The notes below the pieces were generated by a model. It worked only from the letters and a program-made list of their open reading frames with translations. It was not told the DNA's origin and did no database searches. A DNA stretch of 64,000 nucleotides from Pedobacter puniceum (lineage in GTDB: Bacteria; Bacteroidota; Bacteroidia; Sphingobacteriales; Sphingobacteriaceae): NCBI RefSeq assembly GCF_009674685.1, contig NZ_WKJI01000004.1, positions 156,427 through 220,426 of the forward strand, in the 5' to 3' direction. Both the position numbers and the translations under genes were made by a program. Below, piece after piece: positions 1 to 64,000 of this stretch (positions within the stretch are counted from its first letter, which is position 1; each line of letters starts with the position of its first letter).

Positions 1-884
1 CTAGGGTAGATGAAACAGTGGCCGCTTATGAAGCAGTTTATAACGAATCTGCAGATAAGAAGATATTTGCACAAATTCTAAATGCTTTTTATACAGATGT
101 TCCTAAAAATCAACATCCACAATTTATCACGTTAATTGTAGAAAAATATTGGGATGGCTCACCAGAGGCTACATTTAAAAAGTTTACCAATGAAGTTTGG
201 GAGAAATCTTTAATAGTAAAACCAGAAGCTTTAAGGGCCTTCTTAAATAATCCCGACTTAAAAGTTTTAGATAAAGATCCAGGATATCAATACGCTAAAA
301 ATCTAGTTCCAGCAGAGTATGTGAAATCTAATTTTGGAAGCATCATTACAAATTTTGAAGAAAGTAAGGCTAAATTAGACCATTTATATCTTCAAGCTTT
401 GCTAAAGAAAAATAGCGGAAAACTAATGTTTCCAGATGCAAACTCAACCATGAGAATTACTTATGGAAATGTTCAAAATTACTCTCCAAAAGATGGTATT
501 TTATATCAAACCACAACTTCTATTGATGGTATGATGCAAAAGTATGTACCAGGTGATGATGAGTTTGATTTACCTCAGAATTTAATAGAAGCTTACAACG
601 CAAAGAACTTTGGACGATACGGAAAGAACGGAACTTTAACAGTTGGTTTTATTAGTAATAACGATATTACAGGGGGTAATTCTGGCTCTCCAGTAATCAA
701 TGGAAAAGGAGAACTTATCGGTTTAGCGTTTGATGGTAACTGGGAAGCTATGAGTGGCGATATTGCTTTTGATAAGAATTATAAACGTACTATAAACGTC
801 GATGTTAGATTTGTTTTATGGTGTATTGATGTACTTGGAGGGGCAAAAAACATCATCGATGAATTAGATATTAGAACTAAATAA
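1..884 (+). CDS. S46 family dipeptidyl-peptidase, C-terminal part (DPP7-like)
   Basis: The frame is open from the left edge, so this is the last ~293 residues of a protein that normally has about 700. S46 peptidases are periplasmic or secreted enzymes that release dipeptides from peptide N-termini during proteolytic nutrition. The GNSGSP motif holds the catalytic serine, and the following LIGLAFDGNWEAMSGDI stretch is typical of the family. Eighteen residues after that serine there is a glycine. As I recall the family, DPP11 enzymes, which prefer acidic P1 residues, carry arginine there and DPP7 enzymes carry glycine, so a DPP7-type hydrophobic preference is inferred. The catalytic His and Asp lie outside the window. 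A bidirectional terminator separates it from purM. Confidence 0.88.
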   Translation, partial: RVDETVAAYEAVYNESADKKIFAQILNAFYTDVPKNQHPQFITLIVEKYWDGSPEATFKKFTNEVWEKSLIVKPEALRAFLNNPDLKVLDKDPGYQYAKNLVPAEYVKSNFGSIITNFEESKAKLDHLYLQALLKKNSGKLMFPDANSTMRITYGNVQNYSPKDGILYQTTTSIDGMMQKYVPGDDEFDLPQNLIEAYNAKNFGRYGKNGTLTVGFISNNDITGGNSGSPVINGKGELIGLAFDGNWEAMSGDIAFDKNYKRTINVDVRFVLWCIDVLGGAKNIIDELDIRTK

Positions 885-901
885 TAGAGCGCTCAGGTGA
901 T

Positions 902-940
902 AAAAAAGGGCTTTTGAAATCTCAAAAGCCCTTTTTTATT
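902..940. terminator. bidirectional intrinsic terminator
   Basis: A long A/T-flanked stem (AAAAGGGCTTTTGA pairing with TCAAAAGCCCTTTT, short loop) lies between the converging S46 peptidase and purM genes. It has a T run on either strand. Confidence 0.85.
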
Positions 941-952
941 TTTAAAATCTAT

Positions 953-2131
953 TTAGTTGTAGATAAATGTACCGTACTCACTTTTAACTGTTACTTGCTT
1001 CTTTTCGGCAGCTTCTACTCTTCCAATAATTTGTGCTTTAACACCAAAAGATGCTGATATTTCTATGATATCTTGAGCGATATTTTCATCTACATAAAGT
1101 TCCATACGATGTCCCATATTAAAAACTTTATACATTTCTTTCCAGTCTGTACCAGATTGTTCTTGAATTAATTCAAACAATATAGGGGTAGGGAACAAAT
1201 TATCTTTTACAATATGTAGATTCTCTATAAAATGAAGAACCTTCGTTTGTGCTCCTCCACTACAATGTACCATGCCGTTTATTTGATATCTATATTTATC
1301 TAATATTTGTTTGATGATAGGCGCATAAGTTCTGGTTGGAGATAAAACCAATTTTCCAGCTGTTAAAACGGTAGTATCATTAACTTTAATTTCATCGGTT
1401 AATTTCTTACTACCCGAGAATAATAAATCATAAGGAACTGCTGGGTCATAACTTTCTGGATATTTTTCAGCAATATATTTATGGAAAACATCATGTCTTG
1501 CGGATGTTAATCCATTAGAGCCCATTCCTCCGTTATAAAAGCTTTCGTAATTGGCTTGCCCGTCTGAAGCTAAACCAACTATTACATTTCCTGCTTTTAT
1601 AGTATGGTTAGAAATAACATCAGAACGTTTCATTCTACAAGTAACGGTTGAATCTACAATGATGGTTCTAACAATATCACCAACATCAGCTGTTTCTCCA
1701 CCAGTTGAGTAAATATTTACACCCATAGAGCGTAAATCAGCTAAGATTTCCTCGGTACCATTGATAATTTCGGCGATAACTTCACCTGGGATTAAATTTT
1801 TATTTCTTCCTATGGTTGATGATAATAGAATTTTATCAGTTGCGCCAACGCAAAGTAAATCATCTAAGTTCATGATGATAGCATCTTGTGCTATACCTTT
1901 CCAAACAGATAAATCTCCGGTTTCTTTCCAATAAATGTAAGCTAGAGAAGATTTTGTTCCGGCACCATCAGCATGCATAATATTGCAATAAGCATCGTCG
2001 TCACCTAAAATATCAGGAATGATTTTACAAAAAGCTTGTGGGAAAATTCCTTTGTCTATATTTTTTATTGCGTTATGTACGTCTTCTTTACCGGCAGAAA
2101 CGCCTCTTTGATTATATCTATTATCACTCAT
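953..2131 (-). CDS. purM: phosphoribosylformylglycinamidine cyclo-ligase (AIR synthetase)
   Basis: The 392-residue protein matches the PurM family, which closes FGAM to AIR with ATP in purine synthesis. Visible signs are the RYNQRGVSAGKEDV start, the HADGAGTKSS segment, the LDDLLCVGA metal/ATP region and the later HCSGGAQTK segment. It is somewhat longer than the ~350-residue enterobacterial enzyme, as in the Bacteroidetes form sometimes labelled AIR synthase-related. The ATG at 2131 was chosen because the in-frame TTG at 2140 lies inside a -7 promoter box (TATCTTTG) only six bases upstream of the ATG. It stands alone and not in a pur operon; purL, purE and purK are elsewhere in the window. 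Confidence 0.88.
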   Translation of the reverse strand: MSDNRYNQRGVSAGKEDVHNAIKNIDKGIFPQAFCKIIPDILGDDDAYCNIMHADGAGTKSSLAYIYWKETGDLSVWKGIAQDAIIMNLDDLLCVGATDKILLSSTIGRNKNLIPGEVIAEIINGTEEILADLRSMGVNIYSTGGETADVGDIVRTIIVDSTVTCRMKRSDVISNHTIKAGNVIVGLASDGQANYESFYNGGMGSNGLTSARHDVFHKYIAEKYPESYDPAVPYDLLFSGSKKLTDEIKVNDTTVLTAGKLVLSPTRTYAPIIKQILDKYRYQINGMVHCSGGAQTKVLHFIENLHIVKDNLFPTPILFELIQEQSGTDWKEMYKVFNMGHRMELYVDENIAQDIIEISASFGVKAQIIGRVEAAEKKQVTVKSEYGTFIYN

Positions 2132-2137
2132 GGTCTG

Positions 2138-2145
2138 CAAAGATA
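2138..2145 (-). promoter_or_regulatory. -7 box of purM promoter
   Basis: TATCTTTG on the minus strand is an exact match to the Bacteroidetes TAnnTTTG box. It ends six bases before the purM ATG, which implies a very short or absent leader. No clear -33 TTTG was found. Confidence 0.6.
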
Positions 2146-2185
<40 letters not shown>

Positions 2186-2265
2186 GAATGACTTTGTAGA
2201 TAATTTATATTATGTATTATCTCTAAGTGATGTATCTTAGTTTAAAGTCGGCTATAAGTCAACAA

Positions 2266-2298
2266 AAAAAGCGTATCTAACATGTAGATACGCTTTTC
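2266..2298 (-). terminator. terminator downstream of glutamine synthetase
   Basis: GCGTATCTA pairs with TAGATACGC around a five-base loop. On the minus strand it is followed by seven T, placed 38 bases after the glutamine synthetase stop. Confidence 0.85.
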
Positions 2299-2335
2299 TA
2301 TTTTTGCTTTTGGCTTACAGCCTTTTGCTTTTAGC

Positions 2336-4510
2336 TTATTTGATAAATAATAGCTCTCTGAATTTTGGTAGAGGCCATAAGGTATCATCAACTAATAATT
2401 CCAATTTATCAACATGATATCTGATTGGTTCGAAGTAAGATTTAACTTTTTCATCGTATGCAATCGCTTTATCACGGCTATCTTCAAGAACGTTAGCTTT
2501 TTTACGCTCTTCAACCATTTGCTCAACATTAGATTTAATAAAGTTGATATGTTTTGATAAACGTTCGATAATTTCTAATTGAGAAGCATAAGTGTCTTTA
2601 GCTAAACCTAAATCTTTTAAGCCTTTTACGTTATTAATCAATTCTGTTTGATATTTAACAGCAGCAGGAAGAATTACGTTAGTTACTAATTCGCCAATTA
2701 CACGAGCTTCAATTTGAAGTTTTTTGTAGTAAGCCTCTAATAAGATTTCATGTCTTGCATGAGCTTCTCTTTTTGTAAATACGCCAGTTTCTTCAAAAAT
2801 TTTCTCTGTTTTTTCAGAAACTAATGCATCTAAAGCTTTAGGCGTAGTTTTGATGTTTTGTAAACCACGTTTTTCTGCTTCAGCAGCCCATTCATCGCTA
2901 TATCCATTACCTTCAAAACGGATATTTTTAGATTCTTTAATATATTTTTTAAGGATAGTTAAGATAGCAACATCTTTTTTATCTCCTTTTTTGATTAATT
3001 TATCAACTTCTGCTTTAAACTTGATTAATTGGTCTGCAACAATCATGTTTAATACAGTCATTGGGCTAGAAGAGTTAGCAGAAGAACCTACAGCTCTAAG
3101 CTCAAATTTATTTCCTGTGAAGGCGAAAGGAGAAGTACGGTTACGGTCTGTATTATCCAAAAGAATCTGAGGGATTTTTGGAATACTATGCCACATGGCA
3201 GAATCTTCTTTTGCTTTTTTAGAAATTCTTGAAGTTTCGATTTCATCAAGAACATCATTTAACTGCTCACCTAAGAAAATAGATATAATTGCTGGAGGAG
3301 CCTCGTTAGCACCTAAACGGTGATCATTACTTACAGAAGCGATTGATGCTCTTAATAAATCTGCATGCTCGTATACAGCTTTGATGGTGTTAACAAAGAA
3401 TGTTAAGAACATCAAGTTGTTTTTAGGAGTTTTACCTGGTGCAAGTAAGTTTTTACCAGTATTAGTTATTAAAGACCAGTTATTGTGTTTACCAGATCCG
3501 TTAATACCAGCGTATGGTTTTTCGTGTAATAAAACTTTAAAGTTATGTCTTTTAGCTACTTTTTCCATTAAATCCATTAATAACTGGTTATGGTCAATAG
3601 CTAAGTTTATTTCTTCATAAATAGGAGCACATTCAAATTGAGATGGAGCAACCTCATTATGACGAGTTTTCAAAGGAATACCTAACTGTAAAGCTTCAGT
3701 TTCGAAGTCTTGCATATAAGCTAGAACTCTTTCAGGAATAGAACCAAAATAATGGTCTTCTAATTGTTGTCCTTTAGCTGATGCATGTCCAAATAAAGCT
3801 CTTCCGGTTAAGAATAAATCTGGTCTTGCATTAAATAATGCTAAATCAACTAAGAAATACTCTTGCTCTATACCTAAAGAAGCATTTACTTTTTCTATGC
3901 TTTTATCAAAATAGTGGCAAACTTCTGTAGCTGCTTTATCCATTACAGATAATGCTTTTAATAAAGGAGCTTTATAATCTAAAGCCTCACCTGTGTAAGA
4001 AACAAATACAGTTGGAATACATAATGTTTTACCAAAAATAAATGCTGGAGAAGATGGATCCCAAGCTGTGTAACCACGAGCTTCGAAAGTACTACGGATA
4101 CCACCATTAGGAAAACTTGAAGCATCTGGCTCTTGTTGTACTAATGCATCACCAGCAAATCTTTCAATTGCTTGGCCATCTGAAGTTGGCTCAAAGAAAG
4201 AATCATGCTTTTCTGCTGTAGTTCCTGTTAAAGGTTGGAACCAGTGAGTGTAATGAGTTACACCTTTACTCATAGCCCAAGCTTTCATAGCTGAAGAAAT
4301 TTGTTCTGCAATCTCTCTACTTATAGGAGAACCACTTTCTATAGAAGCAAGTACTGCCTTAAAAGTTTCTTTAGGTAGATAATCTTGCATTTTCTTCTTA
4401 TCGAAAACATTTGAACCATAAAAATCAGAGATTTTAAATGATGGTTGTTTTACCTCAGGAATAGTTCTGGTTAAAACAGTTTGTAAAGCTTGAAACCTGA
4501 TTGTTGACAT
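2336..4510 (-). CDS. glnN: glutamine synthetase type III
   Basis: The 724-residue length is diagnostic of the type III enzyme; type I subunits have ~470 residues. It joins ammonium to glutamate with ATP to give glutamine in the cytoplasm. Family signatures include SLGIEQEYFLVD, RHNEVAPSQFE (metal and glutamate site) and GINGSGKHNNWS (ATP/glutamate binding), with the long C-terminal helical region typical of GSIII. The gene is divergent from amtB across a 494-base AT-rich spacer, and together they form an ammonium uptake and assimilation pair. The ATG at 4510 is the only sensible start. No PII (glnK) gene accompanies the pair here. Confidence 0.95.
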   Translation of the reverse strand: MSTIRFQALQTVLTRTIPEVKQPSFKISDFYGSNVFDKKKMQDYLPKETFKAVLASIESGSPISREIAEQISSAMKAWAMSKGVTHYTHWFQPLTGTTAEKHDSFFEPTSDGQAIERFAGDALVQQEPDASSFPNGGIRSTFEARGYTAWDPSSPAFIFGKTLCIPTVFVSYTGEALDYKAPLLKALSVMDKAATEVCHYFDKSIEKVNASLGIEQEYFLVDLALFNARPDLFLTGRALFGHASAKGQQLEDHYFGSIPERVLAYMQDFETEALQLGIPLKTRHNEVAPSQFECAPIYEEINLAIDHNQLLMDLMEKVAKRHNFKVLLHEKPYAGINGSGKHNNWSLITNTGKNLLAPGKTPKNNLMFLTFFVNTIKAVYEHADLLRASIASVSNDHRLGANEAPPAIISIFLGEQLNDVLDEIETSRISKKAKEDSAMWHSIPKIPQILLDNTDRNRTSPFAFTGNKFELRAVGSSANSSSPMTVLNMIVADQLIKFKAEVDKLIKKGDKKDVAILTILKKYIKESKNIRFEGNGYSDEWAAEAEKRGLQNIKTTPKALDALVSEKTEKIFEETGVFTKREAHARHEILLEAYYKKLQIEARVIGELVTNVILPAAVKYQTELINNVKGLKDLGLAKDTYASQLEIIERLSKHINFIKSNVEQMVEERKKANVLEDSRDKAIAYDEKVKSYFEPIRYHVDKLELLVDDTLWPLPKFRELLFIK

Positions 4511-5004
4511 TGCTTAGGTTATTTTAATGAATAAATTATGTTTTTGATTAAATTTTGGCTAAAAGTACGGGCTTTTTCTTAAATCTCAATAAAAATTTAA
4601 AAAAATATGTCAAAAAATTATAGTTTTTTTTGAAAATACCGTTTTTGTCTATAAAAAAAATCTTCTGTTGCTTGTTTTCTGGTCTTCATTTAAGGTTTTT
4701 GTGTGCTTTTTTCTAAAAAGTTGTGAAAAAATATGATGTTTATTTTCTGTTTACTTTAAAGAAAATATAAAATTTATGTTTTTTATTTAAAAAAAACTCA
4801 AAATTGTCTAAAATTATAAGTGATTATTTAAAATTATACTAAAAAATTAGAAAAAAAATCAAATATTTTGTATTAAATTATAAAATATACAATTTAGCAG
4901 TGTTAAAAATGAAAGAATTTAAACTAAACTTTTAGATAATTAAAGATTTTAAAATTTAAAACGAATTACTTATTTAATTAAAAATAAACCTTAAACTAAA
5001 AACA
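4511..5004. other. 494-base AT-rich divergent intergenic region glnN/amtB
   Basis: No gene or RNA was recognised. The region must hold the divergent promoters. On the minus strand a TACTTTTA sequence near 4566 resembles the TAnnTTTG box with one mismatch. On the plus strand the 10-mer TTAAACTAAA occurs at 4919-4928 and 4991-5000, and again in the leader of the porin gene at 6387-6396. The rest is A and T tracts without a clear hairpin. Confidence 0.6.
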
Positions 5005-6312
5005 ATGAAAAAAACAGTTCCATTTCTCGCTCTTCTTTTAGTAGCAATTTTGTGTTTTATATTTCCTAACGGTAATGTCCTGGAAGTTAAAGACACTCAA
5101 ATAGATACTGGAGACACCGCTTGGTTACTTGTATCTACTGCGTTAGTATTATTAATGACACCTGGTTTAGCATTTTTTTATGGCGGTATGGTTCGTAAGA
5201 AAAATGTGATTTCTACAATGTTACAAAGCTTTGTATGTATGGGATTAATTACCGTTTTATGGATGGTTTTTGGTTTCAGTTTAGCGTTTGGGGAAGATAT
5301 TGGTGGTATCATAGGAGATCCTAGTACATTTTTCATGATGAAAGATACTTTAGGATTAGCTTCATGGTCATTAATGCCTACCGTTCCTTTGGTGTTATTT
5401 GCAATGTTCCAGTTAAAGTTTGCTGTTATAACGCCAGCATTAATTACCGGGGCTTTTGCAGAACGTATTAAATTCAATTCTTACTTAATCTTCCTTTGCT
5501 TGTTTATGGTGTTTATTTATACACCTTTAGCGCATGCTACTTGGCATCCAGAAGGTTTACTATTTGGATTAGGAGTTTTAGACTTTGCAGGAGGTACAGT
5601 GGTACATATGTCTGCTGGTTGGGCTGCACTTGCGGCAGCTTTATTCCTTAAAAAGAGAAATGAAATAGATCATACACCAGCTAGAATTAGCTACGTAATC
5701 TTAGGTACAGGTTTGCTTTGGTTCGGATGGTTTGGCTTCAATGCAGGTTCAGCGGGTGGTGCAGGTGTTTTAGCCGCAACAGCTTTAGCAACAACTACAA
5801 CAGCTTCTGCCGCTGCTGCAATGGCATGGGTTTTCTTTGATATGATGAGAGGTAAGAAGCCTACTGCAGTTGGTGCTTGTATTGGTGCTGTGGTTGGTTT
5901 GGTAGCTATTACTCCGGCAGCTGGCTTTGTAACCATAACAAGTTCTTTAATTATAGGTTTTGTAGCAGCTATCGTAAGTAACCTAGTTGTTATCTGGAGA
6001 ACACGTACTAATATAGACGATACGCTAGATGTATTTCCTTGCCATGGTGTAGGTGGTATGGTTGGTATGATTCTAACAGGTGTATTTGCTTCTCAAAATG
6101 TAAATGCGGCTAATACAACTGGAAACGGTTTATTCTACGGAGAAACTAAATTATTCTTATTGCACTTAGCAACTTTAGTAGGTGTATCCATATTCGCTTT
6201 CGTTGGCTCATACTTATTATTATTAATTACAAATCTAATCCTACCATTAAGGGTTTCAGAAGAAGAAGAAACTCATGGTTTGGATATTTCTCAACATAGC
6301 GAAGAACTATAA
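5005..6312 (+). CDS. amtB: ammonium transporter
   Basis: The 435-residue polytopic inner-membrane protein belongs to the Amt/Mep/Rh family and brings in ammonium. The N-terminal hydrophobic stretch (residues 5-22) is probably a cleaved signal peptide, followed by about 11 membrane spans. The two pore histidines are visible: His201 in GGTVVHMSAGW and His347 in FPCHGVGGMVG, both in family-specific contexts. DTAWLLVSTALVLLMTPGLAFFYGG is the characteristic first span. It lies opposite glnN and upstream of a porin on the same strand. A hairpin at 6325-6363 lies between amtB and the porin and may attenuate read-through. No glnK follows, unlike the common amtB-glnK arrangement. Confidence 0.95.
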   Translation: MKKTVPFLALLLVAILCFIFPNGNVLEVKDTQIDTGDTAWLLVSTALVLLMTPGLAFFYGGMVRKKNVISTMLQSFVCMGLITVLWMVFGFSLAFGEDIGGIIGDPSTFFMMKDTLGLASWSLMPTVPLVLFAMFQLKFAVITPALITGAFAERIKFNSYLIFLCLFMVFIYTPLAHATWHPEGLLFGLGVLDFAGGTVVHMSAGWAALAAALFLKKRNEIDHTPARISYVILGTGLLWFGWFGFNAGSAGGAGVLAATALATTTTASAAAAMAWVFFDMMRGKKPTAVGACIGAVVGLVAITPAAGFVTITSSLIIGFVAAIVSNLVVIWRTRTNIDDTLDVFPCHGVGGMVGMILTGVFASQNVNAANTTGNGLFYGETKLFLLHLATLVGVSIFAFVGSYLLLLITNLILPLRVSEEEETHGLDISQHSEEL

Positions 6313-6324
6313 TCTAAAAATATT

Positions 6325-6370
6325 GAAGTCGGGTTTTTATTCTCTCTTTATTTACCCGGCTTCTTTACTC
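6325..6370 (+). terminator. hairpin between amtB and porin, probable terminator or attenuator
   Basis: GAAGTCGGGT pairs with ACCCGGCTTC (one G-U pair) around a 19-base loop and is followed by an interrupted T-rich tract. Confidence 0.6.
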
Positions 6371-6408
6371 TTTTTAAACAAACAACTTAAACTAAACAAC
6401 AAACAAAC

Positions 6409-7446
6409 ATGAAAAAATTAACTCTTTTATCATTACTATTATCGGCTGGTTTATTTACTGCAAAAGCACAAGATAGTACTTCAACTCCTTTACAAATTTC
6501 TGGTTCGGTAGATGCTTATTATAAATATGATTTTGCAAAACAAGCAAATATAGGTACTAGCTTTGCTTCAGATCAAAATTCTGTTTCTTTAGGTATGGTT
6601 GATATCGCCTTAAAGAAAACCACTGGTAAAGCTTCTTTTGTTGGTGAAGTTTCTTTTGGTCCTAGAGGTCAATCTCAATCTATTTTACCTCAAGATGGAA
6701 CTCCAGAATCATTTCACATTCAAAATTTATATGCTTCTTACGCTTTTTCTGATAAATTTAGCATGACAGCTGGTTTTATGGGAACTTTTGTGGGTTATGA
6801 AGTTATTTCTCCGGTAGGAAACTTTAATTACTCTACCTCTTATCTTTTTACTAACGGTCCTTTCCAAAATGCGGGTATCAAAGCTAATTACGCTATTTCA
6901 GATAAAGTTGGTGTAATGGTAGGTTTATTTAATGATAGTTGGAATACTTATATAGCTAATCCTTCTTTTGGTGTAAACACTTTCGGAGCTCAACTTTCTT
7001 TATCTCCTGTAGAAGGATGGAGTGCTTACTTAAACGTTTTATCTGGTTCACAAAGCGGAACTATTTTTGATTTCACAACCGCATATCAAATAACAGAGAA
7101 ATTTAAGTTAGGATTAAACGCTGCAGACTGGTCTGGTATTAATGACGATGAAGGTTATACCGGTTTAGCCTTATACCCTTCTGTAGCTATAACAGATGGT
7201 TTCGCTTTGGGTTTAAGAGGTGAATATTTTAAGGCAAAACAAAATGCAACTGCCTTATTTGGCGCATCTGCAGATGAATCTACCACTGCATTAACTTTAA
7301 CTGCAAATTTAAAACATGGTGGCTTAACATTTATACCTGAGTTTAGATTAGATAACGCTAGTAATGAGCAATTCTTGAAAAGCGATGGAATAACAGGAAC
7401 AAAATCAGCCGCACAATTTTCTTTAGCTGTAGTTTACGCATTTTAA
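6409..7446 (+). CDS. outer-membrane beta-barrel porin (OmpL-like putative porin-2 family)
   Basis: This 345-residue protein has a signal peptide (MKKLTLLSLLLSAGLFTAKA, cleaved before QDS), then alternating hydrophobic and aromatic strands and a C-terminal VVYAF, as expected for an outer-membrane barrel. ISGSVDAYYKYDF at the mature N-terminus resembles the putative beta-barrel porin-2 family. It sits 96 bases after amtB, and its leader shares the CTTAAACTAAA string with the amtB leader, so co-regulation with ammonium uptake is plausible. The substrate cannot be read from the sequence. The family call is from pattern memory. Confidence 0.75.
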   Translation: MKKLTLLSLLLSAGLFTAKAQDSTSTPLQISGSVDAYYKYDFAKQANIGTSFASDQNSVSLGMVDIALKKTTGKASFVGEVSFGPRGQSQSILPQDGTPESFHIQNLYASYAFSDKFSMTAGFMGTFVGYEVISPVGNFNYSTSYLFTNGPFQNAGIKANYAISDKVGVMVGLFNDSWNTYIANPSFGVNTFGAQLSLSPVEGWSAYLNVLSGSQSGTIFDFTTAYQITEKFKLGLNAADWSGINDDEGYTGLALYPSVAITDGFALGLRGEYFKAKQNATALFGASADESTTALTLTANLKHGGLTFIPEFRLDNASNEQFLKSDGITGTKSAAQFSLAVVYAF

Positions 7447-7468
7447 TCAGATATATTTATTCAATTTC

Positions 7469-7504
7469 AAAGTCGTCTTCATGAAAATGAAGGCGACTTT
7501 TTTG
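7469..7504 (+). terminator. terminator after porin gene
   Basis: A 14-base stem (AAAGTCGTCTTCAT with ATGAAGGCGACTTT, one G-U pair) with a four-base loop is followed by a T run. Confidence 0.88.
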
Positions 7505-7568
7505 TTAGATTTTCATTTGGATTTATTGATTAATTTTTTATATTTTTAGTAAAACAATTCTACTTCTT

Positions 7569-8414
7569 ATGTTATACTCGAAATTTAATGTAAATAAGAT
7601 TGAGTGGCTTAATCTTATTTTTGATGGCAGAAACCAAGTTTATGGAGCTTACGAGCTGAGAAAAAATTCTGGTAACTACCTAGCTAAGGCATTATTTATA
7701 GCTTCTTTTAGCTTTGGAATGCTCATTATTGGTCCATCTGCTTATTATTTCTATAAGCATAAAGCAGTAGATGCTCTGTTAGATGATATTCCTAAAGAAG
7801 ATGATCAACAAGTACATAGATTTATAGATGTAGAACTCCCACCAAAACAATTAAATAAAGTCAAAGCAGGTTCTGAGTTAGCTGTAACCAAACAAACTAC
7901 ACAAAAAGAAATTAAATATACCGCCTTTAAACCTACCATAGATGAGTTGTTAACAAAAGAGGCTCCTACTATGGATGAATTAGAAACAGGCATTATAAGT
8001 TCAGTAGATAAAGCTGGTGAAGCTGGCGGACTTAATGCTACGCATCAGGAAGGGGCGAATGGTACTTTGGAAGCAGGTACTAGTGTAGATTCAGGAAATG
8101 AATACTTAATTTCTGCTGAAGAAATGCCAGAGTTTCCTGGAGGAATGACAGCTTGGGCTAAATATTTAAATAAAAACTTACAATACCCTGCTATAGCTAG
8201 AGAAAATGAAATTCAAGGTCGTGTAACCGTGTCTTTTGTGGTAGAAAAAAACGGCGAAATTACCAATATAAAAGTTTTAAGAGGTATAGGTGCTGGCTGT
8301 GATGAAGAAGCAATAAGAGTGATAAAAAAATCTCCATTATGGAAACCAGGGAAACAGAATGGTAAGACCGTAAGAGTTTCTTATGTTATTCCTATTGTTT
8401 TTAGGTTGGATTGA
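7569..8414 (+). CDS. tonB: energy transducer TonB
   Basis: The 281-residue protein links the proton-motive force to outer-membrane TonB-dependent receptors. The N-terminal LNLIFDGRNQVYGAYELRK motif is characteristic of Bacteroidetes TonB. It is followed by a membrane span at ~41-62, a periplasmic linker (~63-185), and a C-terminal TonB domain (~190-281) with EFPGGMTAWAKYLNKNLQYP, a GRVTVSFVVEKNGEI strand and a VIPIVFRLD end. No ExbB or ExbD gene is next to it, so this is one of probably several TonB copies. It is a single-gene unit between two terminators. Confidence 0.92.
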   Translation: MLYSKFNVNKIEWLNLIFDGRNQVYGAYELRKNSGNYLAKALFIASFSFGMLIIGPSAYYFYKHKAVDALLDDIPKEDDQQVHRFIDVELPPKQLNKVKAGSELAVTKQTTQKEIKYTAFKPTIDELLTKEAPTMDELETGIISSVDKAGEAGGLNATHQEGANGTLEAGTSVDSGNEYLISAEEMPEFPGGMTAWAKYLNKNLQYPAIARENEIQGRVTVSFVVEKNGEITNIKVLRGIGAGCDEEAIRVIKKSPLWKPGKQNGKTVRVSYVIPIVFRLD

Positions 8415-8431
8415 TGATATTAACTTGATTT

Positions 8432-8463
8432 AAAAAAAAGGGACTCTTTAGTTCCTTTTTTTA
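8432..8463 (+). terminator. terminator after tonB
   Basis: AAAAAGGGACT and AGTTCCTTTTT can form an imperfect A/T-flanked stem with a short loop and a T run. Confidence 0.7.
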
Positions 8464-8507
8464 TGGAGTAATTGTAGTAAAATTTAAATTGCTATTATTG
8501 TATTACG

Positions 8508-9482
8508 ATGTGGCAAGAAATTAACGACAAAAGTTGGCAAGAGGAAATTTCTTTGTTAAATCTATCTGTTTTCTTTCAAAGAGAGTATCTAACGACAATT
8601 GCTAACGTATACAATCTTAAAGTTAACTACTATAGATATATAAAAAAAGGGAATACTATTGCAGTCATTGCTTTTTTTTCAAATAGAAAAAAAATAATAA
8701 CCCCTGAAGGATTTTCTTACACACCTTATTACATCATAGAAAATTTAAGTGAGCAAGTATTCTTCGAAATAAATAATTCACTAATTAATCTGTTTAAGAA
8801 AAATTACAATCGTATTTTCTTAAAGTTTGAGAGTAATATTTTTGATATTAGACCTTTTATATGGAATAGTTTTAGGATTCAAGTGAAATACACCCATATA
8901 AAGAATAATAATTTATCATCTCATCCTAGTGTCTTAAAAAATCTAAAGAAAGAAATAATTAAAACTTATTCTTTTAAAGTAGAAGAACCTAATGATAATT
9001 CCATTAATTTAAATCTTAAATTTTTACAAGAAATAGGTAGCTCAATTAAACATTGTAAAAAGTATAATGATTTATTGAAAGGATGGGGTGACTTAGGCTT
9101 TTTAAAAGCTTTTAATGTTTATAAAGAAGGATATTTAATTTGCTCAAATTTGGTATTGGTAGATTTAAAATCAAAAAAAGCATATACTATATTGCTAAAT
9201 AAGGCTGGGGTTGCAGAAAGATATGCTCATACATATTTGTATCAGTCTATCGTAGATTGGTGTTTAAAAAATGATATTTATTATATTGATTTCTGTGGTG
9301 CAAATATGCAAAATATTTCTTTGTTTAAATCTTATTATAATACTCAATTGGAAATTTACTTTAAAGTATCATACCATTCATCCTTAAGTAAACTTAACGG
9401 TTTAGGAGGTAAGTTATTTATGATGTTATATAAAATAAAAAATACAATATCTGACATTATTAAAAATAATAGAGAGTCATGA
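8508..9482 (+). CDS. FemAB/GNAT-fold acetyltransferase-like protein
   Basis: The 324-residue cytoplasmic protein has the layout of the FemAB/BioF2-like GNAT superfamily. The N-terminal WQEINDKSWQEEISLL...FFQREYL segment resembles proteins of that group, and the C-terminal half (about 190-300) has a typical GNAT pattern with YLYQSIVDWCLKNDIYYIDFCGANMQNISLFKSYYN, split here only for reference to the glycine-poor acceptor region. Such proteins transfer acyl or aminoacyl groups in cell-wall or surface-polymer modification. The substrate is unknown. It opens an AT-rich stretch of polysaccharide genes and converges with a membrane-protein gene 20 bases downstream. Family assignment is moderate. Confidence 0.55.
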   Translation: MWQEINDKSWQEEISLLNLSVFFQREYLTTIANVYNLKVNYYRYIKKGNTIAVIAFFSNRKKIITPEGFSYTPYYIIENLSEQVFFEINNSLINLFKKNYNRIFLKFESNIFDIRPFIWNSFRIQVKYTHIKNNNLSSHPSVLKNLKKEIIKTYSFKVEEPNDNSINLNLKFLQEIGSSIKHCKKYNDLLKGWGDLGFLKAFNVYKEGYLICSNLVLVDLKSKKAYTILLNKAGVAERYAHTYLYQSIVDWCLKNDIYYIDFCGANMQNISLFKSYYNTQLEIYFKVSYHSSLSKLNGLGGKLFMMLYKIKNTISDIIKNNRES

Positions 9483-9502
9483 AAGCGATTTCAAATGTGT
9501 TT

Positions 9503-10300
9503 TTAGCTAGATGAGTAATTTAAACTATTCTTTAAAGGCAGAAAAAACGTTACAATAATCGCATGATTAATAAAAGGTAAATCCAAGATTTGATAATTTA
9601 TTAAATGGAAGGTTAAAAATAAAACTGCTAAATGTAAATCATATTTTTTAGTTAGAAATCCTATAAAAAATGTTAATTCTATTATTACAGCAGAAATAAA
9701 TAGACTATAACTTAAATATATATTCTCAATCAGAAACGCCATGATTTGAGTTTTTATATGATTCGGATTATAAAAGATGAAGTCAGCAGCTGAAACTTTT
9801 ATACTATCAGTTAATTGATTAATGTTGAATATCCCTTGGTTAATTATTTTTAGTACTCCAGCAAAGAAATATAACCAACAAAGAAAGTATCTTCCAAAAT
9901 TGTATGTTATGAAAAATTTAATTTCACTCTTAAATATAAAGGGTAAACAAGGGAATAATAAACCTATTGCAAATGGTTGATAAGCTACAATTGAGAAATA
10001 TAAGAATTGGTAAAACCATAATGACACTGAGAAAATTATGGGATAAATATTACTTTTTATGTTAACTAATGTTAAAATACAAGAGGTAAATAAAGAGATA
10101 TCTAAAAGGTATTTAATCCATTGATAATTAAAGATATCTGTTAGATCGGAAATTATAAAAGTCCAATATAAGATATTTAAGTTTGGGTAAAGTAAAGGAG
10201 GATGTGTTTGTTGTGATAAAAGTGTTGAACTAAAATACTTGTATACTAAAATTACTAAATAAGAAATAAAAACTATTTGCTTAATATTTTTTTTATTCAT
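9503..10300 (-). CDS. polytopic membrane protein, possibly HTTM-like
   Basis: The 265-residue protein has about six or seven hydrophobic spans. The segment FGRYFLCWLYFFAGVLKI resembles the conserved span of HTTM (vitamin K-dependent carboxylase-like) membrane proteins, where an arginine is followed by a YF.AG..K pattern. That is the only basis for the family suggestion. Its ATG overlaps the end of the upstream gene by eight bases, so the two are co-translated. Base composition is very AT-rich like the neighbours. Function unknown; it could also be an unrelated DoxX-like or surface-polymer membrane protein. Confidence 0.45.
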   Translation of the reverse strand: MNKKNIKQIVFISYLVILVYKYFSSTLLSQQTHPPLLYPNLNILYWTFIISDLTDIFNYQWIKYLLDISLFTSCILTLVNIKSNIYPIIFSVSLWFYQFLYFSIVAYQPFAIGLLFPCLPFIFKSEIKFFITYNFGRYFLCWLYFFAGVLKIINQGIFNINQLTDSIKVSAADFIFYNPNHIKTQIMAFLIENIYLSYSLFISAVIIELTFFIGFLTKKYDLHLAVLFLTFHLINYQILDLPFINHAIIVTFFLPLKNSLNYSSS

Positions 10301-10838
10301 ATTTTTTATTCAAAATTAAAACCTCTTTTAATATTAAAGGCCTTTGTTCTTTTGTAAACATTAAAGTTGTTTCATAAATTTTTATTGATTCAATACTATG
10401 CTTATAATGACTTTGTAAATAATCTCTTAACCAATTGCCAAACACAGCTTCATCTAAGTTTTTATAATTAAAGAGCTTGTCATTTATCTTTAATAAATAT
10501 TGGTTACTGATTTTTTTTTCAAATATTCCATGAAATTTATCTTTAAATGAGTTCTTCTTAAGATATGAATATCTAATAATATTTGCCCTTACAACATCTC
10601 CTTCTTCTTTTAGAAGTTGAAAAGTATTAAGCTCTTTTTCGTTTACAATTATTCGGTGAATAATTATTTCTGCTTCTTTAGGGATTGGATAAGAATACAT
10701 GGAGTAGACATAAAAGGGAGGAACAGAATGTTTAAGAATTAGTGTACAAAATAAAATTGCTACAAAATAAAGGCACAAGAAGGTATAAAAGCTCCTCCAA
10801 TTCTTTTTAGTATACTTTATATATTCTAATATGCTCAT
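10293..10838 (-). CDS. hypothetical single-span membrane protein, partner of the downstream membrane gene
   Basis: The 181-residue protein has one N-terminal membrane span (about residues 17-37). The remaining ~140 residues, rich in Lys, Ile and aromatic residues, are probably extracytoplasmic. PPFYVYSMYSYPIPKEAEI directly after the span is a recognisable aromatic patch but matches no family I know. The eight-base overlap with the next gene suggests that the two products work together. No cysteines or catalytic motif stand out. Confidence 0.5.
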   Translation of the reverse strand: MSILEYIKYTKKNWRSFYTFLCLYFVAILFCTLILKHSVPPFYVYSMYSYPIPKEAEIIIHRIIVNEKELNTFQLLKEEGDVVRANIIRYSYLKKNSFKDKFHGIFEKKISNQYLLKINDKLFNYKNLDEAVFGNWLRDYLQSHYKHSIESIKIYETTLMFTKEQRPLILKEVLILNKKYE

Positions 10839-11056
10839 TCTAGTCTGTTGCTTCGTAAGATTAAATATATAAAAATGAGTAATGTTATTAGATTAGTTCC
10901 AGTATTTTTTTCATTTTTAAATGTTTTTTCAAGTTAAGTAGTTATAAATACTGCTTTTAAAAGTGTTTAATCTTCATTTTAAATGGTAGAAAAATCTATT
11001 TGCGAAAGGATGTCTGAAATTGTTTTAAATCTATAATTATTTAATTAATTTTCTTA

Positions 11057-11911
11057 ATGTTTAAGTTTAAAAAAAAACTAATTCTTGGCGTTAAATTAGC
11101 TTTAAGCATTCCATTGTTTAATAGACTATTCATCTTAATAAGATATTTAAATACTAAGACTTCTTTTTTTAATAATGAATACCAATTATTTCATTTTAAA
11201 AACCTGGTTTATTTTAATTTAGATTTAAATGATTGGATTCAAAATCAGTTGTTTTTTTTAAATAAATATGAAGATTTCGAATTAAACTTTATTTCAGAAA
11301 ACGTTAAAGATGGTGATGTTTTTGTAGATGTTGGGGCAAATTTTGGACTTTATAGTGTTTTTTGCTCCAAATTAGTTGGAGTTAAGGGTAAGGTGATTTC
11401 ATTTGAGCCGTTCTCAAAGAATTTTAAAGTCTTAGCTGAAAATGTTAAACTAAATAATATTGAAAATATTCAATTAGAAAGATTAGCAGTAGCGGATAAA
11501 AATTCCATCATAAACCTTTTTTACGATAAGAATGAAAAAAACTTGGGAATGGTATCATCTTATTATTTCAAGAATGAAGAGCCTGAAAAAGTTTCTACAA
11601 TATCTTTAGATATATATCTTTCAAATAATAAAATTGATTCATTAAAATATGTGAAAATAGATATAGAAGGCGGGGAATATTTAGCATTAATAGGAATGGT
11701 AAATACTCTTAAAAAGTTTAAACCGATTGTCCAGATTGAAATAAATGATGCTATATTGGTTAAAACCGATTATAATAGCTTTGATATTGAACGTTTTTTT
11801 AATGAAATAGGGTTTGAAATTTTTAATCCTGTACTTACTAATAGTAGAATATCACTTAATAAATATTCTAAAAATTGTTTTTTTAGAGCTAAGTTTTCTG
11901 AGTTTAATTAA
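11057..11911 (+). CDS. FkbM family methyltransferase
   Basis: The 284-residue SAM-dependent methyltransferase has the FkbM signature. Motif I VFVDVGANFGLYSV is near residue 92, followed by GKVISFEPFSKNFKVLAENVKLNN and the family pattern YVKIDIEGGEYLALIGM. FkbM-type enzymes O-methylate sugars or polyketides, and next to a glycosyltransferase and a flippase a role in methylating a surface glycan is inferred. The gene begins the plus-strand part of the polysaccharide cluster after a 218-base divergent spacer without a clear promoter box. The following glycosyltransferase probably starts 11 bases after its stop. Confidence 0.82.
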   Translation: MFKFKKKLILGVKLALSIPLFNRLFILIRYLNTKTSFFNNEYQLFHFKNLVYFNLDLNDWIQNQLFFLNKYEDFELNFISENVKDGDVFVDVGANFGLYSVFCSKLVGVKGKVISFEPFSKNFKVLAENVKLNNIENIQLERLAVADKNSIINLFYDKNEKNLGMVSSYYFKNEEPEKVSTISLDIYLSNNKIDSLKYVKIDIEGGEYLALIGMVNTLKKFKPIVQIEINDAILVKTDYNSFDIERFFNEIGFEIFNPVLTNSRISLNKYSKNCFFRAKFSEFN

Positions 11912-11921
11912 AAATATACAT

Positions 11922-13088
11922 TTGTTTAATATATTAATTTTTCCAAGTTGGTTTCCTAGTAAAGAAAATCCTTTAGATGCAATTTTCACGAAAAAGCATG
12001 TCGATTTAATTTCAAGAAAAAATAAAGTAGCAGTCGCCTTTGCCGTAGAATCTAATTTACTAAACGGTATTTATGAAATTAAGAGTGAAGAGAATGGAAA
12101 TTACCCCATTTACACTTGCTACTACAGGACAAGCCGTTGTAATTTATATTTATACAAAAAGATAGTTAATTTTTACAGAAAATTAAATGCATATGTCAAA
12201 GCATTTAAATGTGCAATGAAACATTTAAAGCATGTAGACTTTATTCATATTCATGTAATTGGATTTGAAGCAATAATACCCTTGTTTTATAAAATTTTTA
12301 AAAAAATTCCGTATTATATTACAGAACATTCGACAATATACTTAAGATGTAATTCAGTTTGGTCATTTGAGAATATGTTTAAGCGTTTTATTGTAAAAGA
12401 GAGTTTAGGAATTAGTGCAGTTTCTAACGCCTTAAGAGATGGAATGAGAAAATTAAGGATTGATCATAGATTTTTTTTTGTAATACCAAATATTGTTGAT
12501 GAACTTAAATTTCAATACAAACAAAAGCAAAAAGGTGAGATTTTCAGGTTTTTACATATATCAAGATTGGATGAAAAGGCTAAGAATACGATAGGTATTC
12601 TAAGAGTATTCGATAAGATTTTTGAGCAAAATAAAAATATTGAATTACATATAGTTGGTGGCTTTCCAAATGTTATTTCAGAATCTGAGTTGTATTCTAA
12701 AAAATTAAAATCTAAGTCTAATATATTTTTTCATGGTGTTAAGTTTAATGATGATATTATAGCTTATTATCAAAAAGTGGATGTTTTTGTAATGTTTAGT
12801 AATTATGAAACTCAGGGTGTAGTTGTAATGGAAGCCTTATTTTGTGGATTGCCGGTCATTACTACTAATTTACTTTGCTTTAAGGAGTATTTACATCAAG
12901 GAAATAGTATCATGATTGATCCAAAAGATGAGATATCATTACAGAAGGTTATGGAGTTAGTTATCAAGCAAGAAGTTGAGTTTTGGACCCCTGAAAATAT
13001 AGTTATAGATATCAAAGAGAAGTTCGCTTCTCAAAAAATAGAAAACAGCTTTATGGAATTTTATAAAATTGGGTTAAGCAAATGCTGA
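11922..13088 (+). CDS. glycosyltransferase family 4 (GT-B fold)
   Basis: The 388-residue enzyme has a GT-B fold. The C-terminal domain shows FLHISRLDEKAKN, ELHIVGG, FHGVKFNDDIIAYYQKVDVFV and the donor-binding pattern SNYETQGVVVMEALFCGLPVITT, which is typical of GT4. The frame is open to an ATG at 11814, but that would overlap the FkbM gene by 98 bases and add 36 residues that look like out-of-frame FkbM sequence. GT4 proteins usually begin right at an ILIFPSWFPS strand, so the TTG at 11922 is preferred. Donor and acceptor are unknown. Its stop overlaps the flippase start by seven bases. Confidence 0.85.
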   Translation: MFNILIFPSWFPSKENPLDAIFTKKHVDLISRKNKVAVAFAVESNLLNGIYEIKSEENGNYPIYTCYYRTSRCNLYLYKKIVNFYRKLNAYVKAFKCAMKHLKHVDFIHIHVIGFEAIIPLFYKIFKKIPYYITEHSTIYLRCNSVWSFENMFKRFIVKESLGISAVSNALRDGMRKLRIDHRFFFVIPNIVDELKFQYKQKQKGEIFRFLHISRLDEKAKNTIGILRVFDKIFEQNKNIELHIVGGFPNVISESELYSKKLKSKSNIFFHGVKFNDDIIAYYQKVDVFVMFSNYETQGVVVMEALFCGLPVITTNLLCFKEYLHQGNSIMIDPKDEISLQKVMELVIKQEVEFWTPENIVIDIKEKFASQKIENSFMEFYKIGLSKC

Positions 13089-14293
13089 AAAAGATTATAT
13101 TTTCTTTTCAAGCAAACTTTGTTGTAGCAGTAATAACATTAGTTATTTCATTGATAACTGCAAAATTTCTTGGTTCTTATGGGCGAGGCTATTTAAGTAT
13201 TATAGCTATTTATATAGCTTTGGTGCAGCTAATTAATGATATACTAGGAGTAGGTGTCGTTTTTTTTCTTCTTAAGAGATATCAAGTAAACGAAATAGTA
13301 TTTATTTCATATGTATGGTTTTTATTTGTTACTACAATAGGTACTTTAATTTTAACTCATATCGGTCTTATTGGTATTCAGTTCAAATATGTATTTTTCT
13401 TGAATGTATTATCAGCAAGCATATTTGCGCTAAATCTAAGGATTTTAATAAATAAAGTTAAGATAAAGTGGTATAATATGTTGGTAATATTACAGCCTTT
13501 AATTGTTTTTATACTTTTATACTTAAAAGGGTTTTCAGATTTTAGCATTAAAGACTTTTTGATCTTTCAGGGGGTTTCCTATATGATTCCAAGTGCTTTT
13601 TCTATTTTATTATTAATGAATGAATTCAAAGAGCAATTTCGGGTTTTTGTGATTAAAGACTTAATAAAAGAGTCATTTAAATTGGGTATTATTAACCAAG
13701 GGGCTAACTTTTCTCAAATTGTAAATTATAGGGTGTCGTTTTTTTTCATAGAAAAATATGAAGGATTAAAAGCTGTAGGTGTTTTTAGTGTTTTATTTTC
13801 TTTTGCTAACGTAATTTGGTTATTTGCAGTTACTGTTGGAACATTATTAGGTAATGAAGTTTCTAAATCTGATAAATTAAATGGAGGAAGCATTGCTCAG
13901 TTTTCAAATTACATTAAGATAACTCTTATTTTTACTTTTATTCTGATAATTGGAATTTATCTTTTACCTTCTCAGGTATATGTGGATTTGTTAAACAAAG
14001 ATTTTTATCAAATAAAACGATTATTATTATTATTGTCGCCAGCGATAATAATATTCTCTTCGGCTAAAGTTCTAGGTTATTTTTTTAGTAGTCAGGGAAA
14101 AATGAAAATAAACTTTTATGCTTCTCTAGCAGGTTTAATACCTTCTATTGTATTGGGATACATATTGATAAAAGAATTCAAAATATATGGTGCAATTTTG
14201 ACTTGTTCTATTTCATTTATTCTATCTAGTTTTATTTTGGGTTATTTCTTTTGGAAAGAAAGTGAAAACTCTCAAAATCACCTCATTAAATAA
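13082..14293 (+). CDS. Wzx-like polysaccharide flippase (MVF/PST superfamily)
   Basis: The 403-residue protein has about 12 hydrophobic spans. The N-terminus (FQANFVVAVITLVISLITAKFLGSYGRGYLSI) has the F-x-x-N...AKFLG pattern of oligosaccharide flippases, and GVFSVLFSFANVIWLFAVTVGTLLGNEVSK fits the central spans. Members move lipid-linked repeat units across the inner membrane. It is translationally coupled to the GT4 gene by overlap. The last 16 bases overlap the convergent C25 peptidase gene, a tight junction between the accessory cluster and its neighbour. Confidence 0.8.
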   Translation: MLKKIIFSFQANFVVAVITLVISLITAKFLGSYGRGYLSIIAIYIALVQLINDILGVGVVFFLLKRYQVNEIVFISYVWFLFVTTIGTLILTHIGLIGIQFKYVFFLNVLSASIFALNLRILINKVKIKWYNMLVILQPLIVFILLYLKGFSDFSIKDFLIFQGVSYMIPSAFSILLLMNEFKEQFRVFVIKDLIKESFKLGIINQGANFSQIVNYRVSFFFIEKYEGLKAVGVFSVLFSFANVIWLFAVTVGTLLGNEVSKSDKLNGGSIAQFSNYIKITLIFTFILIIGIYLLPSQVYVDLLNKDFYQIKRLLLLLSPAIIIFSSAKVLGYFFSSQGKMKINFYASLAGLIPSIVLGYILIKEFKIYGAILTCSISFILSSFILGYFFWKESENSQNHLIK

Positions 14294-17200
14294 ATCTTAC
14301 CAATTTTATTCCTGAAAAACTGATCGCCTTTAGTACTTCGGTGTTTTAGATCTCCCAGTTCATTATCTTGTATCATAACTTTATAAAAGTAAACACCATT
14401 TGCAAGTCTATCTCCAAATTGGTCGGTACCATCCCAAGTAAAGTCAGAAACATTATTTCCTATTCTTAATGCTCCAAGTTCTTCTTTACTTATCTCTCTT
14501 ACTACTTTTCCGGAAACGGTTAAAATTTGAATTTTTACCTTTTCAGGTATTTTATCTCCTGTTAGGGTAAACACAAACTTCATTGCTGTGGTAACAGGGT
14601 TTGGATAAGGGTAAAAGTTTGATATGCTAGATTCGTTTATTACTTCAAAAGTTATTTCATAATCATTTTGATTAGTATTGTTAGAGGCATCTTTACTACT
14701 AACTTTCATGGTATATTTACCGTCGCTTAATCTGCTTGGTTTGTATTCTACGGTAAGTTTGTTCTCTTCACCATTATTGGCAGGTACCAAGTTTAATTGT
14801 CCGGTAGCGTAATAAACTCTTCTAAAATTTGTTTCTTCTTCTTTTCTTATGAATACACTTAAATAAGAAGTGTCATTTAATAAAAGAAACTTGTTTTCAT
14901 CTTTTAAAGTAATATTAATGATAGGTTCTGGCGAAATAATCTCTCCGTTTACAATAGGCCTTCCGTCAAAAAGAATATCTAAAAGAGGTTGTTTACTATC
15001 TTTCAAAACCTCGAAATTTTTAAATATGGTATTGTTAAAGGTGTACAAATCTGATGATGAATTTAACTTTAATTCTGCTCTTAAAGTGTTTATACCTACT
15101 AAACCTTGTGTTGCTTCGCTTATCATAATTTTTTTGCTTTCTCCGGGGTTTAAATTGGCCTCTCTTTTTAAAGTTTTGATAATGCTGGTATTATTAGCTT
15201 TTCTAATGGTATAACTTAGCTCTAATGAATCTGAAGATATATTAGCTAAATTGGTAACTCCCAATTCCCATTTTACAGAATCTCCTTCTTGTATTTTTTC
15301 TTTATAAAAATTATTAGTAAATGTAGGATTTAAAGTTAGTTCCGCTATTGGATTAAAATTTACCCTCCAAAAGTTCAACTTAGGAATATTATAATCTTCT
15401 TTATCTTCAAAAGTGCTTTTTATTTTAATAAAAGGATATTCCTTGGCATTAATTTGTGATAAATCAATCTCATCAGTATTTAAATTATTTTGTAAAACAC
15501 TTTCTATACCTTGTTGATTTATACCTCTGAGCTCATAAGAAATTTTATCATTTTGATTAGAAAAGTATTTCAGCTCAGCATTTTTCCATTCTTTAGCTGG
15601 CCCAATTAAATCTGTATTAATATATCCTGAGCTTAAAGAATATTTAAGGTTCTCAGCATGTCTAATACGTTGCGCTCTAGGAGGTATATTTGAACTATAA
15701 TCGGCCGTAAATTCTAGAACAGATCCAGGACTAGCTCCCTTGATACCCCAAAACATATAAGGTTCTCCAGTATTTATTAAATCATATTTATTTAAACCAA
15801 TTGATTGTAGTGCATTTTTAGCAGCCGAAGGGAGTGCATTAATCGTAGTATTAAGACCATTATAACCAATTACATAGTATCCTTCGGGTACTTGATTTAA
15901 ATAGCTTATTAACGAGTCTACTTGTTCTGGGATGTTTGTATTCCAAAAATATTGTCCAGTAAATCCGTTAGCATCATACTCATCAGGTGGCCCACTATTA
16001 GAATTATAAGGACTCGGATAACTGAATTTTTTCCCAATTTTAACAGGATGATAAGCCACTAAGGTTAAGCCTACAAATCCTATAGAGCTGAATGAAATAG
16101 TTTGCGTTGTTCTAAACCTTTTATCAAAAGGTGCTCCTCCGTCATCGCCTTCTGTTTGTATAGAGGTAGGGAAAAATGTGGGTTTAAACTTAAATAATCC
16201 AGTATTGTAGTCAAAAGTTGCATCTTCAAATTTTAAATCTTTTAATTGATCTTTGTGTGATAAACTAAAACCATCATCCTCGTTATTTAGATAAGTAAAA
16301 ACTGATGTAACCCAATTACCTCCTTGATCTTGAGGTAGGTTTAATCTAGCTCTCCAAAAGTAAACTTTGCCATTTTCTAGTATAAGACTAGGATTCCAAT
16401 CAGCAAATAATCCAGAGCTAATAACTGGTGATGTTTTTTTAAAAGTACTTGTAAAGGTTGAAATAGTGTCTATTTCAAAGATATACTCTGCTGTTTGGGT
16501 AAATAAATTTTCAGATTGTACTTTTAAAATAAAATTATTTGAAGTAGATACGATACCATTTTTACGTGGATAAATTGTGTTTATTCCATTTCCAGATATA
16601 AATAAAGATAGCTGCCCTTGATTATTATTTAAATTTAGTTCTGGTATTGTGTTTTCGGGATTTAAGGTGATGAGAATGCGGTTGTTTCCAACAATATTTT
16701 GTTGGATATTGTTATTAATGATAATTTTTACAGTATCAGTATTTAATACAGATTTTATCTTCAGAATTGGTAATAACAAATTTGTGTTATTAGGTAATAT
16801 TCTCTCTATTTTGATTGATAAGCTATCAGTATTTACAGCCTTAGCCAAATTTTTTATAATTACTTGTAATTCTAAATCCTTAACCGCATTCACGCTTGAA
16901 TTATCATAAGAAATATCTGAATTATTGATTGTATAGTCTGGATTTTCTGTTTTATAAAAAGATATTAAAGGATCTCCAATGTAAATATATTGCCTTGTAT
17001 GTGCTGTATTTAATCTATCGCTTGGCACTTGATAGCTTCTTAAACCATTTTTAATGCCATCTGAAATGGATTTTCCATACATGTTTTTAAACCAATTACT
17101 GTAAAAATAACGTGTAGCATTAGTTAAGTAAGAAGCAACACCTTCACTGGTGGTACCTATCCAAGCTACAGCACCAACATCTTTAGCTAAAAGAAATTGT

Positions 17201-19185
17201 TCGCCTAAAGCTAAATTGCTTCCAAAAATAGCACCCGTACTGCATCCATTTACAATGTAAACAGTGGGTTTTTCTTTATTACGATGACTACTAGTGGGAC
17301 CAAAAGAAATCTCTGTTTCGGTAGAAGAGCCATGACCCAAAAATGATACTAGACTAACTCCTGAGGCTGTCTCATTTATAATTCTTTGTGTTTGGTTCTC
17401 AGTAACAGGATTGTTTACATCTTTAGAAATAACAGATGCTTTAGCTCCAAAAAACTCACCTTCAGCAACTCTAAATAAACTATTTTGAAAACTTGTGTAG
17501 CTTGTGTTTTCAGAAGAACTTCTACCGCCATTGAGAAATAAAATATTCTTCCTCCAAATCTCATTTGGTAATTTTTCATAAACTTTAAGTTTATTCAAAT
17601 AATTTTCAACTTCCTCATTGGTTTTTGCAGGTACTCTTCCTGTTGCTAGACCAGGTTCTAAATTGCTGCCATTTAAACCCGATGTTAGCATGTTGTCAGA
17701 CGCAGGATATCCTATTGTAGGTACTAAATCATTATTAAAGTTGCCTTTGGAAATTTCCATCCCTTTGCCTAATAATAGCAGATATTCAGGTTTTAGATTT
17801 CCTCTAGCTAATGCCCAAGCGCAAAAGTTTTTTAATGCTAATGGATGGTGAAATCCATAGTAGAATTCGTTATATAAATCTTCTGTATAAGCGATAGTAG
17901 TTTCTATGCCTCTTGTATCATTGTAAGCTTTATAGTTATTAACTCCTGCAGTAAGCAGCTTATTTGATATCATTAAAAAAGGCTTGATGTCTGCGTTTGA
18001 GAAATTTCTGAAAGTAACAGGAGTTAGGTTAGTGGATTTTAAGTTGTCTAAATCAGCTAAAAAGTAATTTTTTTGTTGATTCGTAGTATTGATAACAAAA
18101 TCAGCATTCGTTGTATTTTTTAATCCTCTGATAACAAAGTCAGTAGTTAAATCCCATAAAATAGGGTTAGTAAGACCAGAATTTCTAAATCTTAGAAAAC
18201 TTAACGCTTTATTGTTGTTTAAAATGAATTTTAAACTACTTAAGTTGTTAATATTTGTTCCTTTTGCATAAGTAATTTCTGCATAAGAAATAGCTTGGAA
18301 ATCTGTAAGTGCACCTAAATCATCAATAGAAGAGAATGATATTTGATTACTAGATGTTGTAAGTGATATAGGGATTGTTTTCCTAACAGTTTTATAACCT
18401 CTAAATAAAGTGTCAAAAACAGTCGCATTATTTAATGAAACTCTTAAGTGATGGTTAAAGCCATTAACATTAGTAGAAGAAGCGTTAGACCTACCAGCTA
18501 CATAAAATGATAATTGCGGTTGAAAGCTACTTGATGCTATATCTAATGTATTTAAACTAAGGTTAGTAGTTTGGCCTTTACCAAAAGTATTACCCATGAA
18601 ACCTTCTCCTTCAATATATTCAGAAAGGCTCATGGCAGAAAGTATAAATTCACCAGGATAATAGCCATCTGTTAGGTTAATCCTGCTTTTAGCTATAATC
18701 CAGTTTTCTTCTGTTAATCCAGTATTATTTTGTTGAAATTCTTTTAATCTTAATCCAGTTGTGTTATTGCTGTAGGTTAAAAAGTAATAATTGTCATTTT
18801 CATAGAGACTTACTTCATCATTGGGTAAATCTGCAGGGTTGTTATATAAAACCTTATCTAGTGATGCGTCATTAGGTTTACCGTAAAAAACAATCTTATC
18901 ATTACCATCAAAAACATTATCAGAATCGCCTGTTACCAAAATAGCAACTTCTTTTCCTTTATTAAAAAGTTGGAATTTTTTCGGGTCAATATTCTGCGTA
19001 GCTAAACCAGATTGTATGATTTGATTTAAATCTATCCCGAATAATCCTTCTTCAGAAATTTTGATCTTTACATATTTTTGAGAAGCAATTATCCACTCGT
19101 TGCCGAAAGATTGCGCCTGTAAGAAATTGCTAAAAGATAAACAGCTAAATAATAGAAATACTTTAAGAAACTTAATTTTAAGCAT
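14278..19185 (-). CDS. porU: C25 (gingipain-type) cysteine peptidase, PorU/PorU2-like type IX secretion sortase candidate
   Basis: The 1635-residue protein has a signal peptide (1-24, LQA before Q25), a C25 catalytic domain at about 410-770, a long region of Ig-like segments, and a C-terminal T9SS-type domain (~1545-1635; FYPYPNPVTTAMKFVFTLTG, NGVYFYKVMI). The catalytic dyad is visible: His618 in FLGHGSST and Cys648 in VNGCSTGAIF. PorU removes the C-terminal signal of T9SS cargo and attaches it to the cell surface. The length exceeds classical PorU (~1100-1300) and fits the longer PorU2-type proteins better. No other por or gld secretion gene is adjacent, and purL lies divergently 58-88 bases away. 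A secreted C25 protease is the alternative. Confidence 0.82.
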   Translation of the reverse strand: MLKIKFLKVFLLFSCLSFSNFLQAQSFGNEWIIASQKYVKIKISEEGLFGIDLNQIIQSGLATQNIDPKKFQLFNKGKEVAILVTGDSDNVFDGNDKIVFYGKPNDASLDKVLYNNPADLPNDEVSLYENDNYYFLTYSNNTTGLRLKEFQQNNTGLTEENWIIAKSRINLTDGYYPGEFILSAMSLSEYIEGEGFMGNTFGKGQTTNLSLNTLDIASSSFQPQLSFYVAGRSNASSTNVNGFNHHLRVSLNNATVFDTLFRGYKTVRKTIPISLTTSSNQISFSSIDDLGALTDFQAISYAEITYAKGTNINNLSSLKFILNNNKALSFLRFRNSGLTNPILWDLTTDFVIRGLKNTTNADFVINTTNQQKNYFLADLDNLKSTNLTPVTFRNFSNADIKPFLMISNKLLTAGVNNYKAYNDTRGIETTIAYTEDLYNEFYYGFHHPLALKNFCAWALARGNLKPEYLLLLGKGMEISKGNFNNDLVPTIGYPASDNMLTSGLNGSNLEPGLATGRVPAKTNEEVENYLNKLKVYEKLPNEIWRKNILFLNGGRSSSENTSYTSFQNSLFRVAEGEFFGAKASVISKDVNNPVTENQTQRIINETASGVSLVSFLGHGSSTETEISFGPTSSHRNKEKPTVYIVNGCSTGAIFGSNLALGEQFLLAKDVGAVAWIGTTSEGVASYLTNATRYFYSNWFKNMYGKSISDGIKNGLRSYQVPSDRLNTAHTRQYIYIGDPLISFYKTENPDYTINNSDISYDNSSVNAVKDLELQVIIKNLAKAVNTDSLSIKIERILPNNTNLLLPILKIKSVLNTDTVKIIINNNIQQNIVGNNRILITLNPENTIPELNLNNNQGQLSLFISGNGINTIYPRKNGIVSTSNNFILKVQSENLFTQTAEYIFEIDTISTFTSTFKKTSPVISSGLFADWNPSLILENGKVYFWRARLNLPQDQGGNWVTSVFTYLNNEDDGFSLSHKDQLKDLKFEDATFDYNTGLFKFKPTFFPTSIQTEGDDGGAPFDKRFRTTQTISFSSIGFVGLTLVAYHPVKIGKKFSYPSPYNSNSGPPDEYDANGFTGQYFWNTNIPEQVDSLISYLNQVPEGYYVIGYNGLNTTINALPSAAKNALQSIGLNKYDLINTGEPYMFWGIKGASPGSVLEFTADYSSNIPPRAQRIRHAENLKYSLSSGYINTDLIGPAKEWKNAELKYFSNQNDKISYELRGINQQGIESVLQNNLNTDEIDLSQINAKEYPFIKIKSTFEDKEDYNIPKLNFWRVNFNPIAELTLNPTFTNNFYKEKIQEGDSVKWELGVTNLANISSDSLELSYTIRKANNTSIIKTLKREANLNPGESKKIMISEATQGLVGINTLRAELKLNSSSDLYTFNNTIFKNFEVLKDSKQPLLDILFDGRPIVNGEIISPEPIINITLKDENKFLLLNDTSYLSVFIRKEEETNFRRVYYATGQLNLVPANNGEENKLTVEYKPSRLSDGKYTMKVSSKDASNNTNQNDYEITFEVINESSISNFYPYPNPVTTAMKFVFTLTGDKIPEKVKIQILTVSGKVVREISKEELGALRIGNNVSDFTWDGTDQFGDRLANGVYFYKVMIQDNELGDLKHRSTKGDQFFRNKIGKIYLMR

Positions 19186-19238
19186 ACAATTTTAGAAAGA
19201 AGATGTTAAAATCTCTTTTAGTAACTGATTTGAATTCA

Positions 19239-19246
19239 TACCTTTG
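19239..19246 (+). promoter_or_regulatory. -7 box of purL promoter
   Basis: TACCTTTG matches TAnnTTTG exactly. Transcription would start about 19250-19254, so the in-frame TTG at 19244, which lies inside the box, cannot be the start codon. Confidence 0.6.
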
Positions 19247-19273
19247 AGGCCTAATTCAAATATACGTATCAAA

Positions 19274-21496
19274 TTGGAAAATAATAACTTTACCACACAA
19301 GAAACCGCAAAAGATTTAGGTTTACGTCCCGAAGAGTTCGAAAAAATAAAAGAAATTTTAGGTAGAACGCCAAATTTTACAGAATTATCTATATTCTCTG
19401 TAATGTGGAGCGAGCACTGTTCTTACAAAAACTCTATCACTTGGTTAAAAACTTTACCTAAAGATGGTCCTAGAATGCTAGCCAAAGCTGGTGAAGAAAA
19501 CGCAGGAATGGTAGATCTTGGCGATGGTATAGCTTGTGTTTTTAAAATAGAATCTCATAATCACCCATCAGCATTAGAGCCTTATCAAGGTGCTGCAACT
19601 GGTGTGGGCGGTATTAACCGTGATATTTTTACGATGGGAGCAAGACCTATTGCTCAATTAAACTCATTGAGATTCGGTGATCCCAATCACCCTAAAACAC
19701 AATGGTTAATTAAAGGCGTTGTAAAAGGTATTGGTGACTACGGAAATGCCTTTGGTATTCCTACTGTAGGTGGTGAAGTGTTTTTTGATGAATGTTACCA
19801 TGTTAATCCACTAGTAAATGCCATGTCTGCTGGTATTGTAAAAGTAGGAGAAACAGTTTCAGCAACATCACACGGAGTAGGTAATCCGGTATATATTGTA
19901 GGTTCTGCAACGGGTAAAGACGGTATAAACGGAGCAGCTTTTGCTTCAAAAGATATTACTGAAGACTCCGTAAATGATTTGCCAGCAGTTCAGGTGGGAG
20001 ATCCTTTCCAAGAGAAGTTATTATTAGAAGCTTCATTAGAAGTGATAAAAACAGGTGCTGTAGTTGGTATGCAAGATATGGGTGCGGCAGGTATCATCTG
20101 TTCAAACTCAGAAATGTCTGCAAAAGGCGAGCATGGTATGCGTATAGATTTAGATAAAGTACCTACCCGTCAACAAAATATGCTTCCATTCGAGATTTTA
20201 TTATCAGAATCTCAAGAACGTATGCTTATTGTGGTAGAAAAAGGAAAAGAAGCTTTAGTAGAAGCTGTTTTTGAGAAATGGGATTTAAACTGCGCTATCA
20301 TAGGTGAAGTAACAGATACCAAACGACTACAATATTTCATGAATGGGGAGTTAGTTGCTGACGTTCCTGCCGATGATTTAGTTCTAGGCGGTGGTGCTCC
20401 GGTTTACCAACGAGAATATAAAGAGCCTGCTTATTATCAAGAATTCCAGAAATTTAATATCAATGATGTTAAAGAGCCAGAAGACTTAAAAGCTGTAGCT
20501 CAACATTTAACAAATCATCCAAATATTGCCTCAAAAAGATGGGTTACCAATCAGTATGATTCTATGGTTGGTACAGCTAATATGGTAACTAACAGACCAA
20601 GCGATGCTGCGGTAGTTTCTGTAAAAGATACCAATAAAGCAATTGTCCTTACGGTAGATTGTAATTCAAGATATGTAAATGCAGACCCTCAGAAGGGTTG
20701 TGCTATAGCTGTAGCAGAAGCTGCAAGAAATATTACTTGTGCTGGTGGAGAGCCTGTAGCTATCACCAACTGTCTTAACTTCGGTAATCCTTATGTGCCA
20801 GAAGTTTACTGGCAATTTGTAGGAGCTATTAAAGGTATGGGCGAAGCTTGTACCAAATTTGAAACTCCTGTAACCGGTGGTAATGTTTCTTTCTATAATC
20901 AATCATCAGATGAAGGTCCGGTTTTCCCAACACCAACCATTGGTATGTTAGGGGTTATGGATGATATCAATAACATGATGACGCTAGACTTTAAACAAGA
21001 AGGAGATTTAATCTACTTAGTGGGCGAATCTGTAAACGATATTGCATCATCACAGTATTTAGCATCTTATCATAAAATAGCAGCATCTCCTGCTCCGTAT
21101 TTTGATTTGGATAAAGAATATGAAACTCACCAAGTAATCAAACAATTAATCAGTAATAAGCTAATTCAATCTGCTCATGATGTTGCTGATGGCGGTTTAT
21201 ACATTGCCCTGTTGGAAGCTTCTATGCCAAATCAATTAGGTTTCAATATCAATTCCGATTCAGAAATTAGAAAAGATGCTTTCTTATTTGGTGAAGCTCA
21301 AGGACGTATTGTGGTAAGTGTTAAACCAGAAGAGCAGGAAGCTTTTGTAGAGTTTATGGCAACTACTGAAACAGAATTTAGCTTATTAGGTCATGTAACC
21401 GGAGGCTCATTATTGGTAGATGATGAAAATTTTGGTTATGTTCAAGATGCTAAATCAACATATGATAATGTGTTACACAATATCTTAGGAGAATAA
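19274..21496 (+). CDS. purL: phosphoribosylformylglycinamidine synthase, small-type PurL subunit
   Basis: This 740-residue PurL converts FGAR to FGAM using ATP and ammonia from glutamine. Its size is that of the Bacillus-type subunit, which works with separate PurQ and PurS; the large single-chain enzyme has ~1300 residues. Signatures are [35 protein letters not shown] and [13 protein letters not shown]. No ATG exists before the conserved core. TTG at 19274 is preferred because it gives [17 protein letters not shown], the usual start of this family, and because the earlier TTG sits in the promoter. purQ and purS are not in the window. Confidence 0.92.
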
Positions 21497-21516
21497 ATTT
21501 ATTATCCTATCAGAAT

Positions 21517-21556
21517 AAATGCTCTTTTAACGTTAAAGTTGAAAGAGCATTTTTTG
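21517..21556 (+). terminator. terminator after purL
   Basis: AAATGCTCTTT pairs with AAAGAGCATTT around a 14-base loop, followed by a T run. Confidence 0.82.
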
Positions 21557-21567
21557 TTTAGGATTTA

Positions 21568-21599
21568 TTGTTTTAGCAGTAAATCAAAACCTAAATTTG
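21568..21599 (+). promoter_or_regulatory. promoter of trmN6
   Basis: TTG at 21568-21570 and an exact -7 box TAAATTTG at 21592-21599 are separated by 21 bases. The ATG follows four bases later, so the message is probably leaderless. Confidence 0.6.
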
Positions 21600-21603
21600 T
21601 AAT

Positions 21604-22317
21604 ATGTCGGTATTTCATTTTAAAGAGTTTGTAGTTAATCAGGAAAATTGTCCTATGAAAATTAATACCGACGGGGTGTTGTTAGGTGCTTTATGCGATG
21701 TTCAAAAGGCTAAAAGTATTTGTGATATCGGAACCGGGACAGGGGTCATAGCATTAATGTTGGCGCAAAGAAATCACGAAAGTAAAATAGATGCTTTGGA
21801 TATTGATTATCGAGCTGTTGATACTGCAAGTATGAATTTTCAGAACTCTTTATTTCATGATCGTTTGTCAGCTCATCATCATAGCTTTATTGAGTTTTTT
21901 GAGATGCATCCAACAAAAAAGTACAATTTAATTGTTTCTAATCCACCTTTCTTTCTTAATGCATTAAAATCTCCACATCATCAAACTAATTTAGCTAAGC
22001 ATACAGATGAATCCTTTTTTATTGATTTGTTAAGAATAGCATCAACTCATTTGCATGAAAATGGTAGCTTAGAAATTATTGTTCCGTTAGAAATATCTTT
22101 ACTGTTACAGCACTTAGCAAACGATTATTATTTACATCTAGAAAGAAAAATAATTGTTAAATCTTTTCAAGATAAAGAAGCTTTTAGGCATATTTTAAAG
22201 TTTCAAAAAAATCCATCGGTAGAAGAGCAAACAGAGAATTTTATTATTTATGAAAAAGAAGGTGAACATTCTTTGCAATATAAAAGTGCGCTCAAAAACT
22301 TCTTTACCATCTTTTAG
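21604..22317 (+). CDS. trmN6: tRNA1(Val) (adenine37-N6)-methyltransferase
   Basis: This 237-residue class I SAM methyltransferase matches TrmN6/YfiC. The start FKEFVVNQENCPMKINTDGVLLGAL is a family hallmark. The SAM motif ICDIGTGTGVIALMLAQR is followed by the catalytic N-P-P-F motif at residues 113-116, as expected for N6-adenine methylation. The family modifies A37 of tRNA-Val in E. coli; the same role is inferred here. It is followed after eight bases by a phosphodiesterase gene and then fbp, probably in one transcript. Confidence 0.85.
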   Translation: MSVFHFKEFVVNQENCPMKINTDGVLLGALCDVQKAKSICDIGTGTGVIALMLAQRNHESKIDALDIDYRAVDTASMNFQNSLFHDRLSAHHHSFIEFFEMHPTKKYNLIVSNPPFFLNALKSPHHQTNLAKHTDESFFIDLLRIASTHLHENGSLEIIVPLEISLLLQHLANDYYLHLERKIIVKSFQDKEAFRHILKFQKNPSVEEQTENFIIYEKEGEHSLQYKSALKNFFTIF

Positions 22318-22325
22318 TATTTATT

Positions 22326-22820
22326 ATGGTTAAAATTGGATTATTATCAGATACACATAGTTATTTAGATGATGCTGTGTTTAAATATTTTGATAAATGC
22401 GATGAGATATGGCATGCCGGAGATTTTGGAACTTTGGAATTAGCTGATAAACTAGCCGCTTTTAAGCCTTTAAAAGGTGTTTATGGGAATATTGATGATT
22501 ATGCTGTAAGAGCAGTTTATCCAGAACATTTGAAATTTACTTGCGAAAAAGTTAATGTTTGGATGACACATATAGGCGGTTATCCAGATAGGTATAGTCC
22601 ATCTGTGAAAAAAGAAATTTACACTAAGCCGCCTCAATTATTTGTTTCTGGTCATTCACATATCTTAAAAGTAATGTTTGATAAAAAAATACAATGCTTG
22701 CATATTAACCCTGGTGCTGCCGGAAAAATAGGATGGCATAAGCAGAGAACTTTAATTAGATTTTGTATTTCCGAAGAAAAAATTCATACTTTAGACGTCG
22801 TCGAGCTAGGCGCAAGATAA
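22326..22820 (+). CDS. YfcE/MJ0936-family metallophosphodiesterase
   Basis: The 164-residue protein is a compact calcineurin-like phosphoesterase. The metal-binding motifs are visible in order: SDTH near residue 8, HAGD near 31, GNIDD near 56, TH near 81, GHSH near 103, and a final histidine in HINPG. YfcE-type enzymes hydrolyse phosphodiesters in vitro; the physiological substrate is not known. It lies between trmN6 and fbp with short gaps on both sides. Confidence 0.87.
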   Translation: MVKIGLLSDTHSYLDDAVFKYFDKCDEIWHAGDFGTLELADKLAAFKPLKGVYGNIDDYAVRAVYPEHLKFTCEKVNVWMTHIGGYPDRYSPSVKKEIYTKPPQLFVSGHSHILKVMFDKKIQCLHINPGAAGKIGWHKQRTLIRFCISEEKIHTLDVVELGAR

Positions 22821-22844
22821 TGTAAATTATACACTAAGGTATTT

Positions 22845-23855
22845 ATGAATGGAGTAACAACATTAGGGCAGTTTATTATACAAAAACAAGCAGATTTTCC
22901 TTACGCGAAAGGAGAACTTTCTCGTTTACTTAGAGATATTGGAATAGCAGCAAAAATTGTAAATAGAGAAATTAATAAAGCAGGTCTGGTAGATATATTG
23001 GGTGAATCTGGTGTTGTTAATGTACAAGGCGAAACACAGAAGAAATTAGATGTTTATGCAAATGAGCAATTTATTTCTGCTTTAAGTAGTGGCGGCGAGT
23101 GCTGTTTGGTAGCCTCAGAAGAGAATGAAGAAATCGTTTTACTCAATAAAGAAGTCTCTAAAAATGCTAAGTATGTTGTTGCAATAGATCCTTTAGATGG
23201 CTCATCTAATATTGATGTGAATGTTGCCGTAGGTACTACATTCTCTATATACAGAAGGAAAAGCAAAGAGGGGCCTGGTGTTTTAGAAGATATATTACAG
23301 AAAGGAACAGAGCAAGTTGCTGCGGGATACATTATTTATGGTTCATCAACCATGTTGGTTTACACTACTGGTAAGGGTGTAAATGGTTTTACACTTGACC
23401 CTTCTATAGGAGAATTCTGTCTGTCTCATCCAGATATGAAAATACCTGAAACTGGTTCTATTTATAGCATTAATGAGGGTAATTATGTTCATTTTCCGGA
23501 AGGGGTAAAAAAATATATTAAATATTGTCAGGTAGAAGATTCTGCAACTTCAAGACCATATACTTCAAGATATATAGGTTCTATGGTTGCTGATTTACAT
23601 AGAAATTTAATTAAAGGCGGGATTTATATTTATCCGTCTACTGCAAGTGCTCCTAACGGTAAGTTAAGATTGGTGTATGAATGTAATCCTTTAGCTTTTA
23701 TTATTGAACAAGCAGGAGGAAGAGCTACCAATGGTTATGAAAGAATTTTAGAAATGGAGGTTACCGAGATTCATCAACGGGCTTCTATTTTTATTGGATC
23801 AACAAAAATGGTTTTAGAAGCTGAAGAAATGATGCGTGAATATTCTCCTCTCTAA
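22845..23855 (+). CDS. fbp: fructose-1,6-bisphosphatase class I
   Basis: The 336-residue gluconeogenic enzyme hydrolyses fructose 1,6-bisphosphate to fructose 6-phosphate. The metal-binding signature [19 protein letters not shown] and the EECCLV-like early acidic region ([16 protein letters not shown]) are present. The C-terminal [23 protein letters not shown] is the class I substrate site. ATG at 22845 gives the expected start. It is the last gene of a likely three-gene transcript and converges with rnhA. tpiA, another central-carbon gene, lies 33 kb away. Confidence 0.94.
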
Positions 23856-23879
23856 AAGGTTCATTAAATTATGAATTTC

Positions 23880-23907
23880 AATAAGACCATTAAAAGATGG
23901 TCTTATT
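23880..23907. terminator. weak convergent hairpin fbp/rnhA
   Basis: AATAAGACCAT pairs with ATGGTCTTATT around a six-base loop. The rnhA stop codon lies at the edge of the stem and loop. The T tract is poor, so termination efficiency is uncertain. Confidence 0.5.
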
Positions 23908-24363
23908 GGTTTTATTCTCCATCTCAAATACACTATCTATTTTCAAATCCTTCCCTTTAGAAGCTAAAACAGCTAATTGGTCGCATCTTTCATTTTCTGG
24001 ATGTCCAGCATGACCTTTTACCCAAATAAATTTTACTTGATGAAGTTTGTATGTATTTAAAAATCTTAACCATAAATCTTTATTTTTTTTACCTACAAAA
24101 CCTTTATTAACCCATCCAAACACCCACTTTTTTTCTACGGCATCAATCACATATTTAGAGTCTGAGTATATGGTTATTTGCTGATTCAAGCTTTTTAAAG
24201 CTTCTAAACCAATACATACAGCCAATAATTCCATTCTATTGTTAGTAGTTAATCTAAAACCTTCTGCTAGCTCTTTATAGTGCTTGCCAGAACGCAAAAT
24301 AACTCCATATCCTCCAGGCCCTGGATTTCCGCTTGATGCACCGTCGGTAAATATTTCAATCAT
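23890..24363 (-). CDS. rnhA: ribonuclease HI
   Basis: The 157-residue enzyme degrades the RNA strand of RNA-DNA hybrids. All four carboxylates are visible: Asp7 in FTDGASSGNPG, Glu45 in NNRMELLAV, Asp68 in YSDSKYV and Asp128 in NERCDQLA. The accessory histidine is in KGHAGHPENE, and the basic handle region (KKWVFGWVNKGFVGKKNKDLW) is present. It stands alone; the C-terminus ends inside a hairpin shared with the convergent fbp gene. Confidence 0.95.
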   Translation of the reverse strand: MIEIFTDGASSGNPGPGGYGVILRSGKHYKELAEGFRLTTNNRMELLAVCIGLEALKSLNQQITIYSDSKYVIDAVEKKWVFGWVNKGFVGKKNKDLWLRFLNTYKLHQVKFIWVKGHAGHPENERCDQLAVLASKGKDLKIDSVFEMENKTNKTIF

Positions 24364-24462
24364 GTGGCTAAGATAAGCATTGCCTTTATAGCAATTTAAG
24401 TAAAATTTTATTAGCTAATAATCAATAGGTTAGTGGTTGTAAATAAAAAAAGCTTTTAAAAC

Positions 24463-24493
24463 TTGTAAGATGTACTTTTTTGTGCTAATTTTG
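24463..24493 (+). promoter_or_regulatory. promoter of tRNA-His
   Basis: TTG at 24463-24465, a 20-base spacer and an exact -7 box TAATTTTG at 24486-24493. The tRNA begins 17 bases further on. Confidence 0.65.
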
Positions 24494-24510
24494 CATCACT
24501 AAAATAAAAC

Positions 24511-24585
24511 GGTAGGTATAGCTCAGTTGGTTAGAGCATCAGATTGTGGTTCTGAGGGTCGTCGGTTCGAGCCCGATTACTTACC
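24511..24585 (+). tRNA. tRNA-His (anticodon GTG)
   Basis: A full cloverleaf is visible: acceptor GTAGGTA with TACTTAC (one G-U), D arm, anticodon stem TCAGA/TCTGA with loop TTGTGGT (anticodon GTG at 24546-24548), T arm GTCGG/CCGAT. The identity elements G-1 (24511) and C73 (24585) are both encoded. The 3' CCA is not encoded. Confidence 0.97.
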
Positions 24586-24587
24586 CT

Positions 24588-24621
24588 AAAAAAGGCTAGA
24601 ACGTAAGTTTTAGCCTTTTTT
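24588..24621 (+). terminator. terminator after tRNA-His
   Basis: AAAAAAGGCTA pairs with TAGCCTTTTTT around a 12-base loop, directly after the tRNA. Confidence 0.85.
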
Positions 24622-24660
24622 GTTATAATAGCCTTTAGTTCTAGAGAATTTGCTTAAAAT

Positions 24661-24691
24661 AAAAAAGCCCTCGCTATTTGCAAGGGCTTTT
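24661..24691 (-). terminator. terminator after small lipoprotein gene
   Basis: AAAAGCCCT and AGGGCTTTT form the stem, with a T-rich tail on the minus strand, 25 bases after the stop codon. Confidence 0.8.
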
Positions 24692-24715
24692 CTTAAAATC
24701 TTAAAAGATTTTTGC

Positions 24716-24907
24716 TTATTGAGCAGCAGCAGCAGTATCAACAGCAGCAGTATCAACAGCAGCAGTATCAACAGCAGCAGTATCAACAACTACAGAATCA
24801 GTAACAACTGAATCAGTTGCTTCTTCAGCTGGTTTGTTAGAGTTACAAGCAACTACTGATAAAGAGATAGCTAAAGCAAAAAATCCGAATTTTAATAAAT
24901 TTTTCAT
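24716..24907 (-). CDS. small repeat-bearing lipoprotein
   Basis: This 63-residue protein has a lipoprotein signal peptide (MKNLLKFGFFALAISLSVVAC). The lipobox SVVAC places the lipidated cysteine at position 21. The mature part is only ~42 residues and consists of Ser/Thr/Val/Asp/Ala-rich sequence with four VDTAA repeats ending in AAAAQ. Similar tiny Thr/Ala/Asp-rich lipoproteins are common in Bacteroidetes; function is unknown. The -7 box is at 24953-24960, giving a leader of about 40 bases, and a terminator follows, so it is a complete monocistronic gene. The repeat number could vary by slippage. Confidence 0.75.
   Translation of the reverse strand: MKNLLKFGFFALAISLSVVACNSNKPAEEATDSVVTDSVVVDTAAVDTAAVDTAAVDTAAAAQ
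24736..24795. repeat. 15-base tandem repeat inside the lipoprotein gene
   Basis: The unit TATCAACAGCAGCAG occurs three times exactly, with a fourth degenerate copy. In protein it encodes the VDTAA repeats. A 15-base unit keeps the frame when copy number changes. Confidence 0.9.
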
Positions 24908-24952
24908 GTTAATTTCTTTTTTTAATTTTTGATAATTTAATCGTTAATACTG

Positions 24953-24960
24953 CAAAGGTA
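24953..24960 (-). promoter_or_regulatory. -7 box of the small lipoprotein gene
   Basis: TACCTTTG on the minus strand, exact TAnnTTTG match, about 46 bases upstream of the ATG. No obvious -33 element. Confidence 0.55.
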
Positions 24961-25003
24961 AAAAGGTAACCCGATTTTTAAATATTTTTTTAATAAAAAA
25001 AGA

Positions 25004-25043
25004 AAAAACCTGCTAACTGCTAATAAATCAGGCTTTTTATTGC
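25004..25043 (-). terminator. orphan terminator-like hairpin
   Basis: AAAAACCTG and CAGGCTTTTT form a stem with one bulge around a 16-base loop. On the minus strand it is followed by a long T-rich tract. No gene on the minus strand ends just upstream of it. Confidence 0.4.
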
Positions 25044-25249
25044 GAAAATAATTTTTAAAAAAAAGTATTAAGTCTTTTGTTTTTGCAGATATTTAATATA
25101 AATGATGATAGAATCTTAGATTTTTAGATAGTTTATTAAAACTTATTACACTTTCAAAATTATAGTTGTGGTAGTTCTTTATATTTTAATTGGCTAAAAG
25201 TTTTTTTTTACCAACTTTGGGTTACAATTCCGTTTAAAGCGTATTAACA

Positions 25250-25828
25250 TTGAATAAAAAGATAAATCATTCGAAGCCAACAGATAGTGAAATTATTTTA
25301 GGTATTCTGAATAATTCATCTTCCATTTTAAAGCATTTGTATCTGGCTTATTTTCCCATGATACTACAACTTGTTATCAATAATAATGGTGATGAGGATG
25401 ATGCAAAAGATATTTACCAAGAAGCAATTATTGTATTGCATGGTAAAATAAAAAGTGGAGATTTTGAATTAAGTAGTAAACTAAAAACTTTTATATATTC
25501 TGTTTGCAGAAGATTATGGTTAAAGAAGTTAAGTCAGAAAAGTAGATTTAGCGGCGATATTAAAGATTATGAAGATTATATCCCTGTAGAACAGGAGATA
25601 GAACATCATCAAGAAAAAGATAAACAATTTACGATGATGCATTCCGCATTAAAAGATTTGGGAGAGCCGTGTAAAACTATTATTGAAGATTTTTATATAC
25701 ACAACCGTTCTATGCAAGAAATCTGCGAAAAATTTGGTTATACCAACGCAGATAATGCTAAAACGCAGAAGTATAAGTGTTTACAGCGATTGAAAAAAAT
25801 ATTTTTTAATCAAAAAATTGAAAAATGA
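25250..25828 (+). CDS. ECF-type RNA polymerase sigma factor
   Basis: The 192-residue protein has a sigma-70 region 2 at about 25-95 (LYLAYFPMILQLVINNNGDEDDAKDIYQEAIIVLHGKI, the DDAKDIYQEA core of region 2.2) and a region 4 helix-turn-helix at about 125-185 (LGEPCKTIIEDFYIHNRSMQEICEKFGYTNADNAKTQKYKCLQRLK). No earlier ATG is in frame and the next Met falls inside region 2, so the start is TTG at 25250. The stop overlaps the next start as ATGA, so sigma factor and downstream membrane protease are translationally coupled, the usual arrangement of a sigma factor and its anti-sigma factor. Confidence 0.88.
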   Translation: MNKKINHSKPTDSEIILGILNNSSSILKHLYLAYFPMILQLVINNNGDEDDAKDIYQEAIIVLHGKIKSGDFELSSKLKTFIYSVCRRLWLKKLSQKSRFSGDIKDYEDYIPVEQEIEHHQEKDKQFTMMHSALKDLGEPCKTIIEDFYIHNRSMQEICEKFGYTNADNAKTQKYKCLQRLKKIFFNQKIEK

Positions 25829-26922
25829 GTAGTGAGTTAGCATTGATTAAAAGAATTGAAGCATATCTCTATCAGGAAATGTCTGATGAAGAAATGATAC
25901 AATTTGAGCAAGAGAGAGCAGCAAACCCAGCTTTAGATAGTAAAGTTGTTGCCCACTTAGATTTCTTAAAATCATTAAAAAACTATGGTGAGGTTCAAGA
26001 TTTGAAATCATCAATGAAAAACTTCCATCAACAGTTAGATATAGTTGCTTTAAAAGAAGAATTACAAGAAAAGGAACCTGCCTTTGTGATATTCTTTAGA
26101 AAATATAAGAGAAATCTAGCAGTGGCTGCCTCTGTAGCTATTTTAGCTACTTTAATTACACTAATTTCTACAGGTCAATTTAGAAAGGCAAGCAACTCTT
26201 CTACTTACAATGCCTTGAAAAGAGATATGGAGTCTATCAAAAAGTCTCAAAATGCTCTGATAAGAAATATCAATTCTAAATCTCCTAACAAAGAAATAGC
26301 ACCCAGCCAGTTTGGTGGTACAGGTTTCGCACTATCATCAAATGGTTATTTGGTTACCAATTACCATGTTGTACAGGGGGCAGATTCTGTTTATATCCAA
26401 AATAATAAAGGCGAGTCTTTTAAGGTACAAACTATTTATATAGACCCTTCTTATGATATTGCAATTTTGCAAATTGTAGACCCTTTGTTTGAGTCATTAT
26501 CACCTTTGCCTTATACTTTTAAAAAGTCATCTTCAGATTTAGGTGAAGATGTTTATACTATTGGATATCCTAGAGATGAGGTAGTTTATGGAAAAGGTTA
26601 TTTAAGTGCGCAAACTGGTTTTGGTGGAGATTCTATTGCTTACCAAGTTTCTATACCAGTTAACCCTGGTAACTCTGGAGGCCCTTTAATGGATAATAGA
26701 GGAAACGTAATTGGTGTTATTAGTGGTAAACAAACTCAGGTTGATGGTGCTGCATTTGCCATAAAATCAGATTATTTGTTGAAAGCGATAGAAAATATAC
26801 CTCAGGATTCTTTGAAGAAAAAGCTTAAAATAAACTCTAAAAATAGCTTAGCATCATTTAACAGAACACAGCAAATTAAAAAGATGCAAGATTATATTTT
26901 TATGGTTAAGGTATATAATTAA
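25825..26922 (+). CDS. membrane-anchored HtrA-like serine protease fused to an anti-sigma-like N-terminus
   Basis: Three parts are seen in this 365-residue protein. Residues 1-96 are cytoplasmic and resemble the N-terminus of Bacteroidetes anti-sigma factors (EAYLYQEMSDEEMIQFEQ, then AANPALDSKV). Residues 97-116 form one membrane span. The rest is a periplasmic trypsin-like domain (~150-325) with the complete triad His181 in TNYHVV, Asp211 in SYDIAIL and Ser284 in NPGNSGGPL. There is no PDZ domain; the C-terminal ~40 residues are basic. The inferred role is a sensor that holds the ECF sigma factor and contains its own protease, where DegS and RseA are separate proteins in E. coli. The anti-sigma function is an inference; the protease assignment is firm. 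Confidence 0.82.
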   Translation: MSSELALIKRIEAYLYQEMSDEEMIQFEQERAANPALDSKVVAHLDFLKSLKNYGEVQDLKSSMKNFHQQLDIVALKEELQEKEPAFVIFFRKYKRNLAVAASVAILATLITLISTGQFRKASNSSTYNALKRDMESIKKSQNALIRNINSKSPNKEIAPSQFGGTGFALSSNGYLVTNYHVVQGADSVYIQNNKGESFKVQTIYIDPSYDIAILQIVDPLFESLSPLPYTFKKSSSDLGEDVYTIGYPRDEVVYGKGYLSAQTGFGGDSIAYQVSIPVNPGNSGGPLMDNRGNVIGVISGKQTQVDGAAFAIKSDYLLKAIENIPQDSLKKKLKINSKNSLASFNRTQQIKKMQDYIFMVKVYN

Positions 26923-26942
26923 GATTAACCTAATGATATATT

Positions 26943-26975
26943 AAAAAAGCTTCGATTTTTGTCGAAGCTTTTTTT
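26943..26975. terminator. bidirectional terminator, protease gene/nuoD
   Basis: AAAAAAGCTTCGA and TCGAAGCTTTTTT form a stem with a six-base loop between two converging genes. Confidence 0.9.
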
Positions 26976-26996
26976 GTTATCTAATTAATCCTCAAG

Positions 26997-28184
26997 CTAC
27001 CTATCAACTTCTCCAAGAACAATATCTATAGAACCAATAATAGCAACTAAATCTGCTATTAAAACACCTTTAGAAATCTCTGATATAACTGATAGGTTAT
27101 TAAAACTTGGACCTCTTGATTTTACCCTGAAAGGTTTGTCAGATTTACCATCGGCAATAAAATAGAAACCAATTTCTCCCTTAGGATTTTCTGCTCTGCA
27201 ATAAAAATCTTGTTGCTTTGGTACTACTTTTTTAGGTACTAAAGCTCTAGGGTCAAAATCTGGTGTGCGTTTATGTTCATGCTGTAATTTTATGGCACAT
27301 TGCTCAATAATTTTTAAAGACTCTGCAATTTCATCTATTCTAACTTTATAGCGGTTCCAGCAATCTCCTACAGTACCAATTTCTCCCTTAGCATAAGGTA
27401 TCTCGAAATCTAGTTCGGGATAAACAGAGTATTCATCCTCACGTCTTAAATCGTATTTTAAGCCCGAGCCACGCAGCATAGGACCAGAACATCCATAATT
27501 AATAGCAACATCCAAAGGTAAAACACCTACGTTTGCTGTTCTGGATATAAAGATTTGATTTTCTGTAAGTAGCTCATTCAGCTCCTTCATCTTAGGTTTG
27601 AAGTATTTTACAAATTCTACACAACGTTCTTCAAAGCCTACAGGAACATCGTAAAACAAACCGCCAATCCAAATATAATTATATAGCATTCTGGCACCAG
27701 AAGTCCACTCTAACATATTCATAATATGCTCGCGGTCTCTAAAACACCATAAAAACGGAGTAAAAGCACCAATATCAATACCATAAGTACCTATAGCAAT
27801 CAGGTGCGATGCAATACGGTTAAGTTCGCAAACTAGTACTCTAATGTATTCAACTCTTTTTGGTATTTTATCTTCAATCCCTAGCATCTTTTCCACACCC
27901 ATAACAAAAGCATGGTTATTGTTCATAGATGCCATATAATCCATCCTATCTGTAAAAGGAATAATCTGGCTGTAATTAAGCGCCTCAGCATGTTTTTCAA
28001 AACATCTGTGTAAATAGCCTAAATGTGGGATTACTTCTTTTACAACTTCTCCATCAGTAATTAATTCTAGACGTAAAACACCATGTGTACTAGGGTGTTG
28101 TGGTCCTAAATTAAGTACCATTTCTTCTGAAGAAACGCTATTAATTTTATGCTGATACCTTTCTAATGCTTCTGTATATTTCAA
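26997..28184 (-). CDS. nuoD: NADH-quinone oxidoreductase subunit D
   Basis: This 395-residue protein is the 49-kDa quinone-site subunit of the complex I peripheral arm. The signature [17 protein letters not shown], the HRCFEKHAE segment and the C-terminal LGEVDR end are typical. The start is TTG at 28184, one base after the nuoC stop; the next ATG would remove 21 residues just before the conserved core. It is the last gene of the pdxH-nuoC-nuoD unit and is followed by a bidirectional terminator. nuoE and later subunits are not encoded next to it. Confidence 0.93.
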
Positions 28185-28185
28185 C

Positions 28186-28686
28186 TTACATGTCTATTTT
28201 AATGTTGTGATATTGCTCTGCTGTTTTATAATCTTTCCTTAAAGGATAGCCTTCCCAATCATCTGGTAATAAAATTCTTCTTAAATCTGGATGACCTTCA
28301 AAATAAATCCCTAAAAGATCAAAAGCTTCTCTTTCATGCCAATCTGCTGTTTTCCAGATGCTTGTGACAGATTTAAATACAGGTAAATTTTGCTCGTCTC
28401 TATCATTTTGTTGATAGACTTTTAAAACCAGTTGATGCTTTTTAAGGATAGATGATAGGTGATAAACTACGCCAAATTTCTGCGCTTCTACACCATAATC
28501 AACACCGCTTAGGTTAGATAAGAAATCAAACCAAGTATTTTCGTTATCTCTTAACATTAAACAAACCTCAACAATATGGTCTTTTTTTATAACTAAAGCA
28601 GGTTGTAAGCCTTGTGTTTCCTCTGCTTCAATAATATCAGGACCAAATTTTTGTATTAAGAGTTCTTTTATTTCGGTAAATGTCAT
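28186..28686 (-). CDS. nuoC: NADH-quinone oxidoreductase subunit C
   Basis: The 166-residue protein is the 30-kDa subunit of complex I. The family signature is visible as [38 protein letters not shown], described here by its parts [11 protein letters not shown] and [14 protein letters not shown]. The ATG at 28686 overlaps the pdxH stop as ATGA, which fixes the start and shows translational coupling to pdxH. nuoD follows after one base. Confidence 0.93.
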
Positions 28687-29339
28687 GGAGCAAGCCTTTC
28701 TATAGTCCAAGATTCGTCTTTTTGTCTTTTATAGATAATCCTGTCGTGTAAACGGTTAGATCTTCCTTGCCAAAATTCTATCAAATTAGGGATTAGTCTG
28801 TAACCTCCCCAAAAGTCTGGCTTTGGAATAATTTCTTCGTTTTTATACTGTTCTTCTAGTTTTTTTAAGTTCAATTCTAAAAACGTTCTATTTGGGATTA
28901 CACTACTTTGTGGAGATGCCCAAGCGCCAAGCTGGCTTCCTTTTGGTCTAGAGTGATAGTAAGATGTTGATTCGTGGATGCTTATCTTTTCTATCACACC
29001 CTCAATACGAATTTGTCTTTCTAAATCTCCCCAAAAAAACACCAGTGCTGCAAAAGGGTTTTCTGCTAATTGCTGCCCTTTATTGCTGCTATAATTGGTA
29101 AAAAAAGTGAAGCCATCTTCATCATAATCTTTCAAAAGAACAATTCTTGCCGATGGTATACCTTCTTTAGATGCAGTAGCCAAGGTCATGGCATTAGGCT
29201 CTAAAATTTCTGCTTTTAGTGCATCTTTAAACCATTTTTCAAACTGTTTTAAAGGTGTTTTTTCAATATCTTCTTCTAGAAGAAAGGAAGAACGATAATC
29301 TTGTCTTAAATCTTTTAAATTTAATTTTTGCTCACTCAT
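28683..29339 (-). CDS. pdxH: pyridoxamine 5'-phosphate oxidase
   Basis: The 218-residue FMN enzyme makes pyridoxal phosphate from pyridoxine or pyridoxamine phosphate. Motifs: LRQDYRSSFLLEED, MTLATASKEGIPSARIVLLK (FMN site), FFTNYSSNKGQQL, YYHSRPKGSQLGAWAS and the C-terminal EFWQGRSNRLHDRI. ATG at 29339 is chosen: an upstream in-frame Met would add 19 residues encoded across a -7 promoter box. It heads a unit with nuoC and nuoD, an odd coupling of cofactor synthesis to respiration genes. Confidence 0.94.
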   Translation of the reverse strand: MSEQKLNLKDLRQDYRSSFLLEEDIEKTPLKQFEKWFKDALKAEILEPNAMTLATASKEGIPSARIVLLKDYDEDGFTFFTNYSSNKGQQLAENPFAALVFFWGDLERQIRIEGVIEKISIHESTSYYHSRPKGSQLGAWASPQSSVIPNRTFLELNLKKLEEQYKNEEIIPKPDFWGGYRLIPNLIEFWQGRSNRLHDRIIYKRQKDESWTIERLAP

Positions 29340-29345
29340 TTTATA

Positions 29346-29353
29346 CAAACTTA
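29346..29353 (-). promoter_or_regulatory. -7 box of pdxH-nuoC-nuoD
   Basis: TAAGTTTG on the minus strand, an exact TAnnTTTG match ending six bases before the pdxH ATG. It implies that pdxH-nuoCD is transcribed separately from nuoAB. Confidence 0.55.
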
Positions 29354-29455
29354 CGAATTGCAAATTGGGATAAAAATAATTTAAAATAAATGACATGAAT
29401 CAGTATTTATTACGATTTTTAAAATCTAAATCAATACATCTTCGTTTATATAAAT

Positions 29456-30019
29456 ATGCTGAGTAAAGTTTTACCTAAAGTTGGAGATTTATTAATATCA
29501 GAGCCTTTTATGCTGGATGAAAATTTCAGGCGTTCGGTTGTTTTACTAACCGAACGAGGCGATGAAGGTGATATAGGCTATGTATTAAACCATAAAAGTA
29601 ATTTATTGTTGAAAGATATCATTGCAGATTGTTGGGATGCTAATTTTTTGGTTCATATTGGTGGGCCTGTAGCTAATGATACCTTAAATTTTATACATTG
29701 TTCTCCAGATAAAATCCCGGGAGGGATACCTATAGGAAAGGATTTGTTTTGGGGTGGCGATTTTGAAACGCTAAAGCTCCAGATTAATAGTTATAACATT
29801 ACAGAGGCTGAGGTTAAGTTTTTTATTGGCTATTCTGGTTGGGATAAAGGACAATTAGTAGCCGAGATAAACGAGAATAGCTGGATAGTATCTGATAAAT
29901 ACAACCCAGCTATGGTTTTTGAATATTCTGATAAAAACATATGGAAAGAAGCCATCTTAAATTTAGGCGTTAAATATGCCCATGTAGCTAATTTTCCTGA
30001 AAATCCAGAATGGAATTAA
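29456..30019 (+). CDS. YqgE/AlgH family protein
   Basis: The 187-residue cytoplasmic protein belongs to the DUF179 (YqgE/AlgH) family. Signs are [22 protein letters not shown] at the start, GYVLNHK, HIGGPV and [21 protein letters not shown]. AlgH was named for an effect on alginate regulation in Pseudomonas, but the biochemical function of the family is not established. It is a lone plus-strand gene inside a minus-strand block, and its last four bases overlap the end of purE. Confidence 0.88.
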
Positions 30020-30528
30020 AAGGTAGAAGGGTATCCTTCTGATTTTAAACTTTCTGCCGATTCTTCTATTTTTGCTTTTAAATCGTTTTTAAATTTAGAT
30101 ACCTGTTGCGCTAAATTATCATCAGCGGTAGCTAAAATTTGTGCAGCTAATATTCCCGCATTTTTAGCAGCATTAAGCGCTACTGTAGCTACAGGAATGC
30201 CATTTGGCATTTGTAAGATAGATAAAACAGAATCCCAGCCATCAATAGAATTGCTTGATTTTACCGGAACACCTATAACCGGAAGTGTAGTGATAGAAGC
30301 CACCATGCCTGGTAAATGAGCTGCGCCACCTGCACCAGCGATGATAACTTTTAAGCCTCTCTCTGCTGCTTTACTAGCATATTCAAACATTCTTTCTGGG
30401 GTACGGTGTGCCGATACTACGGTTAACTCATAGGCTACACCTAATTCTTTTAAAACATTTGCAGCCTCTTCCATAATAGGAAGATCAGACCGGCTACCCA
30501 TGATGATACCAACTTTTGGCTTATACAT
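30016..30528 (-). CDS. purE: N5-carboxyaminoimidazole ribonucleotide mutase
   Basis: The 170-residue class I PurE converts N5-CAIR to CAIR. The phosphate-binding start [14 protein letters not shown], the SAHRTPERM segment with the catalytic histidine and the [14 protein letters not shown] loop are all present. Its start codon overlaps the purK stop by one base (TAATG), so the two are translated together. The 3' end overlaps the opposed yqgE gene by four bases. Confidence 0.95.
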
Positions 30529-31667
30529 TATGATTTAACTTTTAATTTTTCTTTAACAAATTGTGCTTTTTCTATAGCAGCGTTTCTATCTTGATCTACA
30601 ATGGTAACATGGCCCATTTTACGGAAAGGTTTAGTGAAAACTTTACCATATAAATGCACATAAACACCTTCTTTTTGTAGTACCTCTTTTAAACCTTCAT
30701 ATTCTGCCGGGCCTTCATAGCCAGCTTCACCTAAAAGATTAATCATCACAGCATTTGCGATACTTGCAGTACTACCCAAAGGTAAATTTAAAATGGCTCT
30801 TAAATGCTGCTGAAATTGAGAGGTAACGTTTCCTTCTATGGTATGGTGACCACTGTTATGCGGGCGAGGAGCTAACTCGTTAACTAAAATTTCGCCATTT
30901 TTAGTAACAAACATTTCTACTGCTAATAAGCCTACAATGTTAAGGCAATCTGCAATATCTCTAGCAATTTTATCAGCTTTCTGCTGGATTTCGAAGTTGT
31001 AGGTTGATGGACTGATTAGAAACTCTACCAAATTAGCTTCTTTATTAAAATCCATTTCTACTAAAGGAAAAGTTTTTGTTTGGCCGTTTTCATTTCTAGC
31101 AATAATAACAGCTATTTCCTTTTCAAAATCAATCCATTTCTCAACTATGGAAGGCTGCTCAAAAGCTTTGTTTAAATCAGATTCATCAACAATTTTAACT
31201 ACGCCTTTACCATCATAACCATCCTTTCTTAGTTTTTGGATATAAGGGAAAGGTATTTTATCAGTTAGTAACTGCTCTTTGTTAGCAATAAGCTGAAACT
31301 CTGATGTTGGGATATCATTTTCTTTAAAGAATTGTTTTTGAAGGCCTTTATCTTGTATCAACCTGATGATTCTAGGTTGAGGGAAAACTGTTACGCCTTC
31401 TTTTTCTAAATCTTCTAAAGCCTCGATATTTACTTTTTCTATCTCTATGGTTAGTAAATCAAGGTTTTTTCCGAAGTTATATACGGTTTCATAGTCGCTA
31501 ATAGAGCCAACTTCAAAATAGTCGCATATATTTTTACAAGGGGCGTTAGCATCAGGATCAAGAATACTGATAGAAAGATTAAAATTAATAGCTTCCTGAA
31601 TGAGCATTCGGCCTAACTGACCGCCACCTAAAATACCCAAACGGGTTTGTGTAATATTTGATTTCAT
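30528..31667 (-). CDS. purK: 5-(carboxyamino)imidazole ribonucleotide synthase
   Basis: The 379-residue ATP-grasp enzyme makes N5-CAIR from AIR, bicarbonate and ATP. Visible are the N-terminal [17 protein letters not shown] nucleotide-binding start, the ATP-grasp core ([26 protein letters not shown]) and [20 protein letters not shown]. It acts just before PurE. The pair lies 33 bases after nuoB and may be co-transcribed with nuoAB, since no terminator was seen in the gap. Confidence 0.95.
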
Positions 31668-31700
31668 TTATATATTCAAAAGCTTTGTTTTAAACAAAAC

Positions 31701-32183
31701 TTAAATTGTACTTAAGGATTGTGTACTTATTTTCTTTTGTAATTCTAAAATACCACCTATTAAAGCTTCTGGCCTTGGTGGGCAGCCTTGCACATAAATA
31801 TCAACCGGAATAATTCTATCAACACCTTTTACCACATGGTAGCCATGTTCCCAGTAAGGGCCTCCGCAATTAGAGCAAGAACCCATAGAAATTACATATT
31901 TAGGTTCTGGCATTTGTTCATAAAGGCGTTTTATTCTCTCGGCCATTTTAAACGTTACCGTACCTGCAATAATAATCACGTCTGCTTGGCGTGGACTAGG
32001 CCTTGGGAAAACTCCAAATCTGTCTAAATCGTAGTTAGAAGCCATAGAGCCCATCATTTCTATGGCGCAGCAGGCAATACCAAAACTTAAAGGCCATAAA
32101 GATGATAATCTTGCCCAGTTTAGCAAATCATCTAATTTGGTAACTACAACACCACCATTTTCTAATTGCTGTTCTAAGCTCAT
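31701..32183 (-). CDS. nuoB: NADH-quinone oxidoreductase subunit B
   Basis: The 160-residue protein is the complex I subunit that carries the N2 [4Fe-4S] cluster next to the quinone site. All ligand cysteines are present: the adjacent pair Cys38-Cys39 in [10 protein letters not shown], Cys103 in [10 protein letters not shown] and Cys134 in VQGCPPRPE. Its ATG overlaps the nuoA stop (ATGA). It is followed by purK-purE instead of nuoC. Confidence 0.95.
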
Positions 32184-32764
32184 GATTTTTTAAATCTTGG
32201 GACAAATTTTGGTTTTATATTTTCTGTTTCGATGTTGTTTTCTTGCACAATCAGGCTGTTTTCTAGCTGTTTATTTTTTAAGCCGGGCTGATATTTTTCC
32301 TCATTAATAGCTTGATAGGCGCTCAATGGAATTTTGGTATCAACGGTTGGTAGTTTTAAAACAGGTTTTATCCAATCTAAATCTTTTTTTCTCCAAACAT
32401 AAACCAAGCCTAATAATAATATGCTAATGAAAATTAACATTTCAGTGAAACTTAACCATCCCCAACGTTGGTCTTGTGCAATTAAGTTGGCATCGCTAAA
32501 AACGGTAGCCCAAGGGAAAATAAATACCATCTCTACATCAAACAACAAGAAAATGAGAGCTATAACGTAAAAGCGGCTGTTAAACTGAATCCATGAACTG
32601 CCTATAACTTCTTCGCCACATTCGTAAGAGCTATTTTTTTCTGGATTTGGCTTATTTGGAGCAATAATTTTATTGGTGATAAAAGCAAGCATCACAAATA
32701 CAATTCCCATAATAAGGAAAATGAGAACTTTACCGAATGCCGAAATTTGGGAGTATTCTTCCAT
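32180..32764 (-). CDS. nuoA: NADH-quinone oxidoreductase subunit A, with long C-terminal tail
   Basis: This 194-residue membrane subunit of complex I has three spans (about 10-32, 64-86 with [21 protein letters not shown], and 105-126) and the conserved YECGEE loop motif near residue 48. NuoA is usually 120-140 residues; here about 65 polar residues follow the third span with no recognised domain. They include [15 protein letters not shown] at the end. A strong promoter (TTTG, 21 bases, TATTTTTG) lies just upstream. It starts the nuoA-nuoB-purK-purE unit. Confidence 0.93.
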
Positions 32765-32773
32765 GATTTGTTA

Positions 32774-32806
32774 CAAAAATAAGATTATTAAGCCAAATGC
32801 TGCAAA
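32774..32806 (-). promoter_or_regulatory. promoter of nuoA-nuoB
   Basis: On the minus strand TTTG (32806-32803), a 21-base spacer and TATTTTTG (32781-32774) make a complete Bacteroidetes promoter. The nuoA ATG follows nine bases after the -7 box. Confidence 0.75.
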
Positions 32807-32822
32807 CTTAAGCCGGATATTC

Positions 32823-32854
32823 TTTGGTGATGCTTCATAAAAATCTCATTTTTG
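32823..32854 (+). promoter_or_regulatory. promoter of the BaiN-type flavoprotein gene
   Basis: TTTG (32823-32826), a 20-base spacer and CATTTTTG (one mismatch to TAnnTTTG), four bases before the ATG. It lies back to back with the nuoA promoter. Confidence 0.55.
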
Positions 32855-32858
32855 CTGG

Positions 32859-34058
32859 ATGTTAGAAACTAAATACGATGCCATTATTATTGGAGGTGGG
32901 GCTTGTGGTCTCATGTGTGCAGCACAAGCAGGATATTTAGGTAAGAAAACATTAATCTTAGAAAAAAATGCTCAAGTAGGTGCCAAAATATTGATTTCTG
33001 GTGGCGGCAGGTGTAATTATACCAATTATTATACATCGGCGCAGAATTTTATTTCAGAGAATGAGCACTTCTGTAAATCGGCTTTATCACAATGGACGGT
33101 GGAGGATACCATTAGTTTTTTTGAAACTTATGGCATCATAGGGCAAGAAAAAACCTTAGGACAACTTTTTCCTACTAGTAATAAAGCAAAAGATATTGTT
33201 GAGGTTTTTAAGCAAATTTGTGATGATTTTGGGCAAGATATTTACTTAAATAGTAATGTTTTAGCCGTTGAAAAGCTAGACAAGCTTTTTAAAATCACTT
33301 TTGAAAGAAACGGAACAACAGAAACTTTATATAGCCCCAAAGTGGTGATGGCTAGCGGTGGTTTGCCTATTGCTAAAATGGGTGCTACAGATTTTTCTTT
33401 GAAAATTGCTAAACAATTTGGACTAAAATTAGTTCAAACAGCGCCAGCTTTGGTTCCTTTAACCATTACAGGTAAAGATGCAGATTGGTTTGCCCATTTA
33501 TCTGGCAATAGTATGCCTGCTGTTGTGAGTAATGATGAGATAAGCTTTGAGGAGAATATTTTGTTTACACATTGGGGTTTAAGTGGCCCAGCTATTTTGC
33601 AAATTTCTTCTTACTGGCGACCGGGACAAAGTATTGTTATTGATTTATTACCACATCAAAACATACAAGAACTGATAGAGCAGGAGCGAAATGCTAACGG
33701 TAAAAAGCTGTTGGCTAATTATTTAACTTTATTTTATACCCGAAAATTTGTTGATGCTTTAAGTAATATTTTACCTATTCATAAGAATCTAGCCTCTTTA
33801 ACAAAAGATGATTTTGCTACTATAAACGAGTTTATCCATCATTTTAAAGTGAAACCAGCAGGAGATAAAGGTTACGATAAAGCCGAGGTAATGCGTGGAG
33901 GTGTAGACACAAACGAATTATCATCTAAAACATTGGAAGCTAAAAAAGTACCCGGTTTATATTTTGGTGGCGAGTGTGTGGATGTTACCGGATGGTTAGG
34001 CGGATATAATTTCCAGTGGGCTTGGGCTAGTGGTTTTGTAATTGCGAATAGTGTTTAG
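32859..34058 (+). CDS. BaiN/HI0933-family flavoprotein (NAD(P)/FAD-dependent oxidoreductase)
   Basis: This 399-residue flavoprotein has an N-terminal FAD-binding Rossmann motif (AIIIGGGACGLMCAAQAG), the family pattern AKILISGGGRCNYTN near residue 46 and the C-terminal KVPGLYFGGECVDVTGWLGGYNFQWAWASG. These identify the HI0933/YhiN/BaiN family. Reported activities in the family involve reduction of enone bile-acid intermediates in gut bacteria, but the general cellular role is unknown. It is a single-gene unit divergent from nuoA. Confidence 0.87.
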   Translation: MLETKYDAIIIGGGACGLMCAAQAGYLGKKTLILEKNAQVGAKILISGGGRCNYTNYYTSAQNFISENEHFCKSALSQWTVEDTISFFETYGIIGQEKTLGQLFPTSNKAKDIVEVFKQICDDFGQDIYLNSNVLAVEKLDKLFKITFERNGTTETLYSPKVVMASGGLPIAKMGATDFSLKIAKQFGLKLVQTAPALVPLTITGKDADWFAHLSGNSMPAVVSNDEISFEENILFTHWGLSGPAILQISSYWRPGQSIVIDLLPHQNIQELIEQERNANGKKLLANYLTLFYTRKFVDALSNILPIHKNLASLTKDDFATINEFIHHFKVKPAGDKGYDKAEVMRGGVDTNELSSKTLEAKKVPGLYFGGECVDVTGWLGGYNFQWAWASGFVIANSV

Positions 34059-34160
34059 TTGGTTAGGTGTTAGTTGGTTAGTCCCGATAGTTATCGGGAG
34101 TTAGGTTTTTAGATGGTTAGTTATTAGTTTATTAGGTGTTAGGTGGTTAATTTTCTGAAA
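34059..34160. repeat. low-complexity GTTAG repeats with a CCCGATAGTTATCGGG hairpin
   Basis: Several copies of GTTAG, GGTTAG and GTGTTAG surround an 18-base hairpin TCCCGATAGTTATCGGGA at 34082-34099. The hairpin has no T tail, so it looks like a repeat element rather than a terminator. Related hairpins are common between genes in Bacteroidetes. Confidence 0.6.
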
Positions 34161-34212
34161 TTGTCAAATACCTAATAAGTTAAATTATCAAAATTATTAA
34201 CTAAATAAGCTC

Positions 34213-34246
34213 TAGTATATACTAAAAATATATACTTTTGTAGTAT
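34213..34246. promoter_or_regulatory. operator/promoter of the toxin-antitoxin pair
   Basis: A perfect 12-base palindrome TAGTATATACTA (34213-34224) occupies the -33 region. A second inverted repeat, ATACT and AGTAT with a five-base centre (34232-34246), covers the exact -7 box TACTTTTG (34233-34240) and runs into the start codon. The same half-site in both fits autoregulation by the ribbon-helix-helix antitoxin. Confidence 0.65.
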
Positions 34247-34475
34247 GAAAGTGCTATCATTAAAATTAGATAATGAAATCTTCAATGAGGCTGAGGAGAT
34301 TACTCATGAGCTACATATAGCTAGAAATCGTTATATCAACGAGGCAGTTAGAATTTATAATCTTGTTCAAAAAAAGAGATTATTGAAGAAGCAACTTGCT
34401 AAAGAATCTGCATTAACAAGTAAAGAATCTATGGATATTCTTCATGAATTTGAACGCTTGTTAGATGAAAATTAG
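34245..34475 (+). CDS. ribbon-helix-helix antitoxin (CopG/MazE-like)
   Basis: The 76-residue protein starts with a short beta strand (VLSLKLDNEIFNEAEEI), followed by two helices with RNRYINEAVRIYN, the ribbon-helix-helix pattern of CopG-type repressors. The charged C-terminal half (QKKRLLKKQLAKESALTSKESMDILHEFE) probably wraps the toxin. It overlaps the toxin gene by 11 bases. The start codon lies only four bases after the -7 box, so the mRNA is probably leaderless, and two palindromes overlap the promoter. The partner shows it to be the antitoxin of a MazF-type module. Confidence 0.82.
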   Translation: MKVLSLKLDNEIFNEAEEITHELHIARNRYINEAVRIYNLVQKKRLLKKQLAKESALTSKESMDILHEFERLLDEN

Positions 34476-34800
34476 GCAATACGATATTTGGCTAGCAGAC
34501 CTTAATCCTAGTAGGGGCACAGAGCCGGGTAAAATAAGACTGGTAGTGGTTATTCAAACTGATTTATTGAATGATATTCATCCATCTACCATTATTTGTC
34601 CTATCACTACCAATGTACAGCAAGATATACAAATATTAAGGGTTCATCTGAAGGAAAATCAATTGGATAAATTAAGTGATATCTTGGTAGACCAAATCCG
34701 GGCGATTGACAACAAAAGGCTTATGAGCAAACTTGGAGAATTAACTCAAAACCAAAAAGAAAAGCTAAAAGCTAACCTAAGAATTGTGCTTGATATTTAG
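34465..34800 (+). CDS. MazF/PemK-family toxin (endoribonuclease)
   Basis: The 111-residue protein has the MazF fold signature: IRQYDIWLADLNPSRGTEPGKIRLVVVIQTDLLN, of which the IWLADLNPSRGTE and RLVVVIQTD parts are diagnostic, then STIICPITTNVQ and ILVDQIRAIDNKRL. MazF toxins cut mRNA at short sequences and block growth until bound by the antitoxin. The typical glycine-rich stretch GSEQGGIRPV reads GTEPGKIRLV here, a mild change. Translation is coupled to the antitoxin by overlap. The target sequence cannot be predicted from this reading. Confidence 0.87.
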   Translation: MKIRQYDIWLADLNPSRGTEPGKIRLVVVIQTDLLNDIHPSTIICPITTNVQQDIQILRVHLKENQLDKLSDILVDQIRAIDNKRLMSKLGELTQNQKEKLKANLRIVLDI

Positions 34801-34807
34801 CTAGCAT

Positions 34808-34890
34808 CTTCGTACCATGTTCGCTACTTGTTCGCAAAAACGGGGTGTTTTGCGAAGGTGTTACGAACAAGGTGCGAACAAATAGCGAAG
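34808..34890. repeat. nested inverted-repeat element downstream of the toxin gene
   Basis: Two arms of 17 bases pair with one mismatch: 34820-34836 with 34873-34889 (TTCGCTACTTGTTCGCA against the complement of TGCGAACAAATAGCGAA). Inside them TTCGCAAAA (34831-34839) pairs with TTTTGCGAA (34848-34856). CTTGTTCG at 34827 also has a complement at 34864-34871. Alternative hairpins therefore compete. No T tail suits a terminator of the toxin gene. Confidence 0.75.
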
Positions 34891-34921
34891 AATTTGTTGT
34901 CTGGTTAACCCAAAGAATAAA

Positions 34922-34950
34922 CAAAAAAAGCAGCGTAGGTTATACGCTGC
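34922..34950 (-). terminator. terminator for the 34995-35468 gene
   Basis: GCAGCGTA pairs with TACGCTGC around five bases. On the minus strand it is followed by seven T. Confidence 0.85.
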
Positions 34951-34994
34951 CAAGTAGTACTATCTTTATATTCATAAGCTTTAAAAGCTTAGTT

Positions 34995-35468
34995 CTAGAC
35001 TGTCACCAATTCTTTTCCCTCTTTTACATCCTCTAAACTTATACCATCAATAAGTTCATTTTCTAAAACTTTTACCCAAGTTTTTAGATATAAAATAACA
35101 TCTGGTTTGTGGTTATGCTTCAAATATCTGTTGTTTGCAGGTAGCTGACGTAATATTTGCGGGTCTGATAATTTTTCTAAATGGGCTAGATCTGCTCTGG
35201 TAAAACCGAAGGAAACCATTTCATCAATAATATGATCTATGGGTAAGCCGCTAGTTGGGCAATAGTCTATCAGTTGTTCGTTCCAATCACCATGCCTGCT
35301 ACGCATTGCAGATTTATGAATTTCAGCTTTGTCTCTATTGGTAATTACTTGAGCCAAATTACCACAGTTGCAGCTCCCCATGTGTCCCCACTGGTATGCA
35401 GCGCCTTTTTCTAGGTTTTCAACCGTTTTTAGCAGCGCTTGAATTACAGAAATTGATGCCTTTGCCAT
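34995..35468 (-). CDS. conserved hypothetical protein
   Basis: I do not recognise this 157-residue protein. It is soluble, without signal peptide. The N-terminus is helical (ISVIQALLKTVENLEKGAAYQWGHMGSCNCGN is visible in parts), with a CxC pair in MGSCNCGNLAQ, and later a DYCPTSGLPIDHIIDEM segment with a third cysteine. The clean start, the good downstream terminator and normal composition support a real gene. The cysteines may bind metal, but that is a guess. Confidence 0.65.
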   Translation of the reverse strand: MAKASISVIQALLKTVENLEKGAAYQWGHMGSCNCGNLAQVITNRDKAEIHKSAMRSRHGDWNEQLIDYCPTSGLPIDHIIDEMVSFGFTRADLAHLEKLSDPQILRQLPANNRYLKHNHKPDVILYLKTWVKVLENELIDGISLEDVKEGKELVTV

Positions 35469-35567
35469 TTTTTATGTTTTGAGTATTTTTTCTTCTAAAC
35501 TAAATGTTGGAAATATATAGCCATCAACATTTAGACTTATCATTTTGTTCTTTAAAAATACAAATTA

Positions 35568-36260
35568 TCACGATTTTAAACTCAACCTTGCTAGATATTG
35601 GTCGCTACCATCATCAAATAAAACTTCCATTTGGTAGCCGCATTTGGTGGCAATTTCTTTCATGATATCTCGGGCAACGTAAATCCAGGTGAACCAATCT
35701 CCTTTTTTGCCTTTATACTCGTATTGATAATCTATCTCACCATAATAACCATCATCTTCATACTTTTTATTTTCGTACAGATATAAAACATCCGAGGAAT
35801 CGAATAAAATTTGTCCCTCTGGTTTTAATAGTTTTTTAGCATGATGTAAAAAGCGCTCAATCTCATCCAGATATTGGCAAAAACCAATACCATTCATCAT
35901 TAACAATAAAGTATCATATTGCTCATCCTGATAATCAAAAATATTGGTATTGATGATTTTTTGGACGCCTCTTTTTTGCATTACCTCTGCTGCGCCGGGT
36001 GATATTTCTAAAGCTGTAACATCAAAACCTCGTTTTTGCAAAATAAGAGTTATAGCGCCAGCACCTGCGCCAATATCAAGTACTTTGCCTTTACATTGCC
36101 TAAGAGCAAAAGCTTCCAAATCGGTAATTTCATAGACTTTACGGAAGAAAACTTCGGCGGGCATTTCTTCTGCCTCAGCGTAATTGTTGTGCAGCCAAAT
36201 GGTAGAAGTTTTTCCTTTAGCGAGGTAATCTTTCAAAAAATCGCCATAAACATCATTCAT
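35568..36260 (-). CDS. class I SAM-dependent methyltransferase
   Basis: The 230-residue methyltransferase has motif I GKVLDIGAGAGAITLILQKRG at about residue 58, the acidic LEISPGAAEVM loop after it, and a motif II region YDTLLLMMNGIGF. This is the methyltransferase-25/11 type that acts on small molecules. The substrate is unknown. ATG at 36260 is preferred to the GTG two codons upstream. It is divergent from a small DUF3820 gene. Confidence 0.78.
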   Translation of the reverse strand: MNDVYGDFLKDYLAKGKTSTIWLHNNYAEAEEMPAEVFFRKVYEITDLEAFALRQCKGKVLDIGAGAGAITLILQKRGFDVTALEISPGAAEVMQKRGVQKIINTNIFDYQDEQYDTLLLMMNGIGFCQYLDEIERFLHHAKKLLKPEGQILFDSSDVLYLYENKKYEDDGYYGEIDYQYEYKGKKGDWFTWIYVARDIMKEIATKCGYQMEVLFDDGSDQYLARLSLKS

Positions 36261-36317
36261 AAGCACAAAGGTAAAATCTATTCCTCATGTTCGGTATTAA
36301 ATTACTTAATTTGAGCT

Positions 36318-36530
36318 ATGAATCCCGAGATACTGTTAGATTTAGTTAAAGTGCGTATGCCCTTTGGTAAATATAAGGACCGCATTTTGTGCGATTTACC
36401 AGTAAGTTATTTAGAGTGGATGTATACCAAAGGTTGGCCAGCTGGTAAATTGGGGCAACAGCTAGCAACCATTTACGAGATTAAAATTAATGGCTTAGAG
36501 TATTTATTAAAGCCTTTAAGAAATAGATGA
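36318..36530 (+). CDS. DUF3820 family small protein
   Basis: The 70-residue protein matches the DUF3820 family: MPFGKYKDRILCDLPVSYLEWM and GWPAGKLGQQL are its recurring segments. The function is not established; the FGKYKG-type pattern also occurs in nucleic-acid enzymes such as exonuclease-linked domains. The gene converges with a 68-residue minus-strand gene, with one base between the stops. Confidence 0.78.
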   Translation: MNPEILLDLVKVRMPFGKYKDRILCDLPVSYLEWMYTKGWPAGKLGQQLATIYEIKINGLEYLLKPLRNR

Positions 36531-36531
36531 T

Positions 36532-36738
36532 TTATTTCTCACTTAGGTGATCTATATCTCGGTCGTCTAAAAATCTGCCTTTTGCGATGATGTCATCATC
36601 ATCCCAAATTTTAGAGAAAAAAGCTTTTTCTGATTGTATCCTCTTTAAAAGCGCATGGATAAAAGATAAATCGAACTCTTGTTTATTGAGTTTTATCAGG
36701 TATTCCTGTTCTGTGATTTCTAAAACTGAGTTTTGCAT
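36532..36738 (-). CDS. hypothetical small acidic protein
   Basis: This 68-residue protein has no family I can name. It has an N-terminal strand (SVLEITEQEYLIKL), a helix (DLSFIHALLKRIQSEKAFF) and an Asp-rich C-terminus (WDDDDIIAKGRFLDDRDIDHLSEK). This resembles the architecture of orphan antitoxins, but no toxin gene is adjacent. A terminator at 36766-36803 lies upstream of it, on the far side from lysS termination. Confidence 0.5.
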   Translation of the reverse strand: MQNSVLEITEQEYLIKLNKQEFDLSFIHALLKRIQSEKAFFSKIWDDDDIIAKGRFLDDRDIDHLSEK

Positions 36739-36765
36739 AATATTTTATCTTAATTTCTCCTAAAA

Positions 36766-36803
36766 TAAAAAAGGCCGAATAACTTATCGTTAATCGGCCT
36801 TTA
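36766..36803 (-). terminator. terminator after lysS
   Basis: AAAGGCCGA pairs with TCGGCCTTT around a 15-base loop. It is followed on the minus strand by a T-rich tail, 21 bases after the lysS stop. Confidence 0.85.
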
Positions 36804-36823
36804 AGCTTTTGTTAAGTTTTAGC

Positions 36824-38542
36824 TTATTTAAACCACTCCATAACTTCCTCTTTTTGAGGCATGGTTAAATCTAATTTTAACTTTTTGCGCATCCCACCTA
36901 AATCATTAAATACTTTATTAGGGTTTGCAGTTTTTAAATCTTCTATGGTATTGATACCCATTTTACGAATAACTTGTACCCATGCTTGAGGAATGCCGGC
37001 TGCTACAAAATCTTCATCAGTAGTTACTTTGGCTTTTTTCTCTGGGCGCATTTGCGGGAAGAATAATACTTCCTGTATAGATGATTGGTTGGTCATCAAC
37101 ATCACCAAACGGTCTATACCAATACCTAAACCTGCAGTTGGAGGCATGCCATATTCTAAAGCTCTGATGAAGTCATCATCCATAGCCATAGCTTCGTCAT
37201 CACCACGAGCGGCTAAAGTTAATTGATCTTCAAAACGCTCTTTTTGGTCAATGGCATCGTTTAACTCAGAATAAGCATTAGCAATTTCTTTACCTTGTAC
37301 AAATAGCTCAAAACGCTCTACTAAACCTTCTGTGGTACGGTGTTTTTTAGCTAAAGGTGTCATTTCTATAGGGTAATCGGTAATAAAAGTAGGTTGAATT
37401 AAGTTGTGTTCTACTTTCTCGCCAAAAATAGCATCAACCAATTTACCTTTACCCATACTAGCATCAACCTCAATATTTAAGCTTTTGCAAGTATCTATCA
37501 ATTGCTGCTCGTTCATCTGTGAAACGTCTATACCTGTATATTTCTTAATAGAATCATACATGGATAATTTCTCGTAAGGGCCAGCAAAATCAATTTCATC
37601 GTTCCCAACTTTGATAGTTGTTGTGCCATGAATAGCTGTAGTAACTTTTTCTAAACACTCTTCTACCATGCCCATCATCCAGATGTAGTCTTTATAAGCT
37701 ACATAAATTTCCATGGATGTAAACTCAGGGTTATGGGTACGGTCCATACCTTCGTTTCTGAACATTTTACCAAACTCATAAACACCATCAAAACCTGCAA
37801 CAATAAGTCTTTTTAGGTAAAGCTCGTTAGCAATACGCAAGAAAAGAGGCATGTCTAAGGTATTGTGATAGGTGTTAAACGGTCTTGCTGCTGCACCACC
37901 ATGTATGGCTTGTAAAATAGGTGTTTCTACTTCCATCCAACCTTGCGAATCAAAATAATTACGCATGGTGCTAATGACTTTAGAACGTGTTTTGAATATT
38001 TCTTTAAACTCAGGGTTAACCGTTAAATCAACATAACGCATACGGTAACGCATCTCTGGGTCTGTAAAGCCATCATAAACATTGCCATCATCATCACGTT
38101 TAACAATTGGCAATGGTTTTAAAGATTTACTTAAAACCTTAAATTCTGTTACGTGTATAGAAATTTCTCCGGTTTGTGTAGTAAAAACAAAACCTTTAAC
38201 ACCAATATAATCGCCAATATCTAAAAGCTTTTTAAATACGGTATTGTATAAAGTTTTATCTTCTTCTGGGCAAACATCATCTCTTCTGATATAAGCTTGT
38301 ATTCTGCCAGTAGCGTCTTGTAACTCTACAAAAGAAGCATTTCCCATAATTCTACGGGTCATGATTCTGCCAGCCAAGCTGATATTTTTATAAGAAGTTT
38401 TATCTCTTTCGTAATTTGAAGTAATATCTAAAGCATTTGCATTGATCTCAAATGCCTCTGCAGGATAGGGATTGATACCTAAATTTCTTAGTTCTTGTAA
38501 AGACTGTCGTCTTTGTATTTCCTGTTCTGAAAGTATACTCAT
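36824..38542 (-). CDS. lysS: lysyl-tRNA synthetase, class II
   Basis: This 572-residue enzyme charges tRNA-Lys. An N-terminal OB-fold anticodon-binding domain (about 55-165, SLAGRIMTRRIMGNASFVELQD) precedes the class II catalytic core with motif 2 EFGKMFRNEGMDRTHNPEFTSME and motif 3 GLGIGIDRLVMLM. The C-terminus is longer by about 70 residues (EEVLFFPQMRPEKK then a helical tail ending in PQKEEVMEWFK), a tail known in Bacteroidetes LysRS. ATG at 38542 is chosen because the in-frame TTG at 38563 lies in the -7 promoter box. Confidence 0.96.
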   Translation of the reverse strand: MSILSEQEIQRRQSLQELRNLGINPYPAEAFEINANALDITSNYERDKTSYKNISLAGRIMTRRIMGNASFVELQDATGRIQAYIRRDDVCPEEDKTLYNTVFKKLLDIGDYIGVKGFVFTTQTGEISIHVTEFKVLSKSLKPLPIVKRDDDGNVYDGFTDPEMRYRMRYVDLTVNPEFKEIFKTRSKVISTMRNYFDSQGWMEVETPILQAIHGGAAARPFNTYHNTLDMPLFLRIANELYLKRLIVAGFDGVYEFGKMFRNEGMDRTHNPEFTSMEIYVAYKDYIWMMGMVEECLEKVTTAIHGTTTIKVGNDEIDFAGPYEKLSMYDSIKKYTGIDVSQMNEQQLIDTCKSLNIEVDASMGKGKLVDAIFGEKVEHNLIQPTFITDYPIEMTPLAKKHRTTEGLVERFELFVQGKEIANAYSELNDAIDQKERFEDQLTLAARGDDEAMAMDDDFIRALEYGMPPTAGLGIGIDRLVMLMTNQSSIQEVLFFPQMRPEKKAKVTTDEDFVAAGIPQAWVQVIRKMGINTIEDLKTANPNKVFNDLGGMRKKLKLDLTMPQKEEVMEWFK

Positions 38543-38560
38543 TAATTTGAAAATTTCGGA

Positions 38561-38568
38561 CAAAAATA
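38561..38568 (-). promoter_or_regulatory. -7 box of lysS
   Basis: TATTTTTG on the minus strand, exact match to TAnnTTTG, 18 bases upstream of the lysS ATG. Confidence 0.55.
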
Positions 38569-38647
38569 AGCTTTTCTTTGTTTATTTATAGTCTAAATAC
38601 AACACCGAAAAGCCTATTGTTTTAATGAGTAAGAAATAGGAGGGGAA

Positions 38648-38842
38648 TTAATGGCTGCCCTTTGCTTTTTGAGCTATTAATTCGGCCAATACAGGGTTTA
38701 ATTGGTGTTCTTCAATTAAAAAGTTGATGATGGCCTCGGCATCTGGTTTACCACTTTTTCTGATAATTTCTATCCAATATTCTAAAGGATGACCGGTATT
38801 TTCTTCAATAGCGGTCATCATAGTTTCTGTTGTTTGGTTCAT
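38648..38842 (-). CDS. DUF4287 family small protein
   Basis: The 64-residue protein matches the DUF4287 pattern: a helical domain with TGHPLEYWIEIIRKSGKPDAEAIINFLIEEHQLN, read as its parts GHPLEYWIEII and INFLIEEHQL. Function unknown. It is a lone gene between lysS and the helicase. Confidence 0.72.
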   Translation of the reverse strand: MNQTTETMMTAIEENTGHPLEYWIEIIRKSGKPDAEAIINFLIEEHQLNPVLAELIAQKAKGSH

Positions 38843-38896
38843 AGCCTAGTTTTTATAAAAACTTTAGCTATAATTTTGCCAAAAATTTATACTCTA

Positions 38897-40192
38897 CTAA
38901 TTAGTTTCTTTTCTTTTTCTAAAGAACTTCTTTTTAGCTGTTGGAGCAGTGTTGTTTTTAGCATTCCCTTGAGCGGGTTTATGCTGAGCGGCAGTTTTGC
39001 TTTTTCCAGATTTACCGCCTTTTTTTGTTTTGGGTAAAGCCGTAAACTTAGTCATAGGAAATGGGTTGTCTTCTGCTTTAGGGATAGTTTTTCCTATGAT
39101 TTTTTGGATATCTTGTAAAAATTCTTTCTCTTCTATTTCGCAAAAAGAAAAGGCCGTTCCGTTAGCACCGGCTCTACCTGTTCTGCCAATACGGTGTACA
39201 TAAGTTTCTGGTATGTTAGGGATTTCATAATTTACTACATAAGCTAAATCATCAACATCAATACCTCTGGCGGCAATATCTGTAGCAACTAAAACCCTTA
39301 TTTTATGAGATTTAAATTCTTCTAAAGCCCTTTGTCTGGCATTTTGCGATTTATTACCATGTATGGCAGCAGCTTTGATACCGTGGTTGAGTAGCATTTT
39401 TACTGCTTTATCTGCCCCATGTTTGGTTTTGGTAAATACCAAAGCCGTTTTTATATTTTTATCTTCTAGGATATGGATTAACAATTTATTCTTATTATCC
39501 TTATCTACCATGTAAACAAATTGGTTAATGGTATCTGCCGTAGAAGATTCTGGTGTGACCTCAACCTTAACAGGGTTTTTTAATATTTCTGATGCTAGCT
39601 TTTGAATAACAGGAGGCATCGTTGCAGAGAAAAATAAAGATTGTCTTTTTGTGGGTAAAGCGGCTATCAGTTTTTTAACATCATGAATAAAGCCCATATC
39701 TAACATACGGTCTGCCTCATCTAAAACAAAAAGATTGATGCTTTTTAAACTGATGTAACGCTGGTTCATTAAATCTAAAAGCCTGCCTGGCGTAGCAATT
39801 AAAATATCTACACCTTTTGCTAAAGCATCTGTTTGTGCTTTTTGTCCAACGCCGCCAAAAATAACAGCATATTTTAAGGGTGTATTTTTACCATAAGCAG
39901 CAAAGCTATCTGCAATTTGTATAGCCAATTCTCTGGTTGGGGTAACAATTAAAGCTCTAATAGCTCTTGTACCTTTAGCTTGTTGATGCGATGAGGTATG
40001 TAATAATTGTATAATAGGGATGGCAAATGCAGCAGTTTTACCTGTACCTGTTTGTGCACAACCTAATAAATCATTTCCCTCTAATACTAGTGGAATTGCT
40101 TGTGCCTGAATAGGAGTGGGTTTGGTATAGCCTTCTGTTTGTAAAGCTTTTTTTATCGGATTTATTAAATCCAATTCATCAAATGAAATCAT
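38897..40192 (-). CDS. rhlE: DEAD-box ATP-dependent RNA helicase, RhlE-like
   Basis: The 431-residue RNA helicase shows all core motifs: Q motif [13 protein letters not shown], motif [31 protein letters not shown] in [12 protein letters not shown] in [16 protein letters not shown] and [10 protein letters not shown]. The C-terminal ~50 residues are basic and Lys/Ala-rich ([16 protein letters not shown], ending [12 protein letters not shown]), probably an RNA-binding tail. A second helicase gene lies at 48351. Role inferred: RNA folding and ribosome assembly, especially in cold. Confidence 0.92.
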
Positions 40193-40306
40193 ATATGGGG
40201 TTAAGGCAAAATCCCATTATTGATATCAAAATAGGCAAACCTTCTTTTTAAATTTTTACAAAGGTGCTTATAATTTCTGGTATTGTTGTTTTTGGTGATG
40301 ATGTTG

Positions 40307-40948
40307 TTACCTGTTTACTTTTAGGATAGGCTGATCATCAGACAATAAACCTTTAACTAAAGATTTCCATTGGAAATAAGAAAAGCCTAAAAAGGAGCCT
40401 GCAGCAACTATTAAATTTCTTATTTTTCCTGATAAGGTTTCAACCAATGTGTTGGGTTTTTCATTTCTACCATGTACCAAAGCGGTTATTTTAGTGCCCT
40501 TACGTATAATAGAGAAAGTAGAACTCGCATCTGAGTCAAAAAAATGTGCCGTTTCTTCTTCAAAAGGTGGTGAAACAGGTTTTACTAACATAGAATAGGT
40601 TTGCTCGTTTTCATGAGCATCGTTTTCTTCTTTAATTTCTATAACCTGTACCCAATCGTATCCCTTCCCTGATGATAATCCAGGGAAAGGAATATTGATT
40701 TGAAAATAATCGCCTAAAGCAACCAAACGTTTGGCCTCATTTCCATTCTTATCTCTCAAGGTAAATTTAGTACCTGTATGTTTAGTGAGTAAATGCCAAT
40801 GGTTTACATCTTTTAAGCGGTTTACAGCTAAATTATAAACCTGAATAGCTTCTTCTAAACTAGATGAAGTAATGCTTTCCTTGATGTCTGTTGCTATACC
40901 TTTTTGTTGTTTAGGTATAATTTCGTTTTGATTTTCCATATTAGCCAT
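40307..40948 (-). CDS. hypothetical protein linked to a short-chain dehydrogenase
   Basis: The 213-residue protein has no family I can name. The N-terminal ~50 residues are polar and probably disordered. The middle (60-160) looks like a mixed beta domain with a KGYDWVQVIEIKEE strand. The C-terminus has a short hydrophobic stretch (IRNLIVAAGSFLGFSYFQW, about 183-201) that may anchor it. The start overlaps the SDR stop by eight bases, so the two are co-translated; an ATG three codons later is possible. Similar SDR companions seem to belong to stress-type loci, which is an inference. Confidence 0.55.
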   Translation of the reverse strand: MANMENQNEIIPKQQKGIATDIKESITSSSLEEAIQVYNLAVNRLKDVNHWHLLTKHTGTKFTLRDKNGNEAKRLVALGDYFQINIPFPGLSSGKGYDWVQVIEIKEENDAHENEQTYSMLVKPVSPPFEEETAHFFDSDASSTFSIIRKGTKITALVHGRNEKPNTLVETLSGKIRNLIVAAGSFLGFSYFQWKSLVKGLLSDDQPILKVNR

Positions 40949-41795
40949 TTACCACTTCACCACCATTTGGATGCATCATTTGTCCGGAGATATAAGATGA
41001 TTCATTAGAAGCTAAGAAAACATAGCAATAAGCTACTTCATTGGGTTGTCCAGGGCGTTTCATGGGTACATTAGAACCAAATTTAGAAACCTTTTCGGCA
41101 TCGAAAGTTGCTGGGATTAAAGGTGTCCAAATAGGACCAGGGGCTACGCCATTTACACGGATACCTTTTTCTACTAAGGACATAGATAAAGAACGAGTAA
41201 AGGCAACTATAGCTCCTTTCGTTGATGAATAATCTAGCAACTGCGGATTGCCCTTGTAAGCCGTAACAGATGCTGTGTTAATAATTGATGAACCTTCTTT
41301 AAGATATGCTAAAGCAGCTTTTACAATATAAAACTGAGAGAAAATATTGGTTCTAAAAGTTTGTTCTAGTTGCGATGAGCTAATATCCTCGATACTTTCT
41401 TGCGGATATTGTACAGCAGCATTATTCACCAGAATATCAATTTTGCCAAATTTCTCTATAGTTTTATCGATAATCAATTGGCAGTGTTTTTCTTCAGAAA
41501 TATCTCCTGCTATGAGTAAGCATTCCGATTGATATTCCTCAACCTCTTTTTTGGTAAGTTCTGCATCTTCAAATTCATTTAAAAATGAGATAACTACTTT
41601 AGCGCCTTCTTTGGCATAAGCTACGGCAACAGCTCTCCCTATGCCGCTATCTCCGCCAGTAATGATGGCTACTTTACCCTTTAAACGTTGTCCGGTTTGT
41701 ATAACACTTTCAAATTCTGGTTGCGGAGTCATTTCTGATTCAATACCTGGTTGATGGTTTTGCTCTTGTGCTGGTAATGTTTGTTCGTTTTCCAT
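40941..41795 (-). CDS. SDR family oxidoreductase (YghA/YdaD-like)
   Basis: The 284-residue short-chain dehydrogenase has the NAD(P) motif TGGDSGIGRAVA (the GxxxGIG pattern), NNAAVQYPQ, the catalytic Ser in INTASVTAYKG, and YSSTKGA for the Tyr-x-x-x-Lys pair. The ~45-residue N-terminal extension with PGIESEMTPQPEFE is typical of the YghA/general-stress subgroup. Substrate unknown. It begins a two-gene unit with the following hypothetical gene. Confidence 0.88.
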   Translation of the reverse strand: MENEQTLPAQEQNHQPGIESEMTPQPEFESVIQTGQRLKGKVAIITGGDSGIGRAVAVAYAKEGAKVVISFLNEFEDAELTKKEVEEYQSECLLIAGDISEEKHCQLIIDKTIEKFGKIDILVNNAAVQYPQESIEDISSSQLEQTFRTNIFSQFYIVKAALAYLKEGSSIINTASVTAYKGNPQLLDYSSTKGAIVAFTRSLSMSLVEKGIRVNGVAPGPIWTPLIPATFDAEKVSKFGSNVPMKRPGQPNEVAYCYVFLASNESSYISGQMMHPNGGEVVNG

Positions 41796-41886
41796 GGTAG
41801 TAGATGTTTTTAGCTAATCATGCTATTTTTGTACCAAATATGTTTTTGGGCAGATATTAAACTTATATTGTAAAAAAATAAAAGAA

Positions 41887-42834
41887 ATGAATTTTAAGCT
41901 GGGAGAATTTGTAAGGTTTGTTGATGAAAATAGAGAAGGTTATATCACCAAAATTATTGATGACCAATTGGTAGGTGTAACAGGTGAAGATGATTTTGAG
42001 ATTCCTGTTTTAGTTACACATATTACCCGTGTTCATGGGTATCAATACCAAGATGTGGAAGATTTAACTGCAAAAGACACTCCTCAAATGGTGAAAGATA
42101 ATTTTACTAAGAGAGGAATACATTTAGCGGTTATTCCTGATGCTAACAAGGGTTCTATTGTACATTTTTATATTGTTAATGAAACTTCTTTTCAGCTTTT
42201 AACAGCTGTGCAAGCAGATAAAAATAATAAAATAACGGGGGAATTTGCAGGTTTGATAGAGCCTCATCAAAACAGAAAAATTTATTCGGCAGCTTTGCCA
42301 GAATTAGATGTTTGGCCTACTTTACATATTCAACTTTTAACTTATGCTACGCAGGATGTTAAATCTTTAGAGCCTTTAAACACGAGTTTTAAATTTAAGG
42401 CTAAGGATTTTTCTGGTGCCAAGGTAAATGTGCCACAAATAAAACAAAATGGCTGGTTACTAAGAGTTGATGAAGACGAACTTAAAATAGATGTTGATAA
42501 ACTAAAAGAAAGCTTTTTTAAACCTATCGCAGAAAAATTAACGCTAGAAAGACCGGCCAAAGAGCTTGACTTACACATAGAAAAATTGAGAGACGATCAT
42601 CAGTTTTTAAATAAAAACGAGATTTTAAATATCCAGCAAGAGCTATTTTTAAAAAATTTAGATGCAGCAATAGCACATAAATATCCTCAAATAATTTTCA
42701 TTCATGGGGTAGGAAATGGTGTTTTAAGAGATTTTATTCATAAAACGGTAAGTAAGCATCCGCAAGTAAAAACCTTTATGGATGCTCAAAAAGAAAAGTT
42801 TGGATATGGTGCTACACAAGTTATTTTCAAATAA
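41887..42834 (+). CDS. DUF2027 and Smr domain protein
   Basis: The 315-residue protein has an N-terminal KOW-like/DUF2027 segment (LGEFVRFVDENREGYITKI), a middle beta domain (~75-170) and a C-terminal Smr domain (~235-315) with ELDLHIEKL and the catalytic-type loop IFIHGVGNGVLR. Smr domains nick or bind nucleic acids; in translation quality control some cut mRNA at stalled ribosomes. The combination is known in Bacteroidetes but its role is not defined. A TATTTTTG box at 41824-41831 may be its promoter. Confidence 0.8.
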   Translation: MNFKLGEFVRFVDENREGYITKIIDDQLVGVTGEDDFEIPVLVTHITRVHGYQYQDVEDLTAKDTPQMVKDNFTKRGIHLAVIPDANKGSIVHFYIVNETSFQLLTAVQADKNNKITGEFAGLIEPHQNRKIYSAALPELDVWPTLHIQLLTYATQDVKSLEPLNTSFKFKAKDFSGAKVNVPQIKQNGWLLRVDEDELKIDVDKLKESFFKPIAEKLTLERPAKELDLHIEKLRDDHQFLNKNEILNIQQELFLKNLDAAIAHKYPQIIFIHGVGNGVLRDFIHKTVSKHPQVKTFMDAQKEKFGYGATQVIFK

Positions 42835-42883
42835 AATAAACCATATGCTAGGCTTATACGTATTTTGAGTTAAATATTTAAAG

Positions 42884-43963
42884 ATGAAAAATATATTTGC
42901 CTTAGTTTTTCTTATCCTTTTCGGATTTTCTTCTTTTGCACAGTTAAAGCCAGGTTTCATGGTTGATGAATATCTGGAAATGTTAAGCGTTTCAAGAGGT
43001 CATATAGATTCTCTTATTCCTGGAGATAAAACTCCAGCCTCAACAAGATTTAAAAAATTGTATCGCTCTAAAGAGATAGGTCTTTTAAACAGATGGGAGT
43101 TATGGGAAGATGCTACAACTGCTGTAATTAGTATAAGAGGCACTACTGCTGATTTACCTAGTTGGATGGAGAATTTCTATGCAGCTATGGTGCCCGCTAC
43201 AGGAAGTATAAAATTAGAAAACAATTTTACTTTCAATTATCAATTAGCTAAAAGTGAAGAGGCTAAAGTTCATGTAGGTTGGTTACTAGGGTTGGCTTAT
43301 TTGCAAAAAGATATTTTACCAAAATTAGATTCATTAGATAAAGCTGGAAAACACCAAATCTTGATTATGGGGCATAGCCAAGGCGCTGCTTTGTCTTATT
43401 TATTGCGTTCTCATTTACATTATTTACAGCAACAGGGTAAACTTAACAAAGCTTTTCAATTTAAGACTTTTTGTAGTGCGCCGCCTAAACCAGGCAATTT
43501 ATATTATGCTTATGATTTTGAAGCTATTAACTATGGTGGCTGGGCTTTTTCTGTTATAAATTCGGCCGATTGGGTGCCTGAAACTCCATTTTCTATACAA
43601 ACGTTAAGAGATTTTAATCCAACCAATCCTTTTGTTAATCTAGATAAAGCGTTAAAAAAACAGCCTTTATTGGTGCGCTTATATGCTAAAAGATTATTTA
43701 AAAGGATTGATAAAAGTACTAGTAAAGCACAGCAAAGATTTGAGCATTATATGGGTACTCAGGTCTTTAAAATTCTAAAGAAAACTTTCCCTGAGATGGA
43801 AGAACCAAAATACGAGTCTTCCAATGCTTATACCCGAGTAGGAACGCCTATTATTTTAACGCCAGATGAACAATATTTAAAAGAACGCTCTTTAAAAGAC
43901 GGTAAAGTTTTTTCTCATCATACCTATTGGGCATATTATCAGCTAGCTTTAAATCTAAAATAA
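42884..43963 (+). CDS. secreted lipase, class 3 family
   Basis: The 359-residue protein begins with a signal peptide (MKNIFALVFLILFGFSSFA). The alpha/beta hydrolase nucleophile elbow is GHSQG with Ser165, preceded by the oxyanion region VISIRGTTADLPSW as in fungal-type class 3 lipases. An Asp (NSADWVPETPF) and the late HHTYW may complete the triad. It would hydrolyse acylglycerols or phospholipids in the periplasm or outside. A DUF4268 gene follows after 17 bases. Confidence 0.82.
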   Translation: MKNIFALVFLILFGFSSFAQLKPGFMVDEYLEMLSVSRGHIDSLIPGDKTPASTRFKKLYRSKEIGLLNRWELWEDATTAVISIRGTTADLPSWMENFYAAMVPATGSIKLENNFTFNYQLAKSEEAKVHVGWLLGLAYLQKDILPKLDSLDKAGKHQILIMGHSQGAALSYLLRSHLHYLQQQGKLNKAFQFKTFCSAPPKPGNLYYAYDFEAINYGGWAFSVINSADWVPETPFSIQTLRDFNPTNPFVNLDKALKKQPLLVRLYAKRLFKRIDKSTSKAQQRFEHYMGTQVFKILKKTFPEMEEPKYESSNAYTRVGTPIILTPDEQYLKERSLKDGKVFSHHTYWAYYQLALNLK

Positions 43964-43965
43964 GC

Positions 43966-43973
43966 TATTTTTG
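43966..43973 (+). promoter_or_regulatory. -7 box of the DUF4268 gene
   Basis: TATTTTTG, exact match, seven bases before the ATG and overlapping the three bases after the lipase stop. Confidence 0.5.
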
Positions 43974-43980
43974 TGCCTTC

Positions 43981-44445
43981 ATGTATACAAGAGAAGAAGC
44001 CTCAAGAATAAGGGAAGAATTTTGGACTAGCTTTGGTAAGTATCTAGCGCCCCACCAATCAATCTTTGGTACTAAAGTAAATTGGGTTAATTATAAAACT
44101 GGGGTAAAGGATATTTATTTCAGGATGCAAGCTGATAAAAGAACTGCATCAATTTGTATAGCCATCACTCATGCAGATTTAGGTCTTCAAGAGCTATTTT
44201 TTGAACAGTTTCAAGAATTTAAGTTACTTTTAGAGCAAGCCTGTAAAGAAGAATGGGATTGGCAGCAACATACCCAAGATGATTATGGCAGAACCATTTC
44301 TCGCATTGGTTTAGAAATAAATCAAGTAAATGTTTTTAATAAACAAGATTGGCCGGCTATCATCTCTTTTTTTAAACCACGTATCATAGCGCTTGATGAT
44401 TTTTGGTATGATGTTAAAGACAATTTTGTTGAGCTAAGTAGATAA
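43981..44445 (+). CDS. DUF4268 family protein
   Basis: The 154-residue protein matches DUF4268: YTREEASRIREEFWTSFGKYL at the start and the KVNWVNYKTGVKDIYFRM strand. The domain also occurs at the end of restriction-linked and nuclease-like proteins; here it stands alone. Function unknown. ATG at 43981 is preferred over an in-frame upstream ATG that would overlap the lipase gene and be read across the -7 box. Confidence 0.78.
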   Translation: MYTREEASRIREEFWTSFGKYLAPHQSIFGTKVNWVNYKTGVKDIYFRMQADKRTASICIAITHADLGLQELFFEQFQEFKLLLEQACKEEWDWQQHTQDDYGRTISRIGLEINQVNVFNKQDWPAIISFFKPRIIALDDFWYDVKDNFVELSR

Positions 44446-44510
44446 ATTTTTTTGTCTTGTTTCTGGCATCATTTATGGTTTATTCATGATGAACTAAAAT
44501 TAAGATCATT

Positions 44511-44804
44511 ATGGATAAGTTGAAAAAATTTGCATTAATGGAGAAAATCTCACATGAGCTAGAAGATCTTAAAAATAGCCAAGTAGCTGTTTTAAATAAG
44601 ATGGCTAAAATTGAGATTGATAATATGGAGCTGAATAATAAAAAGCTTGAAGATAAATTGCCAGATATGCACCAAAGTGCAGCAGATATGGTTGATAGTA
44701 TTCAGGAAATATTAAGCGATTTTGAAAGTATTAAATCTTCTTACGAGAGTAAAAACAATATTGACACTTTAAAAGAGCAAGAATTAGTTAATAGTGTAAA
44801 ATAG
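44511..44804 (+). CDS. hypothetical small coiled-coil protein
   Basis: The 97-residue protein is almost entirely helical and charged, with heptad-like spacing (LMEKISHELEDLKNSQVAVL and NMELNNKKLEDKL). It has no signal peptide. No family recognised. It follows the DUF4268 gene by 65 bases. Confidence 0.5.
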   Translation: MDKLKKFALMEKISHELEDLKNSQVAVLNKMAKIEIDNMELNNKKLEDKLPDMHQSAADMVDSIQEILSDFESIKSSYESKNNIDTLKEQELVNSVK

Positions 44805-44937
44805 AAAGTACAGGGTTTAAATTATAAAGTACAGAGTATATAGACCCCAGAAGCCGGACATCTAGGAGATAATCTTAAACATTAAATAGAAATTCCTGAA
44901 GAACGAAGGGTTTAAGAAGTATTATATTGAGCCAAAA

Positions 44938-44969
44938 TAAAAAGAGCCGTTTCATGAACGACTCTTTTT
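44938..44969 (-). terminator. terminator after hscA
   Basis: AAAGAGCCG and CGACTCTTT form a stem with one mismatch and a ten-base loop. A/T runs flank it on both sides. Confidence 0.75.
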
Positions 44970-44981
44970 ATTTTATGGGTT

Positions 44982-46820
44982 TTATATGTTTTTACCTTTC
45001 ATAGCTTGGGCAATGGCTTGGTCCATTAGTCTTTCTGCAAATGGTCTGGTATATTCATTTAAAGTATCAATATTATTTAAGATAGCGTCTTTATCTGCTT
45101 TACCTAAACTTTCTTTTAAAGCTTCAATAAGTTTTTGAGTTTCGGCAATTTCTGCTTCATTTAAATAAGCGCTGTTTTTAGCAATAAATCTTTCTGCGGT
45201 GTAAACCATTTGTTCGCCTTCTGTTCTGGCTTCTATTACCATACGTTGGGCAACATCATCTTTTGCATGAGTTACAGAATCTAAAAGCATTTTTTCTACT
45301 TCCTCATCTTTTAAACCGTATGTTGGCACTACATCAATCTCTTGTTTAACACCAGACCTTAACTCAATAGCTTGTATTTTTAAGATGCCATCGGCGTTAA
45401 GCAAAAAGTTTATATCTACTTTGGGGAAACCTGCTGGCATAGCAGGGATACCTTTTAAATCAAACTCGGCAAGTTTCCTGTTTTCTTTTACCAAATCTCT
45501 CTCACCTTGGTAAACTGATATTTTCATGTTTACCTGTCCATCTATAGAAGTAGTATATTGTCTGCCAGCTTTGGTAGGTACTTTAGAGTTACGCGGAATA
45601 ATGACATCCATCAAACCGCCCATGGTTTCTATTCCTAAGGAAAGTGGTGTTACATCCAATAATAAAATATCTTTTCTATTACCAGCTAAAACATCAGCTT
45701 GTATGGCAGCACCTAAGGCCACAACTTCATCGGGGTTTATGCTATCGTTAACAGTTTTATTAAAGAAAGCAGCAACTTTTTGTTTAACCAAAGCTGTTCT
45801 GGTAGAACCTCCAACCATTACTACTTCATCAATATCGGTAATGCTTAAGCCTGCATCTTGTAAAGCATTTTGGCAAGCTTTAATGGTTAAATCAACTTTA
45901 TCAGCAATTAAGTTTTCAAAAGTATGTTTATCTATAGCACAAGCTATATCCCCAATTTTTTCATTAAATAAGTTTTGGTGGCTTAATGCTTTTTTAGCTT
46001 CCTCGGCTTTCAGACGTAAGGCTTGCATAGGAATAGCATCTCCTGAAAGATTATTCTGAGTAATCCAGTAATCTATAATAGCTCGGTCAAAATCATCACC
46101 ACCTAAAAATGTATCTCCATTAGTTGCTAAAACCTCAAAAATGCCATTTTGTATTTTAAGTATCGATACATCAAAGGTACCTCCGCCAAGGTCGTAAACA
46201 GCAATGGTTTTAGATTCATCAGGATTTAACCCAATACCATAAGCTAAAGAAGCAGCTGTTGGCTCGTTCACAATACGTAAAACGTCTAAGCCTGCTAGTT
46301 TACCGGCATCTCTGGTGGCTTGTCTTTGCGAATCGTTAAAGTAAGCCGGAACTGTAATAACTGCTCTGGTAACTTTTGTTTTCAGGCTGTGTTCTGCTCT
46401 TTCTTTCAGTTCTTTTAAGATGAGTGACGAAAGTTCTATAGGGGTATAAAATTGTTCGCCAACTTTAATTTTAACTAAAGATTCTTCGTTATCATCATCA
46501 ATAACTTTATAAGAGAAATAATTCTCGTGTTTTTGGATGTCTTTATAAGAACGGCCTAAAAGTCTTTTAACAGAAAATATGGTGTTTTGCGGGTCGCTAA
46601 TTAAATATTCTTTAGCTTCATTACCTACAATGGTCTGATTATTTTGGAAGTGTACAATAGACGGAACCAAAACGCCCCTGCCCATATCGTTTATAACTTG
46701 CGCATTTCCATCAGGATTAATAAAGGCCACCAAAGAATTTGTTGTGCCTAAATCTATTCCTACTATAATATCCTCTTTTTGTAAAGAGCCCGTTGCCAGG
46801 TTAATTGAAACTTTAGCCAT
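44982..46820 (-). CDS. hscA: Hsp70-family chaperone, HscA-like
   Basis: The 612-residue Hsp70 shows VGIDLGTTNSLVA, AVITVPAYFNDSQRQATRDAG, IVNEPTAASLAYG, VYDLGGGTFDVSIL and VVMVGGSTR. The short N-terminal extension before the ATPase core, the length near 616 and the C-terminus without a DnaK-style Gly-rich EEV tail favour HscA, which delivers iron-sulfur clusters from IscU. IscU in this window keeps the LPPVK motif bound by HscA. No hscB is adjacent, unlike the E. coli order. A DnaK paralogue is the alternative. Confidence 0.85.
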   Translation of the reverse strand: MAKVSINLATGSLQKEDIIVGIDLGTTNSLVAFINPDGNAQVINDMGRGVLVPSIVHFQNNQTIVGNEAKEYLISDPQNTIFSVKRLLGRSYKDIQKHENYFSYKVIDDDNEESLVKIKVGEQFYTPIELSSLILKELKERAEHSLKTKVTRAVITVPAYFNDSQRQATRDAGKLAGLDVLRIVNEPTAASLAYGIGLNPDESKTIAVYDLGGGTFDVSILKIQNGIFEVLATNGDTFLGGDDFDRAIIDYWITQNNLSGDAIPMQALRLKAEEAKKALSHQNLFNEKIGDIACAIDKHTFENLIADKVDLTIKACQNALQDAGLSITDIDEVVMVGGSTRTALVKQKVAAFFNKTVNDSINPDEVVALGAAIQADVLAGNRKDILLLDVTPLSLGIETMGGLMDVIIPRNSKVPTKAGRQYTTSIDGQVNMKISVYQGERDLVKENRKLAEFDLKGIPAMPAGFPKVDINFLLNADGILKIQAIELRSGVKQEIDVVPTYGLKDEEVEKMLLDSVTHAKDDVAQRMVIEARTEGEQMVYTAERFIAKNSAYLNEAEIAETQKLIEALKESLGKADKDAILNNIDTLNEYTRPFAERLMDQAIAQAMKGKNI

Positions 46821-46837
46821 AATAAATTAACAGGCTG

Positions 46838-46845
46838 CAAAGGTA
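46838..46845 (-). promoter_or_regulatory. -7 box of hscA
   Basis: TACCTTTG on the minus strand, exact match, 17 bases upstream of the ATG. Confidence 0.55.
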
Positions 46846-46902
46846 ATTAGTTTTAAATTAGGGTATGTTATTAAAATGTCATTCGAGAGGAGGTTTATGA
46901 AT

Positions 46903-46930
46903 TTCCTGCCCGAAGTTAACCGGGCAGGAA
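46903..46930. repeat. intergenic hairpin without T tail
   Basis: TTCCTGCCCG pairs perfectly with CGGGCAGGAA around an eight-base loop, eight bases after the dihydroorotase stop. No T run follows on the minus strand, so it may be a REP-like element or an mRNA 3' end stabiliser. Confidence 0.6.
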
Positions 46931-46937
46931 TTAAAAT

Positions 46938-48275
46938 CTATCTATTAAAGGTTAATCTCTTTCCTTTTACAGACTCATCAAATTTACCATGTTCATAAGC
47001 TAAATGTCCGCTTACAAAAGTGTGGGTAATTTCTGAGTGGAAAGTTGTACCCTCAAAAGGAGACCATTTACATTTTGCTAAGATATTATCCTCTTTAACG
47101 GTGTAAGAAGCGTTTAAATCTACCAAAACTAAATCTGCCCAGTAGCCTTCTCTGATAAAACCTCTATCAGCCAATTGGAAACAAATAGCTACGTTGTGGG
47201 CCATTTTCTCAACTATTTTTTCAAGGCTTATTTTACCTTGTTTATGCATTTCTAACATCGCATTTAATGCATGCTGTACTAATGGACCTCCAGAAGGGGC
47301 GTTTAAATAAGTTTGTTGTTTTTCCTCTTTGGTATGCGGAGCGTGGTCTGTTGCTATTACATCTATTCTATCGTCTAATAAAGCTTTTAAAATTTCATCT
47401 CTGTCTTCAATAGTCTTAACAGCAGGGTTCCACTTGATCCAATTTCCTTTGGTTTTATAGTCCCCATCATGAAACCATAAATGGTGTATACAAGCTTCTG
47501 AAGTTATTTTTTTATCGGCTAAAGCCGTTTTATTATCAAACAAGAAGGTTTCTTTCCCGGTAGAAATATGTAAAATATGTAATCTGGTTTGGTGTTTTTT
47601 AGCTAAATCAACTGCAAAAGAAGAAGATAAATAACAAGCTTCTTCATTTCTTATGATGGGGTGCATTTCTGGAGTAATAGCATCACCATATTTTTCTTTA
47701 AATAATTGTAAGTTATGCCTTACGGTAGCTTCGTCCTCACAATGTGTAGCCACTAAAATAGGGGCGTTTTTAAAAATTCCCTCTAAAGTTTTCTCATTAT
47801 CTACCAACATGTTTCCGGTAGAAGAACCCATAAAAACTTTAATACCGCATACGTTTTTAGGGTCTGTTTTTAGAACCTCATCTAAATTGGTATTGCCAGC
47901 ACCCATATAAAAAGAGTAATTGGCTAGTGATGTTTGTTGAGCAATTTGATATTTATCTTCTAATAATTCTTGGGTTAAAGCATTAGGTACGGTGTTTGGC
48001 ATTTCCATATAGGTAGTGATACCTCCGGCAACAGCCGCTTTCGCTTCTGTATATATTTCTCCTTTATGGGTTAAACCAGGCTCTCTAAAATGGACTTGGT
48101 CATCAATACAGCCCGGTAATAAATATTTACCTTCTGCATTAATTTCTTTTGCGTCTGGAGCGCTCAGCTGACTCCCGATTTTTGCTATTTTACCGTCTTT
48201 AATAAGAACATCTGCAACAGTTTGTTTGCCTTCGTTTACTAGTGTTGCTGCTTTGATAAGGATTGAGTTTGCCAT
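46938..48275 (-). CDS. pyrC: dihydroorotase-family amidohydrolase with altered metal motif
   Basis: The 445-residue protein has the class I dihydroorotase layout: VHFREPGLTHKGE, KVFMGSSTGN (the lysine usually carboxylated), ATHCEDE, LHILHISTG and IATDHAPHT. Dihydroorotase closes carbamoyl aspartate to dihydroorotate in pyrimidine synthesis. One point is odd: the metal motif HxH reads Q60-V-H62, so the first metal-binding histidine is glutamine. I recall the DDQVHF reading from other Bacteroidetes, so it may be a lineage form with one metal rather than a dead enzyme. No other pyr gene is adjacent. Confidence 0.82.
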   Translation of the reverse strand: MANSILIKAATLVNEGKQTVADVLIKDGKIAKIGSQLSAPDAKEINAEGKYLLPGCIDDQVHFREPGLTHKGEIYTEAKAAVAGGITTYMEMPNTVPNALTQELLEDKYQIAQQTSLANYSFYMGAGNTNLDEVLKTDPKNVCGIKVFMGSSTGNMLVDNEKTLEGIFKNAPILVATHCEDEATVRHNLQLFKEKYGDAITPEMHPIIRNEEACYLSSSFAVDLAKKHQTRLHILHISTGKETFLFDNKTALADKKITSEACIHHLWFHDGDYKTKGNWIKWNPAVKTIEDRDEILKALLDDRIDVIATDHAPHTKEEKQQTYLNAPSGGPLVQHALNAMLEMHKQGKISLEKIVEKMAHNVAICFQLADRGFIREGYWADLVLVDLNASYTVKEDNILAKCKWSPFEGTTFHSEITHTFVSGHLAYEHGKFDESVKGKRLTFNR

Positions 48276-48337
48276 GTTGCGAATATAAATAAAATCTAAA
48301 ATCGTGTTCTAAAAATCGTAGCTAGTATTGTATTTCG

Positions 48338-48345
48338 TATCTTTG
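48338..48345 (+). promoter_or_regulatory. -7 box of the 48351 helicase operon
   Basis: TATCTTTG, exact match to TAnnTTTG, five bases before the ATG; near-leaderless start expected. Confidence 0.55.
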
Positions 48346-48350
48346 CCGCT

Positions 48351-49682
48351 ATGTCCAAAACATTCGAGGATTTTAATTTCAATAAACAGGTTCTGAGCGC
48401 TATTGCTGATGCTGGTTACGAAACTCCAACGCCTATTCAGGTTAAAGCAATACCACCCATTTTAAACGGACAAGATGTTTTAGGTATAGCCCAAACGGGT
48501 ACCGGTAAAACAGCTGCATATGTCTTGCCGATTATCATGAAATTAAAATATGCACAAGATAATGATATAAGAGCTTTAATAATAGCGCCTACTAGAGAAT
48601 TGGCCATTCAGATTGAGGAAAATGTTAGACTTTATGCTAAATATACCGATTTAAGAATTGTAGCGTTGTACGGCGGTTTAGGGCCTAAAACCCAGATAGA
48701 ACAGCTAAAAAAAGGCTTAGATATACTCATTACTACCCCTGGTAGGTTTACAGATTTATACCTAGAGGGGCATATTGCAACAAAGAAGCTACAAATATTA
48801 GTTTTAGATGAGGCGGATAAGATGATGGATATGGGCTTTATGCCACAAATCAATAAAATCTTAGAAGTAGTGCCTCAGAAAAGGCAAAACTTGCTTTTTT
48901 CTGCAACCATGAGCCCTAAAGTTGAAAAACTATCTGAGAACTTCTTACTGTGGCCAACAAAAGTAGAGATCAGTTTACAAGCAACTCCTGCGGAAACGGT
49001 TACACAAGAGTTGTATTTTGTACCTAATTTTAAAACCAAAATAAACTTATTAAAGGTTTTTGTTGAAGATGACCCTAGCGTAGAGAAGCTTATTATTTTT
49101 TGTAAAAGCAGGGCTAATGCAGAAAACGTTTACAAATTCCTTTTAAGAAGATTTAATGATAACCATGTAAAAGTTCTGCATGCTAATAAAGGCCAAAATA
49201 CGCGTATAAACTCTATTAATGCGTTTAAAAACGAAGAAGTTAGAATTTTAGTAGCCACAGATGTTGCTGCCCGTGGCATTGATGTGAGTAATGTTACCCA
49301 TGTTATAAATTTTGATGTGCCTGTGGTGATTGAAGATTATGTACACCGTATAGGTAGAACAGGTAGGGCTTTAAATGCAGGTAAAGCCATTACTTTTTGT
49401 AATGCTGCCGAAGAGTATTACCTCCGTAAAATAGAGAAGCTGATTAGACAAGCTATTCCGGTATTGAATATCCCTGAAAAAGTATTTATTGAAGAAACTC
49501 CTTACGAGGAACGTCAAAGTATTGCTAGGGAGATAGACGACCAGAAGAAACGTGAAAATCCTGATTTCAAAGGGGCATTTCATGAGAAAAAGACAGCTAA
49601 CCAAAAAGCTAAATTTAAAGCGCAGCGAGCTAAAGCAACTGGTAAAAGGCCTGTAACATCAAGCAAGAAAAAGAAAAGATGA
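48351..49682 (+). CDS. DEAD-box ATP-dependent RNA helicase
   Basis: This 443-residue helicase has the Q motif [74 protein letters not shown] and HRIGRTGRA. The tail after ~375 is basic (KFKAQRAKATGKRPVTSSKKKKR, given here by its parts FKAQRAKATGKR and SSKKKKR). It differs clearly from the 38897 helicase. It heads an operon joined by ATGA overlaps to a membrane protein and gldC. Confidence 0.92.
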   Translation: MSKTFEDFNFNKQVLSAIADAGYETPTPIQVKAIPPILNGQDVLGIAQTGTGKTAAYVLPIIMKLKYAQDNDIRALIIAPTRELAIQIEENVRLYAKYTDLRIVALYGGLGPKTQIEQLKKGLDILITTPGRFTDLYLEGHIATKKLQILVLDEADKMMDMGFMPQINKILEVVPQKRQNLLFSATMSPKVEKLSENFLLWPTKVEISLQATPAETVTQELYFVPNFKTKINLLKVFVEDDPSVEKLIIFCKSRANAENVYKFLLRRFNDNHVKVLHANKGQNTRINSINAFKNEEVRILVATDVAARGIDVSNVTHVINFDVPVVIEDYVHRIGRTGRALNAGKAITFCNAAEEYYLRKIEKLIRQAIPVLNIPEKVFIEETPYEERQSIAREIDDQKKRENPDFKGAFHEKKTANQKAKFKAQRAKATGKRPVTSSKKKKR

Positions 49683-49945
49683 AGAATTTAAAGTTTACGC
49701 CTTTAACCTTGGTAGTTGCTTGTTGCGTTACTTACGCCTTTTATCTGCTTTTAGGTTTTGATACTCCAAAAGAAGGGGTAGGGGTAAATTCAAAAGTGTT
49801 TTTTACTCTATTACTTGCCCTTATCCTTTGGCTTACCGATTTACTTTTTAGAAGATTTGTTCTTGATAAAAGATGGCTTTGGTTAATACAAGGCTCTTTT
49901 ATAATATTAATAATATTAATGATTTTAATTTTTCAAACGATATGA
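49679..49945 (+). CDS. small integral membrane protein
   Basis: The 88-residue protein has three hydrophobic spans (about 9-25, 39-57 and 67-87) and a short charged loop RRFVLDKRW. No family is recognised. It overlaps both neighbours by four bases (ATGA at each end), so it is co-translated with the helicase and gldC. Confidence 0.65.
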   Translation: MKNLKFTPLTLVVACCVTYAFYLLLGFDTPKEGVGVNSKVFFTLLLALILWLTDLLFRRFVLDKRWLWLIQGSFIILIILMILIFQTI

Positions 49946-50274
49946 AGAAAGCAGAAATAAAACTAACGATAGAGTTAGACGATAATAATGTTCCTGAAAA
50001 TATTACTTGGGAATCTAGCGATGCAGAAAATAAGGAAGCTTTAGCAGTAAAATCTATGATGTTAGCCTTATGGGATCATAATTTTAAAAATAGTTTAAGA
50101 ATTGATTTATGGACTAAAGATATGCCTGTAGATGAAATGAAAAGGTTCTTTTATGAAACTTTACAAACCATGGGAGATAGTTTTTTAAGAGCCACAGGAG
50201 AAAAAAATATTGTTGAAGATTTAAGAGATTACTGTGCCCATTTTGCAGAAAAAATGGAAATCATGGAAAAATAA
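49942..50274 (+). CDS. gldC: gliding motility protein GldC
   Basis: The 110-residue soluble protein matches GldC: EIKLTIELDDNNVPENITW at the start and the highly conserved RIDLWTKDMPVDEMKRFFYETL. GldC was identified in Flavobacterium gliding and is widespread in Bacteroidetes, including non-gliders; its biochemical role is unknown. ATG at 49942 forms an ATGA overlap with the upstream gene, which decides the start over an earlier out-of-place codon at 49873. A terminator shared with the convergent acyl-CoA ligase follows. Confidence 0.9.
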   Translation: MKKAEIKLTIELDDNNVPENITWESSDAENKEALAVKSMMLALWDHNFKNSLRIDLWTKDMPVDEMKRFFYETLQTMGDSFLRATGEKNIVEDLRDYCAHFAEKMEIMEK

Positions 50275-50284
50275 ATCACAAAGT

Positions 50285-50319
50285 AAAAAGCAGACTGGCT
50301 TAATCCATGTCTGCTTTTT
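50285..50319. terminator. bidirectional terminator overlapping the acyl-CoA ligase stop codon
   Basis: AAAAAGCAGAC pairs with GTCTGCTTTTT around 13 bases. The acyl-CoA ligase stop codon (50300-50302) lies in the loop, so one stem arm is coding sequence. It would terminate gldC transcription on the plus strand. Confidence 0.8.
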
Positions 50320-52213
50320 CTAAATACATATCTTCAATAGCATCAGCGTATTTTTTCTCAATTACTTTTCGCTTAGCTTTCATGGTTGGTGTCATCTCAC
50401 CTTCTTCAATACTAAAAGGGTTCCTTTTAATTTTAAAGTTTTTGATACGCTCAAACTTAGCTAATTCGCTAGAGAATCTTTTAATATCATCTTCAATCCA
50501 TTTATTAATAGCTTCATCTTCAATAAATAAATCTGCTTGTTCAAAGAAGCTGTTTGATAAATTGAAGGTTTCTTGCATGGTTTCCCTTGCAGGGGTGATG
50601 ATAGCTGTAATGTATTCCTTTTTATCGCCAATTAAGAAAACGCTTTCAATTTTAGGGCTTTTTAAATAAGTGTTTTCAACTGGGGTTGGATAAATATTTT
50701 TACCAAAAGCATTCACCAACATATTCTTTAACCTGTCTGTAATTTGTAGATTACCTTTGTAAAATCTACCAATATCGCCCGTATGAAACCATCCATCAGG
50801 ATCTATCACTGCTGCAGTTTCTGATGGTTTATTCCAATACCCTTGCATCACACAATGTCCTCTTACACAAATTTCACCTTCTTCGCTAGTATAGTCTTCT
50901 TTAAAGGTGTCATAGGTTTGAATGGTGACAAATTCTTTAGTTTCTACATCTTGTATGCCAACTTCTATACCTGGTATAATTCTACCTACCGTACCATAAA
51001 CCTGACGATGATATTCTGTTACAGACATTACTGGAGATGTTTCTGTTAAACCGAAACCTTCTAATATTTTGATTCCTAGGTTTCCGAAAAACTCACCTAC
51101 GTTTTTAGGTAAGGCAGCTCCACCAGATATCATAAATTTTAATCGTCCGCCTGTTTTTTCTTTTATTTTGCTGAAAACCAGTTTCTCCGCAATATTTTGT
51201 TTTAAGGATAATAGAAAACCTGGAGTTTTGCCGGATTCTAAAACCATTCTGTGTGCTTGTCCAACTTCTAAAGCCCATAAAAATATTTTAGCTTTTGCAC
51301 CTCCAGCTGCTGTTCCGCTTTTAATGGCTTTATCATGTATTTTTTCTAGTAGTCTTGGTACACAAGACATAACCGTTGGCTTAACTTCTCCCATATTGCT
51401 AGCCAAAAGCTCTAAACTTTGGGCAAAGGCTATCTGGCATCCAACCGCACAGCACACATGATAAGTAGCTGTTCTTTCAAATACATGAGATAGAGGTAAG
51501 AAGGATAAGAATAAGTCATTCTTATCTATGACTGGGATTTGCTCTAAACAAACCTTTACATTCTCAACAAAATTAGAATGGCTAAGCATTACGCCTTTAG
51601 GGGTTCCGGTTGTGCCTGATGTATAAATCAAAGCAGATAAATCTGTAGGTGAAACGGCATCTCTTGCAATAGCTATTTCTTTTTGGTTTTTCTTTACAGA
51701 TGATAATCCTTCTTGTAAAAGTTCATCAAAGCTAATGACACCTGCATTAAGCTCTACTTTTTCAATTATCTTTTGGTAATCGTCGAAGTTAGTTACTATT
51801 CTTCCTAAAGAAGGGCAATTATTAGCTATTTTGATGATTTTTTTAAGTAAGAAATGAGTTCCTACTAATAGAATTTTTATACCAGAATCATTAATGATGT
51901 ATTCTATCTCATGTTCTGTAAGGGTAGGATAAATAGAAGTATTTACAGCACCTAATTGTTGTAAACCTTGGTCAAAAAACACATATTCTGGGCAGTTCTC
52001 TAAAATAAAGCCAACTCTATCTCCCTTTTTTATTCCTAATTCTAAAAAATAAGAAGATACTGCATCCGCATTTTCTAAAGTTTTCTGGTAAGATATTTCT
52101 TCCCAAGTATCTTTTACCTTTCTTTTTAAGAAAGTACGTTCAGCAGGATGGATGTTAACCACCACATTTCTTAGTAAATGAGGTATAGTAGTTTTCTCTG
52201 TTATCAAACTCAT
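50300..52213 (-). CDS. long-chain fatty-acid-CoA ligase (AMP-binding)
   Basis: The 637-residue adenylate-forming enzyme activates fatty acids with ATP and CoA. Motif I LIYTSGTTGTPKGVMLSHSN is near 198, the A5 region is ILEGFGLTETSPVMS, A7 is GWFHTGDIG and A8 is ITDRLKNMLVNAFGKNIYP, with PTMKAKRKVI near the C-terminus. It belongs to the bacterial FadD15-like long form with an extended N-terminus. It is a single-gene unit. The fatty acid chain-length preference is not readable. Confidence 0.93.
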   Translation of the reverse strand: MSLITEKTTIPHLLRNVVVNIHPAERTFLKRKVKDTWEEISYQKTLENADAVSSYFLELGIKKGDRVGFILENCPEYVFFDQGLQQLGAVNTSIYPTLTEHEIEYIINDSGIKILLVGTHFLLKKIIKIANNCPSLGRIVTNFDDYQKIIEKVELNAGVISFDELLQEGLSSVKKNQKEIAIARDAVSPTDLSALIYTSGTTGTPKGVMLSHSNFVENVKVCLEQIPVIDKNDLFLSFLPLSHVFERTATYHVCCAVGCQIAFAQSLELLASNMGEVKPTVMSCVPRLLEKIHDKAIKSGTAAGGAKAKIFLWALEVGQAHRMVLESGKTPGFLLSLKQNIAEKLVFSKIKEKTGGRLKFMISGGAALPKNVGEFFGNLGIKILEGFGLTETSPVMSVTEYHRQVYGTVGRIIPGIEVGIQDVETKEFVTIQTYDTFKEDYTSEEGEICVRGHCVMQGYWNKPSETAAVIDPDGWFHTGDIGRFYKGNLQITDRLKNMLVNAFGKNIYPTPVENTYLKSPKIESVFLIGDKKEYITAIITPARETMQETFNLSNSFFEQADLFIEDEAINKWIEDDIKRFSSELAKFERIKNFKIKRNPFSIEEGEMTPTMKAKRKVIEKKYADAIEDMYLEKADMD

Positions 52214-52281
52214 TTTAATAAAGACTTTTTATAACTGGTTGATTAATGACAATATTATGCTATTTAAAGTAATAAAACAAC

Positions 52282-52308
52282 AAAAGGCATCCTTTAAGGA
52301 TGCCTTTT
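52282..52308 (-). terminator. terminator after iscA
   Basis: AAAAGGCATCC pairs with GGATGCCTTTT around five bases, 22 bases downstream of the iscA stop. Confidence 0.85.
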
Positions 52309-52330
52309 ATTTCATGTTTGATGAATAATC

Positions 52331-52657
52331 TTATACAGAGAAGCTTTCACCGCATCCGCAGGTTCTGCTAGCATTAGGATTTATAAAGTTAAATCCCTTA
52401 CCATTTAAGCCGTCAGAGAAATCAAGCTCTGTGCCAGCTAAATAAAGGAAAGATTTCATGTCTAAGACAATTTTTAGTCCTTTATCTTCAAAAATTTGGT
52501 CTCCGGTTTGAGATTCGTTATCAAAATCCATATTGTAAGATAAACCAGAACAACCACCACCTTTAACAGAAACTCTTAAAAAATAAGAGCTATCAAGGTT
52601 GGCCTCCGACATTAGCTCCTCTACTTTTTGCTTTGCTTTATCTGTAACTGTAACCAT
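52331..52657 (-). CDS. iscA: iron-sulfur cluster assembly A-type protein
   Basis: The 108-residue A-type carrier protein has the three ligand cysteines: Cys36 in GGGCSGLSY, and Cys100 and Cys102 in RTCGCGESF. Such proteins carry clusters or iron to apoproteins. It is the last gene of an iscS-iscU-iscA order on the minus strand. The 73-base gap to iscU has small direct and inverted repeats (GTATTGCG and CGCAATAC). Confidence 0.92.
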   Translation of the reverse strand: MVTVTDKAKQKVEELMSEANLDSSYFLRVSVKGGGCSGLSYNMDFDNESQTGDQIFEDKGLKIVLDMKSFLYLAGTELDFSDGLNGKGFNFINPNASRTCGCGESFSV

Positions 52658-52730
52658 AATTTTTAGTATTGGGTATTAAGTAATGGGTATTGCGAATTAT
52701 CACTACGCAATATGTTATACGCAATACAAA

Positions 52731-53144
52731 TTAATGATGCGATTTTTCCAACTCTAAAGCTGGTAAACCATTTTTTACTCTGTAATCATTAATTGCAGAT
52801 TTAATTGCATCTTCTGCTAAAACAGAACAGTGAATTTTTACAGGAGGTAGAGCAAGTTCTTCTACAATATCCATGTTATCAATAGTGATTGCATCATCTA
52901 TAGATTTACCTTTTAACCATTCTGTAGCTAAAGAAGAAGAAGCAATTGCAGAACCACAACCAAAGGTTTTAAACTTTGCATCGGTAATGATATTGTTCTC
53001 ATCAACTTCAATTTGTAAACGCATAACGTCGCCACACTCTGGTGCGCCAACTAATCCTGTACCTACATTTTTTTTACTTTTATCTAAAGTACCAACGTTT
53101 CTTGGGTTACTGTAGTGATCGATTACTTTATCTGAATATGCCAT
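52731..53144 (-). CDS. iscU: iron-sulfur cluster scaffold protein
   Basis: The 137-residue scaffold on which clusters are built from IscS sulfur. The three cysteines are Cys37 (GAPECGDVM), Cys63 (TFGCGSAIASSS) and Cys106 (VKIHCSVLA), with the usual Asp39. The LPPVK motif at 99-103, just before Cys106, is the HscA-binding site, which fits the hscA gene 6 kb away. The 151-base gap to iscS contains a perfect 17-base inverted repeat. Confidence 0.96.
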   Translation of the reverse strand: MAYSDKVIDHYSNPRNVGTLDKSKKNVGTGLVGAPECGDVMRLQIEVDENNIITDAKFKTFGCGSAIASSSLATEWLKGKSIDDAITIDNMDIVEELALPPVKIHCSVLAEDAIKSAINDYRVKNGLPALELEKSHH

Positions 53145-53159
53145 TTTATTTAAGATTTA

Positions 53160-53279
53160 AGATTTACGATTTTAGACTTAAGCCTTTTTATCGTAAATCA
53201 CTTTATAATTCTATTTTTTATTTTCAAATTTTTGATTTTAGCTTTTTAGTACGTAGGTCTAATCTAAAATCGTAAATCT
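53160..53279. repeat. 17-base perfect inverted repeat between iscS and iscU
   Basis: AGATTTACGATTTTAGA at 53160-53176 is exactly complementary to 53263-53279, with an 86-base spacer that contains one more CGTAAATC copy. Direct repeats of AGATTTA flank the first arm. Confidence 0.85.
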
Positions 53280-53295
53280 CTAAATTGTAATTTAA

Positions 53296-54510
53296 CTAGT
53301 GCTCTGCCCACTCAATAGAGTCTAAATCAATTCCTTCTTTAAACATTTCCCACAGCGGAGAAAGTTCTCTTAAGTGGTTAACTGCTTTTTTAGTGTTTTC
53401 TATAGCAAAATCAACTTCTTCTTCTGTTGTAAAGCGTCCTAATCCAAATCTGATAGAAGAATGTGCTAAATCATCAGATAAACCAAGATTTTTAAGAACA
53501 TAAGAAGGCTCTAAAGATGCTGATGTACAAGCAGAACCAGAAGAAACTGCCATATCTTTCATAGCCATCATTAATCCTTCACCTTCAACATATTTGAAAG
53601 AGATGTTAGTTGTATGTGGCAATCTGTTTTGTTTGTTACCATTAACGTAAGACTCTTCTAGTTCTAATAAACTATTTTCTAGTTTATCTCTTAACGCAGA
53701 GAGTCTTTTAGCATCTTGTTCCATTTCTAACTGGCAAAGTTCACAAGCTTTACCAAAACCTACAATACCGGGAACATTTAATGTGCCAGAACGCATGCCT
53801 CTTTCGTGGCCACCACCATCCATTTGGGATGTTACTTTAACTCTTGGATTTTTTCTTCTTACGTAAAGTGCACCAACACCTTTTGGTCCATACATTTTAT
53901 GACCTGTAAAAGCCATCAAATCAATACCATCTTCATTTACATTAACAGGTATTTTACCCACTGCTTGAGTAGCATCAGAGAAAAACAATGCACCGTGTTT
54001 ATGTGCTATAGCAGAAATTTCTTTTATAGGTTGGATAACCCCAATCTCGTTGTTTCCGTACATTACAGAAACTAAGATGGTTTGCGGAGTCATAGCAGCC
54101 TCTAATTTTTGTAAATCTAATAAGCCATCAGATTCTACTTCAAGATAGGTAACCTGAGCTCCTAGTTTTTCTAGGTGTTTACAAGTATCTAAAACGGCTT
54201 TATGCTCTGTAGTTAAGGTAATGATGTGATTACCTTTGTCTTTATACATTTCATAAACGCCTTTGATAGCTAAGTTGTCTGATTCTGTTGCACCAGATGT
54301 AAAAATAATTTCTTTTTCTGAAGCCCCAATCAATTTTGCAACTTGTTCACGAGCATAATCAACAGCCTCTTCTGCAACCCAACCAAATGGATGGTTTCTG
54401 CTAGCAGCATTTCCAAATTTTTGAGTAAAATAAGGTAACATCGCTTCAAGAACCCTTGGGTCCATAGGCGTTGTGGCATTATTATCTAGATATATAGGTG
54501 TAGTTAACAT
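53296..54510 (-). CDS. iscS: cysteine desulfurase
   Basis: The 404-residue PLP enzyme takes sulfur from cysteine for iron-sulfur clusters and thio-tRNAs. The start [19 protein letters not shown], the PLP lysine Lys205 in [11 protein letters not shown] and the catalytic Cys328 in [17 protein letters not shown] are present, with the [16 protein letters not shown]-terminal pattern of the IscS group. It is the first gene of the isc unit and has a -7 box upstream. No iscR, hscB or ferredoxin gene is nearby. Confidence 0.96.
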
Positions 54511-54545
54511 CTTGTTTATTATTTAGAATTATTTTAAATCAACAA

Positions 54546-54553
54546 CAAAGATA
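54546..54553 (-). promoter_or_regulatory. -7 box of iscS
   Basis: TATCTTTG on the minus strand, exact TAnnTTTG match, 35 bases upstream of the ATG. Confidence 0.55.
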
Positions 54554-54631
54554 AGAAAAAAGTTTTGTAGAGGTTATATATATTGTCTATACAGATATAG
54601 GTAAATTGGTCATAAAAATGCAATTTTGAAT

Positions 54632-55033
54632 ATGAAGAAATTAGACCATGTAGGTATTGCAGTCAAAGATTTAAAAGAGGCAATTTCTGTTTTTGAGACT
54701 ATTTTAAATACTAAAGTTTATAAAGAAGAAGATGTTCCGGAACAACAGGTGAAAACGGTCTTTTTGCAAGCTGGAGAAAGCAAAATAGAACTTTTACATG
54801 CATTAAGTGATGAAAGTGCTATTGCTAAATTCTTAAATAAAAAGGGTGAGGGTATACATCATTTAGCTTTTGAGGTTGATGATATTTTTGCAGAGATAAA
54901 AAGATTGCAGGCTTTGGGATATGAGCTGATTAATTCTGAACCCAGAAAGGGGGCTGATGATAAATGGATTGCCTTCTTACATCCTAAGAATACTCATGGT
55001 GTTTTAATAGAGATTTGCCAGAAAATAAGGTAA
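54632..55033 (+). CDS. mce: methylmalonyl-CoA epimerase
   Basis: The 133-residue glyoxalase-fold protein starts MKKLDHVGIAVKDLKEAI with the first metal-binding histidine at position 6. GEGIHHLAFEVDDI holds another, and LHPKNTHGVLIEICQK gives the end with the metal-binding glutamate. It interconverts the two methylmalonyl-CoA epimers in the propionate-succinate route. ATG at 54632 is preferred to a TTG two codons before. No methylmalonyl-CoA mutase gene is adjacent. Confidence 0.9.
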   Translation: MKKLDHVGIAVKDLKEAISVFETILNTKVYKEEDVPEQQVKTVFLQAGESKIELLHALSDESAIAKFLNKKGEGIHHLAFEVDDIFAEIKRLQALGYELINSEPRKGADDKWIAFLHPKNTHGVLIEICQKIR

Positions 55034-55054
55034 TTCAAAAAAAAGTAGAATTCA

Positions 55055-55087
55055 TTTGATAATTCAGATAATAAATTAATATATTTG
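55055..55087 (+). promoter_or_regulatory. promoter of rpmE2
   Basis: TTTG (55055-55058), 21-base spacer, TATATTTG (55080-55087): a full match to the Bacteroidetes consensus. The leader to the ATG is about 30 bases and contains two copies of ACTGAAA, once each after a GG or GGA, and a purine-rich AAAGGA. Confidence 0.75.
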
Positions 55088-55125
55088 CCCCTCTTAAAAA
55101 TGGGACTGAAAGGAACTGAAATATA

Positions 55126-55374
55126 ATGAAAAAAGATTTGCATCCATCAAACTACAGATTAGTTGTTTTTAAAGACATGTCTAACGAATATGCTTTTTTA
55201 ACTAAATCTTGTATCAATACAAATGAAACCGTTAAATGGGAAGACGGTAATGAGTACCCTCTAGTTAAATTAGAGATTTCTCATACTTCACATCCTTTCT
55301 ATACTGGTAAAATGAAGTTAGTAGATACTGCAGGACGTATTGATAAATTCAAAAATCGTTACGCAAAAAAATAA
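55126..55374 (+). CDS. rpmE2: 50S ribosomal protein L31 type B
   Basis: This 82-residue ribosomal protein matches the type B form of L31: [60 protein letters not shown], read here by its parts [13 protein letters not shown] and [13 protein letters not shown]. The four zinc cysteines of type A L31 are absent. It is monocistronic with a complete promoter and terminator. Confidence 0.96.
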
Positions 55375-55398
55375 TTTTATAAAAAAGATATTTTTTAT

Positions 55399-55430
55399 AA
55401 AGTCTCGGCTAATTTGTCGGGACTTTTTTG
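55399..55430 (+). terminator. terminator after rpmE2
   Basis: AAAGTCTCGGC pairs with GTCGGGACTTT (two wobble pairs) around a short loop and is followed by T tracts. Confidence 0.82.
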
Positions 55431-55442
55431 TTTTTTTGCAGC

Positions 55443-56627
55443 ATGGCAGTCATTCTATTTGATGATCAATCCAGGGAAAGTTTATCCCCTTTGACATTTA
55501 CCCGCCCAGTTGCAGACCTTAGAATTGGTATACTCACCATATCAAAAAAATGGGAACACTATTTGCATCAGCAATCATCTTACTTAACCGAAGACTATCT
55601 TAAGGTAAAATTTCCAACCATTATTGAAGCTCATAATATTTTTGTTAATGGTTCTATTCTTCCTAATCAATCCTTATTAGAAGCAATTGATGCTTTAAAA
55701 GAAGCTGAGCTCTTGATTAAAGATAGTGTAGTTCTAGCTATTAAATTAGTTGAAGCCGATGCAAGAACTTTTAATCTTCAAGATTTAGGTAAATACGCTC
55801 GGATAAATTTTGAAGGAACTTTTACCAAATTGCTTTACCCTGAAGATATTTTTAAATATAACGATCAAGAGATAAGAGCAGATTTTGATTTGTTAACTAA
55901 AAACAGAACATCAGCTACTTTAAGCAGTACCAATACTATTATAGGCGAGCATATTTTTGTTGAAGAAGGTGTTGAAGCAGAGTGTTCTTCATTTAATACC
56001 AAAAATGGGCCTATTTATTTGGGTAAAAATGCTCAGGTTTGGGAAGGTACACATATAAGAGGAAGTTTTGCATTGTGTCATGACTCTCAGGTAAAAATGG
56101 GGGGTAAAATATACGGAGGTACAACTATTGGTCCTTATTCTAGAGTAGGGGGAGAGATTAATAATGCAGTTATCTGGGGGCATTCATCAAAAGGGCATGA
56201 TGGTTATTTAGGAAACTCGGTATTAGGAGAGTGGTGTAATATAGGTGCAGATTCTAATAACTCTAACCTCAAAAATAATTATGATGAGGTAAAGTTATGG
56301 GATTACAACAGTCAAAGATTTAGAAAAACAGGGTTACAATTTTGTGGTTTAATTATGGCAGACCATGCTAAATGTGGTATTAATACCATGTTTAATACCG
56401 GAACTGTAGTTGGGGTAAGTGCTAATATATTTGGTGCTGGTTTCCCTAGAAATTTTGTGCCTGATTTTGCTTGGGGAGGTTCGCATGGTTTTGAGGTTTA
56501 CCAACTAAAGAAAATGTTTACTACCGCTGAGGAAGTTTTTAAAAGAAGAAACAGCGTTTTTAACGATGTTGAAAAAGATATTTTAACACATATTTTTAAT
56601 AATACAGAAGCATACAGAAGATTTTAA
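55443..56627 (+). CDS. GlmU-family putative sugar nucleotidyltransferase
   Basis: The 394-residue protein is of the Bacteroidetes GlmU-like family. It has an N-terminal domain (VILFDDQSRESLSPLTFTRPVADLRIGIL) and a C-terminal left-handed beta-helix (from ~165) with hexapeptide-like rungs (GPIYLGKNAQVWEGTHIRG, KIYGGTTIGPYSRVGG). True GlmU makes UDP-GlcNAc; in this group the pyrophosphorylase motif LAAGxGTRM is absent, so the activity is unproven. It precedes tpiA by one base, so the two are probably co-transcribed. ATG at 55443 is the only reasonable start. Confidence 0.82.
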   Translation: MAVILFDDQSRESLSPLTFTRPVADLRIGILTISKKWEHYLHQQSSYLTEDYLKVKFPTIIEAHNIFVNGSILPNQSLLEAIDALKEAELLIKDSVVLAIKLVEADARTFNLQDLGKYARINFEGTFTKLLYPEDIFKYNDQEIRADFDLLTKNRTSATLSSTNTIIGEHIFVEEGVEAECSSFNTKNGPIYLGKNAQVWEGTHIRGSFALCHDSQVKMGGKIYGGTTIGPYSRVGGEINNAVIWGHSSKGHDGYLGNSVLGEWCNIGADSNNSNLKNNYDEVKLWDYNSQRFRKTGLQFCGLIMADHAKCGINTMFNTGTVVGVSANIFGAGFPRNFVPDFAWGGSHGFEVYQLKKMFTTAEEVFKRRNSVFNDVEKDILTHIFNNTEAYRRF

Positions 56628-56628
56628 A

Positions 56629-57396
56629 ATGAGAAAAAAAATAGTTGCAGGAAACTGGAAAATGAATAAAGATTATACCGAGGGAATGAGCTTATTTTCT
56701 GAGGTAATAAATATGGTAAATGATGAGGTACAAGGCCAACAAGAAGTTGTGGTTTGCGCTCCTTTTATTCATTTATATAGCTTAGTAGCTTTAGGTAAAG
56801 GTAGCCAGAAAGTTTTTGTTGGTGCACAAAATTGTCATCAAGAAGAAGCTGGTGCATATACTGGCGAAATTTCTGCTGGTATGCTAACATCTATTGGTGT
56901 TCAGTATGTAATTTTAGGACATTCAGAACGTCGCCAGTATTTTGGTGAAGATAATGCGCTATTAGCAAAGAAAACTGATGTAGCTTTAAAGAACAACCTA
57001 AAGCCTATATTTTGTATAGGGGAAACTTTAGATGAACGTGAAAGTGGTAAGCATTTCGACATTATAAAATCGCAGTTAGCAGAAGCTACTTTTCATTTAT
57101 CAGCGGCTGATTTTTCAAAATTAGTAATTGCTTATGAACCTGTTTGGGCTATTGGCACAGGCGTTACAGCTTCTTCAGAGCAAGCTCAAGAAGTACATGC
57201 TTTTATCAGAAAAGAAATAGCTGCTAAATATGGTGAGGCTGTTGCAGAGGCAACAACTATTTTATATGGTGGTAGTTGTAACCCTAAAAATGCGGCAGAA
57301 TTATTTGCTCAAGCAGATATTGATGGTGGATTAATAGGTGGCGCATCGTTAAAATCAAGAGACTTTTTAGATATCGTAAAAGTTTTTAATCAATAA
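56629..57396 (+). CDS. tpiA: triosephosphate isomerase
   Basis: The 255-residue glycolytic enzyme interconverts dihydroxyacetone phosphate and glyceraldehyde 3-phosphate. The active-site residues Lys11 (AGNWKMN), His98 (LGHSERR) and Glu170 (AYEPVWAIGTG) and the phosphate loop LYGGSCNPKNA are present. The start is one base after the GlmU-like gene stop. Confidence 0.97.
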   Translation: MRKKIVAGNWKMNKDYTEGMSLFSEVINMVNDEVQGQQEVVVCAPFIHLYSLVALGKGSQKVFVGAQNCHQEEAGAYTGEISAGMLTSIGVQYVILGHSERRQYFGEDNALLAKKTDVALKNNLKPIFCIGETLDERESGKHFDIIKSQLAEATFHLSAADFSKLVIAYEPVWAIGTGVTASSEQAQEVHAFIRKEIAAKYGEAVAEATTILYGGSCNPKNAAELFAQADIDGGLIGGASLKSRDFLDIVKVFNQ

Positions 57397-57415
57397 TCTT
57401 AATCTTACTATTTCA

Positions 57416-57456
57416 AAACTTACAGTATATTTATCAATAGCTGTAAGTTTTTTTTT
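57416..57456 (+). terminator. terminator after tpiA
   Basis: AAACTTACAG pairs with CTGTAAGTTT around 15 bases, followed by nine T. Confidence 0.88.
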
Positions 57457-57472
57457 GCCATAAATTATCATC

Positions 57473-58309
57473 ATGAACTATTACGAATTGGTATTTACCC
57501 TTATTTCTACCGAAGATTTTCATCAAGACTTGTTAATTAATGAACTCGCAGGAATCGGTTTCGATACATTTGAAGAAACAGACTTGGGTTTTAAGGCCTA
57601 TATTAAATCAGCGGATTTTAATAAGGATGAGTTAGACCAAGCTTTAAGTGCTTATTATGAAATGTTTACTTTTAAATATGAGATTAACCTTATCCCACAA
57701 AAAAACTGGAATGAAGTATGGGAAAGTAACTTTTCTCCGATAGAACTAGCTAATCAAGTTTATATAAGAGCAACTTTTCATGAGCCTAAGCCATATTTTC
57801 CATATGAAATTGTGATAGATCCTAAAATGGCTTTTGGTACAGGGCATCATCAAACCACGGTTTTAATGTTGGAGTGGTTGTTAGAAACCGAGCTTAAAGA
57901 TAAAAGTATTTTGGATATGGGTTGTGGTACAGGTATTTTGGCTATTCTGGCTTCTAAATTAGGTGCAAAAGAGGTAGATGCTATAGATTATGATGAATTA
58001 AGTTATGATAGTGCTTTAGAGAATGCAGCACTTAATAATATTCAAAATCTTACCGCTATTTGTGGTTCTAAAGAAGCTATCCCAAATAAGATTTATGATG
58101 TTATTTTGGCTAATATCAATAGGAACATTTTGTTAGAACAGATAGATAGATATGCCACCGCTTTAAAAGAAGGTGGCGAGCTTTTTATGAGTGGTTTCTA
58201 CAAAGAGCCAGATTTAGAAATCATTATTGATAAAGCAAGAAAGCATGATTTGAAATTTATATCGCATAAAGAATTAAACAATTGGATTTCGGCTAAATTT
58301 ATAAAATAA
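57473..58309 (+). CDS. prmA: ribosomal protein L11 methyltransferase
   Basis: The 278-residue SAM methyltransferase trimethylates L11. The N-terminal substrate domain (1-~110) precedes FGTGHHQTTVLMLEWLL, motif I ILDMGCGTGILAILASKLGA, and the ANINRNIL motif (D/N-P-P-Y equivalent) typical of PrmA. It is followed by mpl after five bases. Confidence 0.92.
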   Translation: MNYYELVFTLISTEDFHQDLLINELAGIGFDTFEETDLGFKAYIKSADFNKDELDQALSAYYEMFTFKYEINLIPQKNWNEVWESNFSPIELANQVYIRATFHEPKPYFPYEIVIDPKMAFGTGHHQTTVLMLEWLLETELKDKSILDMGCGTGILAILASKLGAKEVDAIDYDELSYDSALENAALNNIQNLTAICGSKEAIPNKIYDVILANINRNILLEQIDRYATALKEGGELFMSGFYKEPDLEIIIDKARKHDLKFISHKELNNWISAKFIK

Positions 58310-58314
58310 AAATT

Positions 58315-59682
58315 TTGAGAGTACATTTTATTGCCATTGGTGGTGCAGCTATGCATAATTTAGCCATTGCACTACATTTAAAAGGGTTTAAGGTTACAGG
58401 TTCTGATGATGTTGTTTATGAACCATCAAAATCTAGGTTAAACAAGTATGGTTTGTTGCCTGTAAAAGAAGGTTGGAATGAAGCAAATATTAGTGCCGAG
58501 CTTGATGCTGTTATTTTAGGGATGCATGCTAAAGCAGATAATCCTGAACTTTTAAAAGCTCAAGAATTAAATATCCCTATTTATTCTTATCCAGAATATA
58601 TCTATGAGCAATCAAAACAAAAGAAAAGAATAGTTGTAGGAGGTAGTCATGGTAAAACAACTATTACTTCTATGATTTTGCATGTGCTAAAGTATCATCA
58701 AAAGGATTTTGATTATTTAGTTGGGGCACAAATAGAAGGTTTTGATAATATGGTAGGCTTATCCAATGCTCCTTTAATCATAATTGAAGGAGATGAGTAT
58801 TTAGCATCTCCTATAGACAGAAGGCCTAAGTTTCACTTATATAAAGCGCATGTAGGTATTATAAGTGGAGTAGCTTGGGATCATATTAATGTTTTTCCAA
58901 CTTTTGAAAATTATAAAGAGCAGTTTACAAAGTTTATCGATACCCTAGAGCCAAATGGTACGCTTATTTATTGTGAAGATGATGCAGAGCTTAAAGCTTT
59001 GGTAGAAAAATATGATAACAATAAATCTTTAAATATTTATCCATACCAAGCTCATGATGCTATTATAAAATCTGGTAAAACTTTTCTTTTAGTTAATGAA
59101 AATGAGGAACTGCCTTTAGAAATTTTTGGTGCACACAACCTTATGAATTTAAATGCGGCTAAATTAGCTTGTTTAGAAGCTGGTGTTACCGAGGGAGAAT
59201 TTTATGAAGCTATAAAGTATTTTAAAGGAGCCGCAAGGAGATTAGAGAAATTAGCAGAAAACGAGCATACGGTTATTTATAAAGATTTTGCACACTCGCC
59301 ATCAAAGCTTAAAGCTACGGTTGGAGCTGTTAAGCAGCAATTTCCTGAAAGAAAATTAATTGCTTGTATAGAATTGCATACTTTTTCTAGCTTAAACAGA
59401 AACTTTTTAAATGAATATGCGTATACGTTAAACCAAGCTGATTATGCTATTGTCTTTATTGATGATAAAACATTAAAACAGAAAGGGATGCAAGCTTTTA
59501 CGGCACAAGAAATTCTGGATGCTTTTAAATCAGAAGATATTAAATTTTTTAATCAGCCTGAAAAAATAAAAGAATACTTATTAACGTTTCAGTTAAGAGA
59601 TGTTAATCTGTTATTAATGAGCTCGGGTAACTTTGGAGGTATTGATTTAGTTACATTGGCAAATAAATTGCTAATCAATTAA
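58315..59682 (+). CDS. mpl: UDP-N-acetylmuramate:L-Ala-D-Glu-meso-DAP ligase (murein recycling)
   Basis: The 455-residue Mur-ligase family enzyme attaches recycled tripeptide to UDP-MurNAc. The N-terminal HFIAIGGAAMHNLAIALHLKGFKVTGSDD Rossmann region, ATP loop VGGSHGKTTITSMIL, IEGDEYLASPIDRRPKF and AHSPSKLKATVGAVK are characteristic of Mpl rather than MurC. The start is TTG at 58315; no ATG is available before the conserved first strand. It lies close behind prmA. Confidence 0.92.
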   Translation: MRVHFIAIGGAAMHNLAIALHLKGFKVTGSDDVVYEPSKSRLNKYGLLPVKEGWNEANISAELDAVILGMHAKADNPELLKAQELNIPIYSYPEYIYEQSKQKKRIVVGGSHGKTTITSMILHVLKYHQKDFDYLVGAQIEGFDNMVGLSNAPLIIIEGDEYLASPIDRRPKFHLYKAHVGIISGVAWDHINVFPTFENYKEQFTKFIDTLEPNGTLIYCEDDAELKALVEKYDNNKSLNIYPYQAHDAIIKSGKTFLLVNENEELPLEIFGAHNLMNLNAAKLACLEAGVTEGEFYEAIKYFKGAARRLEKLAENEHTVIYKDFAHSPSKLKATVGAVKQQFPERKLIACIELHTFSSLNRNFLNEYAYTLNQADYAIVFIDDKTLKQKGMQAFTAQEILDAFKSEDIKFFNQPEKIKEYLLTFQLRDVNLLLMSSGNFGGIDLVTLANKLLIN

Positions 59683-59758
59683 TTTTCATGTTATTTTTGA
59701 TGCTTATTAAATTTTTTATAAATTTAAAAGTTAAAAAAATTTTTTAGTAAGGTTAAAG

Positions 59759-60100
59759 ATGAAGTTATTAGGTAAAAAAATCAGATTATTAAGACACCAA
59801 AAAGGGTGGAGCCAGGAAGATGTTTCTAAGCAATTGGATATTTCTATTCCTGCATTTTCAAAAATTGAAACAGGAATTACGGATGTTAACTTATCAAGAT
59901 TAGAGCAAATTTCTGCTTTATTTGATATGACAGTAGTACAATTGTTAACTTATAATGATCCAGAGCAGGAATTAAAATACGCGTCTGACTTAGAGGTGAT
60001 TACTAAAAAATTGCAGGAAAGAGAAGCAGAAGTTATTGATCTTCAGAAAAAAGTAATTGAGCTTTATGAAGAGATAAGAAATATGAAATCATTTGCATAA
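59759..60100 (+). CDS. XRE-family helix-turn-helix regulator with C-terminal coiled coil
   Basis: The 113-residue protein has an HTH_3 domain at 5-60 (KKIRLLRHQKGWSQEDVSKQLDISIPAFSKIETG) and a short helical coiled-coil tail (~75-110, LEVITKKLQEREAEVIDLQKKVIELYEEI), read here in parts. The tail suggests dimerisation. The target is unknown. It stands alone between mpl and a convergent GNAT-like gene. Confidence 0.86.
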   Translation: MKLLGKKIRLLRHQKGWSQEDVSKQLDISIPAFSKIETGITDVNLSRLEQISALFDMTVVQLLTYNDPEQELKYASDLEVITKKLQEREAEVIDLQKKVIELYEEIRNMKSFA

Positions 60101-60114
60101 CAAGGTAAAGAAAT

Positions 60115-60140
60115 AAAAAAAGGGCTTAAGCCCTTTTTTT
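60115..60140. terminator. bidirectional terminator, perfect 26-base palindrome
   Basis: Seven A, GGGCTTAAGCCC and seven T form a perfect palindrome between the XRE gene and the convergent gene; the last two bases belong to that gene's stop codon. Confidence 0.88.
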
Positions 60141-61257
60141 ATTTAAATATATACCGCATGGTGGCATGTTTTTTTCCAAATTTTGCCCCAGTTGCTTCAT
60201 GAATTGCTAACATTTTATCATTAAAATCTCCTACCCAAGAAAGTTCAAGTTCTTCATATTGGTTCTTCGGGATTACATATTCTTTGAGTTTAATAAAAAG
60301 AGCAGATTCTAATCCGTGTTTTTGAAACTTCTCTTTTGTACCCATTACAATGGCCCTCATTCTGTTTACGCCCTTCATTTTATAGTAAAGGAATTTTAGT
60401 TTTTCTATAATTCCTAATTTACCTTTAAGAGGTTTAATCATGAGGTTGGCATCAGGTAATATCACCACAAAAGAGGCGGGTTCATCGTTAACATAAGCAA
60501 ACCAGATAAGTTTTGGGTCCATTATAAGCTTCATTTTATTAAAGCTTTCTAGAACAGTTTCGTATTTTATAGGAGAGAAGTTTGGAAAATTTTTCCAGGC
60601 ATCATTGTAAATTTCCATAAAATCTCCTGCAAATTTATTGAACTCTTTAACTTCAAGATGCCTGAAGGTGTAGCCGTCTTTTTTTGCAACCCAATTAGCA
60701 ATTTTTGTAAAACGTTCAGGGAAAGGTTTTTTTACTGCCAAATGGTTAGTAATCTGCTCATACATGGTTTTAAAGCCATAATCTTCAAAATGTTTTTTAT
60801 AGTAAGGCTTATGGTAATTCATGCCATAAGAAGGATGTGTATAGCCATCTATCAATAAACCCCAAAAATTGTCGTTTTCACCAAAGTTAATTGGACCATC
60901 CATGGCTTGCATGCCATTACTTTTTAGCCAATTTTGTGCGGTATCAAATAAAAGTTTAAAAGCTTCTTTATCATCAATACACTCTATAAAACCTATACCA
61001 CCTGTAGCTTGTTCAAAAGTGTAAGCCTTTTTATCATTTATAAAAGCTGCAATTCTGCCAATGCAGGTTTTTCCGTTATATAAAAGCCAACGTGTAACTT
61101 TACCGTGATTATGGAAATTGTTTTTCTTAGGATCGAATACAGCTTCAATATCTTGGTCTAATGGGCAAACCCAATGTTCATCGTCTTTATAAATAGCTTT
61201 TGCAACGTCTAAAAACTGTTTTTTGTCTTTTGTAGAGCTTACCTCTTTTATTAGCAT
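60139..61257 (-). CDS. GNAT-like N-acetyltransferase (YghO-like)
   Basis: The 372-residue protein resembles the YghO-like GNAT family: KAIYKDDEHWVCPLDQDIEAVFDPKKNNF at the start, DGPINFGENDNFWGLLIDGY in the middle and a second acetyltransferase-like half (FVVILPDANLMIKPLKGK, ELELSWVGDFNDKMLAIHEATGAKFGKKHATMRY). The function is unknown. Seen only as two GNAT-like halves; I cannot name substrate residues. Confidence 0.72.
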   Translation of the reverse strand: MLIKEVSSTKDKKQFLDVAKAIYKDDEHWVCPLDQDIEAVFDPKKNNFHNHGKVTRWLLYNGKTCIGRIAAFINDKKAYTFEQATGGIGFIECIDDKEAFKLLFDTAQNWLKSNGMQAMDGPINFGENDNFWGLLIDGYTHPSYGMNYHKPYYKKHFEDYGFKTMYEQITNHLAVKKPFPERFTKIANWVAKKDGYTFRHLEVKEFNKFAGDFMEIYNDAWKNFPNFSPIKYETVLESFNKMKLIMDPKLIWFAYVNDEPASFVVILPDANLMIKPLKGKLGIIEKLKFLYYKMKGVNRMRAIVMGTKEKFQKHGLESALFIKLKEYVIPKNQYEELELSWVGDFNDKMLAIHEATGAKFGKKHATMRYIFK

Positions 61258-61277
61258 TATGAAATATTAAGCAGAAA

Positions 61278-61306
61278 TAAAAAAAGCATTCCATATAGAA
61301 ATGCTT
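61278..61306 (-). terminator. terminator after the small acidic gene
   Basis: AAGCATT pairs with AATGCTT around nine bases; seven T follow on the minus strand. Confidence 0.75.
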
Positions 61307-61330
61307 ACAGATATATTTTATTTATGATGA

Positions 61331-61510
61331 TTAAAAATCATCATCATCGTCAAAGTCGTTAAAATCGTCTATTCCACCCAAATCATCCAAAGGAAGGTCA
61401 AAATCATCCTCTTCTTCATCCATGAATTTGTTGTTGGCTTTAGAGTCTTCAGGTTTATCTAACCCTGAGTTCTCACTGTTCTTCGATAATGGTTTTTTAG
61501 GAGTTTTCAT
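61331..61510 (-). CDS. small acidic protein, 59 residues
   Basis: An ATG-to-TAA frame encodes MKTPKKPLSKNSENSGLDKP at the start and continues into a strongly acidic C-terminal half (FMDEEEDDFDLPLDDLGGID, ending in five Asp and a Phe). It is easy to miss because it is under 60 codons. Support: a good ATG, a terminator directly downstream, and non-random composition. The basic head and acidic tail recall small Bacteroidetes proteins found near scpB, but I cannot name a family. It lies 139 bases downstream of scpB on the same strand. Confidence 0.65.
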   Translation of the reverse strand: MKTPKKPLSKNSENSGLDKPEDSKANNKFMDEEEDDFDLPLDDLGGIDDFNDFDDDDDF

Positions 61511-61649
61511 GAATTTAAATTTTACTCTTAGCTCTATTAAAGTTAATAAGATTTTATAAATATTTAAACAACAATTTTTTTGTTTTTGTTGCGAATTGAT
61601 ACCTCAAAAATAGAAGGAAATTCTAAATCCAAAAAATGAAAAGCATAAA

Positions 61650-62213
61650 TTATTCATTTTTTTCTCCTATTTCTGATGACTCTGTACTTTCTAAATCTTT
61701 CAACTGAGGGAGGTCTAATACCGAGTTTATCCCGAAATAGTCTAAGAAATAAGTACTTAAGTTATACAAAAGTGGTCTGCCGGGGCTATTAGCCTTGCCT
61801 GCAATGGTGATAAAATCTTTTTCTAACAATTTTTGAATGGTATAATCGCAGCTAACACCTCTTATTTGTTCTATTTCTAGTTTTGTAATAGGTTGTCTGT
61901 ATGCAATAATGGCTAGGGTTTCTAAAGATGCTTGGCTCAACTTTTTCTTAGACCGCTGTATATAAAGCTGTTGTAGTATGGGTTGAGTTTCTTTTTTAGT
62001 TAAAAACTGATAGCCTCCACCCGTTTTAGCTAGTTCAATTGCAGATTCTTCTTGAGCATATCTGTTCTGAATGTTGCTTATATGAGCAAGAACTTCTGCA
62101 TCGCTAATATCCTCTTGCAAGGTTATCTGTAAACAAGCTACAATCTCTTCTAAGCGTATACTGGTATCAGAAGCAAAAATAAGTGCTTCAATATATTTTT
62201 CTGTCATACTCAT
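61650..62213 (-). CDS. scpB: SMC-Scp complex subunit ScpB
   Basis: The 187-residue protein has the two winged-helix domains of ScpB (1-~85 and ~95-165): YIEALIFASDTSIRLEEIVACL, the LSQASLETLAIIAYRQPITKLEIEQIRGVSCDYTIQKLLEKDFI core and GRPLLYNLSTYFLDYFGI. ScpB works with SMC and ScpA in chromosome segregation. scpA is not adjacent. mqnC lies 19 bases upstream, so both are probably co-transcribed. Confidence 0.93.
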   Translation of the reverse strand: MSMTEKYIEALIFASDTSIRLEEIVACLQITLQEDISDAEVLAHISNIQNRYAQEESAIELAKTGGGYQFLTKKETQPILQQLYIQRSKKKLSQASLETLAIIAYRQPITKLEIEQIRGVSCDYTIQKLLEKDFITIAGKANSPGRPLLYNLSTYFLDYFGINSVLDLPQLKDLESTESSEIGEKNE

Positions 62214-62232
62214 GTACTACAAAGAAAAAAAA

Positions 62233-63357
62233 TTAATAGTTAATTTCTTGTTGAACGATATCTTTTTCTTCTGTCCTCCACTCGTACAATTGATTTCTTA
62301 GTTGTGGTTCAAAACCAGCCTCTTTAATAGCTTCTTTTATACCATTTGATGTAAACCTATGTGGAGCGCCAGCAGCACTAACAACGTTTTCTTCTATCAT
62401 GATAGAACCGAAATCATTAGCGCCCGCGTGTAAACATAATTGTGCAACTTGTTTACCAACAGTTAACCACGATGCTTGAATATTTTTAATGTTGGGAAGC
62501 ATGATTCTGCATAGTGCTATCATTCTGATGTACTCATCACCAGTAACATCATTGGTTATGCCTCTAATTTTTTTAAGTAGCGTACCATCATCTTGGAAAG
62601 GCCACGGAATGAAAGCGGTGAAACCATAATGTCCTTCGGGTTTTTCTGCCTGCACTTCTCTTATCCAAATCAGATGCTCAAAACGCTCTTCAATAGTTTC
62701 TATATGGCCAAACATCATGGTAGCAGAAGTTGCAATATTAAGTTTATGAGCAGCTCTCATCACGTCAAGCCATTCTTGTCCGCCGCATTTACCTTTAGAT
62801 ATTAAACGTCTTACTCTGTCGTTTAAAATCTCTGCACCTGCACCCGGTAAAGAGTCTAAACCTGATTCTTTTAAAGCTTTAAGCACATCGTAATGGCTCA
62901 TACTTTCTAACTTAGCTACGTGGGCAATTTCTGGAGGGCCTAAAGCGTGTAATCTTAAAGTAGGATATAATTCTTTAAGCTGCTTAAATAAATCTGAGTA
63001 AAACTGTAAACCTAAATCTGGGTGATGCCCGCCTTGAAGCAATAACTGATCTCCGCCTAAGCGAAAAGTTTCTTCAATTTTTTGTTTATAAGTTTCTATA
63101 TCTGTGATATAACTTTCGTCATGCCCTGGTCTTCTAAAGAAATTACAAAATTTACAATTAGCAATACAAACATTGGTAGTGTTTACATTACGGTCTATTT
63201 GCCAGGTAACTTTACCATGTGGAACTTGTTTTTTTCTTAATTCGTTGGCAACGTACATGAGCTCTGGAGTACTGGCTTTATGATATAAGTAAACTCCTTC
63301 CTCAAGCGATAAAAACTCAAAGTTTAACGCTCTGCTTAATAATTCAGCAACATTCAT
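62233..63357 (-). CDS. mqnC: cyclic dehypoxanthinyl futalosine synthase
   Basis: The 374-residue radical SAM enzyme of the futalosine route to menaquinone has the CX3CX2C cluster Cys64-Cys68-Cys71 (NVCIANCKFCNFF). Other family parts are LLQGGHHPDLGLQFY, GLDSLPGAGAEILNDRVR and ATMMFGHIETIEER. These fit MqnC better than MqnE. ATG at 63357 is chosen because a TTG two codons upstream lies in the -7 box. No other mqn gene is in the window. Confidence 0.92.
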   Translation of the reverse strand: MNVAELLSRALNFEFLSLEEGVYLYHKASTPELMYVANELRKKQVPHGKVTWQIDRNVNTTNVCIANCKFCNFFRRPGHDESYITDIETYKQKIEETFRLGGDQLLLQGGHHPDLGLQFYSDLFKQLKELYPTLRLHALGPPEIAHVAKLESMSHYDVLKALKESGLDSLPGAGAEILNDRVRRLISKGKCGGQEWLDVMRAAHKLNIATSATMMFGHIETIEERFEHLIWIREVQAEKPEGHYGFTAFIPWPFQDDGTLLKKIRGITNDVTGDEYIRMIALCRIMLPNIKNIQASWLTVGKQVAQLCLHAGANDFGSIMIEENVVSAAGAPHRFTSNGIKEAIKEAGFEPQLRNQLYEWRTEEKDIVQQEINY

Positions 63358-63360
63358 ACA

Positions 63361-63368
63361 CAAAAATA
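63361..63368 (-). promoter_or_regulatory. -7 box of mqnC
   Basis: TATTTTTG on the minus strand, exact match, only three bases upstream of the mqnC ATG; a leaderless mRNA is expected. Confidence 0.6.
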
Positions 63369-63482
63369 CTTTATTCAGTTTGATTTGTTTTAGAAATCAT
63401 TAAGTTTAAACTTTGTTGACTATGTCTTGACAACAAATCCACCGGATATATACAATTTTGCTGTTTGTTTATAAATTCTTTT

Positions 63483-64000
63483 ATGATTCATTTTGAGCGA
63501 TTTACTTTAGAAAACGGTTTAAAAGTTTTGGTACATGAAGACCATACTACGCCCATGGCTGTTTTAAATATTTTATATGATGTAGGGGCCAGAGATGAAC
63601 ATCCGGATAAAACGGGTTTTGCTCATTTATTTGAGCATTTAATGTTTGGAGGCTCTATCAATATACCTTCTTATGATGAGCCTTTACAGCGTGTTGGAGG
63701 TGAAAACAACGCTTTTACCAGTAATGATATTACCAACTATTATATCACTTTACCTGCGGTAAATTTAGAAACTGCTTTTTGGCTAGAATCTGATAGGATG
63801 CTGAGTTTAGCTTTTTCTGAAAAAAGTCTAGAAGTACAAAAAAATGTAGTTTGTGAAGAGTTTAAGCAGCGTTACCTCAATCAGCCTTACGGCGATGTTT
63901 GGTTAAAACTACGTCCTTTAGTTTACAAAAAGCACTCTTACCAATGGGCAACCATAGGAAAAGAGTTATCACACATAGAAAATGCCGAAATGGCTGATGT
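63483..64000 (+). CDS. M16 family zinc peptidase, N-terminal part
   Basis: The frame runs from ATG at 63483 through the right edge, giving the first 172 residues. The inverted zinc motif HLFEH (His48, Glu51, His52) lies in TGFAHLFEHLMFGGS, with a further glutamate at 125-126 (VVCEEF) as expected for the third ligand. FERFTLENGLKVLVHEDHTTPMAVL is the usual start. Bacteroidetes M16 proteases are typically periplasmic or secreted, but no signal peptide is seen in this start. The C-terminal part is outside the window. Confidence 0.9.
   Translation, partial: MIHFERFTLENGLKVLVHEDHTTPMAVLNILYDVGARDEHPDKTGFAHLFEHLMFGGSINIPSYDEPLQRVGGENNAFTSNDITNYYITLPAVNLETAFWLESDRMLSLAFSEKSLEVQKNVVCEEFKQRYLNQPYGDVWLKLRPLVYKKHSYQWATIGKELSHIENAEMAD

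Follow-up and report, generated by a model that had tools for sequence, protein, structure and literature searches.

Two envelope stress pathways, RseA/DegS/RseP of the E. coli sigmaE response (PMC8103513) and MucA/AlgW of P. aeruginosa (AlgW: PMC8545111), are assembled from the same set of parts: an ECF sigma factor, a membrane-bound anti-sigma factor, a periplasmic HtrA-type serine protease and a homologue of RseP. The same parts can be recognized in the genome of Pedobacter puniceum, of which a two-gene operon is the subject of this analysis. In contrast to both pathways, however, the anti-sigma and HtrA components of this locus appear to reside in one chain, which lacks a PDZ sensor domain and carries a coiled-coil-like stem, and the associated promoter is present in only two exact copies.

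Two further groups of proteins invite comparison. The Dma factor and similar anti-sigma factors of Bacteroides and Phocaeicola also display an unusual extracytoplasmic part and a pairing with a sigma factor (PMC13088901, PMC9308784); according to the available text of these reports, however, the Dma type reaches the outer membrane (PMC13088901), one Dma-like protein (presumably a member of that group) ends in a C-terminal beta-barrel (PMC9308784), and a protease part is described in neither. Within the compass of these sources, RseA/DegS and the Dma-type factors are the closest known systems. A different likeness is offered by HtrAw of Brevibacillus WF146, an HtrA protease that cuts away the membrane anchor at its own N-terminus, doing so between molecules when a protein substrate is present (PMC5359297); unlike the protein described here it possesses a PDZ domain, and the available part of that paper describes no anti-sigma role for it.

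The restraint of ECF sigma factors in Bacteroidota is poorly known, and recognized class I anti-sigma domains were found beside only 6% of Bacteroidota ECF genes in one survey (PMC7406223, in its available portion). The locus presented here provides a conserved system in which a predicted anti-sigma domain that falls (in the P. puniceum protein) below standard cut-offs is accompanied by a candidate site-1 protease in the same chain; the question of self-cleavage can be put to a direct test, for which the locus offers a catalytic serine of known position, one target for a reporter and two sites of the promoter. The component parts are of known kinds, and what is new is the heptad-patterned stem and the bipartite promoter GGGTTAC-N15-GTATTAA. 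No description of an anti-sigma/HtrA fusion was found in the literature searched, a body of work outside of which lie the main ECF re-classification and the Dma1 studies.

The operon and a proposed mechanism

The window, a 64,000-nucleotide stretch of the P. puniceum genome, contains on its forward strand an ECF sigma factor gene (positions 25250-25828; 192 residues) that begins with the TTG codon at 25250; among 67 homologous sigma genes, for which the first start codon was chosen mechanically, 53 begin with GTG or TTG. Homology to the ECF family extends over both sigma2 and sigma4, with a score of 73.2 bits against TIGR02937 (residues 27-183; cut-off 42.9) and a match over the cut-off to Sigma70_r2 of Pfam. 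The second gene (25825-26922, forward strand) encodes a membrane protein of 365 residues that is predicted to combine an anti-sigma domain with an HtrA-like protease, and a hairpin scan placed a terminator-like hairpin 3' of the operon (26943-26974, forward strand). An earlier, sequence-only reading of this DNA had described an overlap of the two genes as ATGA, a single membrane span, an intact triad of His181, Asp211 and Ser284, and the absence of a PDZ domain. All of these hold: the overlap lies at 25825-25828, the most hydrophobic 19-mer covers residues 98-116, the three catalytic residues fall at those positions within a match to Pfam Trypsin_2 (residues 165-298; 89.9 bits), and no PDZ match was returned by Pfam or the curated libraries for a chain that ends at residue 365. 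The extent which that reading had assigned to the locus (25250-26922) takes in both ORFs, but leaves out a divergent lipoprotein gene and two promoter-like sites (24661-25247); the reading had overlooked that lipoprotein and the probable own promoter of the sigma factor, and had passed over the coiled-coil-like stem as well.

We propose that the locus encodes an RseA/DegS-like arrangement condensed into a single protein, operating as a self-cutting switch, and on balance we consider this probable. In the cytoplasm, the N-terminal helical domain would bind the ECF sigma factor and keep it away from RNA polymerase; the chain would continue through its one membrane span and the coiled-coil stem to a periplasmic HtrA-like protease, which probably forms a trimer. 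A presumed envelope signal would activate the protease, leading to a cut in the flexible linkers beside the stem, either within the same chain or in a neighboring chain of the trimer; the remaining stump would then become a substrate for RseP, the anti-sigma fragment would be destroyed in the cytoplasm, and the freed sigma factor would read GGGTTAC-N15-GTATTAA before its own operon and before one small lipoprotein gene. Computed support for this scheme is provided by the domain anatomy, the fixed pairing with the sigma factor, the predicted sigma/N-terminus unit, the motif and its two exact sites, the lipoprotein as a likely target, and an RseP homologue encoded in the genome (270 bits; cut-off 147.55); HtrAw supplies a precedent for an HtrA that cuts its own chain type. 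Counted against it are the missing PDZ domain, an N-terminus that scores under the curated cut-offs, and the weak Foldseek match of the fused-chain AlphaFold2 model.

Conservation, stem and protease domain

A family search, suggested in the sequence-only reading as a gauge of how far the fusion extends, indicated that it is widespread and old rather than peculiar to the window genome. Among 295 genomes of the class (P. puniceum included), a search with the fusion protein gave 43 matches at E <= 1.0e-50, 39 of which align from residue 18 or earlier, and the named carriers include Pedobacter, Pelobium and Chitinophaga. Removal of 7 duplicate proteins left a unique set of 68 with the long form; a protease paralogue (L002), a second encounter with the window locus (L068) and a gene split by a change of frame (L019) had been dropped before counting. 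Every one of the 67 unique homologues that could be tested is directly preceded by a sigma gene from the same family, in the same direction; the 68th (L087) lies at a contig edge that cuts off its upstream gene. The catalytic triad is invariant across the 66 rows of alignment A1, from which the near-copies L004 and L021 were omitted and in which the window represents L001. For one locus (L084) the chosen ORF starts 40 residues late, and it may correspond to a fusion without the first helix. In the split gene of Chitinophaga sedimenti (L019:3980-5079), the frame change falls between the N- and C-terminal parts of the protease gene and could be either a sequencing error or real.

In a tree of the protease domain, a branch with 100/100 support separates the 66 fused rows, drawn from several families, from all others, and on these grounds an explanation of the fusion as a local peculiarity or a mis-joined gene was rejected. 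A single joining event followed by vertical descent appears to fit best, with some rows on long branches. The 20 other relatives in the tree carry the protease inside other proteins, 18 of them with what we read as a signal-peptide-like start. At all 20 loci fetched for distant protease relatives, profile searches found neither an ECF gene nor the N-terminal domain, and a sigma linkage of those relatives was accordingly rejected.

Between the N-terminal domain and the protease lie the membrane span (residues 97-116; 26113-26172, forward strand), evident from hydrophobicity and from a model helix at residues 87-115, and a heptad-repeat stem (residues 128-149; 26206-26271, forward strand; model helix 127-150), which is predicted to form a coiled coil in which Gln142 makes up a conserved layer. 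The heptad is unbroken over the whole of residues 128-149. Bulky hydrophobic residues fill 96% of the d positions and 74% of the a positions, where Gln142 accounts for most of the deficit; at b, c, f and g their share is 2-7%, and at e it reaches 30%, mostly through Ile146. Such a pattern suggests a parallel coiled coil, plausibly a trimeric one because it is attached to an HtrA domain. In the AlphaFold2 model, pLDDT drops below 50 at residues 121-126 and 148-159, and the linkers around these stretches would be the likeliest sites of a cut.

The protease domain itself (residues 161-345; 26305-26859, forward strand) has the trypsin-like fold and His-Asp-Ser triad of the HtrA/Deg family without its C-terminal PDZ domain, and its best Foldseek matches are HhoA, DegS, HtrA1 and MucD. 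With DegS and other HtrA proteases the window protein shares an N-terminal anchor and a trypsin-like domain bearing the triad; it differs from them in the absent PDZ domain, in a score far below the cut-off of the DegS equivalog model (TIGR02038; 62.6 bits versus 422.95), and in an additional, conserved C-terminal helix and strand (residues 346-365; 26860-26919, forward strand) that are predicted to be part of the protease fold. The model assigns residues 347-357 to the helix and 358-364 to the strand, with pLDDT blocks of 96, 96 and 90 from residue 341 on. The terminal residues, YIFMVKVYN, had been considered as a free peptide ligand resembling the C-termini of outer membrane proteins, a possibility that was rejected because the model places them in the protease as a high-confidence strand. 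The region of this extra helix and strand has matches elsewhere among Bacteroidota S1 proteases (L152-L171), as part of different proteins that are mostly longer and begin with a signal-peptide-like sequence; some of them carry what we take to be MORN-like repeats. A further PDZ-less membrane serine protease resembling the window protein is found in the MarP family (M. tuberculosis Rv3671c), for which we know of no anti-sigma domain; the window protein is nevertheless far under the cut-off of that family (NF033740; 88.8 bits versus 250).

Judged from codon differences, the protease part is under strong constraint, since between the window and the corresponding locus of P. glucosidilyticus (L003) residues 161-345 differ at 19 codons, all of them silent, with 0 replacements. 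Residues 1-80 of the same pair show 13 replacement and 18 silent codon differences. The invariant triad and the lack of replacements in the protease fit a catalytic role but are silent on the substrate, and it is at this point that a rival explanation enters. We regard it as rather unlikely. It retains the anti-sigma domain and dispenses with self-cleavage: the protease would constitute the effector half of the system, engaged in envelope quality control, or else a binding sensor, and the sigma factor would be freed by a conformational change transmitted through the stem or after a first cut by another protease. Action on misfolded proteins is common among HtrA proteases, the stem could transmit movement, and the genome also encodes the longer paralogue L002, taken for DegP; moreover, the site-1 cleavage of the self-cutting switch is a step that we infer.

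The probable promoter motif and the divergent lipoprotein

For the self-cutting switch to operate as proposed, the freed sigma factor would read a bipartite motif, GGGTTAC-N15/16-GTATTAA, that is found just 5' of the sigma start in the upstream regions of these loci. Within -120 to +60 of that start, a loose form of the motif is present in 61 of the 67 loci and a strict form in 53; the loose form occurs in none of 43 other ECF loci. In the window, GGGTTAC-N15-GTATTAA is found directly 5' of the sigma start codon (25219-25247, forward strand) and again on the opposite strand (24944-24972, reverse strand), with 36 nt between it and the ATG of a small lipoprotein gene. When the exact motif was sought with spacers of 13-18 nt throughout the 3.9-Mb genome, these two copies were the only ones; a control in which the motif was read backwards gave 0 exact matches genome-wide, and shuffles of the window contained none. 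Across 60 genomes (P. puniceum included) there are 65 exact sites versus 7 control sites, and by our table count 55 of the 65 are at the sigma locus. The motif is the probable promoter of the sigma gene itself; the papers listed by a literature search on its letters were unrelated. In the window 2 nt separate the motif from the TTG start codon, and in 42 of 61 loci the distance to the start codon is 2-3 nt; the sigma mRNA may therefore be leaderless, the alternative being an unusual start of transcription. When up to 2 mismatches were allowed, the P. puniceum genome yielded 34 sites versus 42 in the control reading; no wider regulon of near-exact sites is therefore visible, and the possibility of one was rejected.

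The lipoprotein gene (24716-24907, reverse strand) encodes 63 residues comprising a signal peptide, a VVAC lipobox and a low-complexity tail of Val, Asp, Thr and Ala, and is followed by a terminator-like hairpin and T run (24661-24691, reverse strand) that was recognized by eye and is absent from the list produced by the hairpin scan. A filter based on length, start, lipobox and composition finds a similar small lipoprotein encoded divergently beside the sigma gene in 63 of the 67 loci (50 of these 63 with the loose motif within 130 nt), and finds none at 42 other ECF loci. Four loci have no adjoining lipoprotein; as had been predicted before the regions were read, all four genomes carry one elsewhere with the motif. 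In G020, G033 and G035 the exact motif occurs off the locus, upstream of a lipoprotein gene of this type, and in G289 the motif with one mismatch stands upstream of L234, a lipoprotein that a family search recovered. Because the target moves yet keeps its motif, this relocation offers good evidence, at the level of sequence, that the lipoprotein gene is regulated, and it is likely a target of the switch.

None of the other seven off-locus exact sites among the 60 genomes stands before a lipoprotein of this kind; three (L216, L218 and L220) are 25-42 nt before other genes, and four (L217, L219, L221 and L222) have no clear target. At L216 the site is 33 nt before the gene of a larger lipoprotein, presumably of the DUF4349 type; at L218 it is 42 nt before that of a secreted protein, which we take to be DUF4294; and at L220 it is 25 nt before the gene of a small protein. 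At four sigma loci (L041, L042, L074 and L079) two or three divergent lipoprotein genes stand in a row, each with its own copy of the motif at L074. The tail of the window lipoprotein is encoded in part by a perfect 15-nt tandem repeat (24727-24788; 4.1 copies) that specifies VDTAA repeats, the number of which may vary between strains.

The lipoprotein resembles the PG1828 family (NF050142; E 6.1e-12), at 46.1 bits against a cut-off of 50. PG1828 and PG1827 are, judging by their numbers, presumably neighboring genes. The PG1828 lipoprotein of P. gingivalis is described as a strong cell activator in the available text of PMC6706054. Among the 30 loci that gave the best NF050142 matches (L228-L257), an ECF gene is present within about 1.5 kb on either side in four (L237, L241, L245 and L251), and all four carry the fusion; the notion that lipoproteins of this type generally stand beside such a sigma gene was rejected on that basis. 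At E 0.001 the family model finds a match in 239 of 295 Bacteroidia genomes; because its cut-off is passed in only 10 and 3 of 14 control genomes give a match as well, much of this breadth may be low-complexity similarity.

The same observations bear on a second rival, doubtful in our estimation, in which the lipoprotein serves as an input and not solely as an output: its disordered, Val/Ala-rich tail would be bound or cut by the protease, so that the circuit would measure the supply or sorting of the lipoprotein, or shut itself off through it. That the second and last exact copy of the promoter in the genome precedes the lipoprotein gene, that the association is kept in different families and survives relocation, and that the tail consists of simple repeats all speak for such an arrangement; on the other hand, lipoproteins of this type also occur apart from any such sigma locus, and a plain structural or protective role would explain the co-regulation equally well. 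An input role is compatible with the self-cutting switch, and both can be true together. A combination of the two would be a closed circuit of three genes, in which the anti-sigma factor and site-1 protease are united in one PDZ-less, self-cutting trimer, the regulon consists of the switch and one lipoprotein, and the protease monitors the supply or sorting of the latter. We consider this combination a long shot; if true, Sphingobacteriaceae, Chitinophaga and related bacteria would possess a sentinel devoted to the lipoprotein.

The N-terminal domain and the sigma factor

In the self-cutting switch, the N-terminus would restrain the sigma factor. Residues 1-80 (25825-26064, forward strand) are predicted to form an anti-sigma domain with helices at residues 2-15, 21-33, 35-70 and 73-80, and residues 11-60 of the helical AlphaFold2 model have pLDDT values of 91-94. 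The domain is encoded directly behind an ECF gene, and its cytoplasmic location is deduced from the topology. The sequence-only reading had likened residues 1-96 to Bacteroidota anti-sigma factors and had placed this part and the HtrA-like protease in one chain; both proposals find computational support, although residues 1-96 of the window protein exceed no cut-off in Pfam or the curated libraries, the class I anti-sigma model zf-HC2 giving 12.2 bits versus the required 22.2.

Weaker matches were collected for the 46 proteins of alignment A3, a subset that we chose from the 68; for the 45 other than the window protein, these matches are known by E-value alone, the best being 1.8e-4. They include zf-HC2 in 18 of the 46 (best E 1.8e-4), NF010501 ('putative anti-sigmaE') in 7 (best E 0.0085) and NF052375 ('anti-sigma factor') in 6 (best E 3.5e-4). 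The matches common to most members are anti-sigma-related, and many scattered single matches occur besides. A profile of the N-terminal domain, searched against 41 genomes, also finds proteins that are not proteases. Of the 28 resulting loci that were read (L121-L148), two encode family proteases and 26 encode other proteins, and in 22 of these 26 an ECF gene lies directly upstream (26 of the 33 non-protease matches were read, and the 7 weaker ones stand outside this count). The broad ECF profile was drawn from 20 of the ECF loci of the P. puniceum genome, of which 21 were over the cut-off, the window's sigma factor included. Because of these positions behind ECF genes, and because the weak library matches are anti-sigma-related, the N-terminus looks like a Bacteroidota anti-sigma type that is combined with several extracytoplasmic parts.

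A structure prediction of the sigma factor together with the N-terminus, also put forward in the sequence-only reading, was obtained for a relative. In some relatives the sigma and protease genes are in the same frame, and the intervening stop codons were read as residues so that the two could be folded as one chain. For a Pelobium pair (L005), with an input of 14 other same-frame paired rows and 85 unpaired rows, AlphaFold2 gave a mean pLDDT of 89.7 and a pTM of 0.83, a model of this one pair judged by pLDDT, pTM and secondary structure, measures that do not display an interface such as the one between sigma2 and sigma4 at which class I anti-sigma domains bind. The result is a confident unit, and these values are what a defined complex of sigma factor and N-terminus would give. 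Foldseek matches to this model are weak (none at E <= 0.001, the best at 4.9e-3); among them, rmsd values are 12.5-13.6 Å for the sigma chains of AlgU/MucA and sigmaE/RseA and about 19-25 Å for ECF sigma factors bound to RNA polymerase, a comparison that leans toward the inhibited form of the sigma factor and settles nothing. A third rival holds that the N-terminus is no anti-sigma domain at all, with sigma factor and protease linked by co-transcription alone or with the protease as an activator of the sigma factor. It accords with the failure of residues 1-96 to pass any curated model, but is highly improbable in view of the 22 of 26 non-protease proteins whose domain is encoded directly behind an ECF gene and of the pTM of the fused model. 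In the P. puniceum genome itself, a gene behind another ECF gene (L058) matches the N-terminal profile with an E-value of 5e-4, as calculated for a small set.
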